A stretch of DNA of 64,000 nt, from positions 1-64,000 of IMG/VR virus record IMGVR_UViG_3300029922_000001; one strand, given 5' to 3'. Below are positions 1 to 64,000 of the stretch, piece by piece (position 1 is the first letter of the stretch; each line of letters begins with the position of its first letter). The notes under the pieces were generated by a model, which worked only from the letters and a program-made list of their open reading frames with translations, had not been told where the DNA came from and made no database searches. This stretch comes from a virus. Both the position numbers and the translations under genes were made by a program.

Positions 1-1
1 T

Positions 2-112
2 TCCAATGGCGATCTATTTAAAGTCAAAATCCATCTCGATAATGTATTAGCCTTAGTTCATGATCATTATAAATTAAGATGTGATAAAATTTTTGTCGTG
101 GAAAAGGTATAA
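2..112 (+). CDS. C-terminal fragment of a repeat-family protein (partial)
   Basis: Only the last 36 codons are in the window, ending at TAA. The tail (GDLFKVKIHLDN, then HDHYKLRCDKIFVV) follows the C-terminus of the repeat protein at 4869-5756 (GDLYEVRIHLDD, then DSYHKIRCSKFTVV) position by position. It is therefore the end of a paralogue of that family. The upstream part, where LSEDFIREF-type repeats would be expected, is not visible. Function is unknown. Confidence 0.75.
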   Translation, partial: SNGDLFKVKIHLDNVLALVHDHYKLRCDKIFVVEKV

Positions 113-210
113 TGAACAATTACTCTAATGAATAATCTTGGTGAAGAGGAATTACAAATATCGCTTTTTAGAAAGCTGGGAGAAATATAAAATTGGGTTA
201 TAAAAGTACA

Positions 211-408
211 ATGGATGTCACAAGGGATCATGCTGAAAGTTTAATTAAGCATTATCTAGAACGTTTGAGTGACAAGGATCTATCTCTTATTCTGGATATA
301 GTTGCAGAAGCAACATTTGATCGACTATCTAATTTCTGTATTGTTCACGAAGATGGTCCAGATACTCGCTATTACATCATGGAACACGAAGAGTATGGAG
401 AAGTATAA
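211..408 (+). CDS. Small hypothetical protein
   Basis: A 65-residue acidic protein (starts MDVTRDHAE, ends EEYGEV) that I do not recognise. The frame extends back to a TTG at 193, but I choose the ATG at 211 because a TATAAA hexamer (199-204) ends 6 nt before it, the spacing seen at many starts here. The residues look like a compact helical protein without membrane segments. It is followed after 6 nt by the paralogous pair at 415 and 1105. Confidence 0.6.
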   Translation: MDVTRDHAESLIKHYLERLSDKDLSLILDIVAEATFDRLSNFCIVHEDGPDTRYYIMEHEEYGEV

Positions 409-414
409 TAAATC

Positions 415-1098
415 ATGACTTCAGATTATTATCTAGATAAGACGTTCACTGCTAGTGCAGGATATACCAGTAAAGAAGAAATTAAGAAAAATGCAAAAAC
501 GGTTGGTTTTTGGAAAGATGGACAAGATGTATCTAAATTAATTACCCCAGGTTGGAATGAAACTGATGAAGCTAAAAGTGTAGTTCGTTACATTGAAAAT
601 TCTCACAAGATTGAATGTTGGAAAGGATATGCTTGGGATAGAATGAAAGTTCGCAACCATTTAGGTGATGCCGATATGGTTACTCCAGATTTTAAATGGA
701 TTTTCCCAGAAATGCACGAATATTATATTCAAGAACATAGTATCCGTGTAGACAATGAAAATTTTATTAAAGATGCGGTGACATGGTGTAATCAATTAGA
801 TTACTGTTTAAGGAATAAAGATACGATCTTAGAGAGTGTAGTTAATAAAACCCTTTTGGAAAGACAAGGGAAACTTCATGAATACCGTTTACTGTGTAGT
901 AAACCTTATTTTAATGTAGATGTAGCAGAGTGCAAAAAGAAGCTTCAATATATTATTGAACTACTTGACACTGTGAAAGGCGGGTTATTTGCAGATGAAT
1001 ATCATATTTATGATAAAACCTCTATTACTGATACTGAAGAAGTTATTAAATATTTATTCAGATATAATCATCCATTATTGAAACTCATGAGGTTATAA
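415..1098 (+). CDS. Hypothetical protein, paralogue of the next gene
   Basis: A 227-residue soluble protein of unknown function. Its middle and C-terminal parts align with the following gene: both have a (D/L)xVTPD-type motif followed by a W-I-F stretch (here VTPDFKWIF), a patch of aromatic and acidic residues, and an end of the form (Y/F)xFxYNxPxL. The pair probably arose by tandem duplication, with extra N-terminal sequence here. TATAAT (404-409) ends 5 nt before the ATG, overlapping the end of the preceding gene, so a leaderless transcript is likely. No catalytic motif is evident. Confidence 0.75.
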   Translation: MTSDYYLDKTFTASAGYTSKEEIKKNAKTVGFWKDGQDVSKLITPGWNETDEAKSVVRYIENSHKIECWKGYAWDRMKVRNHLGDADMVTPDFKWIFPEMHEYYIQEHSIRVDNENFIKDAVTWCNQLDYCLRNKDTILESVVNKTLLERQGKLHEYRLLCSKPYFNVDVAECKKKLQYIIELLDTVKGGLFADEYHIYDKTSITDTEEVIKYLFRYNHPLLKLMRL

Positions 1099-1104
1099 TA
1101 AGTT

Positions 1105-1590
1105 ATGTTGCAATCTCTAGATATCAATTTGCATCAAAATTCGGATTTTGATGCAAATTCTTTAAAAACTGAAACCTTTCGAATGACTTTTCAAGAAGAA
1201 AAGTATGATATGGGTGAATGGCAAGCATATGATAAAGTAATTATGTATATGGATTATTCTAATGGTTTAATTTTTCATGATGGAAATGTTGATTTATTAA
1301 CACCTGATTGGAGTTGGATTTTTAATAATAAACAACGGTACAAAATGGAAACTGAATTCATAAAACCTAATCAAGAATTTATTGATGATGCTATAGCTTG
1401 GTTTGATGATTTGCAGTTTGTTTTAAACAATAAAGATGATATTTTTAATCATCCGCACAATCAGAAATTGTTTGCATTTTATCGTATATCTAAAGATGAT
1501 CAACTTATTGTGAATGCAGAAGAATTAATACACTTTATATTCAAATATAACTATCCTATTTTGGCTCAATTACAATTACCAAAACAATAA
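1105..1590 (+). CDS. Hypothetical protein, paralogue of the previous gene
   Basis: A 161-residue protein sharing the LLTPDWSWIF motif and the C-terminal FIFKYNYPIL signature with the gene at 415-1098. TATAAT (1094-1099) straddles the upstream stop codon and ends 5 nt before the ATG. A perfect 14-bp inverted repeat (1127-1158, TCGG loop) lies only 20 nt inside the gene and could affect early translation or elongation. Function is unknown. Confidence 0.75.
   Translation: MLQSLDINLHQNSDFDANSLKTETFRMTFQEEKYDMGEWQAYDKVIMYMDYSNGLIFHDGNVDLLTPDWSWIFNNKQRYKMETEFIKPNQEFIDDAIAWFDDLQFVLNNKDDIFNHPHNQKLFAFYRISKDDQLIVNAEELIHFIFKYNYPILAQLQLPKQ
1127..1158 (+). promoter_or_regulatory. Perfect 14-bp hairpin near the start of a coding region
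   Basis: ATTTGCATCAAAAT at 1127-1140 is exactly complementary to 1145-1158, with a 4-base TCGG loop. It lies inside the gene starting at 1105 and is not followed by a T-run, so it is not a standard terminator. A role in translation or attenuation is inference. Confidence 0.6.
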
Positions 1591-1626
1591 AGGATCTGTA
1601 ATCTTTCAGATAGTATATATTAAATT

Positions 1627-2079
1627 ATGTGGTATAGATTAGCAAAAGAAGAAAAAGAAAAGCTAAAACTTGGTGGACAAGAATTTCATGGTATTGATAT
1701 TTTTGTTGAGTTTCTAAAAGGCGACACCAGAACTAAAACCAATGAAGAAGGTAAAACCTGGAGTCGTGTTATGACTGCCGCATATGGCAGAATTTCTAAA
1801 ACAAAAGGCGCAGACGGTATGTGTATTGATATCTATGTTGGTGAAGACCTAGAAAGTAATAAAGTTTTCATTGTGGATCAAGTAGATAAAGAAGGTAAAT
1901 TTGATGAATGTAAAATAATGTTAGGTTGTTTTTCTCTTAAAAATGCTAAAGAAACATATTCTTCTAACTATCCCGATGATTTTAAAGTTGGAAAGATTTC
2001 AGAATGCACTATTGACGAATTTAAAGAATGGCTAAAAAAAGGCGATACTACAAAGCCAGGTGTTGAATATTTCAATTAA
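1627..2079 (+). CDS. Phage inorganic-pyrophosphatase-like domain protein
   Basis: A 150-residue protein. After a basic N-terminus (MWYRLAKEEKEK) it carries the pattern of the small phage domain annotated as an inorganic pyrophosphatase-like fold: a polar strand plus an RTKT turn, GKTWSRVMTAAYGRI, KGADGMCIDIYVG, VFIVDQVDKEGKFDECKIMLG, and a C-terminal helix around the YSSNYPDD segment. In Mu-like phages this domain occurs in or beside head-morphogenesis proteins. The enzymatic role is unproven, and so is this assignment in detail. TATATT (1616-1621) ends 5 nt before the ATG. Confidence 0.55.
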   Translation: MWYRLAKEEKEKLKLGGQEFHGIDIFVEFLKGDTRTKTNEEGKTWSRVMTAAYGRISKTKGADGMCIDIYVGEDLESNKVFIVDQVDKEGKFDECKIMLGCFSLKNAKETYSSNYPDDFKVGKISECTIDEFKEWLKKGDTTKPGVEYFN

Positions 2080-2131
2080 TATTAAAGCATATCCAACTAT
2101 TTTTATTTTTGTAAGTGAATTATAATAACTC

Positions 2132-2512
2132 GTGGATATTATTGTCACAACTCCTAAAACAGAAATGGAATCTGCCGCAGCAGAGGCTGAATTTATTAAA
2201 ATAACGGGAAGTGGTTATTATTATAGATTTTTTAAAACACTCCCCAAAATTAAAGTTGGGGATAAGGTTTTTTACACAGAAAATGGATTCATTACTGGTT
2301 TTGCCACAGTTGTAGATACTAGTAATGATGATAATGATTTTGAATGTGAAGCTACACAAAAAGCATTTTCTGGAAAATACGTTTCAATGGACGCAACAAC
2401 ATGGAAATGGGTTAAGCCGATTCCATATAAAGGATTCCAAGGATTTAGATATGCCAAAGATTTAGATTATGAAGTGGTTGGTGATTGGCGTGATGCTAAA
2501 CCTAAATCATAA
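2132..2512 (+). CDS. Hypothetical protein, possibly PUA/ASCH-like
   Basis: A 126-residue protein starting at GTG; TATAAT (2121-2126) ends exactly 5 nt before it, which supports this start. The centre reads as a small beta-barrel: FFKTLPKIKVGDKVFYTENG, then ITGFATVV, then KWVKPIPYKGFQGFRY. This resembles PUA-like/ASCH domains that bind modified nucleotides or RNA, but the resemblance is only by pattern. The last 46 nt overlap the end of the convergent glycosyltransferase gene. Confidence 0.5.
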   Translation: MDIIVTTPKTEMESAAAEAEFIKITGSGYYYRFFKTLPKIKVGDKVFYTENGFITGFATVVDTSNDDNDFECEATQKAFSGKYVSMDATTWKWVKPIPYKGFQGFRYAKDLDYEVVGDWRDAKPKS

Positions 2513-3249
2513 ATAGTCTTTGGAAGTGGTTCGTTCCATTTAATTGTTTTAAGAGTGTATTCATGATTGATGGTTAATAGATAATCAAAATCTTCATCCT
2601 TTACTGGTGGAATAATATCTTTACTCCAATAATCTATTTGACCCAAATCAAATAATCTATTATCATTAGCTTTGCAACGATCAAATAAAGCGTAATGGAA
2701 ATGATATGCATACACATTTTTATAATTACTTAGTAGTCTATGATCAAACCATAAGGGAGCATGATTACCCTTTTCTTGCCATTGAGCATAATCCTTATGA
2801 AATAGTTTAATTACTGTATTGTCATACCATCTATTATCAGTTGGAACTGATACTCTAACCGTAGATAAGTCTTTCCACATAGTGATCCAAGGAAAACCAA
2901 AAACTCTAGGCTGAGATAAGTTAAGTGTATCCATGAAATTATCGGAAAACATTTCATCAGCATCTAAACTAATGACCCATTTGTTTTTTAATTTAGACAA
3001 TCCGTAATTTCTAACCTTGCCTTCTTCCCATGTGTAAGATACACCACCAGTATCATATCTATCTAATTTAATTAAATCTGGATACATGACTCTGTATTTT
3101 TCTATTTCATCTAATGTTCCATCAGTAGATCCTGTATCTAGTAAGAAAATTTCATCTACCTTGTCTTTAAGGTGTTCAATATACAATTTGATGAAATGAG
3201 CTTCGTTTTTCACTGGTGTATATGCGCTAATCATAGGTTTCTTATACAT
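2467..3249 (-). CDS. Glycosyltransferase, family 2 (GT-A)
   Basis: A 260-residue GT-A type glycosyltransferase. The N-terminal nucleotide-binding strand (ISAYTPVKNEAHFI), the LLDTGSTDGTLDEI motif at about residue 35-50 and the metal-binding SLDADEMF motif near residue 95-102 are all visible, followed by aromatic acceptor-side sequence. In phages such enzymes modify host surface glycans, virion proteins or modified DNA bases; which applies is unknown. The gene is transcribed leftward, divergently from the GHKL ATPase gene at 3280, with GAGAAAAG as a possible ribosome site. Confidence 0.8.
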   Translation of the reverse strand: MYKKPMISAYTPVKNEAHFIKLYIEHLKDKVDEIFLLDTGSTDGTLDEIEKYRVMYPDLIKLDRYDTGGVSYTWEEGKVRNYGLSKLKNKWVISLDADEMFSDNFMDTLNLSQPRVFGFPWITMWKDLSTVRVSVPTDNRWYDNTVIKLFHKDYAQWQEKGNHAPLWFDHRLLSNYKNVYAYHFHYALFDRCKANDNRLFDLGQIDYWSKDIIPPVKDEDFDYLLTINHEYTLKTIKWNEPLPKTIYDLGLASRQSPTTS

Positions 3250-3267
3250 CTTTTCTCAGTGTGCGGG

Positions 3268-3273
3268 TATAAT
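3268..3273 (+). promoter_or_regulatory. TATAAT -10 element in the 3249/3280 divergent region
   Basis: TATAAT ends 6 nt before the ATG at 3280. The overlapping sequence ATAATA (3269-3274) reads TATTAT on the minus strand, so the same short patch could serve the leftward glycosyltransferase gene with a leader of about 19 nt. No good TTGACA is present at the usual distance. Confidence 0.5.
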
Positions 3274-3279
3274 AAACGC

Positions 3280-4872
3280 ATGATAAAGATCAAAGAATCA
3301 GCTTTGAAGCTGACAGGTTTAAAGAAATTTACACCCAAATCTGACAATAAGAACGTCATCACGTTTAACTCTACAATTGAATACGAAGGATATCGTCGTC
3401 AAAGAACTAGTTCCGTAAGTGTTTCTACTGCTTATGATAAAGCAATTCGCTTGGCAGAACCAATTGACAACAGTAGAGATGCTGGAGCCACAAAAGTTGA
3501 TGTTAAGTTGAAATCATCTTTAGTTGAAATTTCAGATAATGGACATGGTATTTCACCCTCTATTTTAAAGAAAACCTTACAAAAACAAGGTGCGCAAATC
3601 AAAACCCAAAATGATAAAATTGGACGTTATGGTTTTGGAATGAAAGATACTGCGATGTTGCTAGGTGCAACATTAATGGAAATTTACACCAATTATGAAA
3701 ACGAAATTCATATTGCTAATTATGATGTCGTAACTGGTAAAGTCCACATTTCTACCGTCGTTAATGGAAAACTTAATGGTACGACAGTGAACTTGGACAA
3801 ACTACCAAAGCAAGGTACAGTTGTCAAGTACCATTTACCTGTTCAGGATATTGGCAGAGACTTCTTCAACACTAATACAGTTAAGATGATTAGAGAGGAT
3901 TTGGAGTATATTTATCATCCGCTTAACGGCAAAATGACTATTGTTGTTAATGATATTACTTTAGATTTGAATAAGACAATTGCTGGTAAGCACCTAATGT
4001 CTAAAACATTGAATTTTGATAATGATGTTTTCAAATTCGATTTTTATATTTTAGATAAGACTGCTAGTGGCATTTGGAATGGTATGGAGACAGTTATTGA
4101 AGGTGAACGTGTTCTATCCTTTGGTGGCGATTTGGATAATATCTATAAGGTCAATTTTGCAAAAGGCAAATTCAAAGGTATTCTAAGTGTTCCAAAGACT
4201 ATGAATGTTGAAAATGTAACACCAAGCATTAATAAGGATCGTCTTTTGATTTCTAATCGCACCCTTAGAGGTAAAATGAGTGACATCATTGATGAAGCAT
4301 ATAAGCTGTTCCAGCAAGCCGAAAAGGAAGAAGAGGAAAACAAGATTTCTGCATTGGATAATCAAATTGTCAACATCTTAACTATGTTCGTTTCTAATAA
4401 TGTTCAGTTTTATGGTGGAAGCGGTGGTGGAAATGGATCTAAGAAGTCTAAGGACTCAACCGAAATTGAAGCTATGGTGGAAGGTGTTGAAACTGGTGAA
4501 AAGAAAGTTACAAATCCAAAGGGCAATCCAGATACATTAAAGCAAAATCTCAAGAAGATTCAAAATATTAATATTCAACCTATGTCATTGGGCATAGATG
4601 CTGAACCATATTATTTTGAGTATAACAATGAACAAAACAATGCGGCTATTATTCTTAATACCGATTCTTATATCTATCAATCTATTAAGATTAGAGAAAA
4701 GAAGAAAGAGTTCTCGGAATATTATGTTGTCATTGCTTCAGATTTCCAAGAAGAATTAAGTAACTTAATGATTAACAAGGAAACGCCAGCATATAAACAA
4801 ATTTTCAGACAGAACATGAATGCGATGGCTGGGAAAAGTATGACTGCAATTTCTAAGACACAGGAGCTATGA
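3280..4872 (+). CDS. GHKL (Hsp90/MORC-like) ATPase
   Basis: A 530-residue protein with a GHKL ATP-binding fold at the N-terminus: N-box EPIDNSRDAGA (residues 60-70), G1 box DNGHG (86-90) and G2 box GRYGFGMKDTAM (115-126). This order and wording resembles the MORC/HATPase_c_3 group rather than histidine kinases. A Gly/Ser-rich linker (GGSGGGNGSKKSK) separates it from a C-terminal domain I do not recognise. The open frame begins at 3172, but TATAAT 6 nt upstream supports the ATG at 3280. The stop overlaps the start of the next gene, implying co-translation. It may act as an ATP-gated clamp in DNA processing, defence or counter-defence. Confidence 0.75.
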   Translation: MIKIKESALKLTGLKKFTPKSDNKNVITFNSTIEYEGYRRQRTSSVSVSTAYDKAIRLAEPIDNSRDAGATKVDVKLKSSLVEISDNGHGISPSILKKTLQKQGAQIKTQNDKIGRYGFGMKDTAMLLGATLMEIYTNYENEIHIANYDVVTGKVHISTVVNGKLNGTTVNLDKLPKQGTVVKYHLPVQDIGRDFFNTNTVKMIREDLEYIYHPLNGKMTIVVNDITLDLNKTIAGKHLMSKTLNFDNDVFKFDFYILDKTASGIWNGMETVIEGERVLSFGGDLDNIYKVNFAKGKFKGILSVPKTMNVENVTPSINKDRLLISNRTLRGKMSDIIDEAYKLFQQAEKEEEENKISALDNQIVNILTMFVSNNVQFYGGSGGGNGSKKSKDSTEIEAMVEGVETGEKKVTNPKGNPDTLKQNLKKIQNINIQPMSLGIDAEPYYFEYNNEQNNAAIILNTDSYIYQSIKIREKKKEFSEYYVVIASDFQEELSNLMINKETPAYKQIFRQNMNAMAGKSMTAISKTQEL

Positions 4873-5756
4873 TGAAAAGATTTATTAAAGGATTGTATAA
4901 ACCAAATTACCCATGTGTTTTGTCAAGGTATTTTACAAATTTCAGTAAACTCAGAAAGATGAAAATTCTTTCTGAGGACTTCATAGTAGATTTCGCTGAT
5001 GATTTAGATTGGTTTTACCTAAGTGAAGAACAGCCTTTGTCTGAAGACTTCATTCGAAGATTTCAGGATAAAGTTAATTGGCATAATATATCTGAATCTC
5101 AGAAGTTATCAGAAGACTTTATTAGAGAATTTAAAGAAAAAGTTGATTGGTATTATATTTCAATGTATCAGAAGTTATCAGAAGATTTTATGAGGGAATT
5201 TCAAGATGAAATACACTGGCACTATGCGTGTAAACATCAAAAAATGTCCGTAGATTTCATGAGAGAGTTTAAGGATAATATGCTATGGGATTATGTATCA
5301 AAATATCAGAATTTATCAGAAAGCTTTAAACTTGAATTTAGTAATTTCCTTTTCAAGAGAATGTTAAATCCACAAAATAATTGGCTTTATCGCTCTGTGT
5401 ATTCTAAACGTCAGCACCTTTTGGATTATTATGAATTGGATGGTGATTATATTATCGCCTATAAAACTACTCGTAAAAATGGATATTCAGTATTCAATTT
5501 CCAGCATAGATATGAAGTTGGAAAGGAATATGAAGCACATTGTGATTTTAATGCCGATAATGAGGCTAGTTTTGGATTAAGTGCTTGGACTAGAGAAAAT
5601 GCATTAAGATATCATAGTCGTGGTGATCTTTATGAAGTTCGAATTCACCTTGATGATGCTGTTAAAGTGGATAGCTATCACAAGATTCGATGTTCAAAAT
5701 TCACAGTCGTAAGAAAACTAAAGATTAAACGTAGAGAAAGAAAAGCTTCAGACTAA
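4869..5756 (+). CDS. LSEDFIREF tandem-repeat protein with a C-terminal paralogous domain
   Basis: A 295-residue protein. Residues of about 30-155 contain five or six copies of a roughly 24-residue unit with consensus LSEDFIREFxxKVxWxxIS followed by 4-6 variable residues. About 120 C-terminal residues form a different domain (YEVGKEYEAHCDFNADNE, then GDLYEVRIHLDD) shared with the fragment at 2-112. The repeat also builds the gene at 17384-18028 and resembles repeats in other large phages and giant viruses, where function is unknown. An AGGAG site precedes the ATG, which overlaps the upstream TGA. The repeats probably form a helical solenoid for protein binding. Confidence 0.75.
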   Translation: MMKRFIKGLYKPNYPCVLSRYFTNFSKLRKMKILSEDFIVDFADDLDWFYLSEEQPLSEDFIRRFQDKVNWHNISESQKLSEDFIREFKEKVDWYYISMYQKLSEDFMREFQDEIHWHYACKHQKMSVDFMREFKDNMLWDYVSKYQNLSESFKLEFSNFLFKRMLNPQNNWLYRSVYSKRQHLLDYYELDGDYIIAYKTTRKNGYSVFNFQHRYEVGKEYEAHCDFNADNEASFGLSAWTRENALRYHSRGDLYEVRIHLDDAVKVDSYHKIRCSKFTVVRKLKIKRRERKASD

Positions 5757-5774
5757 TTAGTTTGAAGCTTTTCT
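5739..5774. terminator. Bidirectional terminator hairpin
   Basis: GAAAAGCTTCA pairs with TGAAGCTTTTC around an AT-rich centre, over the overlapping stop codons of the converging genes 4869-5756 and 5753-6553. A-runs on one side and T-runs on the other allow termination in both directions. Confidence 0.7.
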
Positions 5775-6553
5775 TTGAATCTTGATATTACATTGAGTAA
5801 ATGTACATTGAGTTTACTATCAATGTCGAGTTCGTCCCAGAGAGGTTGTACTGATTCTGGATACTTTGCTTCATAAAGTGAAGCCGCAATAGCCGCATTT
5901 GTGTCTGTGTCTCCACCAAAGCTAATTGCTAATCTAATTACCTCTTCAATGCTAGTGCCGTTGAAAAACGAATGTAGAATGACTGGCATACAAGCTTCAC
6001 AGCTTGCCATGTGTAATTTACTAATTTTCTTCTTGTTAACTGTTTTCCATTTATAATCGCTAGTTCTTTTAATGAAGTCATTAATATACTTTTTACTTTC
6101 ACCATTGCGAAGATAAAAAATGGCTGCTGCAATTGTATTACTAGCCATTAAAGATTCTTCATGTCTATGTGTATACATAATTGATTTAGTAACATTAAGA
6201 AGAGTTCGTTCAATGGTTTTTTCGGTGTGTCCGATTGGACTAATTCGCATAATACAGCCATTGCCATAACTATCTAATTTAGTCATTTTTTCATGTGATG
6301 GGGTTGATGCCCATGTTCTAAATGCTTTACCATATCCTAGCTTCGGATAGACTTCGTAATATGCTTTATAGTATTCAGCAAAATTTTCTGAAGTGGGTTT
6401 TGGAAATTCTAAAAGAACTTCGGCTGTAGCACAAGTAAGTGCTGTATCGTCTGTAAAGTGAATATTGGGTGTATTCATTTCGAAATTAATATCGACTTCT
6501 GGTTGTGCTTCGAATACACTACCGATAATATCGCCTAAAATAGCTCCGCGCAT
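5753..6553 (-). CDS. draG: ADP-ribosylglycohydrolase (DraG/ARH family)
   Basis: A 266-residue protein with the family's metal-binding motifs in order: MRGAILGDIIGSVFE at the start, HFTDDTALT, GNGCIMRISPIG, THRHEES, and AISFGGDTDTNAAIAA towards the end. The family removes ADP-ribose from proteins or small molecules using two Mg ions. A phage could use this to undo host ADP-ribosylation or in NAD turnover. The frame runs open further upstream, but the family N-terminus starts exactly at this ATG, which follows a minus-strand TATAAT (6560-6565) with a 6-nt gap. It is divergent from the peptidyl-tRNA hydrolase gene. Confidence 0.88.
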   Translation of the reverse strand: MRGAILGDIIGSVFEAQPEVDINFEMNTPNIHFTDDTALTCATAEVLLEFPKPTSENFAEYYKAYYEVYPKLGYGKAFRTWASTPSHEKMTKLDSYGNGCIMRISPIGHTEKTIERTLLNVTKSIMYTHRHEESLMASNTIAAAIFYLRNGESKKYINDFIKRTSDYKWKTVNKKKISKLHMASCEACMPVILHSFFNGTSIEEVIRLAISFGGDTDTNAAIAASLYEAKYPESVQPLWDELDIDSKLNVHLLNVISRFKEKLQTN

Positions 6554-6590
6554 TATGCTATTATACCTCAATATAAGATATAATAGAGGA
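6554..6590. promoter_or_regulatory. Divergent pair of leaderless promoters
   Basis: The 37 nt between the ATG of draG (minus) and the ATG of pth2 (plus) hold two TATAAT boxes. The minus-strand box (6560-6565) ends 6 nt before its ATG, and the plus-strand box (6579-6584) ends 6 nt before its ATG. Each promoter's -35 region would lie on the other's transcribed strand, so the two should interfere. GAGG at 6586-6589 is too close to the plus start to be a spaced ribosome site. Confidence 0.7.
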
Positions 6591-7055
6591 ATGGAAACTA
6601 AACAAGTCATAGTAGTAAGAACACAATACCCAGATGGGAAAGGTGGAACTAAAAAGCTTAGAACGGGAAAACTCATAGCTCAAGCGGCTCATGCTTCAAT
6701 GTCTTTTTTGACGCGAAGAATTAATGCTAGATTAAATAGTGTTTCATATAAAGATGTTGATGGTGAGCCAATTGCATATATTGTTGAAGGACCATTGTAT
6801 GCAAATTTTTGTTTAACTCCAGAAGAAGAACATTGGTTAGATAATTCTTTTAAGAAAATTTGTGTGTATGTTAATTCTGAAGAAGAATTATTAGATATTT
6901 ATAATAAAGCTAAAGAAGCTGGATTAGAAGTACATCTTGTTGAGGATTCAGGGCTTACGGAATTTCATGGAGAGAAAACTAATACTTGTCTTGCAATTGG
7001 TCCACATGAATCTTCTCGAATTGATGTAATTACTGGTCATTTACCTTTATACTAA
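6591..7055 (+). CDS. pth2: Peptidyl-tRNA hydrolase, Pth2 family
   Basis: A 154-residue protein of the archaeal/eukaryotic Pth2 type, not the bacterial Pth fold: KQVIVVRTQ near the start, RTGKLIAQAAHASM (the conserved Gly-Lys-x-x-AQ-x-x-HA segment), KICVYVNSEEELLDIYNKAKEAG, and the LVEDSGLTEF...TCLAIGP core. It hydrolyses peptidyl-tRNA and so recycles tRNA. Its position just before the phage tRNA array fits a tRNA-salvage role. The start is set by the leaderless-type TATAAT at 6579 and by the family N-terminus. Confidence 0.88.
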   Translation: METKQVIVVRTQYPDGKGGTKKLRTGKLIAQAAHASMSFLTRRINARLNSVSYKDVDGEPIAYIVEGPLYANFCLTPEEEHWLDNSFKKICVYVNSEEELLDIYNKAKEAGLEVHLVEDSGLTEFHGEKTNTCLAIGPHESSRIDVITGHLPLY

Positions 7056-7121
7056 TAATATGGATGAAAACATTTTAAAAGCAGAATACGATTTAATTAA
7101 CGAAAAAAGTCTCAAAAGACA

Positions 7122-7149
7122 TTGACAAAACCCAAAAAATGGGTATAAT
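7122..7149 (+). promoter_or_regulatory. Strong sigma70-type promoter
   Basis: TTGACA (7122-7127) and TATAAT (7144-7149) are separated by 16 nt. This is one of the few places here with a perfect -35 as well as a perfect -10. The start is expected near 7156, giving a short leader with TAAGGT before the ATG at 7171. Unlike most promoters here it makes a leadered mRNA. Confidence 0.8.
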
Positions 7150-7170
7150 AGAACAGTAAGGTCGAAAAAT

Positions 7171-7296
7171 ATGAAAGCAATCAACACTAATATGAATAGC
7201 GAAATGAATGAAGTTAACGCAAATGTAAATACTACATCTGCTTACCCATATCATCCATACCCCTATCATCCTAAGTGGCGAAACACTTTGGTTTAA
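7171..7296 (+). CDS. 41-residue peptide with a YPYHP repeat
   Basis: The frame encodes an Asn/Met-rich N-terminal half (MKAINTNMNSEMNEV) and a Tyr/Pro/His-rich C-terminal half containing YPYHPYPYHP and then KWRNTLV. It has its own strong promoter and its own terminator (7325-7361), so it is expressed as a single-gene unit directly ahead of the tRNA array. No homologue is recognised. The YPYHP tandem could bind metal, be a modified peptide core, or act as a host-takeover peptide; all are inference. No signal peptide or membrane helix is visible. Confidence 0.55.
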   Translation: MKAINTNMNSEMNEVNANVNTTSAYPYHPYPYHPKWRNTLV

Positions 7297-7324
7297 GACG
7301 ATTTACTAAAAATCAGATTCAACG

Positions 7325-7361
7325 AAAAGGGTTCTCGCTAGAAAAAGTGAGAACCCTTTTC
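7325..7361 (+). terminator. Intrinsic terminator after the 41-codon gene
   Basis: AAAAGGGTTCTC pairs with GAGAACCCTTTT around a 12-base loop and ends in a T-rich tract. It separates the short gene from the tRNA array, though tRNA transcription by read-through cannot be excluded since no clear promoter is visible between 7361 and 7385. Confidence 0.8.
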
Positions 7362-7384
7362 TGTTTTTGAAAATCAAATAAAAT

Positions 7385-7446
7385 GGTAAAGTACATCCGG
7401 TGATGAACCCGTTCTGTGAAAACGGGTGTGGGGATCGGCTACCCCA
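7385..7446 (+). tRNA. tRNA-like unit A, anticodon loop GTG (His?)
   Basis: A hairpin ACCCGTT-CTGTGAA-AACGGGT gives a canonical 7-base anticodon loop reading GTG (7416-7418). A minimal D-arm CATC-CGGT-GATG precedes it. After it comes GTGGGG-ATCGGCTA-CCCCAC, directly abutting the array's CGAGATAAAAT spacer. I cannot form a normal acceptor stem (only GGTA/TACC) or a normal T-arm. It is either a degenerate tRNA or a tRNA-like RNA processed with the array. Confidence 0.35.
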
Positions 7447-7459
7447 CGAGATAAAATAT

Positions 7460-7529
7460 CACAATATGGTGTTATGTTGACATACTTCCTGTGGTGGGAG
7501 AGATGTAAGTTCAATTCTTGCTGTTGTGA
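7460..7529 (+). tRNA. tRNA, anticodon probably GTG (His?)
   Basis: The acceptor stem CACAATA/TGTTGTG closes with A as discriminator, the D-stem is GTGT/ACAT, and the T-arm is GTAAG-TTCAATT-CTTGC. The anticodon arm is irregular: CTTCC/GGGAG leaves only a 6-base loop, TGTGGT. Taking the first T as position 33 gives GTG (7491-7493). CCA is not encoded; AC then CGAGATATA follows. Confidence 0.55.
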
Positions 7530-7541
7530 CCGAGATATATA

Positions 7542-7607
7542 CTAGGATGCCCAAGGTGGGAATTGCGGTTGTGACCCGCAATGACGGGATCGTTACCCGG
7601 TCCTAGA
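7542..7607 (+). tRNA. tRNA, anticodon GTG (His?)
   Basis: The acceptor CTAGGAT/GTCCTAG is paired throughout with one G-U pair, and A is the discriminator. A small D-arm (CCC/GGG) is followed by a 7-bp anticodon stem ATTGCGG/CCGCAAT with loop TTGTGAC, anticodon GTG (7571-7573). The T-arm is short (CGGG/CCCG) with the loop ATCGTTA instead of TTCRANY. It is the third unit in a row with a GTG loop. Confidence 0.5.
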
Positions 7608-7619
7608 CGAGAAAAAAAT

Positions 7620-7701
7620 GGCGTAGCGATGCAGTTGGAGAGGCATGACGGTCTGTAAAATCGTTCCTTCGGGTGAATCGGTTCGAATCCGATATGCGCC
7701 A
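7620..7701 (+). tRNA. tRNA-Tyr (GTA)
   Basis: Acceptor GGCGTAG/ATGCGCC (one mismatch at the inner end), anticodon stem ACGGT/ATCGT with loop CTGTAAA giving GTA, a class II variable arm with a CC-TTCG-GG tip, and the T-arm ATCGG-TTCGAAT-CCGAT. The discriminator A is followed by CCGAGATAAAAT, so CCA is not fully encoded. Confidence 0.85.
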
Positions 7702-7717
7702 CCGAGATAAAATAAAA

Positions 7718-7789
7718 CGGGATATAGCCAAGTGGTATGGCGCGAAGTTAGGGGCTTCGAGTTCTGGTGTTCGATTCACCATATCCCGA
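7718..7789 (+). tRNA. tRNA-Pro (AGG)
   Basis: Acceptor CGGGATA/TATCCCG, discriminator A, anticodon stem CGAAG/CTTCG with loop TTAGGGG, T-arm TGGTG-TTCGATT-CACCA. The anticodon reads AGG, a proline anticodon with A at position 34. That is rare in bacteria and would normally require deamination to inosine or relaxed pairing. The C1-G72 pair and discriminator A fit proline identity. Confidence 0.75.
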
Positions 7790-7800
7790 CGAGAATAAAT

Positions 7801-7880
7801 GGACGTATCGCATAGCGGCAATTGCGGAAGGCTGTAACCCTTCTCCTTCGGGTTCGTAAGTTCGAGTCTTACTGCGTCCA
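7801..7880 (+). tRNA. tRNA-Tyr (GTA), second copy
   Basis: Acceptor GGACGTA/TGCGTCC, anticodon stem GAAGG/CCTTC with loop CTGTAAC (GTA), a variable arm again with CCTTCGGG, and the T-arm GTAAG-TTCGAGT-CTTAC. The sequence differs from the first tRNA-Tyr, so it is not a recent tandem copy. Discriminator A, then CGAGATAAAT. Confidence 0.82.
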
Positions 7881-7890
7881 CGAGATAAAT

Positions 7891-7962
7891 CTAGTTGTAT
7901 ATCAATTGGTAGATTTCGCCGTTTGGATCGGTGAGGCTGGAGGTTCGAGTCCTCTCAACTAC
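7891..7962 (+). tRNA. tRNA-Pro (TGG)
   Basis: Anticodon stem CGCCG/CGGTG with loop TTTGGAT, anticodon TGG. D-arm ATC/GAT with a GG-containing loop, T-arm GGAGG-TTCGAGT-CCTCT. Acceptor CTAGTTG pairs with CAACTAC except at position 1-72 (C-C), so the first base of the CGAGATAAAAT motif seems to lie within the acceptor here. Confidence 0.68.
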
Positions 7963-7974
7963 GAGATAAAATAT

Positions 7975-8085
7975 GGCGCGTATAGCAGTTACGGTTTTAC
8001 GGTTAGCTGCGCGGTCTGTTAAGTATGGGTATTTAACAAAACCGATGCCGAAAGGCTGATATGGATTCGACTTCCTCACGCGCCA
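7975..8085 (+). tRNA. Oversized class II tRNA-like gene (anticodon uncertain)
   Basis: Acceptor GGCGCGT/ACGCGCC is a perfect 7 bp with discriminator A, but the unit is 111 nt. The D-loop contains a perfect tandem duplication TTACGGTT x2 (7989-8004). The anticodon stem CGGT/ACCG (8012-8015/8041-8044) encloses 25 nt that form an extra hairpin GTTAAG/TTTAAC. Reading the first loop gives GTT; reading the tip gives GGG. A variable arm GCC-GAAA-GGC follows. It may be an intron-like or expanded tRNA. Confidence 0.5.
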
Positions 8086-8172
8086 CGAGATGTATGACGG
8101 TAATTGGCTGCCGCCTGGTTTTGGAAACCAGAGTTATAAAAATACACTGCAAGTTCGAATCTTGTCATCTCG
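8086..8172 (+). tRNA. Class II tRNA whose 5' acceptor strand is the array motif (TGG or Ser GGA)
   Basis: The acceptor CGAGATG/CATCTCG is a perfect 7 bp and begins immediately after the previous tRNA, so its own 5' strand is the CGAGAT motif found between the other units. The anticodon stem CTGGT/ACCAG with loop TTTGGAA reads TGG. The 17-nt variable region and TGGAAA context would instead suit serine GGA if the inner pair is open. T-arm GCAAG-TTCGAAT-CTTGT. Confidence 0.6.
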
Positions 8173-8944
8173 CGAGAATATTATTTGTTTTTCTTTGAAT
8201 TATTGTTTGAATTAAATCCACAACAATCTTTTTATATTTTTCCTTACTGTTAGTGTTTAAATACTTGCAAGACGATGAATCTATAATACATAATTCAATA
8301 TTTTGTTGATAACAATTTATTATTTTATTATTATCATTATTTTTAATTTTTTCAAATTTATTATTTCCATAAATTGGTTCATAGTGAAATATGCCATTTA
8401 GTTCAATAGCAAATTTAAGCTCTGGAAAATAAAAGTCTAATTCAGAATTAATAATAGATTTATCATTACATATTAATAATAAATCAGGGTATAAAATTTT
8501 AATTTGTTCTTCTAAGTATATTTCTAATTTGGATCTTCTAGTTCCATGAGTTTTATGTTTATTGTTATAAGTTGCTGAACATGATTTACTGCAAAATACA
8601 TTTTTTGTTTTACTTTTATTTAATTCTCCGTTATTTCTTTTTGTGTATTTATTACACTCTTTACAAAAAGTATTTATTGATCCATGACCACGATCTAAAT
8701 TATTTTTATTTGCTACACACTTCATACTACATACCATTGGTCTATTTAATTTATAACTTTCATTAATTTTTGACTTAGCTCTATTGAAAATATTATTACA
8801 CTGAGGACAAATTAATAAAACTAAGTCGTTTCCTCTTAAATTACATATATATTCATTAGGTATATTATTAGCATATGGTATATTCATACTATATATTTCG
8901 AATATACAATTTCGACTCCTGCTACATAGATTTAAATTACTCAA
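8165..8944 (-). CDS. Vsr/EDxHD-like homing endonuclease with zinc fingers
   Basis: Up to 259 residues. The N-terminal half has three cysteine clusters (CPQCNNIF, CSMKC, CKECNKY then CSKSCSATY) like zinc knuckles. The C-terminal half carries a PD-(D/E)xK-like core: SKLEIYLEEQIK, SELDFYFPELKFAIELNG, HYEP, and a final strand NIELCIIDSS, as in phage Vsr-like EDxHD homing enzymes. The longest frame begins at TTG (8944); an internal ATG at 8887 (MNIPYANNIP) is an alternative. It abuts the last tRNA, a typical site for a freestanding homing gene. Confidence 0.6.
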   Translation of the reverse strand: MSNLNLCSRSRNCIFEIYSMNIPYANNIPNEYICNLRGNDLVLLICPQCNNIFNRAKSKINESYKLNRPMVCSMKCVANKNNLDRGHGSINTFCKECNKYTKRNNGELNKSKTKNVFCSKSCSATYNNKHKTHGTRRSKLEIYLEEQIKILYPDLLLICNDKSIINSELDFYFPELKFAIELNGIFHYEPIYGNNKFEKIKNNDNNKIINCYQQNIELCIIDSSSCKYLNTNSKEKYKKIVVDLIQTIIQRKTNNILAR

Positions 8945-9006
8945 TTAATAAACCACCGTGTGGTTATTGGGCAAAACAAAAAGCTTTATAGGAGTTATAA
9001 TAAGAC

Positions 9007-9306
9007 ATGGTTACAGCATTAAAAATCGAAAATGGTCAAATTATGGTTAAAACCCATCATTATCCAGAATGGCATTATCGTCGCCCTGTGACTTATGGTG
9101 AAATGAGTATGTATCCTGATAATATGAGTAAGGCTAAAAAAGATTGGTTAAAAGCTAAGGAATTTGAAAATTCTTTAGATAACCTTATAGAAGATTTAAA
9201 ATATACCATTCCTCAATTAAAGAAGGTATATTACACTTCAGATGACATATTAAAAAAAGGTGAAGCGGGTATTTTAAAGGCTAAATATTCCGAACCCACA
9301 ACTTAA
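9007..9306 (+). CDS. Hypothetical protein
   Basis: A 99-residue charged protein (MVTALKIENGQIMVKTHHYPEW at the start, basic C-terminus), not recognised. TATAAT (8996-9001) ends 5 nt before the ATG. It is followed by the cupin-like gene after another promoter of the same type, so the two may be transcribed independently. Confidence 0.65.
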   Translation: MVTALKIENGQIMVKTHHYPEWHYRRPVTYGEMSMYPDNMSKAKKDWLKAKEFENSLDNLIEDLKYTIPQLKKVYYTSDDILKKGEAGILKAKYSEPTT

Positions 9307-9322
9307 TATGCTATAATAAGGC

Positions 9323-9847
9323 ATGTCATTTATGTTACACAAACTGCATGAAGCAGAAGAAGAATTACCAGAATTACTTAAAGACTGGTCATCATGGAGT
9401 GGTCTAGATATTACTTATCATGAGCCAAGAGTTGAAAGAGTTTGGCGACAATGGGGTAATTACCGTATTAGTTTACATGTCATTCATCCAGCACTCAAAG
9501 TAGATTGTTTATATCATCCGCATCCTTGGGCATCAGCTATTCGTATTGTTCATGGTGGATATGAAATGGGAATTGGTTATGGTCAAGGTTTTGAACCACC
9601 AGAAGAAGCTTGTAAAATTATTTTGACTACTGGCAGTGAATATTCAATGGAAAATAAAGATGGTTGGCATTATGTTCGTCCAATTAATAATGCAAGTTTA
9701 TCAATAATGGTTTCTGGTCAACCTTGGGGTAGAGAAATGCCAATCGAACCAGATGATGCTATTAATCAAAAAATGCCAATAGCACGTCTTGCGGAAATCT
9801 TGAATATCTTTTCTTTGTTTTATCCAGAAAAAGAAGGCAGTAAATAA
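9323..9847 (+). CDS. Cupin-like hypothetical protein
   Basis: A 174-residue protein whose middle reads as a beta-sandwich with a possible metal site: YHPHPWASAIRIVHGGYEMG, then TGSEYSMENKDGWHYVRPI, then SLSIMVSGQPWGRE. The spacing of His and Glu residues and the alternating strands resemble a cupin, but the canonical motif is not complete and no substrate can be suggested. TATAAT (9312-9317) ends 5 nt before the ATG. Confidence 0.5.
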   Translation: MSFMLHKLHEAEEELPELLKDWSSWSGLDITYHEPRVERVWRQWGNYRISLHVIHPALKVDCLYHPHPWASAIRIVHGGYEMGIGYGQGFEPPEEACKIILTTGSEYSMENKDGWHYVRPINNASLSIMVSGQPWGREMPIEPDDAINQKMPIARLAEILNIFSLFYPEKEGSK

Positions 9848-9857
9848 TACTGCCTTC
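9833..9857. terminator. Bidirectional terminator between convergent genes
   Basis: GAAGGCAGTA (9833-9842) pairs with TACTGCCTTC (9848-9857) across the stop codon of the cupin-like gene, just before the end of the converging gene at 9861. Confidence 0.65.
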
Positions 9858-9860
9858 CTA

Positions 9861-10949
9861 TTAAAATTTAACTTTAATCTTCCTGACATATTGCGGATTA
9901 AGTAAAATAGGCATAGTTTCTGTTGATACTAAATATCCCATATGTGTAGGCGGTTTATCACAAGGAACTGAAGTAATCTTTCCCTTAATAGCATAAGCAC
10001 CAAGAAATTGGGCGGGAGGTAAAACATAAATTTCTCCATCTTCTATATCCGCAGAATAATGCATATCGGTCCATCCATAATGTCCAACAAGTCCTATCAT
10101 CATAATATCTCTCTGTGTACCTTGTTCAAAATCTTTTTCATTAAAGTATTGTTTGCACAACCTGAATGTTTTAGGAGTCATAATCATTTTTGCAGCAAGT
10201 AAATCGTTGTTTTCAATTTCATTAATACTATCTTGTATAGCTCTATCTACAGTTTCCACATAAGTATATATGGTTTGATCAAAATTGGCGGCTTCTTTAA
10301 TAAGTGAAAATATTGCTTGATTTTCTTGTTTTTGGATTGAATCTTTAGCTTCGCATTGCATTTGATCAAACAAATAATATCTTCTTTTATTAAATTCTTC
10401 TGTCGTGACTAATGGGTTGTCTTTAAAAAAAGTGAAATCTTTAATGATTTCTTCATCATTAGGAATATATGGTTTTATTTCACCATTTGAATAGTAAATT
10501 GATTTTGTTCCTTCTTTAATTTGATAAATAGGATCAACACCCGAAGGAAGTTCGTCTACCAGTAATATTTTCCTTGCAACTGATTGATATAGTAAAGATG
10601 CATTAATAGCATCAACCATAGAGTTTCCGAGAGAAATTCTACCTTCTTCAGTAGTGAGTATATGCGCTGTGCTATCACGATAAAATACTGATATTAATTG
10701 GTCTGATGTTAATTCTTTGTGAGATTCTGATAATGTTAGAATGTCATCAGTTAAATTCGTTTGCCAACCAACACTTTGATAAACAATAGAAACTTGTTTT
10801 TTTGCATTAGGGTCTGTGTTTTCGTTAAATCGAAAAGTGAATGGAGCTTCTTCGGAATATGTTTGAAGCTTTTTGTCGATAATGTCAATAAGTTTATTGA
10901 CGGCTGTTTCAACTCTCTTTTGAGAGATTTCTTGTGGTCCTATGGGCAT
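9861..10949 (-). CDS. Putative capsid-type structural protein
   Basis: A 362-residue protein. The second half follows the pattern of HK97-fold or related capsid proteins: a long helix region (DQMQCEAKDSIQKQENQAIF), KMIMTPKTFRLCKQYF, a polar strand region with DGEIYVLPPAQFLGAYAIKG, and a C-terminus ILLNPQYVRKIKVKF. I infer a virion role from this pattern only. The start at MPIGPQEIS is chosen because AGGAG sits 6 nt upstream; the frame itself extends slightly further. It is leadered, unlike most neighbours, and lies alone on the minus strand. Confidence 0.4.
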   Translation of the reverse strand: MPIGPQEISQKRVETAVNKLIDIIDKKLQTYSEEAPFTFRFNENTDPNAKKQVSIVYQSVGWQTNLTDDILTLSESHKELTSDQLISVFYRDSTAHILTTEEGRISLGNSMVDAINASLLYQSVARKILLVDELPSGVDPIYQIKEGTKSIYYSNGEIKPYIPNDEEIIKDFTFFKDNPLVTTEEFNKRRYYLFDQMQCEAKDSIQKQENQAIFSLIKEAANFDQTIYTYVETVDRAIQDSINEIENNDLLAAKMIMTPKTFRLCKQYFNEKDFEQGTQRDIMMIGLVGHYGWTDMHYSADIEDGEIYVLPPAQFLGAYAIKGKITSVPCDKPPTHMGYLVSTETMPILLNPQYVRKIKVKF

Positions 10950-11036
10950 ATTTTTCTCCTTTGCACACTTCAATTCAAGATTGCAAGTGCTGCAACAATA
11001 TCTTTATACAAATTCTAAAACGACGTACAATAACTT

Positions 11037-11354
11037 ATGAGTAAAAAATACTGTGAATATTTGGTGCAACGATTAGCTAATAATCGAAAAGATCAAAAAA
11101 TTAAAGAGTTGCAAATACAAAATAGAAAATTACAAAGTCATTTAGATAATTATCATGCTATAATGGAATGTGATAGAAAATCACCAACTAGAGAAGAACT
11201 ACATTTAAGGGAATTAGTAGATAAAGGTGCTGATTATATTACTATTAATCATTATATGCGTGGATATGATCTTACAATTAAACGCGAAGATGGGGTAATC
11301 TATCGTATTAACAGAACAGGAAAGGACGAAAAATATGACGCCACAAACAATTGA
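11037..11354 (+). CDS. Hypothetical coiled-coil protein
   Basis: A 105-residue basic protein with a heptad-like helix (residues of about 18-40, KIKELQIQNRKLQSHLDNY) followed by a small alpha/beta segment. TACAAT (11026-11031) ends 5 nt before the ATG. Its last 20 nt overlap the next gene. Function is unknown. Confidence 0.6.
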   Translation: MSKKYCEYLVQRLANNRKDQKIKELQIQNRKLQSHLDNYHAIMECDRKSPTREELHLRELVDKGADYITINHYMRGYDLTIKREDGVIYRINRTGKDEKYDATNN

Positions 11355-11589
11355 TTCAGATGAATTTTATGATCCAGAACGTGATAAATATGATGCTCTT
11401 GCTGCACAAGGATGCAGAATTAGAAACCAAATCAAAGATAAAGATAGGGAAATTTTTAATTTAGAAGCACTTTCTGAGTGGTTAGTCGATAGGGACCATG
11501 CTGGACAATGGTATTGCTATGATCAAGAAGGGTGGGCAACTGCCTGTGATGATATTGGTAAAGCCTTAAAGACGATATCGGTGCTATGA
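11335..11589 (+). CDS. Hypothetical acidic protein
   Basis: An 84-residue protein (starts MTPQTIDSDEFYDPERDKYD) overlapping the upstream gene by 20 nt, with GGACG a few bases upstream as a weak ribosome site. It probably forms a two-gene unit ended by the hairpin at 11592-11631. It has no recognised domain. Confidence 0.55.
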   Translation: MTPQTIDSDEFYDPERDKYDALAAQGCRIRNQIKDKDREIFNLEALSEWLVDRDHAGQWYCYDQEGWATACDDIGKALKTISVL

Positions 11590-11591
11590 AA

Positions 11592-11631
11592 AAGAATGGA
11601 ATTAGAGGGTAATGCCTTTGATTCCATTCTT
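11592..11631 (+). terminator. Intrinsic terminator
   Basis: AAGAATGGAAT (11592-11602) pairs perfectly with ATTCCATTCTT (11621-11631), followed by TGTTT. It ends the 11037-11589 unit just before the TATAAT of the methyltransferase gene. Confidence 0.7.
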
Positions 11632-11646
11632 TGTTTATAATAGGAC

Positions 11647-12102
11647 ATGAATAAGTCTTGGCTAACTGCTATAAGTAGAAAAAAACTTCCCGCTCCTACT
11701 AATTATCTGTTATCTAGTGGACTTTTAAAAGGTCGTGTTTTAGATTATGGCTGTGGAAGATGCCAAAACATAAACACTCAAAATGGTATCAAATATAATT
11801 ACGATCCTTATTACGTACCAGAAGGTAGACAAGGTAAGATGAATGTGATACTTTGCAATTACGTTTTAAATGTAGTGAATTTTGAAACTAGATTAGATAT
11901 ATTACAGGACTTATTTCATTTATTAGACAAAAATGGAGTAATATATTTAACAGTCAGAAGAGATATTACTTGTGATTACAACACCAAATTGGGGACTTTT
12001 CAGTATGTTGTGAAACTCCCATTTGAAACATTTCATAAAACAAAAACATATGAAACATATAAAATTTCTAAATATGACATACACGAGTATTTAACATCAT
12101 GA
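11647..12102 (+). CDS. SAM-dependent methyltransferase-like protein
   Basis: A 151-residue class I methyltransferase-like protein: motif I is GRVLDYGCGRCQ, an acidic-loop region follows (YNYDPYY), and the motif IV region is MNVILCNYVLNVV, then a helix and the strand GVIYLTVRR. It is shorter than a typical 200-250-residue enzyme and lacks a clear substrate domain, so the substrate is unknown. TATAAT (11636-11641) ends 5 nt before the ATG. It overlaps the next gene by ATGA. Confidence 0.65.
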   Translation: MNKSWLTAISRKKLPAPTNYLLSSGLLKGRVLDYGCGRCQNINTQNGIKYNYDPYYVPEGRQGKMNVILCNYVLNVVNFETRLDILQDLFHLLDKNGVIYLTVRRDITCDYNTKLGTFQYVVKLPFETFHKTKTYETYKISKYDIHEYLTS

Positions 12103-12305
12103 GTGAAGACGAAATTAAAACACGATATTTAAAATGGCTTAATGATCCATTAAAAGAAACATTACCTTATTTAGAAGAATGGGAACAGTGGCATTACAGT
12201 ATTAAACTATATGACGAAGAATTATATGGTGTGATTTGTTATTTGAGAATTAAATCAGGTGTTGATAAAAAAACGAACACAGTTGGTTTAGATTTTTTGT
12301 ATTAA
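12099..12305 (+). CDS. Small hypothetical protein
   Basis: A 68-residue acidic protein (starts MSEDEIKTRYLKWLNDPLKE) translationally coupled to the methyltransferase gene through the ATGA overlap. It is not recognised; it may be a partner subunit given the coupling. Confidence 0.55.
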   Translation: MSEDEIKTRYLKWLNDPLKETLPYLEEWEQWHYSIKLYDEELYGVICYLRIKSGVDKKTNTVGLDFLY

Positions 12306-12330
12306 ACAAAACAATGAATTATAATAAATA

Positions 12331-12651
12331 ATGGATTTAAGAATTATCTATTTACAAAATGATTATGCGGTTATGTATTGCAATAATGAATTAGTTCTCG
12401 AAGGTGATCCTCAAGAGTGGACCCTAGAATTAATACTTAAACAATTAAGTAATAATAGCAAAATTGTCAATTATACAATGGAAATGGAAGAATACACTTC
12501 TACATTGAACTATAAAATGCCAGATAAATTCGCTGATGTAGAATCTTTATTGGAATTGAAATTAGACTTTACAATGGATTCACTTAAAGATTTTTCCAAG
12601 ACGCAAAACTTAGTGAAAATATTGAAAGATAAGGTGTGGCAAGAAATATAA
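12331..12651 (+). CDS. Hypothetical protein
   Basis: A 106-residue protein with no recognised domain. TATAAT (12320-12325) ends 5 nt before the ATG. The C-terminal region is Leu/Lys/Asp-rich and probably helical. Confidence 0.6.
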   Translation: MDLRIIYLQNDYAVMYCNNELVLEGDPQEWTLELILKQLSNNSKIVNYTMEMEEYTSTLNYKMPDKFADVESLLELKLDFTMDSLKDFSKTQNLVKILKDKVWQEI

Positions 12652-12671
12652 GTTTATGCTATAATGAGTGC

Positions 12672-13289
12672 ATGAAAACGTACCCATCTATTGTTACACT
12701 AAATAAAAATAAAAGCGAACCTATAGAAATGTGGGTATTTGATAAGTTGGATGGTTCTAACTTGCGTTTTGAATGGCATCGTAAGCGTGGATGGGGTAAA
12801 TTTGGCACTAGAACCCGTTTATTTGACCGTACAGACCCTACATTTGGTTGTGCCATTGATTTGTTCTTAAACAAATATAGTGAGGATTTAGAGAGGATTT
12901 TTAGAAAACAAAACTTCGAAGAAACTACAGTATTTTGTGAGTTCTGGGGACAGAGTTCTTTTGCTGGGCAGCACGTTGAAAGCGAACCTAAAAACGTCAC
13001 TTTGTTTGATGTTGATGTATTCAAAAAGTGTATTATTGGACCAAGACAATTTTTGGATTTATTCGGTCATTTAGATCATGCACCATATTTAGGAAAACAT
13101 ATATGGGATCAAGATTTTATTCAGGCAGTATACAATCAAGAAATTGAAGGTATGTCATTAGAAGGTGTTGTTGGCAAGGCTGGCGAAGGTCATCATTTGA
13201 AAATGTACAAGGCAAAAACAAAAGAATGGTTGGATTTGATTCGTGCTAGATACGATGAAGCTACTGCTAATCAGTTAATCAATAGTTGA
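12672..13289 (+). CDS. RNA ligase-type nucleotidyltransferase
   Basis: A 205-residue protein with covalent nucleotidyltransferase motifs: motif I FDKLDGSNLRF with the nucleophile lysine near residue 25, then RTRLFDR, motif III-like TVFCEFWGQSS, motif IV EGVVGKAGEG, and motif V KMYKAKTKEW. Small size and motif wording fit Rnl2/T4 gp-type RNA ligases, which seal nicks or repaired tRNAs through AMP transfer. The start follows TATAAT (12660-12665) by 6 nt. It lies between the tRNA array and Ro60, consistent with phage RNA repair. Confidence 0.75.
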   Translation: MKTYPSIVTLNKNKSEPIEMWVFDKLDGSNLRFEWHRKRGWGKFGTRTRLFDRTDPTFGCAIDLFLNKYSEDLERIFRKQNFEETTVFCEFWGQSSFAGQHVESEPKNVTLFDVDVFKKCIIGPRQFLDLFGHLDHAPYLGKHIWDQDFIQAVYNQEIEGMSLEGVVGKAGEGHHLKMYKAKTKEWLDLIRARYDEATANQLINS

Positions 13290-13317
13290 AAAAGGAATAG
13301 AAAATTGATTAATTGTA

Positions 13318-13626
13318 ATGTTGATTATGGATGTAAAACTTTATCGTTTAGATAATCGTATTGAGTCATTATGGCATACTTATAAGTTAGTTCATATGTT
13401 TTCTGATTATCCTATTGAATGGAAACTTACGGTTGATTATTTAGTTTCATTAGCAGAGTTGCTTCAAAAAGATAACGAAAAACAAGTACTGGAAACATTT
13501 TTCTTGGGTTTAGAAATTAAATTTAGTCCATGTAGTCCTGGTATTCAGGGATTAATGAAATTCTATCCTATTATACATACAAATGAAAATGACTCTGTTT
13601 TACCAGAATCTCTAAATATATTTTAG
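13318..13626 (+). CDS. Hypothetical protein
   Basis: A protein of about 102 residues that is not recognised. Two starts are possible, the ATG at 13318 and the ATG at 13327 (MDVKLYRLDN); no clear ribosome site or -10 box decides between them. It is mostly helical in appearance. The 96 nt after it hold an AT-rich stretch and the promoter of the next gene only. Confidence 0.5.
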   Translation: MLIMDVKLYRLDNRIESLWHTYKLVHMFSDYPIEWKLTVDYLVSLAELLQKDNEKQVLETFFLGLEIKFSPCSPGIQGLMKFYPIIHTNENDSVLPESLNIF

Positions 13627-13722
13627 TTAACTTCATAAATGTTAAATGGTTTAGATATTTTGCGTATATTTTTTTGCATTGTTGTTGGATTATTTACGCA
13701 TATATAACTATAATTACTTGTT

Positions 13723-14049
13723 ATGGATAAAAATTTTAAAAAATACGTAAGTGATAATTATAGTGATAATTATAGGCAGTTTTACATTAAAGAGATTCTA
13801 AAATCTTCTGAAACAGAAAGTAGTCTTGAATCTTATGATATAATGTGTAATAGTAGTGAAGAGTTTATTTCAAAAATTTCTCAACCTCTAAGCTCATGGG
13901 TTAATCCTTCTAAATTATGTTTAATTGTGAAAAATGAAGATGGTTTTAAAGTAGCTATGAGATGTTTAGATGTAATTCACGATTTCGAAAATTTATGTAT
14001 TTTAACATTAAATAAATTAAATTTTCACCATGAATTATTTGGTATTTAA
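13723..14049 (+). CDS. Hypothetical protein
   Basis: A 108-residue protein (starts MDKNFKKYVSDNYSDNY) with no recognised domain. TATAAT (13709-13714) ends 8 nt before the ATG, slightly longer than the usual gap. The 150 nt downstream contain a small hairpin AATTGGC-TAC-GCCAATT at 14056-14072 and otherwise nothing recognisable before the next promoter. Confidence 0.55.
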   Translation: MDKNFKKYVSDNYSDNYRQFYIKEILKSSETESSLESYDIMCNSSEEFISKISQPLSSWVNPSKLCLIVKNEDGFKVAMRCLDVIHDFENLCILTLNKLNFHHELFGI

Positions 14050-14163
14050 TATAATTTAATTGGCTACGCCAATTGATTCAACTTCTTCGTCAACTACACA
14101 AATGGGCTTCCTTGGAATAAGAAACGTGAATGTGAAAAAGAAGACAGTTATTTGAAGTAAGTA

Positions 14164-14192
14164 TTGACTTACACAAATGATTTAGGTATGAT
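14164..14192 (+). promoter_or_regulatory. Leaderless promoter with both -35 and -10
   Basis: TTGACT (14164-14169) and TATGAT (14187-14192) are 17 nt apart, and the ATG at 14200 begins 8 nt after the last base of the -10. The predicted transcription start therefore falls on the start codon. This is the clearest example of the leaderless arrangement, and it shows that the TTG at 14164 is a -35 element rather than a start codon. Confidence 0.8.
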
Positions 14193-14199
14193 TCTTCAC

Positions 14200-14502
14200 A
14201 TGGCTATTACAGAACAAGAAATACAAAATGCTTTATCAGAACAACAAATTCAAGATATTGGATATATCACCAGTGTATTGGATAAAAAATTAATTTCCAA
14301 TTATGGAAAATTAAAAAATGGCGAAGTGTTGAGATTTAGTTTAAATAAAAAATACAATCGAATTGTAACTGATGCAGTTTGTAAATCTTATGAACAAGCG
14401 GGTTGGGAATGTAGTGCTTACGATAATAAAGTTTATTATGGTATGTGGAGTAGTGGTCGTCCAATAAGTGAATTTGGTTTTCGTAAGCCAAAACAAAAAT
14501 GA
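14200..14502 (+). CDS. Hypothetical protein
   Basis: A 100-residue protein. The helical N-terminus (MAITEQEIQNALSEQQIQD) is followed by a strand-rich C-terminal half (NRIVTDAVCKSYEQAGW, KVYYGMW, ISEFGFRKPK). It is not recognised. Its promoter is the 14164-14192 element, so a leaderless mRNA is expected. An imperfect hairpin (GACCCTG/CAGAGTC) follows the stop codon. Confidence 0.6.
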   Translation: MAITEQEIQNALSEQQIQDIGYITSVLDKKLISNYGKLKNGEVLRFSLNKKYNRIVTDAVCKSYEQAGWECSAYDNKVYYGMWSSGRPISEFGFRKPKQK

Positions 14503-14615
14503 CCCTGTTTAACCAGAGTCATTTAGCTACTGCAACCTTCGTTGTATAGGAACCAATATGTAATAATAGGAAAACAAAACCGTTTTATAACTATTTTGGA
14601 AAAAATCTTCGAAAG

Positions 14616-14645
14616 TTGGAAAAAACTAAGGAACATGGGTATAAT
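14616..14645 (+). promoter_or_regulatory. Promoter for the non-coding RNA ahead of Ro60
   Basis: TTGGAA (14616-14621) and TATAAT (14640-14645) are spaced by 18 nt. No coding frame of useful size follows before the terminator at 14818-14862, so the product is expected to be RNA. Confidence 0.65.
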
Positions 14646-14651
14646 ATGATT

Positions 14652-14862
14652 GTTAAGGGCTGTCGTCATTGGATTATCTAGGCTAAAAAAACTCCAAAGA
14701 CAAACAATTTGCTCTGATAAAGTTTAATATGGACTGATTGAATAGGTTTATCGCTTATCTAAAACGATCCTTCGGGATTTAACCTTTCAGACTTTTGTTC
14801 ATGTTTATTTTAAAAGGGCAAGTGCTTCACTGGATAGTGAGGAACTTGCTTTTTTTTCGAGT
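14652..14862 (+). ncRNA. Candidate phage Y-like RNA (Ro60 partner)
   Basis: About 210 nt lie between a promoter and a strong terminator, immediately upstream of the Ro60 gene, the usual place for bacterial Y RNAs. Visible structure: an interrupted helix TGTC-GTCA-TTGGA paired with TCCAA-A-GACA (14661-14702), recalling the bulged Ro-binding helix of Y RNAs; a second irregular domain with AAAGT/ACTTT, CTGA/TCAG and AGGTT/AACCT helices; and an ATCC-TTCG-GGAT tetraloop stem. The Y assignment rests on location and bulged helix, not on a scored model. Part of it could also act as a Ro60 mRNA leader. Confidence 0.55.
14818..14862 (+). terminator. Two-tier terminator hairpin before Ro60
   Basis: An outer stem GCAAGT/ACTTGC encloses an inner 7-bp stem CTTCACT-GGAT-AGTGAGG, followed by eight T residues. 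It ends the RNA at 14652, and partial read-through could feed the Ro60 gene. Confidence 0.8.
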
Positions 14863-14877
14863 TAGGAGAATAAAATA

Positions 14878-16542
14878 ATGAGTAAAATCGCACAATACGT
14901 AGGAAATCGTAATAAAAACAAAAACAAGATCGTCAAACCATATATCTCTCAGGGACAACCTTATGACGAAACACAAGTTAAGAACTCCAATGGAGGATAC
15001 GTATATAAAGTCGGTAATTGGGATCAATTAGTAAGATTTCTCATTTTGGGAACAATTTCAGGAACTTACTACATCAAAGAAAGTGAACTAACTGTTCTAA
15101 ATTATGATGTCATCTTGGATTGTCTCAAAGAAGATGGCGTAAGAGTTGTAAATGAAATTTTGCGTGTGTCTGAAGGTGGATTGGCACCTAAAAATGATTT
15201 TGCAGTTTTTGCACTTGCAGTTGCTGCCGCACATGGTAATGAACAAACTAAACAACTAGCTTATGAAGTCTTGCCAAGAGTATGCCGTATTGCAACACAT
15301 TTATTCCAATTTTTGGAAGATTCTAAAGCATTTAGAGGACGTGGTAACGGTTTTAATCGTGCTATTCGTCGTTGGTACACTAATAAAACCATTGATCAAC
15401 AAGCTTATCAAATGGTTAAATATCGTTCACGAAACAGTTGGTCACACCGTGACGTGTTGAGAACAATACGTATCAAACCAGAAAACGTTGAAGCATCCGC
15501 TTTATATGGTTGGGCTGTTACTGGAGAATGGAAGCCAGGTAAGATTGAAATTAATGTTGATGGTCATGTACTATTACTATCAAATGGCTTTGATGTTGCT
15601 AAGCCAAAGATTATTGAAGGATTTGAAAAGTCCCAAGCTGCTACTTCTACTAGTGAACTAGTTAAGGTAATTAAGCAATATGATCTTACATGGGAAGCTG
15701 TGCCAACACAGTATCTTAAAGATAAGAGTGTATGGGAAGCTTTGCTATCCAACACTCCCCCAATTGCTTTGATGCGTAATCTTGGTAATATGTCTAGTGC
15801 CGGTGTCTTTGATGCTGGTGAGTGGGATAATACCAAATTAGCAATTGATACTTTAACTAATGTTGAAAAACTTAGAAAGAATCATTGTCACCCTATGCAG
15901 TCTGTAATTGCACAAATTACTTATGCTCATGGTGGAGGATTTAAGGGAAGTAACACTTGGGCTGTGAACCCCAAATTAGTCGATGCATTAAATGATTCGT
16001 TCTATGCATCAATGCAAGCAATTGTGCCAACTGGTAAGAAATTCCTAGTAGGTGTTGATGAATCTCAGTCTATGACTCAGGCTAGTGCTGTTTCAGGATT
16101 AAACTGTAAAGAAGCTGCGGCTATTATGGCATTAACTACTTACGTTGCGGAACCTAATTGTCAGGTTATCTTCTTCGATACCAAATATCGTGAAGAAGAA
16201 AAATTGAGTAAGCACATGAGTTTAAATGACGCTAAGAAACTCGCTCGTGATGGTGGAGGTACTAATTTGAACTTACCTATGCAATATGCATTGGATAAAA
16301 AGATTAAAGATATTGATGTCTTCGTTGTCTTCACTGACAATGAGACATATGGTAATGGACGACATACTCAAGACTTATTTAATGAATATCGTAATACATA
16401 TAATGCAAACGCCAAATTGATTGTATGTTCTATGATGGCTAATGTTTATACTGTAGGAGATATTAAAGATCCACAAATTCTTCAAGTAGTAGGTTTGGAT
16501 GCATCGCTCCCGAAAATAATTAGCTGTTTTGTTTTAGCGTAA
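14878..16542 (+). CDS. rsr: TROVE-domain Ro60/Rsr RNA-binding protein
   Basis: A 554-residue Ro60 orthologue. An N-terminal TROVE HEAT-repeat ring is indicated by NWDQLVRFLILGTISGTYYI (residue of about 50 on), SEGGLAPKNDFAVFALAVAA, RWYTNKT and YRSRNSWSHRDVLR. A C-terminal von Willebrand A domain has the MIDAS motif VGVDESQSM, a threonine-containing TTYVAE region, and VVFTDNETYG. Ro60 binds misfolded RNAs in its ring and Y RNAs on its outer face; bacterial forms also work with exonucleases in RNA degradation and stress survival. A clear GGAG site precedes the ATG. The preceding RNA gene is the probable partner. Confidence 0.92.
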   Translation: MSKIAQYVGNRNKNKNKIVKPYISQGQPYDETQVKNSNGGYVYKVGNWDQLVRFLILGTISGTYYIKESELTVLNYDVILDCLKEDGVRVVNEILRVSEGGLAPKNDFAVFALAVAAAHGNEQTKQLAYEVLPRVCRIATHLFQFLEDSKAFRGRGNGFNRAIRRWYTNKTIDQQAYQMVKYRSRNSWSHRDVLRTIRIKPENVEASALYGWAVTGEWKPGKIEINVDGHVLLLSNGFDVAKPKIIEGFEKSQAATSTSELVKVIKQYDLTWEAVPTQYLKDKSVWEALLSNTPPIALMRNLGNMSSAGVFDAGEWDNTKLAIDTLTNVEKLRKNHCHPMQSVIAQITYAHGGGFKGSNTWAVNPKLVDALNDSFYASMQAIVPTGKKFLVGVDESQSMTQASAVSGLNCKEAAAIMALTTYVAEPNCQVIFFDTKYREEEKLSKHMSLNDAKKLARDGGGTNLNLPMQYALDKKIKDIDVFVVFTDNETYGNGRHTQDLFNEYRNTYNANAKLIVCSMMANVYTVGDIKDPQILQVVGLDASLPKIISCFVLA

Positions 16543-16543
16543 G

Positions 16544-16608
16544 TTGACAAAACACAGAATTTTAGGGCATAATATAAAAACGCAAGAAACTATTATGTTT
16601 CTTGCGTT
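16544..16608 (+). promoter_or_regulatory. Promoter with a strong 5' leader hairpin
   Basis: TTGACA (16544-16549) and CATAAT (16568-16573) are spaced by 18 nt. The transcript then starts almost directly with a perfect 12-bp hairpin, AACGCAAGAAAC-TATTAT-GTTTCTTGCGTT (16579-16608), ending 9 nt before AAAGGTG and the ATG at 16626. A 5' stem of this kind typically protects mRNA; it could also be an attenuator, though only TT follows it. Confidence 0.65.
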
Positions 16609-16625
16609 AATCTAAAGGTGAAACA

Positions 16626-16811
16626 ATGAAATTATTAGATAAAAAAACCAAAGAATTGTTTAAGGTGGTACACATATCTGATGTAAAACCTTTATGCAAT
16701 AGCATCGTATTGACTTTACAATCTCTTACCAATCCAGATCATATTCGTAAAATTGCAAAACATCGTATTCATGATCATTTTGATGAACATGTTAATGATT
16801 CTGTGGCTTAA
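16626..16811 (+). CDS. Small hypothetical protein
   Basis: A 61-residue basic protein (starts MKLLDKKTKELFKVVHIS, His-rich towards the end: KHRIHDHFDEH). AAAGGTG serves as ribosome site. The strong promoter and protective 5' hairpin suggest high expression. Its end overlaps the convergent gene at 16792. Confidence 0.6.
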   Translation: MKLLDKKTKELFKVVHISDVKPLCNSIVLTLQSLTNPDHIRKIAKHRIHDHFDEHVNDSVA

Positions 16812-17028
16812 CAAATTGATGCCACTTTTTACTAAATGTTTTATTCATTACTTTTAGTAAAACCGCTTGATCTGTTTCATTACAGAGATTAACAATGAAT
16901 TGTTGTAGGAGTTGCGGACTAATATGAAAATCCGCAACTCCCTTTTTCCCATCTTTTTCAATCTTAAAAGCCATTCTATAGCGTGAATTGCATTCTTCTT
17001 CGCTAATATCGCATCTAATTTCATCCAT
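16792..17028 (-). CDS. Small hypothetical protein
   Basis: A 78-residue protein (starts MDEIRCDISEEEC) with no recognised domain. On the minus strand TATACT (17034-17039) ends 5 nt before the ATG, the leaderless spacing, and interleaves with the TATAAT of the divergent gene at 17048. A GTGGC/GCCAC hairpin with a T-run (16803-16829) at the 3' end may terminate the opposing gene. Confidence 0.6.
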   Translation of the reverse strand: MDEIRCDISEEECNSRYRMAFKIEKDGKKGVADFHISPQLLQQFIVNLCNETDQAVLLKVMNKTFSKKWHQFVKPQNH

Positions 17029-17047
17029 AATATAGTATAATGTGAGT
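17029..17047. promoter_or_regulatory. Overlapping divergent leaderless promoters
   Basis: TATAAT on the plus strand (17036-17041) ends 6 nt before the GTG at 17048. TATACT on the minus strand (17034-17039) ends 5 nt before the ATG at 17028. The two -10 boxes share bases, so RNA polymerase can occupy only one direction at a time. Confidence 0.6.
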
Positions 17048-17347
17048 GTGTTAACTATTGCTTGCGAATATGCGGTAGAAGAAGAAAAACTAGTTGATCT
17101 TAAAGCTTGTTGTTTCTACCTGGTTGGTAAAAAAGAAAATAATTGGTATGATTTTGTCACCACAATGAAACATAAAGCATTATATGTGTTTATGTCTGAA
17201 GAAAACGCAAAAGACTTTTTGTATCTATCAGGTCTATATAAAGAAGGTTGCGAAGTCTTTCCCGTTAGTTTTGCCTACATTCAACGTTTATTGAGTCGTC
17301 ATAGTATTTCATATGTCATGGTTTCCCCACCATATGTGTTTCTTTGA
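17048..17347 (+). CDS. Hypothetical protein
   Basis: A 99-residue protein beginning at GTG (encoding VLTIACEYAVEEEKL). An in-frame GTG at 17042 would touch the -10 box, so 17048 is preferred. A strand-helix pattern (CCFYLVGKKENNWYDFVT, KALYVFMSEENAKDF) suggests a small alpha/beta domain, but I do not recognise it. The stop lies in the first copy of the duplicated promoter segment at 17339-17384. Confidence 0.55.
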   Translation: MLTIACEYAVEEEKLVDLKACCFYLVGKKENNWYDFVTTMKHKALYVFMSEENAKDFLYLSGLYKEGCEVFPVSFAYIQRLLSRHSISYVMVSPPYVFL

Positions 17348-17384
17348 TGTATCATAAAATATTTCTTTGATGTATCATAAAATA
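17339..17384 (+). repeat. 23-bp perfect tandem duplication carrying a promoter box
   Basis: The unit TTTCTTTGATGTATCATAAAAT plus A occurs twice without interruption. The second copy provides TATCAT (17373-17378), 5 nt before the ATG at 17384; the first supplies the stop codon of the upstream gene. The duplication thus created a second copy of the start-site region. Confidence 0.8.
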
Positions 17385-18028
17385 TGACCACAGAATTAGA
17401 ACAGGAAATCAACTCTATTACAAGTTGTTATTATGGTGAATTAAATTGGATTGATATTTCAGTTAATAAAAAATTAAGTGAAGATTTTATAAAAGAATTT
17501 AAAAATAAAGTGAAATGGTATTACATTTCACAATATCAAAAACTTAGTGAAAGTTTTATAAGAGAATTTCAAAATGAAGTATCGTGGGAATTAGGGATTT
17601 CACGTTACCAAAATCTTAGCGAAGATTTTATAAGAGAGTTTAAAGATAAAGTTTATTGGTATAATATTTCACGATATCAAAAACTTAGTGAAGATTTTAT
17701 TAGAGAATTTAAAAATAAGGTTGACTGGACATTTATTACGTCTTGTCAAAAACTCAGTGAGGATTTTATTAGAGAATTTCAAGATAGAATTTTTTGGTGT
17801 AATTTATATCAACCTTTAAGCGAAGATTTTATTAGAGAATTTCAAGACAAGGTTGACTGGTGTAAGGTTTCTAAAAATTCTATATTGAGTGAAGATTTTA
17901 TAAAAGAATTTAAAAATAAAGTGAAATGGTTTTACATTATGGAACACCAAAAACTTAGTGCAGAATTTATTGAACAAAATGTAGATAAATATTATTGGTT
18001 GTCATCATCTAAGCATCATGGACTTTAA
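17384..18028 (+). CDS. LSEDFIREF tandem-repeat protein
   Basis: A 214-residue protein made almost entirely of about eight copies of a 22-24-residue unit, LSEDFIREF(K/Q)(D/N)KVxW(Y/C)xIS plus a short linker. It shares the repeat with the gene at 4869-5756 but lacks that protein's C-terminal domain. The DNA repeats have diverged at synonymous positions but remain close, suggesting ongoing expansion and contraction. Probably a helical solenoid that binds protein. The last codons overlap the convergent gene. Confidence 0.75.
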   Translation: MTTELEQEINSITSCYYGELNWIDISVNKKLSEDFIKEFKNKVKWYYISQYQKLSESFIREFQNEVSWELGISRYQNLSEDFIREFKDKVYWYNISRYQKLSEDFIREFKNKVDWTFITSCQKLSEDFIREFQDRIFWCNLYQPLSEDFIREFQDKVDWCKVSKNSILSEDFIKEFKNKVKWFYIMEHQKLSAEFIEQNVDKYYWLSSSKHHGL

Positions 18029-20223
18029 TATATTTCTGCAAGAATACCGTCAATAGCAGAAGCAATTTGTCCATAACCACACAAATCAAAGATGGTGCTT
18101 TTCATTTGTAGTTCTTTAACAGATGCTATAATTTGTCTTCCTAATCTACTAGCAGTTGTAGGTGGTTCTGGTGTTCCAACAGTATCAAACATTTGTCTCT
18201 TGTGGTGTGGTGAAACTGCTCCAGCATTTTGTGCTTGTTGGAATTTAGCTAACATTTTTTGCAATCTGTCTTCAGAGAGATTTTTCTTATGCTTATATCT
18301 ATTGTCAAACATGGTGTAAGGCTTGATTCCAGTGTTCCCACCAGTTTGAGAACGTGATAGATTATGTGCAAAATCATGTGTCCATGTATCAACATTACCA
18401 ACATCTTCAGAGTTGAGTTCAACCATAGTAGGATCGTATTGCCAACCAGATTTAACTTTGTTATTAGGTTTGTATTCAATACCACTCATGGCACCTAAAC
18501 CTCTATGACCGGGTGTAGCATAGAGTTGTTCTTTAAGATATTGTTGTACTTCCTCTGGAGATAAATCACTATAATTAACACCCTTTTCATTCTTTAATTT
18601 TCTTGTTGCAGCCATAGCTGGCGCAAAATAACCAAATGATTTTAAGGTGTCAATATTTGAGCTGGATAATTCATGCGCTTTAGCTGTTAATTGTGATTTT
18701 TCTTCAGGTAAAATGAAATCTGAAGAAGAAATATTAGAGTCTAATTGTGCAATAAAGTTTTGTCTAGCTTTACTTGGGTCTTCAGCAGTGAATTTAGACA
18801 ATGAAGCATCCATAGAAGTTTTAGCTAACATGAGACTCCATTTACCATTTACGCTAACGTTAGCATAATCTTGATTCATAATAGCTTGGTAATCTTCTGG
18901 TGAGATATTTCTTCTAATTTGTTCTGGTAATAATTCTAAATTTTCACCCAATCCAGCTTTTCCGTAACCACCAGCCGCAAACAAATGAGGTAATAATTCA
19001 TTATGTAAATCACTAGATTGTCCTTTAACCGCATGTTTCTCACCGAACTCACCTAATTTTTCTAAATGAGTCACACCTTGAATGAATTGCTGTTCTTTTT
19101 CACCAGGATTGTCAAAATCTAATTGTTGACTTAATGCATATAAATGTGGCATAGCTTCTTTAGCTGCCTTAGTAACTAATAGCATTTTATCAACATCTCT
19201 TGCGCTAACCGCTTTAAATTGTCCAACAACTTGTGTTAATACTTGTGTGAACTTATAAGGATCTGTATATAGTTCATTAATTAAATCAACTTCAGGGAAT
19301 TTAACTGGAGTCATGAAATTGTAATTATTGATTATTGAATTCAATTTTTCAACTGAGTTTAACAATACTTTATTTTGCATAGGGTTTGGTTGTTGTAATT
19401 GTTCTTTAATAACCGCAACGTATTGATCAATACGACTAAGTAAAGTATTTTGATTTTCTTGTGAACTTAATGTATTTTGCTTTCTAGCAATAAATTTAGC
19501 TTGTTGGTCAATAAGGCTATCTAGATAAGAAACATATTGTGTAGGAGCATTGACGATCTGTTGAACATGATCCATACCTTGACTTAAATCTCTTTCGCCA
19601 AAAGTTTCTGAGTTACCTCTTGATGCTTCGCCAGCACCAACTTGCATGTTCGTATAGTCTTCAAATTTATTAGAAACTGGCATTTGATCATCTAATGATA
19701 AATTACCTAAAGAATCTCTATTTTTTTGTTGTTGTAAAGCTGGTCCTAGAAATCCTTGAATTGAACCTTTAGGACCTTTATACTTCATAGTTAAAAAGCC
19801 TGTTAAACTACCTCTACCATCAAATTCCTGTAAATAATCAGGGATTTTAGATACTGTCTGCATTGTGGCTTTTGAAGCCGCTTCTTCTGCATTATAGTGA
19901 CTTGTGTTTTTATATGCTTCATCAGAACCAATTAAGTCTTTATTACCTGTGTCTAAAGCGACATTTAAGCCTGGATTATACATGAATAATTTCATTGCTA
20001 AATGAAAGAAATAAGGTGCAATAAGTTCTTGAATTTGTTGAGCAATTTCTGGTTTAAGTTCATCAGGTGCTTCTAACCATCTTGGGTATAAAAGGACATC
20101 AATCTTTTGTTTTAATGCTACTTGTTCTTCCTCTGAAAACTTAGTTTTAGGAACATTGACATCATTTGTAAGATCAATTGCTTTTTTTAATAATGCGGCT
20201 ATTTTGACTAAACCCATACCCAT
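18025..20223 (-). CDS. Large hypothetical protein, possibly virion-associated
   Basis: A 732-residue soluble, Gln/Asn/Leu-rich, mostly helical protein that I do not recognise. Features: N-terminus MGMGLVKIAALLKKAIDLTND (a second Met, 2 codons in, is an equally good start), a short DYLQEFDGRGSLTGFLTMKY patch with faint similarity to sigma region 2, then long helical stretches with Gln-rich segments. No signal peptide or catalytic motif is evident. The minus strand, large size and low-complexity helices would fit a virion or internal protein, which is inference. Confidence 0.5.
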   Translation of the reverse strand: MGMGLVKIAALLKKAIDLTNDVNVPKTKFSEEEQVALKQKIDVLLYPRWLEAPDELKPEIAQQIQELIAPYFFHLAMKLFMYNPGLNVALDTGNKDLIGSDEAYKNTSHYNAEEAASKATMQTVSKIPDYLQEFDGRGSLTGFLTMKYKGPKGSIQGFLGPALQQQKNRDSLGNLSLDDQMPVSNKFEDYTNMQVGAGEASRGNSETFGERDLSQGMDHVQQIVNAPTQYVSYLDSLIDQQAKFIARKQNTLSSQENQNTLLSRIDQYVAVIKEQLQQPNPMQNKVLLNSVEKLNSIINNYNFMTPVKFPEVDLINELYTDPYKFTQVLTQVVGQFKAVSARDVDKMLLVTKAAKEAMPHLYALSQQLDFDNPGEKEQQFIQGVTHLEKLGEFGEKHAVKGQSSDLHNELLPHLFAAGGYGKAGLGENLELLPEQIRRNISPEDYQAIMNQDYANVSVNGKWSLMLAKTSMDASLSKFTAEDPSKARQNFIAQLDSNISSSDFILPEEKSQLTAKAHELSSSNIDTLKSFGYFAPAMAATRKLKNEKGVNYSDLSPEEVQQYLKEQLYATPGHRGLGAMSGIEYKPNNKVKSGWQYDPTMVELNSEDVGNVDTWTHDFAHNLSRSQTGGNTGIKPYTMFDNRYKHKKNLSEDRLQKMLAKFQQAQNAGAVSPHHKRQMFDTVGTPEPPTTASRLGRQIIASVKELQMKSTIFDLCGYGQIASAIDGILAEIY

Positions 20224-20277
20224 ATCTTTTGATTCTCAACTCAACTAATCCTTTCCTTCTTTGTGTATAATTTAAGC

Positions 20278-20856
20278 ATGGAAGAAACAAATTATGTTTA
20301 CAATGTTGATGCGCCAACTCTTAGTGAATTAAAAGAAAATCAATTTCATATTGGTGATATCATTACAGTTATTACAAATGTACTTTTGAGTCCGTATAAA
20401 GATAAAGCAGATGGTATTATTCGTTTATTATCTTATATGGTGGATGAAAACGTGTATGAATTTCAACTAATGAGAGTTGTTGAAGAGTGTCGTCCAGAAT
20501 TACTTAAACAATTCCCTGAATTTGCAGGTTTAGCTGAGATTTTTGGTGATAAGGTTAATTCTGATAATTGGTTTTTGGTTTTAAATGAATTAGTAGACGA
20601 ATTTGGTGGTTGGAGATTTGTAGAAAAGCTTGACCCTTCATTACACGTTAAACTTGATGCTACTGAGGAAGCTTGGCAAATTGCTAGAGAACAAGGTTTT
20701 GCAGGTGAAATTGAACCATTTATTGAGGAACAAAAAGCACTAATGTTGCTTAAAGAAGAAGAAAATCAAGAAGATGAAGATAATGATGATTATCCTGTAG
20801 AGGTTTATGATTCTTCGTGGTATGATAGATATAAGGCAAACAACTTTAAAGGATAA
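20278..20856 (+). CDS. Hypothetical acidic protein
   Basis: A 192-residue protein with a strongly acidic C-terminal third (EEENQEDEDNDDYP). The start is set by TATAAT (20266-20271), 6 nt before the ATG; a longer frame extends upstream over the promoter. No domain is recognised. It is followed after 2 nt by the next gene with an AAGGAT ribosome site. Confidence 0.6.
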   Translation: MEETNYVYNVDAPTLSELKENQFHIGDIITVITNVLLSPYKDKADGIIRLLSYMVDENVYEFQLMRVVEECRPELLKQFPEFAGLAEIFGDKVNSDNWFLVLNELVDEFGGWRFVEKLDPSLHVKLDATEEAWQIAREQGFAGEIEPFIEEQKALMLLKEEENQEDEDNDDYPVEVYDSSWYDRYKANNFKG

Positions 20857-20858
20857 CC

Positions 20859-21221
20859 ATGAATAAACCAAACGATCAAGAAACAGTAAAAATTAAAAAA
20901 AGTAAAATAACAAAAAAGAAAAAAGAAGTGGTTCCAGAAATGACTTCTTTTGATGTACCGGTGGAATATGAATATATTACTAGGCGTCCAATTACAGACT
21001 TACGAAAAGTAGTTCTTAAAATTATCAATGTGTGGATTCATCGTTATATTACTAAAGAGGTTTTGGTTTTTGAAGATCCATTGTCTAAAGAATTTGTTTT
21101 TTACACTAAGAGTCTCTTATTTTTAATTCGTATCGAACAGATGTTAGATCAAATCGCATTAAAAGGTTATGTTTCTAGATTTGATTGGATTTCACCTGAA
21201 GAATACTTCAGATTGATGTAG
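20859..21221 (+). CDS. Hypothetical basic protein
   Basis: A 120-residue protein with a lysine-rich N-terminus (KIKKSKITKKKKEVV) and a hydrophobic-helical C-terminal part. It is co-transcribed with the gene before it. It is not recognised, but the basic tail could contact nucleic acid. Its last bases overlap the convergent HNH gene. Confidence 0.55.
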   Translation: MNKPNDQETVKIKKSKITKKKKEVVPEMTSFDVPVEYEYITRRPITDLRKVVLKIINVWIHRYITKEVLVFEDPLSKEFVFYTKSLLFLIRIEQMLDQIALKGYVSRFDWISPEEYFRLM

Positions 21222-22173
21222 TCTGAAATTTATAAAACATTGAAGGCAATTCCCATGCAGAAACATGTTCATCATTTTCTGATTCAATATTGCCTTCAAT
21301 TAATATGTTATTACCTTGTTTTGGATTCCTTGCTGCTACCTCGTGGCATATATTAATAAAGTCTTGTTGAGATAAATCCCATTTCATAGTATTGACTATT
21401 TTATGTACCCATTGAACATTGCCTTCTTCATAAATGCCCATAGAATCAATTCTGTCAATAGAAGCAGTCATTTCAGCTATATTTTGATTAGCTTCGCACA
21501 TGTTCAATCTAGCCCCTGTTAAAGCACAACGTCGATTTTGCTTTTCATATAAAGCTTCAAGGTATTCCACGGTTACAAGAAACTTAATACCTCTTAACAA
21601 CGCTGCGTGTTTTAAACTATTAATGTATGTAGACGGAATACTAGAAGCTGATAATGAACTTATTTCACAAAAACTACATTGGGTAGAAGCGCCAGATATT
21701 AATGTACTAGGTGTTAATCTCTTTGTTCTGCCACATACACATTTACATAAATAAGCTGTAATTGCACCGTTTTGTTTTTTAATATCTTTTTGATATAATA
21801 CTTTCCATTTACCAAAAGTATTACCAGTAAGGTTTTTATGATCAACTACATTAGGTGTTCTAATAGATAAACCAGATTCTTTTAATGCTTTATTGACTGC
21901 GTTATATGAACAACCAAGTTGAATGGCTATATCTAATGCTGTTTTTTTATTGTTGATATATTCAATCTGTAGAAACTCTTTAGTTAATTTTTCTTTGTGA
22001 CGTTTCATACTTTCTTTAGTTCGAATTTCAATATTGAAAGCCGAAAGCATTTTAATTACAGTTTTAGTGTCACACCCTAAATCATAACCAATTTCTTCTA
22101 AAGAACGCTGTTCTGTTACATAAGCACGAATTAAGTCGTCTCGTGTTGCTCCAATCCCGACATTATTATTCAT
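21208..22173 (-). CDS. HNH homing endonuclease with HTH repeats
   Basis: A 321-residue protein. The N-terminal 110 residues hold two or three helix-turn-helix/NUMOD-like units (RSLEEIGYDLGCDTKTVIKM, ALDIAIQLGCSYNAVNKAL). The middle has a zinc ribbon (CKCVCGRTKR then CSFC), and the C-terminal nuclease shows CALTGARL, then ASIDRIDSMGIYEEGNVQWV, then HKIVNTMK, the pattern of phage HNH homing enzymes with the catalytic His replaced or shifted. On the minus strand TATAAT ends 5 nt before the ATG. Confidence 0.75.
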   Translation of the reverse strand: MNNNVGIGATRDDLIRAYVTEQRSLEEIGYDLGCDTKTVIKMLSAFNIEIRTKESMKRHKEKLTKEFLQIEYINNKKTALDIAIQLGCSYNAVNKALKESGLSIRTPNVVDHKNLTGNTFGKWKVLYQKDIKKQNGAITAYLCKCVCGRTKRLTPSTLISGASTQCSFCEISSLSASSIPSTYINSLKHAALLRGIKFLVTVEYLEALYEKQNRRCALTGARLNMCEANQNIAEMTASIDRIDSMGIYEEGNVQWVHKIVNTMKWDLSQQDFINICHEVAARNPKQGNNILIEGNIESENDEHVSAWELPSMFYKFQTTSI

Positions 22174-22323
22174 ATTTTATTATAAGAGAATGTGACATTA
22201 AATTAAAAACTGCTTATAATATTTAGGAGAGATTTCGAAATTTACAAAAGTTGAATAAAAAAAACAAGTTGGTACTTCGAAATGTTATTTAAAATGTATA
22301 ATAAAAACAGAGGCATTTAAAAC

Positions 22324-22680
22324 ATGAAACAAACAGATATCGAAAAAGACGGCGTAATTGACACTTCTGCGAAACTCGCACCTGAATACACAGATTCAAT
22401 CTCGGAAGAAGAATTTCGTGAATTAGCAACCTTGAGAACGCAACAACTCAACTTGAAAGATAAGGGTTACAACCTTTATGAATATTTAGAATCAATTAAG
22501 GCACAAACCACAGAAGCCGAACGACAACTTAAAGAAGTTCAAGATAACTTAGTGGAAGTTACAAACAGATTGAACACACGATTCAATGAAGTTCTAGAGC
22601 CTCTAGGTCTATCTGGTAATGTCACAATTGATGACAAGCCTGACGAAAATGGTCGTTATAAAGTAACTGTTGTTGCCTAA
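22324..22680 (+). CDS. Hypothetical coiled-coil protein
   Basis: A 118-residue acidic protein with a heptad-rich middle (KAQTTEAERQLKEVQDNLVE). It has a true leader: TATAAT at about 22296-22301, then GAGG before the ATG. The 150 nt upstream hold two TTCGAAAT direct repeats and a second -10-like TATAAT near 22213. Function is unknown. Confidence 0.6.
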   Translation: MKQTDIEKDGVIDTSAKLAPEYTDSISEEEFRELATLRTQQLNLKDKGYNLYEYLESIKAQTTEAERQLKEVQDNLVEVTNRLNTRFNEVLEPLGLSGNVTIDDKPDENGRYKVTVVA

Positions 22681-22684
22681 TGAC

Positions 22685-22705
22685 TATACAACATTATGTT
22701 GTATA
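22685..22705. terminator. Bidirectional hairpin between convergent genes
   Basis: TATACAACAT (22685-22694) is the exact inverse of ATGTTGTATA (22696-22705). It lies between the stop of the gene at 22324 and the end of the RusA-like gene. Confidence 0.5.
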
Positions 22706-22710
22706 CGAGA

Positions 22711-23358
22711 TTATTCCATCCACTCCAAATTAGTAAAAACATCTTCTGGATCGTTTTTAGGAGTGACCTTTCTTGGCTTTTTAGGTTTAGCTTCCTTTTC
22801 AGCTTTCTTAGCTTCTCTTTCGGCTTGTTTTTCGGCTAATTTAGTTTGCTTAGCTTCTTGACTTTCTAATCTCTTTTTCTTCTTTTCTGCAATTTCTTGC
22901 TCAAGTTTTTCTTGTGCTTCTGCGTGTTCTTCACATGGATGACGATAACGATACAATTTAATTTCCATTCTAGGATTGTCTTTGTCAATATTTATCATAT
23001 GAGTATCATCTGATAACCAATGTAAATACTTATCGTTAGCTATAATATCATAATGTTCAATGATATCAAATAATGCTTGTGCATAGCCCACTTCATCACC
23101 AATAACAAAACTATCTAAATAAACTTTAATATTGATTCCAACACCGAAATTCATAGGCTCAAATCCTTTGTTTTTCCAAGCATCTAAACATGGTGTTTTA
23201 CAATTTTTTTCGTATTTAAGATACAATGGAGAAGGTAATAATATATTTCTACCATATTTTGTGCGGATCATTTGTTGAGATGTTTTTTTAGTAGCTGGGC
23301 GTCCTGGTATAATAAACTCAAGAATTAATGTATTATCTGGTAAATCTTTTAAGCTCAT
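22711..23358 (-). CDS. RusA-like Holliday junction resolvase
   Basis: A 215-residue protein. The first 140 residues follow the RusA pattern: LEFIIPGRPATKKTSQQ near the start, YLKYEKNCKTP, GINIKVYLDSF, then DEVGYAQALFDIIEHYDIIAND with the acidic residues where the metal site lies. Homodimeric RusA cuts four-way junctions. The C-terminal 70 residues are an unusual Lys/Glu/Ala-rich tail (EKKKKRLESQEAKQTKLA) absent from standard RusA. TATAAA (23365-23370, minus) ends 6 nt before the ATG at 23358, so I prefer this start to an upstream non-ATG codon. Confidence 0.6.
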   Translation of the reverse strand: MSLKDLPDNTLILEFIIPGRPATKKTSQQMIRTKYGRNILLPSPLYLKYEKNCKTPCLDAWKNKGFEPMNFGVGINIKVYLDSFVIGDEVGYAQALFDIIEHYDIIANDKYLHWLSDDTHMINIDKDNPRMEIKLYRYRHPCEEHAEAQEKLEQEIAEKKKKRLESQEAKQTKLAEKQAEREAKKAEKEAKPKKPRKVTPKNDPEDVFTNLEWME

Positions 23359-23375
23359 ATTGTATTTATACAATA

Positions 23376-24386
23376 TTAATTTATACCATTAGGTCTAGCA
23401 AAACAACTGAATTCAATAGTTACTTTACCAACGTCTCCACCATTTAATTGTTTAGTAATCTTAGTGGAAGCACTTTGAGAAGCTAAAATCAAGTTTCTAG
23501 AAGAATAAGTTCCAGTATTAACATCTGTCATAGTGTTATAGCTAACAACAATTGGAACATTATCTGCATAAAAAGTACCAGCAACTTGATTGAGAATTGT
23601 AGGATCAAAACCAGCATTAGGATTAGTACCAATAATATAATTCAGTTGTGTTGCATCTAGCAAAGCGGTGAGTTTTCCAGTAATATGATACCCTTTAACT
23701 GCAAAGAATGGAGTGGTTGACATTACTCCTGGGAACATAAACCAATGATCATCTATTACTAATTGGAAATTAGCAGTCATATCTATAATGCCTGGTACTG
23801 TAAAAGAACCAAGTTGAATGGTGACATCCCAAGGTTTCGCGGTTCTACCAATAAAGTCATCTGGAGCAATCAATGGATATCCCAACACTGGAGAAAATGG
23901 TCCTTTTCTATCGGATCTAAATTCCATTGACATTGTAGATCCCTGTTCATTTAATACTAGATTAGCATTCTGAATAACATACAGATTTAAGAAATCAGTA
24001 TTTAAATTATTGTAAAGCAAACTACCATCAGTAAATGACTGCCAATAATCTACAAATAAATCTAAAATTCCATATGGCGCGGCGGTATTACCGTCATAAA
24101 TACCAGGACTATCATCTTTAAAACCATAAGAAGGAGGTTGATAAGTGAAGTCTCCATTATTTGATGAAAAGTTTTCGAAAACAATAATCGGTGTATTAAT
24201 TGTCTGTGACCAAACGCTACCGCCAATGTTTTTAACGTGGGGTCCAATAGAACCTTGCATTAGCTCTAAATCTTGAGCGGGTTGATCTTGTGTTTCTGAC
24301 CACTCCTTCAAAATGAATTTACGTCCAGTGGTAAATTCCTCTAGATGAAACCAGTTTGAAACGTATTTATAAGATAAAGCAGGCAT
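23376..24386 (-). CDS. Hypothetical protein, possibly tail or other virion structural
   Basis: A 336-residue protein rich in beta-type sequence, Asn, Gly, Thr and aromatic residues (for example TAKPWDVTIQLGSFTVPG, MTANFQLVIDDHWFMFPG). This composition is typical of tail-tube or baseplate-like proteins, but I do not recognise a family. The ATG at 24386 follows a minus-strand TATAAA (24393-24398) by 6 nt. It is next to the tnpB element. Confidence 0.45.
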   Translation of the reverse strand: MPALSYKYVSNWFHLEEFTTGRKFILKEWSETQDQPAQDLELMQGSIGPHVKNIGGSVWSQTINTPIIVFENFSSNNGDFTYQPPSYGFKDDSPGIYDGNTAAPYGILDLFVDYWQSFTDGSLLYNNLNTDFLNLYVIQNANLVLNEQGSTMSMEFRSDRKGPFSPVLGYPLIAPDDFIGRTAKPWDVTIQLGSFTVPGIIDMTANFQLVIDDHWFMFPGVMSTTPFFAVKGYHITGKLTALLDATQLNYIIGTNPNAGFDPTILNQVAGTFYADNVPIVVSYNTMTDVNTGTYSSRNLILASQSASTKITKQLNGGDVGKVTIEFSCFARPNGIN

Positions 24387-24431
24387 AATTATTTTATACA
24401 TTATAAATACGTCAACAAAACCCTTTATAAT

Positions 24432-24520
24432 GAATTACTCTCACGAGTTTCTTGTTTCAATGACGCAACTATTGTTACAGTCTCCGCAAGCGTTTATTCG
24501 GATTATTCCAATCCTATACA
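24432..24520 (-). ncRNA. Omega RNA (reRNA) scaffold at the 3' end of tnpB
   Basis: Starting within the last tnpB codons, the minus strand reads GGATT-GGAAT-AATCC (hairpin), then AAACGC TTGCGGAG, then CATTGAAACAAGAAACTC, a small CTC-GTGA-GAG stem and GTAATTCA. This order parallels the orphan RNA at 47534-47645. TnpB nucleases use this 3' structure with the following bases as guide, which here would start TTATAAAGGG. Confidence 0.7.
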
Positions 24521-25627
24521 TCTTATTAAATTTTGATATTGAAATGCCATCTTTTTAATATTAATTGATGCATTGATATCTCTATCGTGTTTAATCCCGC
24601 AAGGACAATTCCATTCACGATCTGATAATTTAAGTTCTTTATTGATCGTTCCACATGAATTACACATTTTAGAACTTGGTTCAAATCTTCCAATATCAAG
24701 CAGATTTTTACCATTCCAATCGCATTTGTATTTAAGAAAATCAAAAAACATTCCCCAAGATACGTCCGAGATTGATTTAGCTAAGCAATGATTTTTTAAC
24801 ATGTTTTTAATTGAAAGGTCTTCAATACAAAAAGTAGTAGCTTGACTCTCACTTACTAATTTTGTTGTAACCTTATGTAAAAAATCACGTCTTTGATTCG
24901 ATATATGCTCATGAATATGAGCAATTCTTTTCTTTTGTTTAGATCCGTTAGATCCTTTTTTCATTTTACTAAACTTATACTGTTCATAAGCTAATTTTTT
25001 TTGAGATTTCTTAAAAAATCTAGGATTATCTATAACCATTCCATCAGAAGTTGTTAAAAATCGAGATAATCCAACATCAATTCCAATTGCATTTTCTATT
25101 TTAAGTTCAGCTTTATTTGGAATGTCAATATTATTTTCAACAAGAACAGAAGCATAATAATGACCAATAGCATTTTTGCTAATAGTTATGGATTTAATGA
25201 TTCCTTCGAATTTTCTATCTATTTTTATTTTAATATGTTTAATTTTAGGTAAAAACAATGTTCGTGTATTCCAATTAATAGAACAAGACTGAGGACATTG
25301 AAATGATTGTTTAGAATTGTGTTTTGATTTAAATTTAGGAAAACCTTTCTTTTCTCTAAAAAATCTAGTATATGCATTATCTAAATTTCTTAATGAAGCT
25401 TGTAGTGATTGTGCATTAACTTCCTTTAACCAAACATTATCTTCCTTTAATTGCTTTAAATTATTTATTAAATCAAAACAAGATAGTGTTTTACTTTCTT
25501 GTTGATATGCTTTAATTTTATTTTCTAATCCCCAGTTGTAAATAAATCTACAAGCCCCAAAATGTTTATTAAACATTTCTTCTTGTTCTTTGTTTGGATA
25601 TATTCTATATTTAAAACCTTTTAACAC
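24503..25627 (-). CDS. tnpB: TnpB RNA-guided nuclease (IS605 OrfB)
   Basis: A 374-residue TnpB of full length. The N-terminal helix-turn-helix region is FKYRIYPNKEQEEMF and FGACRFIYNWGL. The RuvC triad is present: D184 in GIDVGLSRF, E269 in FCIEDLSIKNM, and the aspartate in KHDRDINASINI. The zinc ribbon has CNSCG and CPCG. So an active RNA-guided DNA nuclease is predicted. It starts with GTG. It lacks a TnpA partner here; its guide RNA is encoded by its own 3' end, and a second scaffold occurs at 47.5 kb. Confidence 0.92.
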   Translation of the reverse strand: MLKGFKYRIYPNKEQEEMFNKHFGACRFIYNWGLENKIKAYQQESKTLSCFDLINNLKQLKEDNVWLKEVNAQSLQASLRNLDNAYTRFFREKKGFPKFKSKHNSKQSFQCPQSCSINWNTRTLFLPKIKHIKIKIDRKFEGIIKSITISKNAIGHYYASVLVENNIDIPNKAELKIENAIGIDVGLSRFLTTSDGMVIDNPRFFKKSQKKLAYEQYKFSKMKKGSNGSKQKKRIAHIHEHISNQRRDFLHKVTTKLVSESQATTFCIEDLSIKNMLKNHCLAKSISDVSWGMFFDFLKYKCDWNGKNLLDIGRFEPSSKMCNSCGTINKELKLSDREWNCPCGIKHDRDINASINIKKMAFQYQNLIRCIGLE

Positions 25628-25644
25628 ATAAATTATGTTATGAT

Positions 25645-25679
25645 ATTTTCTAAAGACTCCTTCTTTTTCTTTAGAAAAT
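25645..25679. repeat. Left-end hairpin of the tnpB element
   Basis: ATTTTCTAAAG (25645-25655) is the exact inverse of CTTTAGAAAAT (25669-25679) with a 13-base loop containing the complement of AAGGAG. IS200/IS605 elements carry subterminal hairpins at their ends; it might alternatively serve as an mRNA leader stem for tnpB. Confidence 0.55.
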
Positions 25680-25708
25680 AATTAACAAATAATATGTATA
25701 ATAGAATT

Positions 25709-26572
25709 ATGAGTATAGACAATGTAGAAGAAAAACTACCTTATAATCAAGATAAGGGATTAAAGAATTTTTCTGGAGTTCTCAAACCAGCATTAGAAGA
25801 ATTTTCCAAAGAAGCCCCATTACGTTTTGCCCTGCTTGCTGCTTTTCAAGAAGCATTTAAACTTAAAGTGGGTGTTATGCCTGAATTCGAAACCACAGAT
25901 GCAGTGCTAGATGTTGAAGGTAATGAAGTATCACCAGAAATTGTAACTGAAGTTATTTTTGCTGGTAAGCGATTAGGTGAAGCTGCCTTAAAAACTGTTA
26001 CAGAAATTAATGATTTAAACATTGAATTTACTGCTTTTACAGATTTGGTTATGGCAAATTATCATTCACTTAAAAAATCCCCTGTTATTAATAGAACAGT
26101 AACACCTGAATATCAAGCGATGCAAGATAAACTATATCAAGAAATTCACAGTAATAGTGCTGAAGTTATTGTTGGTGGAGACGATACTGTTTTTGAAATG
26201 GTAGACTTGTTAGGCGAAGCACCACCTGAAGAACTTAATACTGAAGGTTTACGCTCACTTGGTTATATCCCTAGAGATTTTAATACCCTTATTGATAATG
26301 CTAGTAAGTTCTTAGGAGATAATCCTGATTATGGTATGGTAGATAAGTCTAAACCAGAAGGTATTATTAAGCATGAAAATAATACAGAAGAGTGGCAAAT
26401 TCTATGTCCAAAGTGTTTCTCCAAAATTCATGTTACAACTTCCTTTAATGAATTTATGTGTCTAGATTGTGATACAGAATTCACCTGTAAGTTAGGTCTT
26501 GGTGATTTGTATAGTACAGAAGAAGATGCCGAAGGCATGTTAAATAAATTCTTTAGTGAAACGGAAGGTTGA
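25709..26572 (+). CDS. Hypothetical protein with a C-terminal zinc ribbon
   Basis: A 287-residue protein. The last 60 residues contain a CxxC-x18-CxxC zinc ribbon (LCPKCFSK then CLDCDTEF). The helical N-terminal part (LKPALEEFSKEAPLRFALLA) is not recognised. TATAAT (25697-25702) ends 6 nt before the chosen ATG. It is followed by an overlapping-type start of the next gene. Confidence 0.6.
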   Translation: MSIDNVEEKLPYNQDKGLKNFSGVLKPALEEFSKEAPLRFALLAAFQEAFKLKVGVMPEFETTDAVLDVEGNEVSPEIVTEVIFAGKRLGEAALKTVTEINDLNIEFTAFTDLVMANYHSLKKSPVINRTVTPEYQAMQDKLYQEIHSNSAEVIVGGDDTVFEMVDLLGEAPPEELNTEGLRSLGYIPRDFNTLIDNASKFLGDNPDYGMVDKSKPEGIIKHENNTEEWQILCPKCFSKIHVTTSFNEFMCLDCDTEFTCKLGLGDLYSTEEDAEGMLNKFFSETEG

Positions 26573-26573
26573 T

Positions 26574-26846
26574 ATGAGCGAACTTGAAAAACAAATAAAA
26601 AAACAAATCATAGAAGACGCTAATATAGATCAATACAAAATAATTGGAGACGATCTTTTACAAAAGGATGCTCATGAATTATTGAATGTAGTTTGTCATT
26701 TTACTCCAGATGCCGAATATTTAGAATATTACACTGCAAAACGTATGTGTGATGATTTGGATAAAGCAGTTGAATACGTTCATCAGCAATTACAAATACT
26801 AGCAGGTAAAGCTAAAGACCATTTATTAGCTTTACCTACTAATTAA
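26574..26846 (+). CDS. Hypothetical helical protein
   Basis: A 90-residue protein (starts MSELEKQIKKQIIEDANID), coupled to the previous gene: GGAAGG lies in its last codons and only one base separates stop and start. It is not recognised. Its 3' end overlaps the convergent gene by 4 nt. Confidence 0.6.
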   Translation: MSELEKQIKKQIIEDANIDQYKIIGDDLLQKDAHELLNVVCHFTPDAEYLEYYTAKRMCDDLDKAVEYVHQQLQILAGKAKDHLLALPTN

Positions 26847-27235
26847 TCTTCTGTTTCAAATTCAATTGGTGTGTCAGTGAAGTATCTAAACACTTTTTGT
26901 ATTACTTCATTGACCACAGGATCATCTGATTGAGAAATTACGAATTTAAGATAATCAAACAATTCATCTCTATCTTCTTGATTTTCATCAACCATTAATT
27001 GGTAAATAGGATTAATGGATTGTTTTTCCATTAAATTAAATCTTTGATCTAAGAGGTTGATTTTACGATTATTCTCTTTAATGGTGTTTTCTAAATCACT
27101 AATTTTACCTAGTAAACCAGTACTATGCTTGTGTAATGATAAGAATAAATCAGTTAAAATTTCAACTAATTCAACATTTACAGGTTTGTTTTCTTTGGCT
27201 AATGCCGCAATTTGTTCTAGTCTTTCAAGTGTCAT
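26843..27235 (-). CDS. Hypothetical coiled-coil protein
   Basis: A 130-residue acidic protein with a central coiled coil (LLGKISDLENTIKENNRKI). It is the third of three overlapping minus-strand genes (27749 to 26843) joined by TAATG and ATGA overlaps, so they are probably translated together. A virion or assembly role is possible but not shown. Confidence 0.6.
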   Translation of the reverse strand: MTLERLEQIAALAKENKPVNVELVEILTDLFLSLHKHSTGLLGKISDLENTIKENNRKINLLDQRFNLMEKQSINPIYQLMVDENQEDRDELFDYLKFVISQSDDPVVNEVIQKVFRYFTDTPIEFETED

Positions 27236-27570
27236 TGGTTGCCGTCCGTTGGTTGTAAGTTATACAGTTTAGTTTCTAAAGCTTTTAATCTTTGAAGTAT
27301 TACAGCGTGTTCATTATTGTTTTTTAAGACATGTCTTGCTAGTTGAGTATAGATTTGATTATCTGTAGGATCTATCAAATTAGTGGAAGATGGTCCACTG
27401 TCGTCTCCACCACCATCTTGAGGTTGTGGTGACTGTTGTTGAGGTTGCGTATCTACGGAAGGTTGTATGGCGCTTGCATCTTGTGCAATTCTTATTAGCT
27501 CCTGATCAAATTCATCAATGCTTTGAGCATGATTAAGATCCAATCTGTGTGCTAATTTTAACAGCCTCAT
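27232..27570 (-). CDS. Hypothetical protein with a Gln/Pro-rich linker
   Basis: A 112-residue protein: basic helix MRLLKLAHRLDLNHAQSIDE, then a Gln/Pro/Gly/Asp-rich disordered linker, then a C-terminal helix with LQRLKALETKLYNL. ATGA overlap with the next gene. It is not recognised. Confidence 0.55.
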   Translation of the reverse strand: MRLLKLAHRLDLNHAQSIDEFDQELIRIAQDASAIQPSVDTQPQQQSPQPQDGGGDDSGPSSTNLIDPTDNQIYTQLARHVLKNNNEHAVILQRLKALETKLYNLQPTDGNQ

Positions 27571-27749
27571 TAACCCATTCTCCTACCATTAATACGTGGG
27601 AATTGAGATTCACCAGCAGGAGCGGTTTGAAAGAAGGAAACTAAATCCAAGAGATTCTTTTTTAAGTCTTCCTGTTCTGGCTGAAGCTGATAAATAATCG
27701 CATATAATTGGCTTACAACGTATTCTTTATCTATTTTTACTATTTGCAT
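27570..27749 (-). CDS. Small hypothetical protein (59 residues)
   Basis: A short complete frame encoding MQIVKIDKEYVVSQLYAII, a Gln/Glu/Lys-rich helix, and ESQFPRINGRRMG at the end. Its TAA overlaps the next ATG (TAATG), which is strong evidence that it is real and first in the operon. Upstream TAAATT (27756-27761) has the 6-nt leaderless spacing on the minus strand, though the box is weak. Confidence 0.6.
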   Translation of the reverse strand: MQIVKIDKEYVVSQLYAIIYQLQPEQEDLKKNLLDLVSFFQTAPAGESQFPRINGRRMG

Positions 27750-27768
27750 AAGTATAATTTAGATAGCT

Positions 27769-28326
27769 ATGCAAGACTTTCCTTGTTCTCGAATAGGCGA
27801 AATATATAAAAATCCAGAATACAATATTGCATATTTGGGGCATATCGGTATTGAATTCGGTGGTGGATTAGTTATGGCACAGCATATTCCATTATCAAAC
27901 AACCGTCAACCTGATATATATAAAGATAATATCGTAATTGGCAAAGTCAAACACACTAATTACTTAAAACGTAATAATCACATTTATGCATATACAAGTG
28001 CTTTTGATTTTGAGGATAATGATGACTTAGTACCTATTCTATTCCTGAAATCAGTTCAATGTATTACATGTGAAAGAATATTAACTTCTTTAGATCAACC
28101 TTGTAACTGCATATTTGAGGCTCCAATTTTAATATTGCAAGATTATCAACTAGTTGGTTGTGAACTTCGATCCGAATTGAATTATACTAGTATCAGTACA
28201 AATAAAGATAATATCTTAATTGACTTCTTTAAGGATGAATATTCCTTCTTAGAAATACATGGTGATTATTCTTTTAGTGATGGAGATAAATGGATTCAAA
28301 GAATCAGTCTAGACATAGATATATAA
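27769..28326 (+). CDS. Hypothetical protein with a CxxC/CxC site
   Basis: A 185-residue beta-rich protein with a probable metal site (QCITCERI then QPCNCIF at about residue 100-117). TATAAT (27753-27758) lies 10 nt before the ATG. Its last 37 nt overlap the SbcC N-half gene, so it belongs to the recombination operon. Function is unknown. Confidence 0.55.
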   Translation: MQDFPCSRIGEIYKNPEYNIAYLGHIGIEFGGGLVMAQHIPLSNNRQPDIYKDNIVIGKVKHTNYLKRNNHIYAYTSAFDFEDNDDLVPILFLKSVQCITCERILTSLDQPCNCIFEAPILILQDYQLVGCELRSELNYTSISTNKDNILIDFFKDEYSFLEIHGDYSFSDGDKWIQRISLDIDI

Positions 28327-29459
28327 AAGAATTAGAGATTATTAATTTTCAATCTCATGCTCATACTAAATTTGAGTTTCATCCTGGTATTAATTTCGTT
28401 ACTGGTACAACTAACCACGGTAAGAGTGCAGCTTTAAGAGCTATTAATTGGGTCTTATATAACGATCCTAGTGGTGATGAATTCATTCGTAAAAACGAAA
28501 CCCAAGCTACTGTAAAAATCACTTATAATGATGATGTCGTTGTTAGTCGCGTGAAAGATCGCAAAGACCTAAATCAATATATCATTAATGCTCCAGGTTG
28601 GTTAGAACCTATTATCAAAAACAAAGTTGGTAGTTTGGTGCCAGAAGAAGCACAAAAGGCAATGGGGTTTCCTCCTAAAGACACTTTTCATGGTTCATTA
28701 GCTTATGTGGATCAAATGTCTAGCCTATTTTTTGTTTCTTTGAGCGAAACCGATTTACCCAGATGCATTTCACAGTTAATTGGTATTTCTTCATTTGGAG
28801 AAGCTGCTGAAAATTTATTTTCAGAACAAAGAGATTTAACTAAAGCATTAAAAACTACAACTCAAAAAGTTGGTAGTTTGCAAGTAGAATTAAAGAAGTT
28901 TGAACACTTAGAAGAAGAACGATATCGACTTAATTATATTGCTAGTTTATTAGAAGAATCAGAATTAATATCTGATCAATTAGACTTAACTAATCAATAC
29001 ATTGATTCCTATTCCAATATATTATCTTTAGGACAACAAGCAATTGCAGCCATTCAAGTTGCAGATAAAGTATTAAAGCACGAAGAAGAACTAAATATAA
29101 TTCTTGACTGCAAAAAACAATATGAATTAGCAACTAAATACAAAGAGGACATTATTAAAATTTCTAAAGAAGAACGGTTGATTACACAAGAATGCGAAAA
29201 GCTTGATGTAATTATTTCTGCTTACTCTGACGATGATGCAGAAGCAATTGAAGACATTAAAAACAAACTCTTATTAGCTCAAAATTCAATTCAATCACTT
29301 AAATCCATGAAAGATATTTATGATAAAGTTACACAAGAAATAAATCAATACGATAACACAATTGAATTATTAGAAACAGAATTACAACAAGTTAAAGATG
29401 AAATTGAACAATCCGGTTTGATTTGCCCAACTTGTGAACAGGAGGTTCATTTTGCCTGA
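28290..29459 (+). CDS. sbcC: SbcC/Rad50 N-terminal half ending at the zinc hook
   Basis: A 389-residue protein with the Rad50-type Walker A GTTNHGKSAALRAINW (around residue 40), the Q-loop region FHGSLAYVDQMSS, then a long coiled coil. It ends six residues after a CxxC zinc hook (CPTCEQ). The signature motif and Walker B are missing here; they occur in the separate gene at 30696-31397. Two halves plus SbcD would rebuild the SbcCD/Mre11-Rad50 nuclease. GGAG precedes the ATG, which lies inside the preceding gene. Confidence 0.88.
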   Translation: MDSKNQSRHRYIKELEIINFQSHAHTKFEFHPGINFVTGTTNHGKSAALRAINWVLYNDPSGDEFIRKNETQATVKITYNDDVVVSRVKDRKDLNQYIINAPGWLEPIIKNKVGSLVPEEAQKAMGFPPKDTFHGSLAYVDQMSSLFFVSLSETDLPRCISQLIGISSFGEAAENLFSEQRDLTKALKTTTQKVGSLQVELKKFEHLEEERYRLNYIASLLEESELISDQLDLTNQYIDSYSNILSLGQQAIAAIQVADKVLKHEEELNIILDCKKQYELATKYKEDIIKISKEERLITQECEKLDVIISAYSDDDAEAIEDIKNKLLLAQNSIQSLKSMKDIYDKVTQEINQYDNTIELLETELQQVKDEIEQSGLICPTCEQEVHFA

Positions 29460-30429
29460 AAAATATAGAGGTCTATTTATACCCGATACGCATTTAGATA
29501 ATCGTACCCCAACTAGTCGTTTAGATGATTATTTATCTTCCTCTATGGACGAATTATATGAAATCCTCTATATGGCAAAGAAAACTAAGTGTGATTATGT
29601 TGTTCATTTGGGTGATATTTTTCATCGTGCTGATCCACTTGGTATTTGTCGTAATCAAGTGCTTGACGCTTTTCAAGGCGACAAAGAAGGTAATCCTTGG
29701 GGATTTGACTTGTTTGTTGTTGTTGGTAATCATGACACCAATAATTGCAAATATGATCTTCAATATTCAGCTTTAGGTACTTTAATTAAAGTTGGAGCTA
29801 TTAAAAAAGTTGAATATGATGAAAAATACGGTATTGGTTTTGGGCATTTTACCAACGAAATAGAACAGGAAATTAAAGATGGATTGTTACTGCAATATCC
29901 TGCTGTTATTTGGGCAACTCATGCTACTATCATTTTGCAAGACAAATGTTTTGATTCTGATAATTTTGTAACTTTCAAGAATATGGAATTCAATCCAGAA
30001 TGTCGTTTGTTAATTAATGGTCACGTTCATACTGCATATGAATCCATAAAGAATAATGTGACTTTTATTAACCCAGGAAGTGTTGCTAGAAATGACTTTA
30101 CTGCTGACAGTTTCCATAAAACACCCAAAGTTGTTATTGTAGATTATTACAGAGATGGCTCTAAAATGAGATGTTCTTATCAGGAACTAAAAAACTTTAA
30201 AGAAGGAAAAGATATATTCAATTACATTGAACTAAAAGCTGTGAAATCTGATAAAAAAGAAATGACAGAATACATGACTCAAATTGCAAAAATGACACAT
30301 TTGGGTATGTCTCAAAATGTATTTGAAAATTTGCGTTTAGATGGGATACAAAAAGGCATTGATGATAAAGTCATGGACAAAGCAATTGAAGCACTGAAAG
30401 CGGTTGAGAACGCTAAAAAATTCTTATAA
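29452..30429 (+). CDS. sbcD: SbcD/Mre11-type nuclease
   Basis: A 325-residue calcineurin-like phosphoesterase with Mre11 motifs: LFIPDTHLDNRTP, VVHLGDIFHRADPLG, VVVGNHDTNN, WATHATI, and LINGHVHTAYE. It cuts DNA ends and hairpins with SbcC. I choose TTG at 29452 because AGGAGG sits 6 nt before it within the end of sbcC; a GTG at 29434 would lie upstream of that site. It separates the two halves of sbcC. Confidence 0.9.
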   Translation: MPEKYRGLFIPDTHLDNRTPTSRLDDYLSSSMDELYEILYMAKKTKCDYVVHLGDIFHRADPLGICRNQVLDAFQGDKEGNPWGFDLFVVVGNHDTNNCKYDLQYSALGTLIKVGAIKKVEYDEKYGIGFGHFTNEIEQEIKDGLLLQYPAVIWATHATIILQDKCFDSDNFVTFKNMEFNPECRLLINGHVHTAYESIKNNVTFINPGSVARNDFTADSFHKTPKVVIVDYYRDGSKMRCSYQELKNFKEGKDIFNYIELKAVKSDKKEMTEYMTQIAKMTHLGMSQNVFENLRLDGIQKGIDDKVMDKAIEALKAVENAKKFL

Positions 30430-30439
30430 TGAGTAATAT

Positions 30440-30703
30440 ATGGAAGAACTACTAACTAAATTAAAAAATATTGAATCTAAAATCAATACAGCTAAAGCAC
30501 AAAAAACTGTTCGTAAAGAACAGCTTGCAGATATTACTCCTAAAAAGAAACAAATTGAAGCTGAAGTTAAAGAGAAACTTAATTGTTCTATTAAGGAATT
30601 ACCTGAATTGCAAAAAAGATTACAGTCTGAATTGTCAGTATTGATTACAAAAATTGAAACTAAAATGATTGACGAAAGCGAAACTACAGAAGAAAATGAC
30701 TAG
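30440..30703 (+). CDS. Small coiled-coil protein within the SbcCD operon
   Basis: An 87-residue, highly charged helical protein (KLKNIESKINTAKAQKTVRK, LQKRLQSELSVLITKIETK). Given its place between sbcD and the second sbcC half, it may be the detached descending part of the SbcC coiled coil or a bridging subunit. It overlaps the next gene by 8 nt. Confidence 0.6.
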   Translation: MEELLTKLKNIESKINTAKAQKTVRKEQLADITPKKKQIEAEVKEKLNCSIKELPELQKRLQSELSVLITKIETKMIDESETTEEND

Positions 30704-31397
30704 TGTTAAAGAACTTAGAAAAGTGTATCATGCTAATGATGTTAATCTGTCTCGTAGAGAGGGAGAAAAGGCTCAGCTACAACAATCATTACAGTCTGAA
30801 ATAGACAGGCAATTACAGCTAGAAACAGATAAAAATCTATCTGAAAAAGCTGGTATTTTTCTAATGAATGTATTGAACGAAAAGCGTAAAACAGGCATTG
30901 AAACTATTGAGAAAATCGTTACCGCTTCTCTTGAAATGGTTATTGGTCCTGGGCATCGTTTGTTTTTTGAAACCAACGAAGAAAAACGACAAGCTGGAAA
31001 GAAAAACTTCAAAATGTCTTTGAAGGTTGCTAGTCCATACGAGGATGATGGTGAAGAGTTGATAACTGGTTTGTCTGGTTCACTTGGTGGTGGACTACAA
31101 GAATTAGTAGCTTTTGCACTTTTATTTGCTGCTTTGGAATGGTTAGGTTATACAGGTCCTATTATATTAGATGAAGCTTTTCATTTTATGTCTAATGATG
31201 GCAAACTTGATTTAGTTGCTTCATTTTTACAGAAGTTTTCTCAACAAACAGGCAGACAAGTTATCTTTGCTACTCACAAAGGGGAACTTGAACAAATTGG
31301 TGATAAGATTTTTAGAGTCAACAAAGTAAAAGGTAAATCCGTAGTTATTACTTTGAAAACTGGCGAATTTTACCAAGCATCCATTGAGGGAGTTTAA
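30696..31397 (+). CDS. sbcC: SbcC/Rad50 C-terminal half
   Basis: A 233-residue protein carrying the second half of the ABC ATPase: coiled-coil N-terminus, the signature motif GLSGSLGGGLQELVAFAL (about residue 126), Walker B GPIILDEAFHFMS (about 155), and the H-loop VIFATHKGELEQ. It has no Walker A and no zinc hook. With the gene at 28290 it makes a complete SbcC head. The ATG at 30696 lies in the end of the previous gene. Confidence 0.88.
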   Translation: MTSVKELRKVYHANDVNLSRREGEKAQLQQSLQSEIDRQLQLETDKNLSEKAGIFLMNVLNEKRKTGIETIEKIVTASLEMVIGPGHRLFFETNEEKRQAGKKNFKMSLKVASPYEDDGEELITGLSGSLGGGLQELVAFALLFAALEWLGYTGPIILDEAFHFMSNDGKLDLVASFLQKFSQQTGRQVIFATHKGELEQIGDKIFRVNKVKGKSVVITLKTGEFYQASIEGV

Positions 31398-31399
31398 TA

Positions 31400-31648
31400 A
31401 TGAGAATTACCAACATCAAACAAACATATTATCTAGCATATAAGGGTTCCATTGAAGACTCACGTAACGCTATTAGAACAATTCAAAAGAATCTCTCTAA
31501 ACAAAAAATTGACAATAAAATTTTTTATATTGACTCAGATACATTAGCTTTAGGGATTGATGTAACATATAAAGACAAGGCATTGGATTTACTTCAAGCT
31601 ATGAGTCTTACGAAAGGAAAAAATGGCAGCATCCCAAACATTAATTGA
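31400..31648 (+). CDS. Small hypothetical protein
   Basis: An 82-residue alpha/beta protein (MRITNIKQTYYLAYKGS, then IRTIQKNLSKQ, then IFYIDSDTLALGIDV). It lies 2 nt after sbcC and its end overlaps the next start by 26 nt. It is not recognised. Confidence 0.6.
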   Translation: MRITNIKQTYYLAYKGSIEDSRNAIRTIQKNLSKQKIDNKIFYIDSDTLALGIDVTYKDKALDLLQAMSLTKGKNGSIPNIN

Positions 31649-32465
31649 ACGAATAATGGCAACACCTGTACCCGCTAAGGGTCAACTTGTTAACCCTTTG
31701 AGGGCTAACACAAAAACACGTCAAATTAGCCTGTCGGATTTCAAGAGCAATAAGAATTTACCTGATGATATTTCAGAATGGCAATCAAAGCATTTTGCTA
31801 TTTATTTTACTGACAAGTTTAAAGAAAAAACCAATGGCAATTATCATGTCAATTACAAGACAGACATTCCACCTATTCATGTGGTTTTGAAGCGTATGAA
31901 GTCACAAGGTTTAAATGCTAATGAATTTACTAAGAAATACATTGATTGGTTCTTTGATAACTTCTTACGCATTAAAAACAGAGTGTCTATTGTGACACCA
32001 GCTAGTTTGCCAGGATTCACGAATGAATATTACCAGTCTATTATTTTGCCTATGGTTGAGTCTAAGGCGGTTGTCCGTAACACAAATGATACATCTTTGT
32101 TAGATGAAATCAATGAGGCTCATACGGAAGGTAAGATTGGTGAAATTTTTGTTAGATTCGGTATTCCAGTAGCGTCTACATATTTCATTAGACATAAGAA
32201 GGTTAAACCAGAAGCTGTATTAAAAGCATTAGAAGAACGTTTTGCGAAACTTGCTGGCAATGGATTTTCAGGTAAAGAACAGCTTTCTAAAATCTTAATA
32301 TCTTCTATTTTAGGTAGCCCATATCCAAGTGATTTTGAATTATTGGACTGGAGAGATACTTTCGAAACGCAAATTGAAGCCTACCAATCTGAAGACTGGT
32401 GGAGAGATAATGACTATAAAGGCGTTCCATTGGATAAGTATTACATATTAGGTAAACATGAATAA
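31623..32465 (+). CDS. Hypothetical protein in the replication operon
   Basis: A 280-residue protein that I do not recognise. Its N-terminus is disordered; the rest is helical with clusters such as NEFTKKYIDWFFDNFLRIKN and GEIFVRFGIPVASTYFI. GAAAGGA precedes the ATG. Its place between SbcC and the AAA+ ATPase suggests a replication or recombination accessory factor. Confidence 0.6.
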   Translation: MAASQTLIERIMATPVPAKGQLVNPLRANTKTRQISLSDFKSNKNLPDDISEWQSKHFAIYFTDKFKEKTNGNYHVNYKTDIPPIHVVLKRMKSQGLNANEFTKKYIDWFFDNFLRIKNRVSIVTPASLPGFTNEYYQSIILPMVESKAVVRNTNDTSLLDEINEAHTEGKIGEIFVRFGIPVASTYFIRHKKVKPEAVLKALEERFAKLAGNGFSGKEQLSKILISSILGSPYPSDFELLDWRDTFETQIEAYQSEDWWRDNDYKGVPLDKYYILGKHE

Positions 32466-34176
32466 GAAAACAGATCACCAAAAAAACATAGAGGAATTAG
32501 ACTATCAAATTAGATCACGTCGCCCAATTATTTATATATGTACACACGAAGAAGAACGTATTATAAATGTATTATTGGAGTTGGCTAATCGTCCACACTT
32601 AGAACGCAAATGGAAAATTCATTCATGGGATTTAGCTTCTGGCGTTAAAGAAATCTTTAAAGATATTAGTAAAAAAAGCACTCCACAAGAAATAGATCAA
32701 GAATCGGTTTTAAAATGGTTCTTGGATCTTAATAAAGATGATGGAGATAAAAAAGAAACAAATATCTTAGTGTTAAAAGATTACCAAAGATTAATGGGTG
32801 CAAATGGTACTGGAGAAATTGAAACTATGATAGTTAGACAACTTCGTAACATGTGTACTCAATTTGCTTTTGAAAATAAAACCATTATCATTATTGGAAC
32901 ATCTTTGTATATTCCAGAAGATATTGAAAAAAACACATTTGTTATTGATTGGTCTTTACCTGAATATATTCATATTAAAGAATTACTTCAATTGGCAATG
33001 ACTAAAGCATCAAATAGTAAAATTAAAGATAAATTCAGATTAACATATACTGAAAATGAATTAGATGAAATTGTTCATGCTTTTCAAGGTTTAACTATTA
33101 GTGAGATTGAGTTATTAATTAAATATATGTTTCTTGTATCTGTAGAATTTGATGTATCAATTATTGCGTCTCGCAAAAGAGATATTATTAGGAAATCTGG
33201 ATTTGTTGAATGGGTTGAAAATGATATACAAATTGATCAAGTAGGTGGATTAGCAGGATTAAAAAATTGGTTAAATGCACGTAAAGATTCATTTTCCACA
33301 GATGCACACGAATATGGATTACCAGAATTTCCTAAAGGTATTTTATTACTAGGTATTCCAGGTACGGGAAAAAGTTTATGCGCAAAAGCAGTCGCTGACT
33401 TATGGAAACTACCATTGTTAAAATTCGATGTTGGTAAAATTTTTAGTTCTTCAGTAGGTTCATCTGAAGCTAATATGAGACAGGCTATTAAGATATCAGA
33501 GTCTATTGCTCCATGTTTATTGTGGGTTGATGAAATTGATAAAGGTTTTTCCGGTTTAGGATCAAGTAATTTTAGTGACGGAGGAACTGCTGCTAGAGTA
33601 TTTGGTTCGTTTTATACATGGATGCAGGAGAAATCTTCTCCTGTATATGTGATTGCAACAGCAAATGAAATTTCAAATCTTCCACCAGAATTATTAAGAA
33701 AAGGACGTTTTGATGAAATTTTTTGGGTTGATTTACCTGACGATGAAGAACGTGAGGAAATTTTTAAAATTCATATTAAAGAAAAAAAACGAAATGCGGA
33801 AAATTTTGATCTTAAATTGCTTTCCAAATATGCAAAAGGTTATAGTGGTGCAGAAATAGCCACAGCTATAAGTGACGGTCTACATGAGTCGTATAACGAC
33901 GGGAAACGTGCATTAAAGAATGAAGATATTGTACTTGCCTTAAAAAACACAATTCCTCTTTCTAAACTTATGGAAGAAAAATTGAATGCCGCTAGAGAAT
34001 GGTCACAAAACAGAACAAGAAGTGCGTCAAAGACAAAACATAAAATTACAAATCCCATTACAATTGAAGCAACAGATACTTTTATGGATTCAATAGAAAC
34101 CTTAAACACTGAAGAAATTATTGAAACACCAATAGTAGTTTCAGGAGATTCATTAGATAGGAAACAAGAATTATGA
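32458..34176 (+). CDS. Ycf46-like AAA+ ATPase
   Basis: A 572-residue protein. The N-terminal domain ([25 protein letters not shown]) and the later AAA+ module match the Ycf46 family: Walker [16 protein letters not shown] (residue of about 299), Walker [13 protein letters not shown] (about 355), sensor 1 VYVIATANE, arginine finger [14 protein letters not shown]. The family is of uncertain function and is common in cyanobacteria and plastids, with members in large phages. It overlaps its neighbours by ATG-type junctions. A remodelling role in replication is inference. Confidence 0.8.
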
Positions 34177-35006
34177 GAGAAGAAGAATTTTCTTTAGATG
34201 ATACAAATGATATCATAGAACAGTTACGTAATTTGCCATCTGAAACTCCTAGCAATAGACTTACATCCTGTCGTTATTGTCATGGTGTTGGTTTCATTGT
34301 TAAAGATGGTAAAGCCGTTATTTGTGAATGCGAAAAGCAAACCCGATACGCAAATATATTTTCATCCTGTGGAATTCCACCCAAATATCATTTCAAAAAT
34401 TTAGATGATAATGTTTGGTATCCACACCAAGATTTTCAACATAGAGATATAGATGAAAAATCTAAAAAGAAAAAGGCGATGATTAAAGCTTTTGCATTGA
34501 AATACATTAATGTAATTCCTGCATTATGCGCTATTACACCAATGCCTTTCAAACTGAGTAAAAACAATATGACAATTAGAGAAATCGTTAATGTCATATT
34601 TGTTGGTGGTAAGAACACTGGTAAATCGTTAATGGCTTTTATTGTAGCACAAGAAGTAATCCGCAAAGGTTTAAGAGTGCATTGCTATGATTGGTTAGAC
34701 CTTAAAGTAGTATTGAAAGATTTTGAACAAAAAGATATCCATTACGATATCATCCGTAAATTTGAAACATATGATCTAATCATTGTTGATAATGTTGGTG
34801 GTGACTCAGATGAAGAAAATGGCACGAAGAAAACTAGTGCTTATTTAACTGAAAAGATGGATCAGATTTTCAATGCAAGACGTAAAGCAAATAAACCAAC
34901 TATATTAGTTTGTGATGTCAACTATAAAGACATCAAATTAGGAAAATATTTCAAAGAATTTGAAGAAGATTGCTTTGTAATTGAATTTCCAAAGGGAGTA
35001 GAATAA
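34173..35006 (+). CDS. DnaC-like helicase loader
   Basis: A 277-residue DnaC/IstB-type AAA+ protein. The N-terminal zinc site is CRYCHGVGFIVKDG then CECEKQTRY, with the loader motif ANIFSSCGIPPKY. Walker A is FVGGKNTGKSLMAFIVAQ (about residue 146), Walker B LIIVDNVGG, then the sensor region PTILVCDVNY. It loads the following DnaB onto DNA. ATGA overlap upstream; its stop (TAATG) overlaps dnaB. Confidence 0.85.
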   Translation: MREEEFSLDDTNDIIEQLRNLPSETPSNRLTSCRYCHGVGFIVKDGKAVICECEKQTRYANIFSSCGIPPKYHFKNLDDNVWYPHQDFQHRDIDEKSKKKKAMIKAFALKYINVIPALCAITPMPFKLSKNNMTIREIVNVIFVGGKNTGKSLMAFIVAQEVIRKGLRVHCYDWLDLKVVLKDFEQKDIHYDIIRKFETYDLIIVDNVGGDSDEENGTKKTSAYLTEKMDQIFNARRKANKPTILVCDVNYKDIKLGKYFKEFEEDCFVIEFPKGVE

Positions 35007-36574
35007 TGCGATTAGACACAGAAGTATTAGAATATAAAATTTTAAAGCATTTTCTTACCTATCCAGAAGCTATAATTAAGGCTCAAAATCTACGTATTAC
35101 ACCTGAGCATTTTACATTTGTTCCAGAAGGGTTTGAGAAATCATACGACAGTTTCTTATGTGATCTAGCGTATCGTTATTTCAATAAGAGTAATGGGTGT
35201 TTGGTGACTAAGACAACCTTAGATCAGTCTATTTTAGACTTTAAAATGAAGAAAAAGGCTATTCTTATTCTTGAACTTATTTGGTCCAACATTCAAGAAC
35301 AAGAATGTATTAAAGACGAATTGTTCGGTTTACTTGAACAACTCAAAGTTAGAAAGGTATTACGTATTTGGGAAGACACTTTAGTTAAGGGTCAAGAAAC
35401 CTTAGAAGAAGAAGGAATTGATAAGGGTATTGAATATATTTCTGCTGCTGTCAGTAAAATGTACAGCGAAAGAACACTATATGAATCACCTGTTCAAGAG
35501 TTTGACATTGCTGATCTTAAAGGATTCCGCAAGGAATACGAAAAGCGTAAGAATAATCCTGATAAGTATCGTGGTATTAAATGTGGTTATAGCGAAATTG
35601 ATAAGAGAACTCAAGGGTTCTTCCCAGGACAGATTGTTGCCTTTATTGGTGCATCTGGTGCTGGTAAGTCTACGCACTTATTGAATGTGGCTGTTAACGC
35701 TCACATGCAAGAAAAAAACGTTTTATACTTCTCGTTTGAAATGGATAGTTGGACTTGTAAGTTAAGACATATTAGCTTAATGCTAGATGTTGATTATGAC
35801 GCAATTAAAGGTCTTAATCTAACTGATGAACAGTTAGACGGTATTATGATTCGTTTGAATTCAATGTCTGGTGCGTATTTCCACTATGATACAAATTCCG
35901 AAGATCCTACACCCGAATATGTTGAATCTAAGATTAGAGAATTATCAGCTTCTAAGGGACATCCTGATGTAGTCGTTATTGACTATCTAGGAAACATGAC
36001 CACAAGAAATGCTAAGTCTAGTCAAAAACAGCATGAAAAGCAAGGTGACGCAATTCGTGAAATTCATAGATTTGCCAAGAATATGAATGTCTTAGTTTAC
36101 ACTGCTCAACAGATGAATCGTGGAACTATTACAGAACAACGAAAGACTAAAGCTGCTGGTAAGACTATTGAATTTCAACAAGATGCTGCGGCTGGAAGCC
36201 AAGAACTTATTAATGCGGCATGGTACATTATTGGTCTAGAATCTCATAAAGACAATGGTGAAAACATGGTTACATTCCATGCTGTTAAAATGAGAGACGT
36301 TTGGTTTCCACCATTTGGGGCAAAGGTACTTCAGAAGTTTAATAAGGTTCTCGAATTATCAGATGCGGAACAAATTGAATGGCGTATCAATCGTGGTGTT
36401 CTTGACCCAGATTCCTTCAAAAAGACAGATGAAAATGGTAAGACGAAAGGTAGTGATCATTATAATGTAGTAGAGTCTGACAAAGGTGAAAAGGTTGTTG
36501 ATTGGGGTACTGGCGAACAAGCCTATTCTGAAGATGACTTGAAATTCGATGTTGACGATTGGAATAATACATAA
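35006..36574 (+). CDS. dnaB: Replicative DNA helicase DnaB
   Basis: A 522-residue RecA-fold hexameric helicase. The N-terminal helical domain is shortened; the motor has GYSEIDKRTQGFFPGQIVAFIGASGAGKS (Walker A at about residue 215; only its core GASGAGKS is diagnostic), FSFEMDSWT, VVVIDYLGNMT (Walker B), VYTAQQMNRG, and AAWYIIGLE. It unwinds DNA ahead of DnaE and recruits primase. The acidic C-terminus (DDLKFDVDDWN) is unusual for DnaB. It is coupled to DnaC and DnaG through overlaps. Confidence 0.93.
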   Translation: MRLDTEVLEYKILKHFLTYPEAIIKAQNLRITPEHFTFVPEGFEKSYDSFLCDLAYRYFNKSNGCLVTKTTLDQSILDFKMKKKAILILELIWSNIQEQECIKDELFGLLEQLKVRKVLRIWEDTLVKGQETLEEEGIDKGIEYISAAVSKMYSERTLYESPVQEFDIADLKGFRKEYEKRKNNPDKYRGIKCGYSEIDKRTQGFFPGQIVAFIGASGAGKSTHLLNVAVNAHMQEKNVLYFSFEMDSWTCKLRHISLMLDVDYDAIKGLNLTDEQLDGIMIRLNSMSGAYFHYDTNSEDPTPEYVESKIRELSASKGHPDVVVIDYLGNMTTRNAKSSQKQHEKQGDAIREIHRFAKNMNVLVYTAQQMNRGTITEQRKTKAAGKTIEFQQDAAAGSQELINAAWYIIGLESHKDNGENMVTFHAVKMRDVWFPPFGAKVLQKFNKVLELSDAEQIEWRINRGVLDPDSFKKTDENGKTKGSDHYNVVESDKGEKVVDWGTGEQAYSEDDLKFDVDDWNNT

Positions 36575-37239
36575 TGCTACTACAAGCTTCTACCAGTTCT
36601 AAATATAAAAATGAAATAGATCAGACATTACTTAAAGAGGTTTTGTCTGATCTAAACATTGTTGAAATTCTTGAAGCAGAATATGGCGTTGTTTTTGAAA
36701 CCGCATCTAAAGGATATTTTAAGGCTTGTTGTCCATTACCTGGACACTTAGATAATACTCCATCTTTTTACGCAAATCCAGAACAGGGTTTTTATAAGTG
36801 TTGGGGGTGTTCTCGTGCTGGAGATTTAATCAAGTTTATTCAGACAGTAGAAAATGTGAACTTCTATCAAGCCGTATTACGAGTTGCTGAAATTTCTGGT
36901 GAACCTTTAATGGCTCAATATACAAAAACTCACAAAAATATCCGCAACATTAAAAAGAGTATCGAAGAATATTTAAACAGATCCTTGCAAACAGATTTAC
37001 CCGGTGGATTGAGTGACACTGATTTTATGTTTTTATTATCAAAACGCCTTAGAAAATATGAACAGGAATATTTAGATGTTGAATGGGTGGATGAAATGTA
37101 TAAACACTTTGACAGTGTATTGCTTAATAAGAATTATAAATTAGTATCCAAAATGTGGGACGAATTAAGCTTAGATATCGCTGACAGAAAAAAGGAATTA
37201 AAAAATGGACATGTTACAGAAATCATCAGCAACGATTAA
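36574..37239 (+). CDS. dnaG: DnaG primase, zinc-binding N-terminal half
   Basis: A 221-residue protein. The CHC2 zinc domain is visible: ACCPLPGHLDNTPSFYANPE then GFYKCWGCSRAGDLIKFIQ (two Cys and His, then CxxC), as in DnaG. No Toprim active site follows; the rest is helical. The Toprim half is encoded separately at 44966-45718. It overlaps dnaB by one base (TAATG). Confidence 0.88.
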   Translation: MLLQASTSSKYKNEIDQTLLKEVLSDLNIVEILEAEYGVVFETASKGYFKACCPLPGHLDNTPSFYANPEQGFYKCWGCSRAGDLIKFIQTVENVNFYQAVLRVAEISGEPLMAQYTKTHKNIRNIKKSIEEYLNRSLQTDLPGGLSDTDFMFLLSKRLRKYEQEYLDVEWVDEMYKHFDSVLLNKNYKLVSKMWDELSLDIADRKKELKNGHVTEIISND

Positions 37240-37468
37240 TGAATTGAAAGCTACAGCAGAAGAAGCATTAATGAATGCTCCAGCAGAATTACATATTGAC
37301 GTTACATTAACTGGTGTCGCGGCTTCAAGATTCTATTTTATGAAAGAAATTATTAAAACGTTTACTAAAAGATCAGATAAAGAAATTACTGAATATTTAG
37401 TCCAAGGTGGCGCGGAAAGAGAATTAGAACGATTTGCCTTTATGGGAGATGCAATTAGACAACAATGA
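37205..37468 (+). CDS. Small hypothetical protein
   Basis: An 87-residue acidic helical protein (ATINELKATAEEALMNAPAE, then EITEYLVQGGAERELERF). It overlaps both neighbours, so it belongs to the primase operon. It is not recognised; the LTGVAASRFYFMKEIIKTF segment could form a small dimerisation helix. Confidence 0.6.
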   Translation: MDMLQKSSATINELKATAEEALMNAPAELHIDVTLTGVAASRFYFMKEIIKTFTKRSDKEITEYLVQGGAERELERFAFMGDAIRQQ

Positions 37469-38430
37469 ACTTTAAAAATATTCCCATAACAATTTATCCT
37501 GAATTAATTGGTCCAGCAATTGCCAATAAAGAAGATGATTTACTAGTTGTTTATTCAATTTTAAAATCATTAGATGCTCATTATAACAATAATACAGGTC
37601 TTATTGAAGTCAAAGTACTCGTTAAGGCTTTTCAGGAAATTATGGATCTTAAAACTGCACAAGTTTACAAAAGAATTGAAAAGGGAATTGGCACTTTTTG
37701 GCAACAACCTGGAGGAAAAGATCCTCGAAATAAAAAAATAGTCTTAAAAAATATTAATTCCGTTTGGAACTATTTAAACCCAAGTATGATGCGTTCTAAA
37801 CCTTTTAGTATTTCATTGACAAACTTTCAGAATAATACTGAACATACAAATAGAACGTACATTAAAAGAATGCTTATTTCGTGTGTAGCTGCGCGTCATA
37901 GTGATTTTAGACCACAAAGTGTAGAAAGCATTAGTAAAGAAGCTAGAGTGTCACACAGAACCGCACAGAGGGCGTTAACAATGCCTCATATTGTCAAACA
38001 ACATAATTTTCAACAATATTATGTAGGTAACACATTGTATGATGCTATTGCGGCTAAAAACCAATTGTCATTAAATAATAATCGTGTTTTTTGGGTTTAT
38101 CAAGCTGACAAGCCTATGGTGTTGTCTCAAATTGGTAATTCATATTCTGTGTCTTTTGAAAGATTACCATTCAAAAAACGTCCAAAAGATGCTAAAATAT
38201 CTGATTTTGTGAATCAACCTGTAAATATTGATTTTAAATATGGAGATATTAAGTCTAATAAGAAACAAACTTCCACTAGTATAGTGCCATGTAATTATTT
38301 AAATTTCCCTAAGTTACAGAAAGTTAAAATTTGGCAACAATCCAATAATGATTTTCAACCTCAATTACCTGAGAAATTTGAAGTAACTTCTTTAACAGAC
38401 CTTTACAATCAAGTGTTTGCCACGATCTAA
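37465..38430 (+). CDS. Putative DNA-binding protein with winged-helix/HTH motif
   Basis: A 321-residue protein. A likely helix-turn-helix is at about residue 155-175 (SVESISKEARVSHRTAQRAL), and a first winged-helix-like region occurs near residue 45-70. Overall form recalls phage replication-initiator or origin-binding proteins but the family is not recognised. ATGA overlap with the previous gene. Its location between primase and polymerase supports a replication role. Confidence 0.55.
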   Translation: MNFKNIPITIYPELIGPAIANKEDDLLVVYSILKSLDAHYNNNTGLIEVKVLVKAFQEIMDLKTAQVYKRIEKGIGTFWQQPGGKDPRNKKIVLKNINSVWNYLNPSMMRSKPFSISLTNFQNNTEHTNRTYIKRMLISCVAARHSDFRPQSVESISKEARVSHRTAQRALTMPHIVKQHNFQQYYVGNTLYDAIAAKNQLSLNNNRVFWVYQADKPMVLSQIGNSYSVSFERLPFKKRPKDAKISDFVNQPVNIDFKYGDIKSNKKQTSTSIVPCNYLNFPKLQKVKIWQQSNNDFQPQLPEKFEVTSLTDLYNQVFATI

Positions 38431-38436
38431 ACTCAT

Positions 38437-38442
38437 TATAAT
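38437..38442 (+). promoter_or_regulatory. Leaderless-type -10 box of dnaE
   Basis: TATAAT ends 5 nt (AACGC) before the dnaE ATG at 38448. No TTGACA-like element lies at 16-18 nt upstream, so recognition probably relies on the -10 alone or on a phage factor. Confidence 0.6.
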
Positions 38443-38447
38443 AACGC

Positions 38448-41400
38448 ATGTGCAAGCAGAACTTCGTTCATTTACACAACCACAGTTGTTATTCAGTGCA
38501 AGACGCCTTGGGACAACCCAATAAACTAGCTAAAAAAGCTAGGGAAATGGGATTCCCTGCGATTGCTCTAACCGATCATGGACATATGGGTGGATGTATT
38601 GACCTATATGAAGGTTGTGTATCGAAAAGTGAACACGATATTATTAAACCTATTTTTGGTATTGAAGCATATTATTGCAAAGATATCAATGTTAAAGAAC
38701 AAATCAAAAGACCAGACGGTAAGCCTGGTAAACCAAAGCATCCTCACATTACTCTTTTGGCGCAAAACCAAACAGGCTATCGTAATTTAATGAAAGCCTC
38801 TACCATTGCTTCAACAGAAGGTAAGTATTACGAACCTAGAATGGACTGGAATGTTATGTCTAATCATGCAGAAGGCGTTATTGCCTTATCTGGTTGTTTT
38901 GGTAGTGAAATGTCCGTACATCTACGTAATGATGATTATGACAGTGCCAAAGCCGTTGCAGAACGCTATAAAGACTTATATGGTGATAATTACCGCATTG
39001 AATTACATTATCACAATGCAGAAGAATCAAAAAATCTTTTGAAGTATCAAGTTAAAATCGCTAAGGAATTAGAGATTCCTCTCGTTATTAGTAATGACGT
39101 ACATTACATCAATAAAGAAGATGCAGATCCACATGAACTATTAATTAGAATGCGTGATCTTAAAGCAGATAAACTAGATGCTGTTGGAAAAAGAGACGCT
39201 TATAAGTCTAAGCAATTCTGGCTTAAATCTGAAGAAGAAATATTCAGAACCTTTAAACCAGTTATGCCAGAAGAATATATTCGTACAGCTATGACTAATA
39301 CAGTTATTCTAGCTGAAACAGTTGATAACTTCATGAAGTTGAATCAGTATAATCTATTGCCTCAATCGAAGATTCCAAATGATAATGCGGAATTTGATTC
39401 GTTCTGGACAAAACATTGTAAGTATTACACTGCCAGTCAAGCATTCTTATATTATTTAGCTGCTAAAGGTCTTAATCGTCTTGGACTTGCTAAAGATCCA
39501 ATTTATAGAAGTCGCTTGATGGAAGAAATCAAAACCATAAACAATATGGGTGTTGAAGATTATATCATCATGCAATACAAAACAGTTGCTTTCATGCGTT
39601 CAAAGAACATTAGTTCTTTGGCTCGTGGTAGCGCATCTGGTAGCTTAGTGCTTTATTGCTTAGGCGTTACTAATGTTGATCCCATTGAACATGGTTTACT
39701 ATTCCCAAGATTCTTAAACCCAGGAAGAGGTAAGCAATATGGCGTCAACTTTACAGAATATCCTGTATCAAAATGGCTTGAACAATATGATCAAACTCAA
39801 GAAGAGAAAGCCAATATATATTTGCATGACATTCTAGACAAAACTAGTAAAGACCCTGCACTTGAAGATATTTTACATAAAGTTGATCAAGAAGTTTGGG
39901 TTATTGAAAACCAAGACCTTGCTGGTTATTTCTATGATATGAAACAACAAGGTGTTAAGTTAGAGAATAATGACAGTCAATCATGGACAGCTTATTTAAT
40001 GGGACTAACTGACAAAAAACCAGTTGGTGATCTAGAAGTTGTTCAAGCAGCTTCATTACCTGATATTGATACTGACATTGAAGATGTACGTAGAATTGAG
40101 GTTTTCCAATATCTTAAAGATGAAAATGGTGAAGATAAAGTTGCGAACATCGGAACTTATAATACCTATCAAGCTAAGGGTGCAATTCAAAACGCTATTA
40201 AGGCTAATGAAGGATTGGTTGCTAAATATGGTGATCAAATTTCCGCTTATGCAATTGAAGTTAGTAAGACAATACCTTTCCGTGCTAATCCACCAATGAC
40301 TATTGATGATGCTATTGAATTATCGCCTCCCTTTAAAGCGTTTGCTGTTAAATATCCAGATATTATTAGGCAAGCCAGGGGTGTAGTTGGAGCTATTAAT
40401 AGCATGGGTGTTCATGCCGCTGGAATTTTGGTATCTAGTGAACCATTAACAGATCATACGCCTTTAGAAGTGTCTAAAGATGTTGTTTGTTCTGCATATG
40501 ATATGGCGTATGTTGAGAAAATTGGTTTAGTTAAATATGACTTACTTGGTTCCGCAACCTTGTCAACAGTTAAAAGAGCATTAGATTTTATTGAAGCAAG
40601 ACATGGTAGAAGACCAGATTTGTCTAAACTAAAGTTTGACGATCAAAATGTATTCAACATCTTCAAGAGAGGAAAATTGAGTTCAATATTCCAATTTTCA
40701 TCTTTTGGTATGAAAAGCACTATACAATCTATTAGCCCTGATGGTATTGAAGATTTAATTGCTATTAACGCTTTGTATCGACCAGGACCTATGGATTATA
40801 TTCCAGATTATGCAAAAGGTAAAAAGAATCCTAGTGCGATCAAATATAGTGATCCAATTTTAGAGAAGCATTTAGGACCAACATTCGGCATTATGATTTA
40901 TCAGGAACAAGCTATGTTCCTTGCTCGTGAATTGGGCAAGTTAACATGGACTGAAGTTGATAAACTCAGAAAGGGTATTGCCAAGAAAGACAGCAAGGAA
41001 TTTGAGAAAATCAGAGCATTGTTTAGAAAGAAGGCAATTAATAATGGTTGTAAAGAAGAATTAGTTGATGAAGTATTACATTTAATGGAAAAGTTTGGAG
41101 GTTACGCTTTTAATAAGGCTCACTCTGCCGCTTATTCTGTATTAGCTTATCAAACAGCATATTTGAGACATTATTATCCTGCTGAATGGCTTGCGGCTTC
41201 TATCGAAATGGATAGGGACAACAAGGCTAAGCTTAGTGAATATTTTGAAGAATGTCGTCAAGATGGTATTAAAATTGTTCAACCTAATGTCAATACTAGT
41301 GGCATGGTTACAGGTGTTAATGCGCAAGGTCACATTTTGTTACCGTTAACCATTTTGAATGGTGTTGGTAGTTCTGCTACCAGCATTGTAGACATGCAAC

Positions 41401-41738
41401 CTTATGAATCGTTTAGAGATTTCGTAATTAAAGCTGGACCAGACAAAGGAATGGTAGAAACATTTGCTGAAAATCTTGCCTTGAATTGCTTTGAAGATTG
41501 TTGTAAAAAGCATCCTGCTGAAATTATGGCTATGTTTGAAGCACACAATAAAGACAAGAAGATTCTAGATAAAATCAACAAAGAGAAGGAAAAGCAAAAA
41601 TACACTTCATTGGCTGAAGATATTTTTCAAGATAAGCCTGTGAAGGCAAAACCCACAGTGGCTAAACCAAAAGATAAATTCTTAAAAGGTGTTGGTGGTA
41701 AAAACAGTTGGTTTGATGGAGATGATGATGATGAATGA
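38448..41738 (+). CDS. dnaE: DNA polymerase III alpha subunit (DnaE type)
   Basis: A 1096-residue C-family polymerase. PHP domain: FVHLHNHSCYSVQDALG and IALTDHGHMGG (metal His residues present). Polymerase: LARGSASGSLVLYCLGVTN, SLPDIDTDIEDVRR with the catalytic aspartates, and the fingers/thumb with YRPGPMDYIPDYA and KAHSAAYSVLAYQTAYL. About 105 residues are inserted between RFLNPGR and SLPDIDTD (near 39732-40047), where usual DnaE has almost none. The C-terminus ends in a Lys/Glu-rich tail without a clear OB fold. It is the phage's own replicase. Confidence 0.95.
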   Translation: MCKQNFVHLHNHSCYSVQDALGQPNKLAKKAREMGFPAIALTDHGHMGGCIDLYEGCVSKSEHDIIKPIFGIEAYYCKDINVKEQIKRPDGKPGKPKHPHITLLAQNQTGYRNLMKASTIASTEGKYYEPRMDWNVMSNHAEGVIALSGCFGSEMSVHLRNDDYDSAKAVAERYKDLYGDNYRIELHYHNAEESKNLLKYQVKIAKELEIPLVISNDVHYINKEDADPHELLIRMRDLKADKLDAVGKRDAYKSKQFWLKSEEEIFRTFKPVMPEEYIRTAMTNTVILAETVDNFMKLNQYNLLPQSKIPNDNAEFDSFWTKHCKYYTASQAFLYYLAAKGLNRLGLAKDPIYRSRLMEEIKTINNMGVEDYIIMQYKTVAFMRSKNISSLARGSASGSLVLYCLGVTNVDPIEHGLLFPRFLNPGRGKQYGVNFTEYPVSKWLEQYDQTQEEKANIYLHDILDKTSKDPALEDILHKVDQEVWVIENQDLAGYFYDMKQQGVKLENNDSQSWTAYLMGLTDKKPVGDLEVVQAASLPDIDTDIEDVRRIEVFQYLKDENGEDKVANIGTYNTYQAKGAIQNAIKANEGLVAKYGDQISAYAIEVSKTIPFRANPPMTIDDAIELSPPFKAFAVKYPDIIRQARGVVGAINSMGVHAAGILVSSEPLTDHTPLEVSKDVVCSAYDMAYVEKIGLVKYDLLGSATLSTVKRALDFIEARHGRRPDLSKLKFDDQNVFNIFKRGKLSSIFQFSSFGMKSTIQSISPDGIEDLIAINALYRPGPMDYIPDYAKGKKNPSAIKYSDPILEKHLGPTFGIMIYQEQAMFLARELGKLTWTEVDKLRKGIAKKDSKEFEKIRALFRKKAINNGCKEELVDEVLHLMEKFGGYAFNKAHSAAYSVLAYQTAYLRHYYPAEWLAASIEMDRDNKAKLSEYFEECRQDGIKIVQPNVNTSGMVTGVNAQGHILLPLTILNGVGSSATSIVDMQPYESFRDFVIKAGPDKGMVETFAENLALNCFEDCCKKHPAEIMAMFEAHNKDKKILDKINKEKEKQKYTSLAEDIFQDKPVKAKPTVAKPKDKFLKGVGGKNSWFDGDDDDE

Positions 41739-42423
41739 TGATAGTTTTGACAATTTTTTTGATAATGAAGATACGGCATTTTTAGAAAACTTAGAGAAAG
41801 CCAAAGAGCCAGAAGTGGTTGAGGTTTCTCCGAAAGTTCAAAAAGCTTCAGGTTTACTTAAAGACTTGAAGCTTGATGCTAAGGACATTGAAAAATATAA
41901 AGATAGACAAGTTACTTTTGCTACACTACAAGAAAACATGGAATTGTGGCAACACTATTTTGATAAAGTCAAAGACATTCCTGACGATATCATTCAAGTA
42001 TTAGAAGATTTAGATTTGTCTATTCCTAATGTTGATGACTTAGAATTAGCTTCATGCTTTGAAGCTTACTATCGAATAAGCGATGCTCAAACTATGATTT
42101 ATAGATACATTAACAAGGTCAATACAAAGCATAAGTATCTTGACATGGCTAGAAAAGACTTTGCTTCTCAGGCATTTACTTTGATGCCTGGAAAATTAGC
42201 AGATGAAAAAACTGGTAAGGCTAATGATTTAGTCTTTAAATATACTTTGGCGCTTGTTGAGATTGAAACCATCAAGGAATCCCTAGAACAATATAAGTGG
42301 ATTGTGAAGTCTCGTCTTGAATCTCTTGACCAAATTGTATACGCTATTATTAGCGAAAGAAAGCAGAATGTTAACTGGAAAGACGAACACGTAACCAATA
42401 CCCAGAGCTATAATAAGCTGTAA
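41731..42423 (+). CDS. Hypothetical protein downstream of dnaE
   Basis: A 230-residue acidic helical protein (starts near MNDDSFDNFFDNEDTAF). Several ATG codons follow one another (41722-41733), with TGGAG upstream; the ATG at 41731 gives a 9-nt gap. It overlaps the end of dnaE and may be a polymerase accessory subunit. It is not recognised; it looks like a long bundle of helices. Confidence 0.6.
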   Translation: MNDDSFDNFFDNEDTAFLENLEKAKEPEVVEVSPKVQKASGLLKDLKLDAKDIEKYKDRQVTFATLQENMELWQHYFDKVKDIPDDIIQVLEDLDLSIPNVDDLELASCFEAYYRISDAQTMIYRYINKVNTKHKYLDMARKDFASQAFTLMPGKLADEKTGKANDLVFKYTLALVEIETIKESLEQYKWIVKSRLESLDQIVYAIISERKQNVNWKDEHVTNTQSYNKL

Positions 42424-42559
42424 GGTGAGCAAGAAAAAATACTCTTATAAAATATACAAAAAGAAAAGGAATTAATCCAACGCTTTTTGTATAATATAAG
42501 AGAGCGCAATGAATAATGCTTTTAAAGCGATAAATTCGATAGCTCAAGGAAAACATAAA

Positions 42560-43453
42560 ATGTCAAGAGTACAATTATTAAGTCAAGTTGAAATTCCAAC
42601 TAATTCTCGTCAATCTTCTTTCTTCGATCTTAAAGCTGGTGAATCAGCCGTAATCCGTATCGTAGGAGATTATCATATTTTTGTAGAGTATAACTCCAAG
42701 TTTGATAAGAGAACCCCACCTGTTGCCTTCCCTGATGTTGCTGAAGATCCTAAGATCACTCGTTATGGTTTAGTTGGCGTTGAAGACCAATATAGCAAAG
42801 CTGGCTTTGTTCCTAAAGTCCATGCCGCATTTAACATCTTAGTTAAGCAACCTGACGGAACTAACACCCATGCAATTTGGAACGTATCATCCACCATTAT
42901 CGACAAGCTAAAAGACATTGAAAAGACACTCTTTAAAGAAGATGATGTTGATGTCGCTTTGGGTTCTGTTAACTCTCGTTGGCTTGAAGTAAGTGCAGTA
43001 GGTAAGAAAGATAAGAACAACAAGATCGTAAGAGATTGGAGTGTTATTATCATGCCTATCAAGAAATCCCCTGCTTTAACTGCCGCTGATATTGCTGTGC
43101 TTAAAGAGGCTGGTGCGCCAAAAGATGAAGACCTAAAGAAACTAGTTGATTCTGATGATGAACCAGAATGGTACTACTTCGGTGCGCCATTACCTAGAAT
43201 CTTTGGTCCAAGAAAGCCAAAGACTGAAGGTGATGCTTCTTCTGATACAGAAATGTCTGTTGAAGAACTTTCATTAGGTGATGAAGAAACTGAAGAAGAA
43301 AAGAAAGCTAGATTAGCTAAAGAAGCTAGAAAAGCTAAAGCAGTTGCTGCCGCAAAAGCTGCTGAAGAAGCTGCAAAAGCCGCTGCTGAAGTAGATGGTG
43401 AAGAAGAAGAAGGTAGTGAAGATTTCCCAGATTTAACCGACTGGGACAAGTAA
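42560..43453 (+). CDS. Single-stranded DNA-binding protein, gp32-like
   Basis: A protein of about 297 residues from the ATG at 42560 (MSRVQLLSQ; AAGGA 9 nt upstream), or 314 from the ATG at 42509. The OB-fold-like core has FFDLKAGESAVIRIVGDY, RYGLVGVEDQYSK and ARNILV-type strands. The C-terminal third is a Lys/Ala then Glu-rich tail that ends DFPDLTDWDK, the acidic partner-binding tail typical of SSB and gp32. It coats ssDNA and recruits replication proteins. It ends at a perfect terminator and precedes RecA. Confidence 0.7.
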   Translation: MSRVQLLSQVEIPTNSRQSSFFDLKAGESAVIRIVGDYHIFVEYNSKFDKRTPPVAFPDVAEDPKITRYGLVGVEDQYSKAGFVPKVHAAFNILVKQPDGTNTHAIWNVSSTIIDKLKDIEKTLFKEDDVDVALGSVNSRWLEVSAVGKKDKNNKIVRDWSVIIMPIKKSPALTAADIAVLKEAGAPKDEDLKKLVDSDDEPEWYYFGAPLPRIFGPRKPKTEGDASSDTEMSVEELSLGDEETEEEKKARLAKEARKAKAVAAAKAAEEAAKAAAEVDGEEEEGSEDFPDLTDWDK

Positions 43454-43461
43454 TCGTTAGT

Positions 43462-43499
43462 AATTTAAGGGGTATCTCTATAGATACCCCTTAAATTTT
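43462..43499 (+). terminator. Perfect 16-bp terminator hairpin
   Basis: AATTTAAGGGGTATCT pairs without mismatch with AGATACCCCTTAAATT around a 4-base loop, ending in TTTT. It lies between SSB and RecA and would limit SSB transcription reaching recA. Confidence 0.85.
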
Positions 43500-43512
43500 G
43501 GTGGAGAATTAT

Positions 43513-44913
43513 ATGGCAAAAAAGAATGAAAATTCAGAAATCCTTAAAAAAATGGCTGATATGCACGAAGACCGTACAAATAAAGCTATTGAAGGTATAA
43601 AGACTAAAGCAATTAAAGAGGGTACAGAAATTATTAACTCTGCACTTGAGGCTATAAACGCTAAAGAATTGCAAAAGAAAATTGAAGAACGTCGTAAGAA
43701 AACATCCGAAAGAGCCAAAAAGAGTGGTGGAAACCCTGAATACGTTTTAGTTGGTGGTGAAAAGGAAGAAACCATTTTCATCAAAACCCATATTTATGAA
43801 TTAGATTTAATCTTAACCGATGCCGCTTGTGAAGACAATGTTGGTATTCCAAGAGGTAAAGTTATTGAAATTTTGGGTCCTTCCATGTCTGGAAAGACTT
43901 GGTTGTGTACTCAGATCATGAAAGTATACCAAGAAATGGGCGAACGTGTATTGTACGTTGACGCTGAAAATACATTCTATGATATTCGTTTCAATCAATT
44001 AGGTGTTAACACTTCTAATCCAGACTTATGGGAGTATATTAACTTCCCATCTGCTGAACAAAATGGAATGTACATTCTTGAAGCTTTGGAATCAGGTGAA
44101 TATGGTGCTGTTATTCTCGACTCTATTACCGCATTGGTCCCTGAAGTTGAATTAACTAAAGATTTATCCGATAGTCAAAAGATTGGTGCCCATGCTATGT
44201 TTGTTAACCGCTTACTCAAGAGAGCATTACCTAAAGCCAAAAAGACTGGAACTTCATTCTTCTTCATTAATCAGAAGAGAGTTGGTGCTGGTGCAATGCC
44301 TGGAACAATGGTAGAAAAAGCTGGTGGTGGTGCTGGTGTTGATTACTTTACACATATTCGTCTTTGGGTTAAAGCACTTGGTGGTGCTGATGGTAGAGTA
44401 TTGGATGAAGAAACTGGTGAAGTTATTGCTGGTAGAAGTGAAGTCACAATTCGTAAGAGTCGTTATCATAAGAGTGGTGTTACCGCTGTTGTAACTATTC
44501 CATTCGTTGAAGGAACTTCTAGTGCAGTTAACGATTTCTGTAATCGCATTACCAATAATAAGAAGTTAGAAAGTCACGTTAGAATATTCCGTAAGGTTTA
44601 TCAATATAGTGATCCTAGCGAAGAAGGATTCAAAGAAATTTTAGCTCAGTCTAAAGATAAGGTTGAATTCATTAAGCAACTTCAAAAACTACCTGCTCCA
44701 ACTAAGCTAAAGAAAGGTGATACAAGTTCTGTAACAGCTTTTGATTATCTAGCTTATGTCTTACAAATGAATGAAAGAGATAGGAAGTTGTTGGATATTG
44801 AATTAGAAACAGGTGTTGAGGAACCTGTAGTTGTAGATGAAGTTCTTGTCACAGCAAATCCTTTTTATGACGATGATGACGCTGACACTGATATCGAAGT
44901 CGATATCGACTAA
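43513..44913 (+). CDS. recA: RecA/UvsX-type recombinase
   Basis: A 466-residue RecA-fold protein. An extended charged N-terminal helix region (residues 1-75) precedes the core: Walker A LGPSMSGKTWLC (122-129), a VDAENTFYD strand, Walker B GAVILDSITALVPEVEL, the loop 2 region RVGAGAMPGTMVEKAGGG. The C-terminal tail is acidic (YDDDDADTDIEVDID). It catalyses strand exchange in phage recombination. The upstream GGAG suits the ATG at 43513. The long N-terminus and tail make it longer than bacterial RecA. Confidence 0.9.
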   Translation: MAKKNENSEILKKMADMHEDRTNKAIEGIKTKAIKEGTEIINSALEAINAKELQKKIEERRKKTSERAKKSGGNPEYVLVGGEKEETIFIKTHIYELDLILTDAACEDNVGIPRGKVIEILGPSMSGKTWLCTQIMKVYQEMGERVLYVDAENTFYDIRFNQLGVNTSNPDLWEYINFPSAEQNGMYILEALESGEYGAVILDSITALVPEVELTKDLSDSQKIGAHAMFVNRLLKRALPKAKKTGTSFFFINQKRVGAGAMPGTMVEKAGGGAGVDYFTHIRLWVKALGGADGRVLDEETGEVIAGRSEVTIRKSRYHKSGVTAVVTIPFVEGTSSAVNDFCNRITNNKKLESHVRIFRKVYQYSDPSEEGFKEILAQSKDKVEFIKQLQKLPAPTKLKKGDTSSVTAFDYLAYVLQMNERDRKLLDIELETGVEEPVVVDEVLVTANPFYDDDDADTDIEVDID

Positions 44914-44918
44914 GTAAC

Positions 44919-44945
44919 GAAAAGGGTGATTAGATCACCCTTTTC
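44919..44945 (+). terminator. Perfect 12-bp terminator after recA
   Basis: GAAAAGGGTGAT pairs with ATCACCCTTTTC around TAG, ending in T-rich sequence. The next promoter (TATAAT 44950-44955) begins just after it. Confidence 0.85.
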
Positions 44946-44965
44946 ACTTTATAATAGGACACTCC

Positions 44966-45718
44966 ATGAACGACAGAACAAATCTACAAGAAGTTTTTAA
45001 ACAATATTTGCTTAGCAGTAAAGATGGTATTCAATATTGTAAAACAAGAGGAATCACTAAACAAAATGTTTGTGATGGTATTGTCGGTTTGTGTCCTCCG
45101 AGTTATCAATACGGTTATCCGTTAATGCAAGGTAGATTAACAGTCGCCATTCAAGATGTACATGGAACAATTATAGCATTTGCTGGTAGGCAAGCAGATT
45201 GGCTACATGAATTTGTAGATGATCAATTTGTTAAACAAATGGCATTAGAAGATGCACACAAGGCAATCAAATTTTGGGATAAGGCTAAATGGTATAACGA
45301 AGTCTATGATAAGCGTTATCATTTGTTCAATCTCAATAGAGCAAAAGAAAGCATACGTAAAAAGAATTACGCCATTGTTAATGAAGGTTATTTGGATACT
45401 CTCATTTTTAGCAATTACGAAATCGAAAACACTGTTGCAACTTGTGGCACCGCATTAACTGATCACCACATAGGTTTATTAAGTCGTTTTTGCGACAATA
45501 TTGTTGTTATGTACGATCCAGACGTTGCTGGTTCATTAGCTAATGATGAAGCAATTAAGAAGATTGAAAAACGTGGTTTAAAAGCTTTTAGTGTTCAATT
45601 ACCTAGTGGTTATGATCCTGACACTATTGTTATGAAATATGGTGGTGAAAAGATTGGCAAAGCAATTGATAATTTGGTTTACAACAACGAAAAGAAAGTA
45701 TTAAAGGTAAAAGAATGA
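44966..45718 (+). CDS. dnaG: DnaG primase, Toprim catalytic half
   Basis: A 250-residue protein. The segment GRLTVAIQDVHGTIIAFAGRQ and later NYAIVNEGYLDTLI (Toprim glutamate) and VVMYDPDVAGSLANDEAI (DxD) give the DnaG catalytic core. The CHC2 zinc module is absent; it is 8 kb upstream. The two together would rebuild a primase without the usual C-terminal helicase-binding domain. TATAAT (44950-44955) is 10 nt before the ATG. Confidence 0.88.
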   Translation: MNDRTNLQEVFKQYLLSSKDGIQYCKTRGITKQNVCDGIVGLCPPSYQYGYPLMQGRLTVAIQDVHGTIIAFAGRQADWLHEFVDDQFVKQMALEDAHKAIKFWDKAKWYNEVYDKRYHLFNLNRAKESIRKKNYAIVNEGYLDTLIFSNYEIENTVATCGTALTDHHIGLLSRFCDNIVVMYDPDVAGSLANDEAIKKIEKRGLKAFSVQLPSGYDPDTIVMKYGGEKIGKAIDNLVYNNEKKVLKVKE

Positions 45719-47451
45719 TTGAAACAAAATGGAATATTAAAGAAGTAGATAGAGAACTAGCAAGAGAATTAGCTTTTGATTTAAGTCTATCCGATGCAGT
45801 CTCTAGACTATGTTTAGTTAGAGGCATTGATTCCGTAGAAGAATTTAATGATTTTACTGATCTGTCATTAAATAAAATGCACAACCCTATGTTGTTGCCT
45901 GATATTAAGCCAGTCGTAAATAGGATCATTCAGGCTTTAGAAAATAAGGAAAAGATTTTTGTGCATGGAGATTATGATGTTGATGGTATAACATCAACTG
46001 CTGTAGTAATTTATACGCTTCGTAAATTAGGGGCTGATTTTAGTTATCATGTACCTCACCGTATAGATGATGGGTATGATATTAAAGAACCCTCAGTGGA
46101 CCGTGCAATACGTGCTGGCGCTAGTTTATTAATCTCTGTAGACTGTGGAATTTTAGCTTTTGGCGCTGCTGAACATGCTAAAGAAAAGGGAATTGATTTA
46201 ATTATCACAGACCATCATACTCCTAAAGATGATGGTAGTATTCCTGATTGTATTGGGGTTGTTAATCCATCTAGATTAGATTCAAAATATCCATTTGCAG
46301 GTTTGGCTGGTGTTGGTATTGCTTTTAAAGTTATGTGTGTATTAGCTGCTAAGTACAAGCAAATTACGCCAAAGGAAATGATTGAGGATCTTGGTGAATT
46401 TGTAGCATTGGGCACTGTTGCTGACGTTGCCCCAATGGTAGATGAAAATAGAATTTTAGTTAGTTATGGATGTAAAAAGTTAACTAACAGCAATAAGCCT
46501 GGTATTCAAGCCTTATTAAAGGTTGCTGGTGTGAAGTCAGTTGACACAACTAGTATTGGATTTCAATTAGGTCCTAGAATCAATGCTATTGGGCGTTTAG
46601 ATGACCCTATACACGCATTAGAGTTGTTATTGACTAGTTCTGAGACTACAGCAAAAAGATTAGCTAATCTATTAGATTCTGCCAATAAAGAACGACAAAA
46701 ACAATTACAACAAGGATTAGAAGAAGCAATAAGTATGGTTCCAACTGATCCAGAAATTTTAAAACAACATAAAATTATTGTTTTATCTGCTGCAAATTGG
46801 CATCCTGGTTTAATTGGTTTAATTGCTGGTAAGATCGCTGAAAAATATGGTAGACCCGCAATGGTTTGCGCCATATTAGCTGAAGGTATTGCAAAGGGTT
46901 CTTGTCGTTCAACTAGAGATTTCCATATTTTAAATGCAATGAAAAGTGAAAAAGTCGCTCCATTATTCAAGAAATTTGGAGGACACGCTTTTGCGGCTGG
47001 ATTTGAAATTCCTGTAAAACAACTTGAAGCGATGCGTTTGAATATTATTGATTATGCCAAAGATAAGTTAGGAGAAGAACACGAAAGCTGTAAAACGGTT
47101 TATGTAGATGCGGAAGTTCAATTTAGCAATATTGATAATCGCTTATATGATGATCTATTACGTTTAGCCCCTTTTGGTGCGCAACATGAAACTCCTGTCT
47201 TTTATACAAAAGGCTTAAAAGTAGCTAAAATTAGTACAGTTGGTACTGATGGTCAACATTTAAAGCTACGTTTAACAAATCAGCGTAATAATTCATATGT
47301 TAACGCTATTTGGTGGAGACACGGTTCATGGGAAGATACACTAAAAGAAGGGCAAACTATTGATATAGCCTATGTACTATCTAAAGAAAACTTCCAAGGG
47401 TTTGAAAATTTGTCATTAATTTTAGAAGATATTAAAATTCCTGTACAATAA
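45715..47451 (+). CDS. recJ: RecJ-type single-strand 5'-3' exonuclease
   Basis: A 578-residue DHH protein of normal RecJ size. Motifs: VHGDYDVDGITSTAVVIYTL, VDCGI, LIITDHHTPKDDG (DHH), FAGLAGVGIAFKV, and the DHHA1 part with KFGGHAFAAGFEIP. The C-terminal OB-like domain is present. It degrades ssDNA from the 5' end in repair and recombination. It overlaps the primase Toprim gene by ATGA, and so shares its transcript. Confidence 0.93.
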   Translation: MIETKWNIKEVDRELARELAFDLSLSDAVSRLCLVRGIDSVEEFNDFTDLSLNKMHNPMLLPDIKPVVNRIIQALENKEKIFVHGDYDVDGITSTAVVIYTLRKLGADFSYHVPHRIDDGYDIKEPSVDRAIRAGASLLISVDCGILAFGAAEHAKEKGIDLIITDHHTPKDDGSIPDCIGVVNPSRLDSKYPFAGLAGVGIAFKVMCVLAAKYKQITPKEMIEDLGEFVALGTVADVAPMVDENRILVSYGCKKLTNSNKPGIQALLKVAGVKSVDTTSIGFQLGPRINAIGRLDDPIHALELLLTSSETTAKRLANLLDSANKERQKQLQQGLEEAISMVPTDPEILKQHKIIVLSAANWHPGLIGLIAGKIAEKYGRPAMVCAILAEGIAKGSCRSTRDFHILNAMKSEKVAPLFKKFGGHAFAAGFEIPVKQLEAMRLNIIDYAKDKLGEEHESCKTVYVDAEVQFSNIDNRLYDDLLRLAPFGAQHETPVFYTKGLKVAKISTVGTDGQHLKLRLTNQRNNSYVNAIWWRHGSWEDTLKEGQTIDIAYVLSKENFQGFENLSLILEDIKIPVQ

Positions 47452-47530
47452 TGGTTAAGAAGTCCTGTTTGCAAAAAAACACAAATATAATAAATATATC
47501 AGTGAATAAAATATTTCAAGACGTATAATA

Positions 47531-47675
47531 ATATTGTTATTGCCGAAAGGCGATAACATAGGGCTGGGATAGCCCAAATTAACGCCTTTGGAGTGTGTTC
47601 AACGGAACCACGATGAATTAGGAAGCCGCAATTGTGGTAGTTCACATATATAATTATTGTGTAAACAATAATTTT
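47531..47675 (+). ncRNA. Orphan omega-RNA-like gene (no tnpB)
   Basis: About 140 nt follow TATAAT (47524-47529). The RNA reads as a 10-bp hairpin TGTTATTGCC-GAAA-GGCGATAACA, then GGGCT-GGGAT-AGCCC, then AACGCCTTTGGAG, then CGATGAATTAGGAAGCC inside an ACCAC/GTGGT stem, then GTAGTTCA. Element for element this matches the scaffold at the tnpB 3' end (24432-24520: GGATT-GGAAT-AATCC, AACGCTTGCGGAG, CATTGAAACAAGAAACTC, GTAATTCA). Guide-like bases (CATATATAATTATTG) follow, then an AATTATTGT/ACAATAATT hairpin with TTTT. It may be a separate guide RNA for TnpB, a solo IS605 end, or a leader of the next gene. Confidence 0.65.
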
Positions 47676-47692
47676 GCTCGGAGGACTTTTAC

Positions 47693-48583
47693 ATGGTTAT
47701 ATGCCAAGACGACTTAGAATTAGCTATCATTAGATATCAAAATGCCCTTATAGAAAAAGATAAGCAAAGTATGAATGATTCATACAAGAAGATTTGTGAG
47801 ATTTACAAACCACAACTATATTTACAAACGTGGTTTAAAAAGTACGGTTGGCTTTACGACAGCATGGATGACTTTACACAAGAATATTTGGATGTTTTTT
47901 GCAAAGTCCTAAAAGAATGGAAGCCAAAAGAACAAAGAGGAAAGAGTCGATATAATGGCAAAGGACATTTTAAAAATTATTTCTGGGGATCATTATCAAA
48001 TTATTTTTCCAATGCTGTAAAAAAAGATTCAGCAGCCAAAAGAAATATTCCCTCTATTTGCCCATTATGTAGTGAATATGTTAATGTATTATCTACACAT
48101 TTAGTTGAAAAACATCATGAAATTTTATGGGGTAAATTACATGAACTTGGTATGGATATTAATGTAATTACGACTTGCCCATGTTGTAAATCATTCAAAC
48201 CCAGAAAGGCAGATTTAACCGTCAATGAACAATTAAGACATCATTTATTAAAATTCCACACTAATTTAATATTCGAAAAATTCAAAGAAGATTATCCAGG
48301 TCATGTGACTATTTCCCCAAGAATAACCTCTATTTTTATTGAGTCCGATAATGACGATGATAACATTTGTCTTTATGATGTCACTCCGAAAAGTAACAAT
48401 AAATTAGATTACCTATTGCAGCAAAATCTAAGCGACATACAAGTTAAAATTGTGGAAAAAATACTAAATGGTTCAACCAACATTAAAAAATATTATTTAG
48501 AACTCCAATGTAGTGAAGATGAATTTAATGATGCTTTAGATGGCTTGAAAGATGCATTAATGATCAGTGGTATTTATAATTGA
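47693..48583 (+). CDS. Sigma-like protein with zinc-finger insertion
   Basis: A 296-residue protein. The first 120 residues resemble sigma region 2: SMDDFTQEYLDVFCKVLKEW then GHFKNYFWGSLSNYFSN. Two zinc fingers follow (CPLCSEYVNVLSTHLVEKHH and CPCCKSFKPRKADLT...HHLLKFH). A C-terminal helical segment (LSDIQVKIVEKILNGSTNIK) could act as region 4. A phage-specific transcription factor is likely but not certain. A strong GGAGG precedes the ATG, after the orphan RNA. Confidence 0.55.
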   Translation: MVICQDDLELAIIRYQNALIEKDKQSMNDSYKKICEIYKPQLYLQTWFKKYGWLYDSMDDFTQEYLDVFCKVLKEWKPKEQRGKSRYNGKGHFKNYFWGSLSNYFSNAVKKDSAAKRNIPSICPLCSEYVNVLSTHLVEKHHEILWGKLHELGMDINVITTCPCCKSFKPRKADLTVNEQLRHHLLKFHTNLIFEKFKEDYPGHVTISPRITSIFIESDNDDDNICLYDVTPKSNNKLDYLLQQNLSDIQVKIVEKILNGSTNIKKYYLELQCSEDEFNDALDGLKDALMISGIYN

Positions 48584-48593
48584 TAAGGAGAAC

Positions 48594-48926
48594 ATGGAAA
48601 ACGAAACAAACAATAATGAAAAAGCTGTAATTACCGCATTGAAAGTTAAAGGTGGCAGTGAAAACCCAACATCACCAGTAGGACTTTCTAGAAGTATGTT
48701 ACACGTCCTTAACGAACATGGGTTTGTTGAATTACTATCAGTCGGGGCTAAGTCTTTAGATATAGCAGTATCTGCATACAAATTAGCCAACATTGAAATT
48801 AAAAAAAGGCACTCTGGTATCGTGCTAGTTTGCGCACATACAGAAGATCAAGCTATGATCGGAGACGATAAAACTCGTAGAACTATTACTAGAGTATTTC
48901 CAATTAAAACAAAATATGTCGTTTAA
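48594..48926 (+). CDS. SpoVS-like protein (Alba-like fold)
   Basis: A 110-residue protein. After an Asn/Glu-rich start it follows SpoVS nearly throughout: ALKVKGGSENPTSPVGLSRS, MLHVLNEHGFVELLSVGAKS, DIAVSAYKLANIEI, IVLVCAHTEDQAM then RRTITRVFPIK. SpoVS proteins are small Alba-like regulators known from sporulating Firmicutes and from Thermus/Deinococcus relatives. An AAGGAG site precedes the ATG at 48594. It overlaps the next gene. It probably binds nucleic acid. Confidence 0.8.
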   Translation: MENETNNNEKAVITALKVKGGSENPTSPVGLSRSMLHVLNEHGFVELLSVGAKSLDIAVSAYKLANIEIKKRHSGIVLVCAHTEDQAMIGDDKTRRTITRVFPIKTKYVV

Positions 48927-49380
48927 TTTTTTTAACAAAATAATCACAGAACAAAGACTCCAGAAAAATATGGTTAGGCAAAGTGTTAGTCAATTTTTTG
49001 CAGAACCATTTCGGGAGTCTTTTGGTCATTTGCCCGTCAGTAACTCTAGTTTTACTTGGCGTGAATTAGCGCAATATGCCGCACAAGAAACTGAACCGCT
49101 TAACTATAATAATAGCACAACTAATAGTGAAGTCGTTAATCACGCCTTAACAAAGAAAGCTAAATTATGTGCTGTCTGGGGGGATGAATCGGTTAATGCT
49201 ACTAAAAATATACTCATTGATAACATGCGTGGTCAAGGAATATATAGAAGTCCACAAGCTATCAGTTTCTTACGAGATTTAGAAAATGATTGGCTATTAA
49301 TCTGTGATGAATGCGGAACAACAAACTATCCAGATTGGGAACAATGTAAGAAATGTGAGTCCACAAATACCAAAAAGTAA
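48916..49380 (+). CDS. Hypothetical protein with a C-terminal zinc ribbon
   Basis: A 154-residue protein. The C-terminus carries a RanBP2-like/zinc-ribbon motif (LICDECGTTNYPDWEQCKKC). The rest, with WRELAQYAAQE and ALTKKAKLCAVWGDESV, is not recognised. It overlaps the SpoVS-like gene by 11 nt. The 147 nt after it are AT-rich leader sequence for nrdJ, with AAGGAG before its ATG and no riboswitch that I can identify. Confidence 0.6.
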   Translation: MSFNFFNKIITEQRLQKNMVRQSVSQFFAEPFRESFGHLPVSNSSFTWRELAQYAAQETEPLNYNNSTTNSEVVNHALTKKAKLCAVWGDESVNATKNILIDNMRGQGIYRSPQAISFLRDLENDWLLICDECGTTNYPDWEQCKKCESTNTKK

Positions 49381-49527
49381 TGAAAATTATGAAAAAAATT
49401 AAGTAAATATATAAAAATAGGTTCAATTTTACCACTATTTTTTATAAAAAATAAGTTTTTTTAGTTATAAGTTACAGGATAACATTTATTATATATTCAT
49501 CTAAGACATAAAAAAGGAGAAAAATTA

Positions 49528-52500
49528 ATGCAACATGATACGAAAAATAATAAGATGAAAACCATATTTGAAGATTCATTTTCGGAAGAAGTTTGGGCAT
49601 CTACATATAAAGACTATAGAGATAACAGTGTAGATGATACGTTTATGCGAGTAGCAACAGCTATCGCTTCAGTTGAAGAAACTAAAGAATTAAAAGAGTC
49701 TTGGGGAGATTCTTTTTTTGATTTGTTACAAAATTTTAAAGGTTCTGCTGGTGGTAGAATTTTATCAAATGCTGGAACTGAATGGGGTGGCACCACTTTA
49801 ATGAATTGTTTCGTAGGTCCAAAAGCAACTTACGATCAAGACTCTTTAGATGGCATTTTAAAAGTACTTAACAATCAATGTAAAACCTTAAAGTCCGAAG
49901 GTGGTTGGGGAATGAACTTTTCATTCATCCGTCCAAGAGGCGCTTTCATTAACGGAATTGGTGTTGAGTCACCTGGTTCTGTTACTTACATGGAACTTTT
50001 TGATAAGAGTTCAGCTTTAATCACTAGTGGTTCAGGCTTAGATACTAAAAATAAAAAAGCTAAAGGTAAAATCCGTAAAGGCGCTATGATGGGCGTTATG
50101 GATGTTTGGCATCCTGATATTGAAGAATTTATTTCAGCTAAATTAACACCTGGTAGATTATCTAAGTTTAATATTTCCGTAAACTGTTCTGATGAATTCA
50201 TGGAAAAGGTTATCTTCGTTAAGGAACTTAGACTAAGTAAGGCAGATCCTGCCCTTATCGCAGAATATGATAAATGGCATTTGGAATTTCCAGATACCAA
50301 ACATGAAAAATATAAAGAAATTTGGAATGGTGATATCAATTATTGGAAGTCTTTTGGCTACCCTGTTAATATCATAAAGACAGTTTCTGTTACAGAATTA
50401 TGGAATCAAATCATCAAATCCACATATACACGTAATGACCCAGGTGTTTTGTTCTTAGATAGAGCAAATGCAACACACTGTTGGAATTATGGAGGTATTG
50501 AAGCACTCATTAAGGCTACTAATCCATGCGTTACTGAGAATACTTGGATAAATACTTCTAATGGTGCCAAACAAGTAAAACAATTATTAAATGATCCATA
50601 TATTGCTATAGTAAATGGGTTACCATATAATGCAACTAGTTTTTGGGAAACTGGAACTAAAAAGGTTTTCAAATTAAATACAAAACATGGATTTAATATT
50701 GAAGTAACCGATAATCATGTTATCAAAACCACTAAAGGTGACAAGCAATTAAAAGACATAAATATTGGAGACAATATTTTGATATCAAATCATAGAAATC
50801 ACACATGGGTAGGGCAGGGAAATTTCAATAAAGGGTGGTTAATCGGTTCTTTAATTGGTGACGGTCACTTGCTTAGTAAAACATCTAAACTAGAATATTG
50901 GGGTCAAGAAAAAGATATAATGCTTCAATATGCATCACAGCTTATACATAAAGAATTTGACGTTAGAAGTGATTTGGGATCTGGTAATTTATCAGGTAAA
51001 ACGGCACAAGAAAGAGATATTACTTCTTTGAGTTGCACTAATTTATTGAATTATGCACATGAACTGAATATTGATAATGATAAATCGTTAAACAATAGTG
51101 ATATTGAAAAAACATCATATGATTTTTATTGTGGATTTTTATCTGGATGGTTTGATGCTGATGGATCAGTACAAGGCAATCACAAAAAAGGTGTTTCTGT
51201 TAGATTATCTTCATCAATTCAAGAAAACCTTTTAGTTGCACAACGTATGTTAAGCAGATTAGGAATTATTTCAAAAATTTCATTACGAAGAAGCGAACAA
51301 GAAAAATTATTGCCAAATGGCAAAAGTGGAAGTTCATATTATACGTGTAAAGCACAATATGAACTTATAATTAGCCAAGATAATATTTCGGTTTTTAGAA
51401 ATATTATTGGATTCAAGCAACCATCAAAACAAAATCACTTAAACATTTTATTGAATACATATACTAGGAATTTCAATAAACAAAAATTTTATAGTGAAGT
51501 TACTTCTATAGAATATATAGGAGAAGAAAAAGTTTATGATTGTACTGTTGATATTGTTCATGAGTTTTGTGCAAACGGTATAAGAGTTCATAATTGTGGT
51601 GAACAATGTTTACCTTTCGGTGCTGTTTGTAACTTATTCAGCTTTAACTTAACTCAGTTTATTGATGAAGTAAACAATTGCTTCGATCTAGAAAAGCTTC
51701 AAAGATATGTTGCTATTGCTGTTAGATTCTTGGATGATATTAATTCATATACTAACGCACCATTACCTGAATATATCGAATCAATTCGCAAGAGAAGAAG
51801 AATTGGATTGGGTGTTCTTGGTTGGGGAAGTGCATTATATATGCTTAAAACTAGATTTGGTTCTGAAAAGGCTGAAGCTATTAAAGAAAAATTAATGCGT
51901 ACATTCACACATGCTGCTGTTAAGGCATCTATTGATTTGGCTAAAGAAAGAGGTATGTTTGCTGGTTGTGATCCAGAAAAACATGCAAATCATCCATTCT
52001 GGCAACAGATCCAACTTGACGATGATACTCTTAGCGAAATGAGACAATACGGAATTAGAAACTCTGCTCTATTCTCTATTCAACCTACAGGTAATACTTC
52101 TGTTCTATGTAACATCGTTTCTGGTGGTCTAGAACCTGTGTTTATGCCTGAGTATATCAGAACAGTTATTGTCAACTCAGTGCCAAATCATATTAAAAAT
52201 GTAACACCCAAATATTGGGAAGGCGAATTCTTCGAAACATCTTTGTTCAAATTTACAAAAGAAGGTGGAGAACAAATTCTTAGAGGCGTTGATACTGGTG
52301 GAGTTGTTTATAAGATTGACAAAAATAGAGGTTTAACCAGAGAAGTATTATGTGAAGATTATGCTGTTAGACACCTTAAACTCAAGGGTGAATGGGATGC
52401 ATCAGCAGATTGGGCATGTACTACAGATAGTTTAACTGTTAATGACCATCTTACAGACATGAAGGGTTTTGGAAAGTGGATAGATTCATCAATGAGCAAG

Positions 52501-53163
52501 ACTGTTAATGTTCCAAATGATTATCCATTTGAAGATTTCGAAAATGTCTATCTAGATGCTTACAAAACAGGCTGTCTTAAAGGAATTACAACTTATCGTG
52601 CTGGTACAATGACTAATGTCTTGGCTGCAAAATCTGAGAAAGATGAAGAAATTGAATTTAAGACTTCTCCTATCATTAAGCGTCCTAAAGAATTAAAAGC
52701 GAAAGTATTCCATCCAACAGCTAAAGGTGGTAAATTCTACGTTGCAGTTGGGTTATTGAATGATAAACCTTTTGAAGTTTTCGTTGGATTAAACACCACA
52801 AATGTTATTCCAATTAAGATGGATGATGCCTCTATTGTGAAAAGATCCAAGGGAGTGTATGATTTATGTGCAAATTCCTTCTGCTATCCCTTAAATACAC
52901 ACTCTGACGCTAACGTTGATGCATTGACACGTATGGTAAGTTTATCTTTGCACTCTGGAGCTAGTTTAGCTCGTGTTGTCGAACAACTAGAAAGAACTAA
53001 TGGAGATATGTTTGTCTTTGCTAAAGTTCTTGCAAGAACTTTAAAGAGATTCATTCCAGATGGTACTACTTTATCTGAAGAATGTCCAGCTTGTGGTGAA
53101 GCGTTAATTCGCCAAGAAGGTTGTAAACGCTGTACTTCTTGTGATTATAGCGTCTGCGGTTAA
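49528..53163 (+). CDS. nrdJ: Class II ribonucleotide reductase with intein
   Basis: A 1211-residue precursor; the spliced enzyme would be about 855 residues. It reduces ribonucleotides with adenosylcobalamin. Active-site segments are TLMNCFVG (redox Cys), FLDRANATHCWN, NPCGEQCLPFGAVCN (radical-site segment, formed after splicing), and the class II signature SMSKTVNVPNDYPFEDFE with GCLKGITTYRAGT. The C-terminus has CPACGEALIR and CTSCDYSVCG, a zinc/redox tail. The intein occupies residues 334-689. It is preceded by AAGGAG and ended by a perfect terminator. Confidence 0.93.
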   Translation: MQHDTKNNKMKTIFEDSFSEEVWASTYKDYRDNSVDDTFMRVATAIASVEETKELKESWGDSFFDLLQNFKGSAGGRILSNAGTEWGGTTLMNCFVGPKATYDQDSLDGILKVLNNQCKTLKSEGGWGMNFSFIRPRGAFINGIGVESPGSVTYMELFDKSSALITSGSGLDTKNKKAKGKIRKGAMMGVMDVWHPDIEEFISAKLTPGRLSKFNISVNCSDEFMEKVIFVKELRLSKADPALIAEYDKWHLEFPDTKHEKYKEIWNGDINYWKSFGYPVNIIKTVSVTELWNQIIKSTYTRNDPGVLFLDRANATHCWNYGGIEALIKATNPCVTENTWINTSNGAKQVKQLLNDPYIAIVNGLPYNATSFWETGTKKVFKLNTKHGFNIEVTDNHVIKTTKGDKQLKDINIGDNILISNHRNHTWVGQGNFNKGWLIGSLIGDGHLLSKTSKLEYWGQEKDIMLQYASQLIHKEFDVRSDLGSGNLSGKTAQERDITSLSCTNLLNYAHELNIDNDKSLNNSDIEKTSYDFYCGFLSGWFDADGSVQGNHKKGVSVRLSSSIQENLLVAQRMLSRLGIISKISLRRSEQEKLLPNGKSGSSYYTCKAQYELIISQDNISVFRNIIGFKQPSKQNHLNILLNTYTRNFNKQKFYSEVTSIEYIGEEKVYDCTVDIVHEFCANGIRVHNCGEQCLPFGAVCNLFSFNLTQFIDEVNNCFDLEKLQRYVAIAVRFLDDINSYTNAPLPEYIESIRKRRRIGLGVLGWGSALYMLKTRFGSEKAEAIKEKLMRTFTHAAVKASIDLAKERGMFAGCDPEKHANHPFWQQIQLDDDTLSEMRQYGIRNSALFSIQPTGNTSVLCNIVSGGLEPVFMPEYIRTVIVNSVPNHIKNVTPKYWEGEFFETSLFKFTKEGGEQILRGVDTGGVVYKIDKNRGLTREVLCEDYAVRHLKLKGEWDASADWACTTDSLTVNDHLTDMKGFGKWIDSSMSKTVNVPNDYPFEDFENVYLDAYKTGCLKGITTYRAGTMTNVLAAKSEKDEEIEFKTSPIIKRPKELKAKVFHPTAKGGKFYVAVGLLNDKPFEVFVGLNTTNVIPIKMDDASIVKRSKGVYDLCANSFCYPLNTHSDANVDALTRMVSLSLHSGASLARVVEQLERTNGDMFVFAKVLARTLKRFIPDGTTLSEECPACGEALIRQEGCKRCTSCDYSVCG
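50527..51594 (+). mobile_element. Intein with LAGLIDADG endonuclease in NrdJ
   Basis: 356 residues in frame between NP and CGEQ of the conserved RNR active site. It starts with Cys (CVTENTWINTSNG), has the block B histidine in VTDNHVIKT, two LAGLIDADG helices (WLIGSLIGDGHLL and GFLSGWFDADGSVQ), and ends VHEFCANGIRVHN before Cys. All splicing residues (C1, His, terminal HN, C+1) are present, so self-splicing and homing should be active. Confidence 0.93.
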
Positions 53164-53166
53164 TTG

Positions 53167-53201
53167 AAAACGCCTGGATTGTTTACAATCCAGGCGTTTT
53201 T
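53167..53201. terminator. Perfect terminator after nrdJ
   Basis: AAAACGCCTGGATTGT is the exact inverse of ACAATCCAGGCGTTTT with T-runs at the end. The following TATAAT (53203-53208) starts right behind it, so the terminator stem also overlaps the spacer of the next promoter. Confidence 0.88.
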
Positions 53202-53216
53202 GTATAATAAATTAAC

Positions 53217-53633
53217 ATGTCAAAATTAAAATCAGTCACTGTTCACATTCAAGATGTTGATTATATAGGTGAAGATATCACCCTAGCGGAAGATTCCCCC
53301 TACAATAATGTAATTTATCTATTATTAAAAGAAAAAGAAACTAGTAATTTATACGTTTGTATTTTAACTCCAACTGATGTTAAAGATTTAGCTAATCTTG
53401 AAGCAGATTTAAGTCCAAGAGAAATGAATTTCTTTGCAGATCAATTGAAACTAAGAAAATCTCCTATGACACTAGTTGTGTCTCCTGAAGATGAACTAGT
53501 TACAGCCGAAATGCTTCAAATGTCAGAAGAAGATTTAATACTACTTCAACAACAAGAAGAGTTATCTAATCAACAAACGCAAGCTATTAAAGCCAAGTTT
53601 GGATTTAAGAATTTTGGTGAGGTAAATGTTTAA
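53217..53633 (+). CDS. Hypothetical acidic protein
   Basis: A 138-residue protein with a strand-rich N-terminal domain (SVTVHIQDVDYIGEDI, SNLYVCILTP) and a Gln/Glu helix (LLQQQEELSNQQTQAIKAK). TATAAT is 8 nt before the ATG. It overlaps the next gene. It is not recognised. Confidence 0.6.
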   Translation: MSKLKSVTVHIQDVDYIGEDITLAEDSPYNNVIYLLLKEKETSNLYVCILTPTDVKDLANLEADLSPREMNFFADQLKLRKSPMTLVVSPEDELVTAEMLQMSEEDLILLQQQEELSNQQTQAIKAKFGFKNFGEVNV

Positions 53634-54675
53634 TCTTCAATTAGCAAAATTCTGGTCTAAAGCTGTTGACGATTTCACCACAACAGATGCTTATGCGTTA
53701 GGTTATTTATTCAACTTCAAGTATTTAGAAGAAGTTGAATTTGGCACATTGCAATTGGTGAGTTCTAGTAGATTTGTGCTACAAGAAGTTGTTAGAACAT
53801 TGTTTTCCGCACAGGCAATGGCGAGTATTACGTCTTATGGTGGCGATTCAGAAAATCTTGTTTGGTGTGATTTTTTTGTAGATAATCTATTCATACAAAA
53901 TCGTGAAAAGAAACTTAATGAATTACTTGCCATAGCGAAGTTTGATGATGAATTATTTCGTGCGTTTTTAAGAGGCGTATTTGATGTTAATGGTTCTATT
54001 TCACTTCAAAATTCAGGTATCGAAGGTCAACCCACAGCACAATTATTATTAGATACTCGCTGTCGTGAGTTTATTAAGAAACTATTTAAATTAGGTTTTC
54101 CTTATAAAATGATTGGTGAATACATTGTTTGGGTTGGGGCAGATGTATTAGACTTTACTTCGTGGTTATATAAAGACGCATCTTTAATCCCAACACACAA
54201 AAAAGAAGAATTAATTAACTTAAACAGTTACATTCCAATCTTAAAAGGAATTCCTGAAAACTTACACTTTAAATATGGCTTATCTCAAGAGAATGCTGTA
54301 GCACCTTTTAAAATTAATGCATCAGATTCTGGATATTTTGTAACTATTACAGGGATTAAACATTGGAATGAAAATATTTATAGTTGCAATACCGGTTTAC
54401 ATGTGTCAACTCCATTTGGATGGTATTTTGATTTAGTACCAACCCCTGAATTAACAAATATGGGTTATATGTTAGTGAATAGTCCGATAGTTATTAACCA
54501 AACAAATTCAAATGAAATCACATTTTGTGTTATGAAAATTGATCCAAGTGTTCCAGATTTAACACCAGGTGTAATTGTAGGGCAATTAATTCCACGTCCA
54601 ATTATTCATTTAGGATGGAAGCAGTATGAAGAAGCACTAGTAGAGGAAAGTGATGGGCAAGAAACAACCAACTGA
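53626..54675 (+). CDS. LAGLIDADG-like/dUTPase-like fusion protein
   Basis: A 349-residue protein. The first 170 residues look like a degenerate LAGLIDADG unit (TTDAYALGYLFNF and ELFRAFLRGVFDVNGSIS). The last 120 resemble a dUTPase core: NASDSGYFVTI (motif 1), HVSTPFGWYFDL (motif 2), NSPIVINQTNSNEITF (motif 3), GVIVGQLIPRPII (motif 4); the C-terminal motif 5 is missing and catalytic residues are changed. It may be a regulatory or pseudo-dUTPase fused to a domesticated homing domain. It overlaps both neighbours. Confidence 0.5.
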   Translation: MFNLQLAKFWSKAVDDFTTTDAYALGYLFNFKYLEEVEFGTLQLVSSSRFVLQEVVRTLFSAQAMASITSYGGDSENLVWCDFFVDNLFIQNREKKLNELLAIAKFDDELFRAFLRGVFDVNGSISLQNSGIEGQPTAQLLLDTRCREFIKKLFKLGFPYKMIGEYIVWVGADVLDFTSWLYKDASLIPTHKKEELINLNSYIPILKGIPENLHFKYGLSQENAVAPFKINASDSGYFVTITGIKHWNENIYSCNTGLHVSTPFGWYFDLVPTPELTNMGYMLVNSPIVINQTNSNEITFCVMKIDPSVPDLTPGVIVGQLIPRPIIHLGWKQYEEALVEESDGQETTN

Positions 54676-55150
54676 ATATTATGAATCCATAGAATTATTT
54701 AGACTAGCTGAAAAGTTAATTAGTCGTTATTCTACACATTTACACTATGTGGATATTGACAAGATTTATTTTTGTGTTCAAACTGGCGACAAACCACAAA
54801 AAGCACCTTTAGGGGAAATAAGTGGTGTTGGTGGATGGGTAAAAAACATTCTAAACGACGTTGGTAGTAAAAAGATATATTGTCTCAGAGTCTGGAATGA
54901 TGCTTGGGATTCTCTCATGGAAGAACAACAACAATGGTTTATGTTCTATTTGTTGTATAGTATTGGTGAAAATTGCAATGGATCAGTGCGGAAAGCGGAG
55001 ATTACAGATGAATATGGATTCATGTTGGAGTATTTAGGACCTTACTGGCGCAAACGTGGTGATTTACCAGATATGCTAGTAGATGACGATCCTATACCTT
55101 TACCACCACCTTATATGGATTTAGAATCTGAAAGCGATATCTATCTATAA
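54653..55150 (+). CDS. Hypothetical protein
   Basis: A 165-residue protein from the ATG at 54653 (MGKKQPTEYYESIE), with GAGGAAAG just upstream inside the previous gene. Overall shape resembles phage putative metallopeptidase-like proteins, but the HExxH motif is absent (here QQWFMFYLLYSIG), so activity is not predicted. The C-terminus is proline and acid rich (DDDPIPLPPPYMD). Confidence 0.5.
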   Translation: MGKKQPTEYYESIELFRLAEKLISRYSTHLHYVDIDKIYFCVQTGDKPQKAPLGEISGVGGWVKNILNDVGSKKIYCLRVWNDAWDSLMEEQQQWFMFYLLYSIGENCNGSVRKAEITDEYGFMLEYLGPYWRKRGDLPDMLVDDDPIPLPPPYMDLESESDIYL

Positions 55151-55156
55151 TAGAGT

Positions 55157-56257
55157 ATGAATCAAGAACTAAGTTGGGCTAGAAAATATCGCGCCAAACA
55201 ATTCAAAGACGTTCCACAATCTCATGTGGTTCAAATTTTACAATCGCACATTGTACACAATCGTCATCAAAATGCTTATTTGTTTTTAGGACCTTCAGGC
55301 ACTGGAAAGACAACCTTAGCTAGAATTATGGCAATGGCAATGATGTGTGAATTAAGACAGGCATCAGATTCTGAACCTGTTCTTAATTCTGTTTCCAGTC
55401 AAGCCATTATTAGCGACAATCACAGAGATGTTGTGGAAATCAATTGTGGTGATCATAATGGCATTGATGATATTAGAGATTTAATTGCCAACAAAATGAT
55501 GATTTCACCTTCAATGGGTAAGTATAGAATTTTCATTTTAGATGAAGTTCACAACTTAACTAAAAACGCTCAAGATGGTTTACTTAAAATCGTTGAAGAA
55601 ACACCACCACATGTTAGATTCTTTTTCTGTACTACTGATGAACAAAAGCTATTAGCAACTTTTAAATCACGTTGTCAAATCTTTGTTTTACAAAAAGTTT
55701 CACAAGTTAAAATGACTAGTATTTTATCAGGCGTAGCTGATAAAGAAGGTGTTGAATACGAACAGGATGCACTAGAACTAATTGCTCAAGATGCTAATGG
55801 TAATATGCGAACAGCTTTAAATCTATTAGAACAAGTTTCATTAATTGGTGTTAAAGAAGATATCATTCGTGGCATTTTAGGTCGTGGTCCAAAGACTTTA
55901 TGCCTAGACTTAATTGATAATATCAAGAATCTTAATAGAGCAGAAATTATTAAAATCATTGAAGCTTGTCAATTGGAAGGTAGAGATTTAACTAAACTAT
56001 TAGATGATACTGTATTGTTGTTAATGAATTACGTCAAGGTGCGATTGCTTAAAACCCCTAAGAACCAAGTTGATCCTATTATTTTGAAATTGGCATTAAT
56101 CATAGAACCACCTATTGCTTTAGAGTTGAGTACAATGTTAATCGAAGCAAAGAGCAACTTGAAACAAAACACTGATGTAGATGTTATTATCACAGCTAAT
56201 TTATTAAAACTTGTCAATAAATTCAGTAAATTACTAAAAGCCACAGAAGAGAAATAG
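55157..56257 (+). CDS. dnaX: Clamp-loader ATPase (DnaX-like)
   Basis: A 366-residue AAA+ protein. SWARKYRAKQFKDV at the N-terminus, Walker A LGPSGTGKTTLARIM, Walker B FILDEVHNLTKNAQDGLLKI, sensor 1 FFCTTDEQK and the SRC arginine finger FKSRCQIF are present. With the HolA-like delta subunit and beta clamp encoded downstream it would load the phage sliding clamp. The usual DnaX zinc module is missing: the region between Walker A and NCGDHNGID has one Cys only. TATAAT ends 5 nt before the ATG. Confidence 0.9.
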   Translation: MNQELSWARKYRAKQFKDVPQSHVVQILQSHIVHNRHQNAYLFLGPSGTGKTTLARIMAMAMMCELRQASDSEPVLNSVSSQAIISDNHRDVVEINCGDHNGIDDIRDLIANKMMISPSMGKYRIFILDEVHNLTKNAQDGLLKIVEETPPHVRFFFCTTDEQKLLATFKSRCQIFVLQKVSQVKMTSILSGVADKEGVEYEQDALELIAQDANGNMRTALNLLEQVSLIGVKEDIIRGILGRGPKTLCLDLIDNIKNLNRAEIIKIIEACQLEGRDLTKLLDDTVLLLMNYVKVRLLKTPKNQVDPIILKLALIIEPPIALELSTMLIEAKSNLKQNTDVDVIITANLLKLVNKFSKLLKATEEK

Positions 56258-56292
56258 TTAACGCCCACTACATTAATATTTTATTGTATAAA

Positions 56293-56937
56293 ATGTTTTG
56301 TAGTGGGTGGTCTAATTTGAATTTATCCGAAGAAGAAGTTTTAGTTTACGTAAGACGTGTGAAAAAAGGCGATGGCGATGCATTTAGAAAGGTTGAACAT
56401 GCATTCAAACAAGAAATAGATAGAATGGCAAGAGAATTTTATCTGCAAGGTGCCAAAGAAGGAATTTTTGACGAAGACATAAAAGCAATCATATTGGGTG
56501 CCTTGTGGAAAGCCTGTATGGACTTTAAAGAAGAATATAAGTCTACCTTTAAAAGTTTTGCAAATTTATGTTTTAAGAGAAATGCGATTACTGCAATTAT
56601 TAATGCAAAATCCAGAAAACACGACATTTTAACTCGCGCTCATTCATTAGATAGAGCGTCACATATTGACGACGAAGGGGAACAATCTCTAGCAGAAATT
56701 TTACCAGATACTAGACCTAGTATCTTAGATGAAATTATAAGACAAGAAGAATTCGACACAAAATTTGAAGCATTAAGAAGCATTTGTACTCCATTAGAAA
56801 ACGATGTATTAACATTATATTCCGAATCTGAATCCTATAATAAAATAGCCAAAGACATTCAAAGAAACGCCAAAGCAGTAGATAATTCAATCACTAGAAT
56901 CAAGAAGAAAGCCTTACTGATTGAAGTCGAAGTATAA
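56293..56937 (+). CDS. Sigma-70 family factor (SigH/ECF-like)
   Basis: A protein of about 214 residues. Region 2: VRRVKKGDGDAFRKVEHAFK, GALWKACMDFKEEYKSTFKS and FANLCFKRNAITAIIN. A linker with SLDRASHIDDEGEQSLAEIL follows, then region 4: TPLENDVLTLYSESESYNKIA plus AKAVDNSITRIKKKAL. So it should direct RNA polymerase to phage promoters. The start is uncertain; the ATG at 56293 is adjacent to a TATAAA and a TTG start is possible. It lies between dnaX and dnaN. Confidence 0.75.
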   Translation: MFCSGWSNLNLSEEEVLVYVRRVKKGDGDAFRKVEHAFKQEIDRMAREFYLQGAKEGIFDEDIKAIILGALWKACMDFKEEYKSTFKSFANLCFKRNAITAIINAKSRKHDILTRAHSLDRASHIDDEGEQSLAEILPDTRPSILDEIIRQEEFDTKFEALRSICTPLENDVLTLYSESESYNKIAKDIQRNAKAVDNSITRIKKKALLIEVEV

Positions 56938-56943
56938 TGAAGT

Positions 56944-58113
56944 ATGATATTTCAGATCAACAGAATGGCAGCAAAGGCAACCTGTGAGCAAGCCTTTAAA
57001 ACTTGTAATGCTAAAGATAAAGCATCATTAGATTCATATATAATTTTCGACATTAAAAACGGCAAAGCCAAAATCAAAACTATCAATGGTATTGCTGAAC
57101 AAGAAATTGATTTAGTGATTGACCAACAAGATAAAGAAGATGGTGTTTTTGCTATTTCGGGACAAGTTCTTATTGAGTTTTTACGATCTTTTAAGTCACA
57201 AGATATTGTTTGCGATGTTAAGTTGAAGAAAAATGTTATTAACTTCATGTCTGTAGATAAGTCTAGAAAGTTTGCTAGACCTATCACAATTCCTGATTCT
57301 TCAACTTATGCTTCTTTAAATTACATTCCACTTGGAAGTAGTTTGGATTGCGATGGTCAAATCTTGGCTAATTCTTTTAAGGCAACATATTTTGCTGTAT
57401 CGGATGACCCTACATCTGGAGCAATGATGGCTGTTAATTTAAGAATTAAACCTTCAGGTATTACAGCGGAAGCAACAAACCAAAATCGAATCAATCAATA
57501 TTGTACCGCATGTCAATTTGATGATGATATGGGTGATTTTAACTTTTTAATTCCAGCAGAAATTGCCAGTATTCTCAGTGATTTATTAGGGGACGTTTCA
57601 GAAGTTACATTGGAACCTGGTGATAAGCATTTACGAATGAAATGGGATGGAACGATATTCACAACTAACGTTATTGAGGGAGCAGGTAAGCCATTCCCTA
57701 ATTTAACTAAGTTTATCAATGCGGTACCTGATGCCACAGTAAAAATTTCTCGTGGAGATTTGTTAGATGGTTTGAAGTTTGCTGGTTTGACTGTTAAAGA
57801 TTCTTGTGTTGGAATTGCCATCAATGATAAAGGATTGGCAATTTCCGCATCTGACACTGATATTGGTGCTAGTTCTGAAACATTACGATGCGAAGAAACT
57901 GAAGGCGAAAATCAAGCTTTATATTCTTGGAAATTGCTTAATAAGGGTGTGGAAGGCACATGTAGCCCATACATTTTCATTAAAATGTGCGAAATTAAAC
58001 CAGGTATCTCATTGTTACAGATCGTTGATAATGAGTATATTAGTGTTATGATTCCTGTTGTTATGAACGAAGATCAAGAAGAAGATGAAGAAACCACAGA
58101 AACAGAAGACTAG
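56944..58113 (+). CDS. dnaN: DNA polymerase sliding clamp (DnaN)
   Basis: A 389-residue beta clamp. The three-domain pattern is visible: MIFQINRMAAKATCEQAFKT at the start, GVFAISGQVLIEFLRSFKSQD, FLIPAEIASILSDLL, then the C-terminal domain with VKISRGDLLDGLKFAGL and the end SVMIPVVMNEDQEED. It tethers DnaE. TATAAT (56933-56938) ends 5 nt before the ATG. The gene ends inside holA. The acidic tail is longer than in host clamps. Confidence 0.85.
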   Translation: MIFQINRMAAKATCEQAFKTCNAKDKASLDSYIIFDIKNGKAKIKTINGIAEQEIDLVIDQQDKEDGVFAISGQVLIEFLRSFKSQDIVCDVKLKKNVINFMSVDKSRKFARPITIPDSSTYASLNYIPLGSSLDCDGQILANSFKATYFAVSDDPTSGAMMAVNLRIKPSGITAEATNQNRINQYCTACQFDDDMGDFNFLIPAEIASILSDLLGDVSEVTLEPGDKHLRMKWDGTIFTTNVIEGAGKPFPNLTKFINAVPDATVKISRGDLLDGLKFAGLTVKDSCVGIAINDKGLAISASDTDIGASSETLRCEETEGENQALYSWKLLNKGVEGTCSPYIFIKMCEIKPGISLLQIVDNEYISVMIPVVMNEDQEEDEETTETED

Positions 58114-59179
58114 TTATGATCAAATCACCGTTTTATGCGGTGAACCAATGTCTTGTAAATTAACTTTACAAGACATTGGTCTAGATCAGTATGACATTAT
58201 TCGATTAGGTGAACAATCTAATCTAGATGCGCTACATTCAGCCTTTAATGGCTTATCACTTAGTGATAAGGATAACATTGTTGTTGTCAAAGATCCCACC
58301 ACAAAGGTAATCAAAAAGATAGAAAAATACTTAGAAAAGTATCGTTTTACCATTCCAGTATATATTGTGCTAATGGACGGTTACCCCGATTTAAGGTCGT
58401 CATTTTTTAATGCGCTTAGCAAGGAAGGGAAAATAAAAGAGTTCACATATATGATGAAAGGTGATACTAAGAATCTTGAAGCTTACATTAAAGAATGGTG
58501 TAAAGAAAATCCTCATGTGAAATTGAAACAAGAAAATCTTCAGTACATTGTGAATAATGCCCCAACTCGTATGGCGCAAGTTAAAACAAAGTCTGGGAAA
58601 TATGAGAATGCTGTTTACGATTTAATGGCATTAGAAAATGAATTGTCTAAAATAGATATTTACTTTTTAGACAATAAAGAGGTAAATGAAGACTGGTTAA
58701 GTTCCTGCTTCACTTCGTATGGTAATGTAGATAACGTTTGGGATTTCGTACAATATGCAATTAATGGTGATACAGCCAAGGCATTAAGCATGTTGGATAA
58801 TATGTCTAATGTGCAATCAACACTATTCTTGGTATTATCACAACTTAAATTTTTACTAAGTATGAAAGGCGCTAACAGTCATAATGTCAACGATATTTTA
58901 GAGTACATGAAAGAAAATCCATACATAGGACGTTATTTAGATGATTGGATTGAACCTGAAGAAAAACAACCAAGTCCAGCCAATTATTACAGGGTTCAAA
59001 AGGCGACTCAAGAATACAGTGATTTAACTATTGAAATGGTAGCTAAAAAATATTTAGCTACCATTTATGCAATACAGGATTTGAGACAAAGTGTACATCC
59101 TAATGTGGTTTTGACATATTACACATTAGCACTTGGAGACAAGTTAACATATAACCCAATTAATCCTTGGGTTATCTAA
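58085..59179 (+). CDS. holA: Clamp-loader delta subunit (HolA-like)
   Basis: A 364-residue protein with the delta pattern: NIVVVKDPTTKVIKKIEKYL, FTIPVYIVLMDGYPDLRSSFF, ALENELSKIDIYF, NVWDFVQYAINGDTAKALSML, LFLVLSQLKFLLSMKG, and the C-terminal YLATIYAIQDLRQSVHPN. No Walker A, as expected for delta. It opens the clamp with DnaX. It starts within the dnaN end (29-nt overlap). Two perfect inverted repeats of 14-16 bp lie within it (58144-58180, 59034-59066). Confidence 0.78.
   Translation: MKKPQKQKTSYDQITVLCGEPMSCKLTLQDIGLDQYDIIRLGEQSNLDALHSAFNGLSLSDKDNIVVVKDPTTKVIKKIEKYLEKYRFTIPVYIVLMDGYPDLRSSFFNALSKEGKIKEFTYMMKGDTKNLEAYIKEWCKENPHVKLKQENLQYIVNNAPTRMAQVKTKSGKYENAVYDLMALENELSKIDIYFLDNKEVNEDWLSSCFTSYGNVDNVWDFVQYAINGDTAKALSMLDNMSNVQSTLFLVLSQLKFLLSMKGANSHNVNDILEYMKENPYIGRYLDDWIEPEEKQPSPANYYRVQKATQEYSDLTIEMVAKKYLATIYAIQDLRQSVHPNVVLTYYTLALGDKLTYNPINPWVI
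58144..58180 (+). promoter_or_regulatory. Perfect 16-bp intragenic hairpin in holA
   Basis: ACCAATGTCTTGTAAA (58144-58159) is the exact inverse of TTTACAAGACATTGGT (58165-58180) with a 5-base loop. It begins about 60 nt after the holA start. A second palindrome CTTATCACT-T-AGTGATAAG follows near 58252-58270. Confidence 0.6.
59034..59066 (+). promoter_or_regulatory. Perfect 14-bp intragenic hairpin near the holA 3' end
   Basis: AAATGGTAGCTAAA (59034-59047) pairs exactly with TTTAGCTACCATTT (59053-59066), loop AAATA. It could block read-through or 3' decay of the clamp-loader mRNA; no T-run marks it as a standard terminator. Confidence 0.55.
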
Positions 59180-59270
59180 TACAAAAATTTTCACCAAACA
59201 TCTTACATGTTTCTATTATACCCGAAGTTATTTGCAAGATTCCTAAAAGAAAAATTTGTATAAATAGTGT

Positions 59271-59876
59271 ATGAGTAGTTACAGTGTGAATGAAAATTAT
59301 GAAAATATCCAAGAGCTAGTAACGAAAATACAATCAGGTGATAATTCCGCTTTATATGATGTTTTTAATTTTTATCAACCACTTATTAAAGCCTCAATTT
59401 ATAGATGTATCAAAAAGGAACCTCAACTACGCTCATACAGTGAAGATATGTTTGGTGAATCCTTATTGGTTATGCAAGACTTAATTAAAGATTATAATTC
59501 TGAACTATCGTATTTTTCTTATTACCTCACTGTTCGATTTGATTATTATTTATTGTCTAAATGTAAGAAAACATATCTTGGAATTAACACTTCCGGTAAT
59601 GGGATCATTGAATTACCTATCAATGAAGATGCTTTGCAAATTTCTCATGATCCTTTTAATCGTAATGAATTCAAAAGAGAAATAGAATCTTGTATAAGTA
59701 AATTAAGCCCAGATCAGCAGATGGTTATTGAATTATATTTTTACAGAGAGCTTACACAAGCGGAAGCTGCAAAGATAATGAACATAAGCCAAGCCGCATT
59801 TAGTAAAAAATTACAAAAAACCTTGAAGGATTTAAAGGAATTGTATGTAAAATTTTCAAATAATTTTTCAGATTAG
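59271..59876 (+). CDS. Sigma-70 family factor
   Basis: A 201-residue protein. Region 2: KIQSGDNSALYDVFNFYQPLI, EDMFGESLLVMQDLI, YNSELSYFSYYLTVRFDYYL. Region 4: SKLSPDQQMVIELYFYRELT with AEAAKIMNISQAAFSKKLQK as helix-turn-helix. It is the third sigma-like protein in the window. TATAAA (59259-59264) ends 6 nt before the ATG. It may switch expression to the packaging genes that follow. Confidence 0.85.
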   Translation: MSSYSVNENYENIQELVTKIQSGDNSALYDVFNFYQPLIKASIYRCIKKEPQLRSYSEDMFGESLLVMQDLIKDYNSELSYFSYYLTVRFDYYLLSKCKKTYLGINTSGNGIIELPINEDALQISHDPFNRNEFKREIESCISKLSPDQQMVIELYFYRELTQAEAAKIMNISQAAFSKKLQKTLKDLKELYVKFSNNFSD

Positions 59877-59946
59877 TTATAATATCTTTTAATTAAGTTA
59901 TTCTAATTAATAGATTTAAAGAAATTACGCTTTAGGAGTAGCATAA

Positions 59947-60675
59947 ATGAATTTACAAGAGACTAACGCTAACGCCATTGAACATTGGTTAAATAAGATT
60001 AAGGACACCGATAACGGTAGCCGTTATGCTGCGCGTAAATATGCTGAGAAATATAGAACCGCTGGCTATTCACCTGACACCGCTTTAGATTTGCTTATTA
60101 GCAATGACTTCTCAATTGACGCTTCACAAGGCGCTATTGATGATATTTACGGAATACAACAAACACAAGAAAATGTTAGAACAGCTTCTGTTCAAAAACC
60201 ATTACTACCTTCCTCTTATAAAGATGTTGCTGGTGATGTCGAAAACACATTGAGAGCTTTGGGTTCCAATGAATTCATCAAGCGTTTGTGTAAAGCACAA
60301 AATCCAATTGTTAAATTATCTTCAAAGAGTTTAACCAGAGTAGCTAATTTAGCCGAAAACGCTTTATATGATCCAAATGCTATGAGAGAATTACATAATT
60401 CCCTAGAACCTTGGTTCGAAGAATCTATGTTAAATAGTTATTTATTAGCTGAAAAAATGAACGTCAAAGTATTGAAGTCCAAAACTGATTCTGACAAATT
60501 TAAAGTAGTCACTTCCAAAAACGAAGCTATTGTTAATATTAAGACCGCAGAATCCACAGGAAGTAGATACCAAGAAGGTAATTTTGGCGACTTTGGATTG
60601 GTTGATGAATACATGATTTGCGCCGTTGAAGAACTTTCTCCTGAATTTCATCTCAAGAGAGCATTGGATATTTAA
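59947..60675 (+). CDS. Hypothetical protein upstream of terminase
   Basis: A 242-residue protein (starts MNLQETNANAIEHWLNKIKD). The N-terminal 60 residues are helical, the rest mixed; no family is recognised. AGGAG lies 9 nt before the ATG. Its position before the terminase genes suggests a packaging or head function. Confidence 0.6.
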   Translation: MNLQETNANAIEHWLNKIKDTDNGSRYAARKYAEKYRTAGYSPDTALDLLISNDFSIDASQGAIDDIYGIQQTQENVRTASVQKPLLPSSYKDVAGDVENTLRALGSNEFIKRLCKAQNPIVKLSSKSLTRVANLAENALYDPNAMRELHNSLEPWFEESMLNSYLLAEKMNVKVLKSKTDSDKFKVVTSKNEAIVNIKTAESTGSRYQEGNFGDFGLVDEYMICAVEELSPEFHLKRALDI

Positions 60676-60728
60676 GGGTTTAAATATTAAAAGCAGGAAA
60701 TTTAATACATCATTTTTAATGAGTATAT

Positions 60729-61523
60729 ATGACTGATGACAATTACGATTTTGACGACGATCTAGAAGACGATGATGAGGCTCTAGAAAATGATTATAAC
60801 CATATTGAAACTGTAGAAAGCACCGCTTTAGCAGTTGTGATTGAGAATGATAATACTTTAACAAGTATAGAACAAAGATTACCTCACTTCAGAACGTTAA
60901 CTGCCAAAAGTCAACCTATTGAACCTTATGAATTAGAAGATCATAGTGGTGAATCCTATTATTCTAGACCTGAAAGTAAGTGCGATGTTTGTAAAAGTCC
61001 CTTCAAAAAACTAGCTGAAACCGCATACCTACATTACGGTAAACGTCCTTGGAGAGTTGTTAAGTTTTTTGAACGTCATTATGGCGTAACCTTAACTCAT
61101 GAAAGCATTAAGCGTCACATGGAAATCCATTGCGACTTTAAGAATATTCAAAAACCGGGACTTGTGACCTATGGCTTAACAACTCCAGAAGTCGAAATGT
61201 GGCTTTTTAGAGAAAAACAATTAGCTATGATCATGGTTTTAGCTGAAATTGACTACATGAAAATGCTTGCCGATCAATGTGGTTCCGATAAAGATATGCG
61301 TTTGAGAATTAGTAATCAAATTATTAAACTACAAAGTGAGATGAATAAGCTTGCTAAAGAAAGAGATGATGAAACTAAAACTTTTAAAATTGGTGATTTC
61401 ATTGCCCATATTAAAATTGCATTAGAAAAACTCACAGATGAAGAATCAAAGAAGATCATGTATGAATCTATTATGGAATTCCAAAAAATGTTACTTGGAA
61501 GTACTACTGTTGGGAGTAAATAA
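60729..61523 (+). CDS. Putative small terminase subunit
   Basis: A 264-residue protein. The acidic N-terminus (DDDLEDDDEALEND) is followed by a zinc/HTH-like module (SKCDVCKSPFKKLAETAY, RPWRVVKFFERHYGVTLTHE, SIKRHMEIHC), then long helices. A DNA-binding domain and helical core right before the large terminase fit TerS, which marks packaging sites. This is by context and form, not by family match. Confidence 0.55.
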   Translation: MTDDNYDFDDDLEDDDEALENDYNHIETVESTALAVVIENDNTLTSIEQRLPHFRTLTAKSQPIEPYELEDHSGESYYSRPESKCDVCKSPFKKLAETAYLHYGKRPWRVVKFFERHYGVTLTHESIKRHMEIHCDFKNIQKPGLVTYGLTTPEVEMWLFREKQLAMIMVLAEIDYMKMLADQCGSDKDMRLRISNQIIKLQSEMNKLAKERDDETKTFKIGDFIAHIKIALEKLTDEESKKIMYESIMEFQKMLLGSTTVGSK

Positions 61524-61525
61524 AG

Positions 61526-63688
61526 ATGGCAAGAGCAAGTAAAAATGCAGTTCACGGTAACAATAATCAAGAACAAGAATTAGTAAATGAAATTGGTGGA
61601 CTATTAGATGGTTTGAAAATTACTAGTTCAAATATTTTTGCGGACATGTTAGAGCAACCTGACATTCCTGAAAGAATTAACATTCAAGCACCATCAAAAC
61701 AACTTAAAGATAAATATAATCCAGATGGTATTGTAGATGTTATTACTTTTTGTGAACATCCATATTACTTAAATCAACCATTAACACCTTGGCAAAAAAT
61801 TATCTTAAAGATATTTTATGGTAATTCTGTTGGTAATCGCCATTTAAGATTGACACAAGATATGACTGATGATTGTTCTGGTTGTGTTTGGAATTTCAAT
61901 TTTGAATCCGAAAAAAGACATTGTGAATCCTTAATTAAAAAATCAATTCCAGTTATTGAACCTAAATTAAATGCTGCGAATTCACCCTGTTTAACCTGTA
62001 GTCGTTTCCCAGAGAACTATAAAAAAGCTAGATATGACTATCTAATTGACTTAATCTATCATGATGATGAATTAGAAGCAGAAGGTGGCGAAATCTCCAA
62101 TGAAGAATTAGAACTCCAAAAGCTTCAAGAACGTCACGTTTCAGATAAATTTGCTACTGAAATGGATTTAATTACTAAAGGTGATTTGCTTCCAGAAGTA
62201 AAAAAACAAATTTTAGATAAAATTAAAATGCGTAGAAGATTCTTTGAATTAGTTTTAGTTATGGGACGTAGAGGTAGCAAGAGTTTTATTGTTTGTATTA
62301 TTGCTCTATACGAAGCTTTTAAACTATTACAAATGGGACATCCACAAAGTAGAATTCCTTCTGCTATTGACTCAACCGTTTTTACTATCTGTAATGTTGC
62401 TGTTTCACAAAAACAGGCTGACTCTGCTATTTTCACTCCTTTGTCAAGTTATGTGAACTCTAGTCCATTCTTTACTCAGTGTATTGGTGGTCAAAATAGT
62501 CAAGAAATTCACTTATTAACAGAACATGATAAACAAGAAAATGTCCTTAGAAAGAAAAAAGGATTAGATCCTCTAACTGGAACTATTCAAATTATATGCG
62601 GACATAGTAACTCGTCTTCATTGGTTGGACGTTCTATGATCGTCGTTATCATTGACGAAATGGCTGAAATGGCTCAAGAAGGTGGGGCTGGTGTTGACTA
62701 TGAATTGTACGAAAAACTACTTCCTGCTATCTCAAGCTTTGGTTTGGAATATGGAAAAATGATTAGTATTTCCAACCCATTAGGTCCTCATGGTAAATTG
62801 TATGATCTATACAAAGATAGTTTTGATTCTAAAAGCAGTTTAATGTTTCAATTGTCAACTCATGAAGCTAACCCATTCATTCCATTAGACTTCCTTGAAG
62901 CGCAAAAAACTAGAAATCCAGTTACTTACGAAATGTTTTATGGAGCTAGGTTTGGAGATGCAGGTAGCTCACCTTGGATACAAGCAGAACATGTGGATAA
63001 AGCCTTTGAAAATGGATATTGTAGAAGTCGCTTAGAAATGGGTGAGCCTGGAGTATCTTATTATGCTCATTTAGATCCCGCTAGAAGTAATGACTATTAC
63101 GCATTAGCCATTGTACATCCTGAAATGACTGGTTATTACAATCCAGATGGTAGCCCTATTAATAAAATAATTGTAGATCATATTCACGTATGGAAGCCTT
63201 TGAATGATCACAAAATAGACAGTAACGAAGTAGATCAATACATCATTAATTTATCTCAAAAAATATTTTTAAAACAAGTTTCTTATGACCAATGGGAAAG
63301 TGAAAACTCAATTAAGAAATTACAAGGTTTCAATATCAATGCTGTATGTACTACGTTTAATCCAGACTACAAACGTTTAGCATATGGAGAATTATATGAA
63401 CTCTTTGTTAGTGGTAGAATTGAATTCTATGGTAAGAACACTATTATAGCACAGCCAAATGGCACAATTATGGAATTAAATGAAATTGATGAAGCTAAAA
63501 AACAATTCAAGTTATTGCAACAAAAATTCCAGGCTAATAAAAGAAAGATTTATACATTACCTAATGCTTTTGATGATATTCCTGACGCCTTAGCTGGTGC
63601 TTGTTATCAGGCATTACAAAAGCAAGTATACCAAACTTCATTTAGACCAAGAGCAGTGTATTTACCATATAGAGGGGGACGCTTCTAA
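61526..63688 (+). CDS. terL: Terminase large subunit
   Basis: A 720-residue protein. The ATPase has Walker A LVMGRRGSKSFIVCII (about residue 246) and Walker B MIVVIIDEMAEMA; the coupling motif is MISISNPLG. The C-terminal RNase H-like nuclease has YYAHLDPARSNDYYALAIVH and later aspartates (DDIPDALAGACYQAL). An extra cysteine-rich segment (DCSGCVWNF then CLTCSRFPENYKKAR) lies in the N-terminal part and could bind zinc or an iron-sulfur cluster. It follows TerS by 2 nt. Confidence 0.93.
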   Translation: MARASKNAVHGNNNQEQELVNEIGGLLDGLKITSSNIFADMLEQPDIPERINIQAPSKQLKDKYNPDGIVDVITFCEHPYYLNQPLTPWQKIILKIFYGNSVGNRHLRLTQDMTDDCSGCVWNFNFESEKRHCESLIKKSIPVIEPKLNAANSPCLTCSRFPENYKKARYDYLIDLIYHDDELEAEGGEISNEELELQKLQERHVSDKFATEMDLITKGDLLPEVKKQILDKIKMRRRFFELVLVMGRRGSKSFIVCIIALYEAFKLLQMGHPQSRIPSAIDSTVFTICNVAVSQKQADSAIFTPLSSYVNSSPFFTQCIGGQNSQEIHLLTEHDKQENVLRKKKGLDPLTGTIQIICGHSNSSSLVGRSMIVVIIDEMAEMAQEGGAGVDYELYEKLLPAISSFGLEYGKMISISNPLGPHGKLYDLYKDSFDSKSSLMFQLSTHEANPFIPLDFLEAQKTRNPVTYEMFYGARFGDAGSSPWIQAEHVDKAFENGYCRSRLEMGEPGVSYYAHLDPARSNDYYALAIVHPEMTGYYNPDGSPINKIIVDHIHVWKPLNDHKIDSNEVDQYIINLSQKIFLKQVSYDQWESENSIKKLQGFNINAVCTTFNPDYKRLAYGELYELFVSGRIEFYGKNTIIAQPNGTIMELNEIDEAKKQFKLLQQKFQANKRKIYTLPNAFDDIPDALAGACYQALQKQVYQTSFRPRAVYLPYRGGRF

Positions 63689-63697
63689 GCCCCCTCT
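63671..63697. terminator. Bidirectional terminator after terL
   Basis: AGAGGGGG (63671-63678) pairs with CCCCCTCT (63690-63697) across the terL stop. It stops terL transcripts and the converging gene to the right. Confidence 0.65.
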
Positions 63698-63999
63698 GTA
63701 TCTGAAGTATATAATAAAGTGCGTTCTTTATCTATCAAACCAATTATTTCCCAACAACCTTGAATGATCCAATGTTCCTCTTTAGGATGCCATGCTAACA
63801 CTAAATCTAGATTTAGTTCTTTAATTTTTGGTGCATTAACACGACCAAGAACAATATGATACCAGTCATTGCGTTTAATATAGTTAGTAACAGCATATGC
63901 ACCAAATAAACGTTTTTTAGCACCCTTGTTTGCTTTAATTTCGTCAGGAGAAGCAATCCAATATATTTTCTTATTTAAGTTAGTGGCTTTGCTATATTC
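63685..63999 (-). CDS. Hypothetical protein (partial, start beyond the window)
   Basis: A minus-strand frame is open from the window's right edge to a TAG overlapping the terL stop, giving the last 104 residues. The sequence (KKIYWIASPDEIKANKG, DWYHIVLGRV, LVLAWHPKEEHWIIQG) has coding character and ends at the bidirectional hairpin. The beginning is outside; no family is recognised. Confidence 0.7.
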   Translation of the reverse strand, partial: EYSKATNLNKKIYWIASPDEIKANKGAKKRLFGAYAVTNYIKRNDWYHIVLGRVNAPKIKELNLDLVLAWHPKEEHWIIQGCWEIIGLIDKERTLLYTSDTEGA

Positions 64000-64000
64000 T

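Follow-up and report, generated by a model that had tools for sequence, protein, structure and literature searches.

The window analysed here is the first 64 kb of G000, a 441,498-base record of a giant virus of bacteria, and in a 241-base gap between recJ and a sigma-like gene it carries, on the plus strand at 47536-47675, a feature built around an omegaRNA scaffold that lacks a tnpB. This scaffold is referred to as solo 1, and a second tnpB-less scaffold of the same record, at G000 355890-355979, as solo 2. The parts of the locus are listed in Table 1. A sequence-only reading had described an orphan guide RNA consisting of a hairpin with its loop, conserved blocks, a closing stem and a 3' end, and all of these parts are present in the order claimed. 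The GAAA-capped hairpin that it placed directly at the predicted start was also recovered, with 7 nt separating it from the end of a TATAAT box; no convincing -35 box was found upstream of that box. Its terminator-like 3' hairpin stood as a hairpin but not as a terminator, since it is A+U-rich, ends in only about four U and was not called by the terminator scan. Judged from its sequence, this hairpin would be a weak terminator at best, which makes read-through from solo 1 into the sigma-like gene likely.

Table 1. Features of the solo 1 locus, the resident tnpB and the two predicted guides (window coordinates unless G000 is given)
Feature	Position	Strand	Remarks
Resident tnpB	24503-25627	-	IS200/IS605 TnpB by Pfam
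tnpB-linked omegaRNA scaffold	24431-24520	-	R1 78.7 bits
recJ	45715-47451		gene before the gap holding solo 1
Candidate -10 box TATAAT	47524-47529	+	predicted start ~47536, from sequence
Solo 1 5' hairpin, GUUAUUGCC-GAAA-GGCGAUAAC	47536-47557	+	flush with scaffold; fold z = -4.5
Solo 1 omegaRNA scaffold	47555-47644	+	match to R1 positions 1-101
Solo 1 AUAGGG plus stem 1	47558-47575	+	GGGAU loop
Solo 1 stem 1	47561-47575	+	loop GGAU (47567-47570) pairs with 3'-end GUUC (pseudoknot)
Solo 1 AACGCCTTTGGAG	47581-47593	+	between stem 1 and stem 3
Solo 1 stem 3, GUG-U-GUUC / GAAC-CAC	47593-47611	+	compensated relative to tnpB-linked and solo 2 copies
Solo 1 GATGAATTAGGAAG	47612-47625	+	between stem 3 and stem 4
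Solo 1 stem 4	47625-47638	+	subterminal closing stem
Solo 1 scaffold 3' end, GTAGTTCAC	47637-47645	+
Guide 1, ATATATAATTATTGTG	47646-47661	+	predicted 16 nt; position by analogy with ISDra2
Solo 1 3' hairpin, AATTATTG-TGTAAA-CAATAATT-TT	47652-47675	+	A+U-rich, -6.4 kcal/mol; overlaps guide 1
Sigma-like gene	47693-48583	+	cysteine-rich (zinc-finger-like) insert; kept in many related phages without omegaRNA
Guide 2, TGGGCACCCATGCGAA	G000 355981-355996		position by analogy with ISDra2

Elsewhere in the window, two further sigma-factor-like genes (56284-56937 and 59271-59876) suggest a multi-sigma transcription programme. A ribonucleotide reductase-like gene at 49528-53163 contains an apparent intein (CVTENTWINT ... 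VHNC), and a cluster of tRNA genes occupies 7460-7964, where ARAGORN and Rfam concur on only some of the calls.

The identity of the scaffold was assessed with a covariance model, R1, built from 11 tnpB-linked omegaRNAs, namely that of G000 itself and ten from virus contigs found via the TnpB protein, with the solo 1 locus excluded from training. In this check, which had been set beforehand, solo 1 scored 66.3 bits (E = 2.5e-15), a value to be read beside that of the tnpB-linked RNA in Table 1, and R1 found no third match within the 64-kb window. On this sequence evidence, solo 1 is near certain to be a full-length TnpB omegaRNA scaffold. An Rfam search at the gathering threshold reported only tRNAs; the best relevant family, RAGATH-18, a guide RNA of TnpB of the IS607-type reRNA kind (PMC11061315), reached 24.6 bits at 47585-47624, below its gathering threshold of 44.9. 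BLAST of the solo 1 locus against named phages returned no real relatives, and a search of viral contigs for the exact scaffold patterns gave zero matches.

Structurally, the scaffold maps one-to-one onto the solved omegaRNA of ISDra2, including stems 1 to 4 and the pseudoknot. In both, the stem-1 loop and a UUC at the 3' end form a pseudoknot, stems 2 to 4 are present and the guide is positioned directly after the scaffold, while solo 1 differs in having no tnpB upstream and a GAAA-capped hairpin in place of the tnpB-overlapping 5' extension (PMC10097598). The pseudoknot is absent from R1, yet across 38 scaffolds about 95% of its cells are paired and both sides covary, with variants such as GAAC/GUUC, GAAU/AUUC, GAAG/CUUC and GAGC/GCUC; in these scaffolds, 94.1% of cells pair, compared with 63.6% in shuffles. 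Both solos form it with four standard pairs (G-C, G-U, A-U and U-G), two of which are wobble pairs. Stem 2 forms only 3 of its 4-5 pairs, and stem 1 of solo 2 carries two mismatches. Among other tnpB 3' ends, those in L020, L023, L026, L032 and L046 have the omegaRNA terminus AATCAC and not GTAGTTCA. By eye only, L046 appears to show block-wise covariation of the pseudoknot, its stem-1 loop GGUGA being complementary to UCAC, and so does L044, with GGGAA/UUCCC.

The claim that the guide scaffold stands without a tnpB frame was borne out, as tblastn with ten TnpB queries detected no TnpB in the surrounding 3.1 kb. Solo 1 accordingly lacks the overlap with a tnpB 3' end that is usual for omegaRNAs, and it lies about 22 kb from the resident tnpB. 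The resident protein aligns with ISDra2-type TnpB and retains the triad D184/E269/D350, which is invariant in nine relatives; its earlier description as catalytically intact is thus consistent with the residues that it keeps. Two other TnpBs of G000, at 177 kb and 283 kb, were considered as partners of the solos and set aside because their 3' ends are unlike the scaffold. No Y1 transposase (TnpA) was found in G000-G003 and G014, the 441-kb G000 record being possibly incomplete. A mini-element comprises a left-end hairpin and a right end and is mobilised by TnpA; no transposon left end was seen upstream of solo 1, which for this reason is not a complete mini-element.

Pursuit of the solo guide uncovered a second tnpB-less scaffold in the same genome, at about 355.9 kb. 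Solo 2 was first spotted by pattern and BLAST, before R1, and with an R1 E value of 3.4e-11 it is the sole further tnpB-less scaffold that the model detects genome-wide. The two solos have GGGATAG and ACGATGAATTARGAAG in common, neither of which occurs in the tnpB-linked RNA of G000, and in both a GAAA-capped hairpin is fused directly to AUAGGG. No GAAA hairpin of this type was present in the tnpB-linked scaffolds tested alongside. The stem length of the solo 1 hairpin was reached by none of 1000 shuffles; the six pairs of the solo 2 hairpin (UUUGUU-GAAA-AACAAA) were matched in about 11% of shuffles, so that this hairpin is convincing mainly through its common loop and position.

Solo 2 is embedded in approximately 1.5 kb of non-coding DNA (L001 1016-2510; G000:355015-356509), preceded by a 12/12 sigma-70 promoter (L001 987-1015). 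This region contains four tandem pseudoknot-like units, TTCTCGAAAA...ACCGAG, together with modules of a repeated hairpin and ACGAGATTT. Searches of the 1.5 kb with Rfam, tRNA/tmRNA tools and BLAST identified no relatives, and a simple folding prediction for the first 435 nt was no stabler than shuffles. Two matches to the tandem-pseudoknot motif in other viruses were dismissed as chance occurrences in coding sequence.

A scan with R1 of 38 records carrying a related TnpB, G000 included, showed that two phages other than G000, namely G014 and G008, have clear tnpB-less omegaRNAs. G014 (64 kb) possesses two bare scaffolds, L093 (G014:45796) and L101 (G014:48775), which are followed by differing sequences and whose similarity to the tnpB-linked RNA of the same phage begins and stops at the scaffold borders. 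The guide of one of them, ATGAAAAACAAAATTA, matches 15 of 16 bases at the element-free orthologous site of two relatives, one of which is a contig from the same metagenome, and both relatives retain the downstream gene without the scaffold. Because this guide sits on a conserved gene start, the match is a requirement of homing and not proof of it, and protein conservation alone could be its source. The scaffold of G008, at G008:43316 (L108 1317-1445), belongs to a tnpB-deleted mini-element, which we take to exemplify the PATE/MITE type of IS200/IS605 derivative; its left end is 90% and its right end 79% identical to the tnpB element of G008 itself, and the phage has a TnpA (Y1 transposase) gene. 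It resembles the solos in being an omegaRNA without tnpB, whereas the solos of G000 and G014 lack both the left end and a phage TnpA. A weaker tnpB-less scaffold was also detected in G049 and G047 (E about 0.005 and 0.002).

The divergence among the copies bears on whether solo 1 is a remnant. Relative to the tnpB-linked copy, from which it may in part have diverged before tnpB was lost, solo 1 differs at 24 of 48 paired bases and still forms 22 of 24 standard pairs, a count resting on a structure-fitted alignment that is biased toward pairs; simulation yielded a mean of 10.5 standard pairs, and 0 of 5000 runs reached the observed number. Against solo 2, with the same alignment bias, solo 1 differs at 16 of 48 paired bases and keeps 20 standard pairs out of 24 (simulated mean 13.3; 0/5000). 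Since its pairs hold although half of the paired bases differ, solo 1 is unlike a decayed end, and simple decay is unlikely on the evidence of the sequence. The alternative raised at the outset, a decayed tnpB end with no conservation in related phages, is therefore split: decay is made unlikely by the retained pairs, and the lack of conservation is confirmed by absence from related loci.

A different form of relic would be a right end left after loss of the tnpB element, too young to have decayed and without function. Related loci that retain the sigma-like gene do lack the scaffold, the former tnpB stop codon is kept in ATAGGGCTGGGATAG (I G L G stop), which fits a derivative, and bare right-end hairpins without the remainder do occur, for instance at G002:74837. 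Against such a relic stand the pairing kept while one third to one half of the paired bases differ, the novel 5' hairpin common to two copies, and the truncation exactly at the scaffold boundary in the two solos of G000 and the two of G014. This explanation is accordingly judged unlikely, at roughly one chance in four.

The gene downstream offers another possible role. The protein encoded from 47693 has no sequence matches in Pfam, PHROG or PDB, and its predicted fold is most similar to sigma factors, with weak and non-significant matches. The order of recJ and the sigma-like gene is kept in the giant relatives G001-G003, whose RecJ proteins are 47-56% identical, and their intergenic regions contain no scaffold. 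R1 detected nothing near the sigma-like gene in 34 other viral loci (G001-G003 included), and when 25 of these 34 records were scanned whole, the sole clear match was tnpB-linked. With 34 such loci free of an adjacent omegaRNA, solo 1 appears to be a late addition in its lineage, and the earlier suggestion that it regulates the sigma-like gene loses weight. Solo 1 could act as a leader RNA controlling 47693, either because TnpB binds or processes the 5' UTR or by means of a hairpin near the RBS: it lies immediately in front of the gene in the same orientation, with 48 nt left to the start codon, its weak terminator makes read-through likely, and TnpB is able to process scaffold-bearing RNA (PMC10278001). 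Its absence beside the gene in all the other loci, several of which have their own promoter-like boxes in a short intergenic region, and the lack of a comparable gene behind solo 2 make such a leader improbable.

Candidate targets were sought for both guides. Within G000-G003 only weak matches were obtained, and those at G001:134474 and G000:109389, in coding sequence, were rejected as looking like chance. Guide 1 matches the orthologous gap of G002 at 14 of 16 bases, or at 18 of 20 once the TCAC before it is counted, in A+T-rich sequence; dinucleotide shuffles of this gap reach 14/16 at a frequency of 0.0002 before correction for the 25 gaps examined. G002 was rejected as an empty site for solo 1 because the joined flanks of solo 1 do not align there, and the match is for that reason counted as suggestive only. 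Aiming at host or rival-phage DNA, or TldR-like short-seed gene control, in place of the element's own empty site is very improbable: phage TldR repressors do rely on guide RNAs and on short seeds (PMC13418256), and the sequences downstream of solo 1 and solo 2 differ, but an exact search with guide 2 (18 bases) came up empty in viral contigs and gave three bacterial hits across 84,980 genomes, a number near the chance expectation, and the resident TnpB, with its triad kept, is not nuclease-dead.

Taken as a whole, a stand-alone guide RNA acting in trans, with homing to or retention at its own site, is the best explanation and has a slightly better than even chance of being right. The segment from 47536 to about 47675 would derive from a tnpB right end that lost everything upstream of the scaffold. 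The ISDra2 omegaRNA needs no sequence upstream of its scaffold for cleavage (PMC10097598), so solo 1 holds all that TnpB should need, and this sufficiency favours a stand-alone RNA that loads in trans. With the TATAAT box 7 bases ahead, the RNA would begin with the GAAA-capped hairpin, which may shield the new 5' end; transcription would run toward the sigma-like gene, and a fraction of transcripts probably continue into it. The RNA is predicted to adopt the ISDra2-type fold with its pseudoknot and to load onto the intact-triad TnpB from 24.5 kb, and its use in trans appears fairly probable from this analysis. Its guide would be the local flank, which by ordinary TnpB logic would make the enzyme cut copies of this site that lack the element, here in co-infecting relatives; gene-drive behaviour has been reported for IS200/IS605 TnpB in plasmids (PMC11870625). 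Solo 1 would then be a guide-only homing or retention element, although own-site targeting is proposed tentatively, as somewhat short of probable. Transcription of solo 1, TnpB loading, cutting and the identity of what is cut are steps that we infer.

IscB omegaRNAs without an adjacent nuclease gene were reportedly described in Ktedonobacter racemifer by Altae-Tran in 2021 and thought to act in trans. That case belongs to the IscB/Cas9 lineage on a bacterial chromosome, whereas solo 1 belongs to the TnpB/Cas12 lineage in a giant phage and has an added 5' hairpin. The guide RNAs of phage TldR resemble solo 1 in that a TnpB-derived guide is kept outside transposition (PMC13418256). TldR, however, is nuclease-dead and lies beside its guide RNA, while in G000 the solo RNA is 22 kb away and the TnpB triad is kept, which means that G000 does not carry a TldR system. 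The impression that a solo guide was new proved only partly right, as other phages also have tnpB-less omegaRNAs and an Oscillibacter locus whose tldR is frameshifted has been proposed to supply guide RNAs in trans (PMC13418256). What is new is that a giant phage keeping an intact TnpB also carries dispersed guide RNAs which lack a tnpB and have gained a 5' hairpin, and that tnpB-free guide RNAs recur in another phage.

These observations suggest that guide RNAs scattered over the genome may let a single TnpB act on several targets. It is possible, if less than probable, that some phages combine one intact TnpB with scattered tnpB-free guide genes bearing different guides, units of approximately 110-140 bp that would spread or persist as TnpB cuts element-free sites in co-infecting phages. 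If action in trans is true, one TnpB would be programmable by several dispersed guide genes. Such an arrangement, in a phage in which no TnpA was found, would lie between single-guide transposon nucleases and multi-guide systems resembling CRISPR, and it would define a very small type of homing element, consisting of a guide RNA alone.
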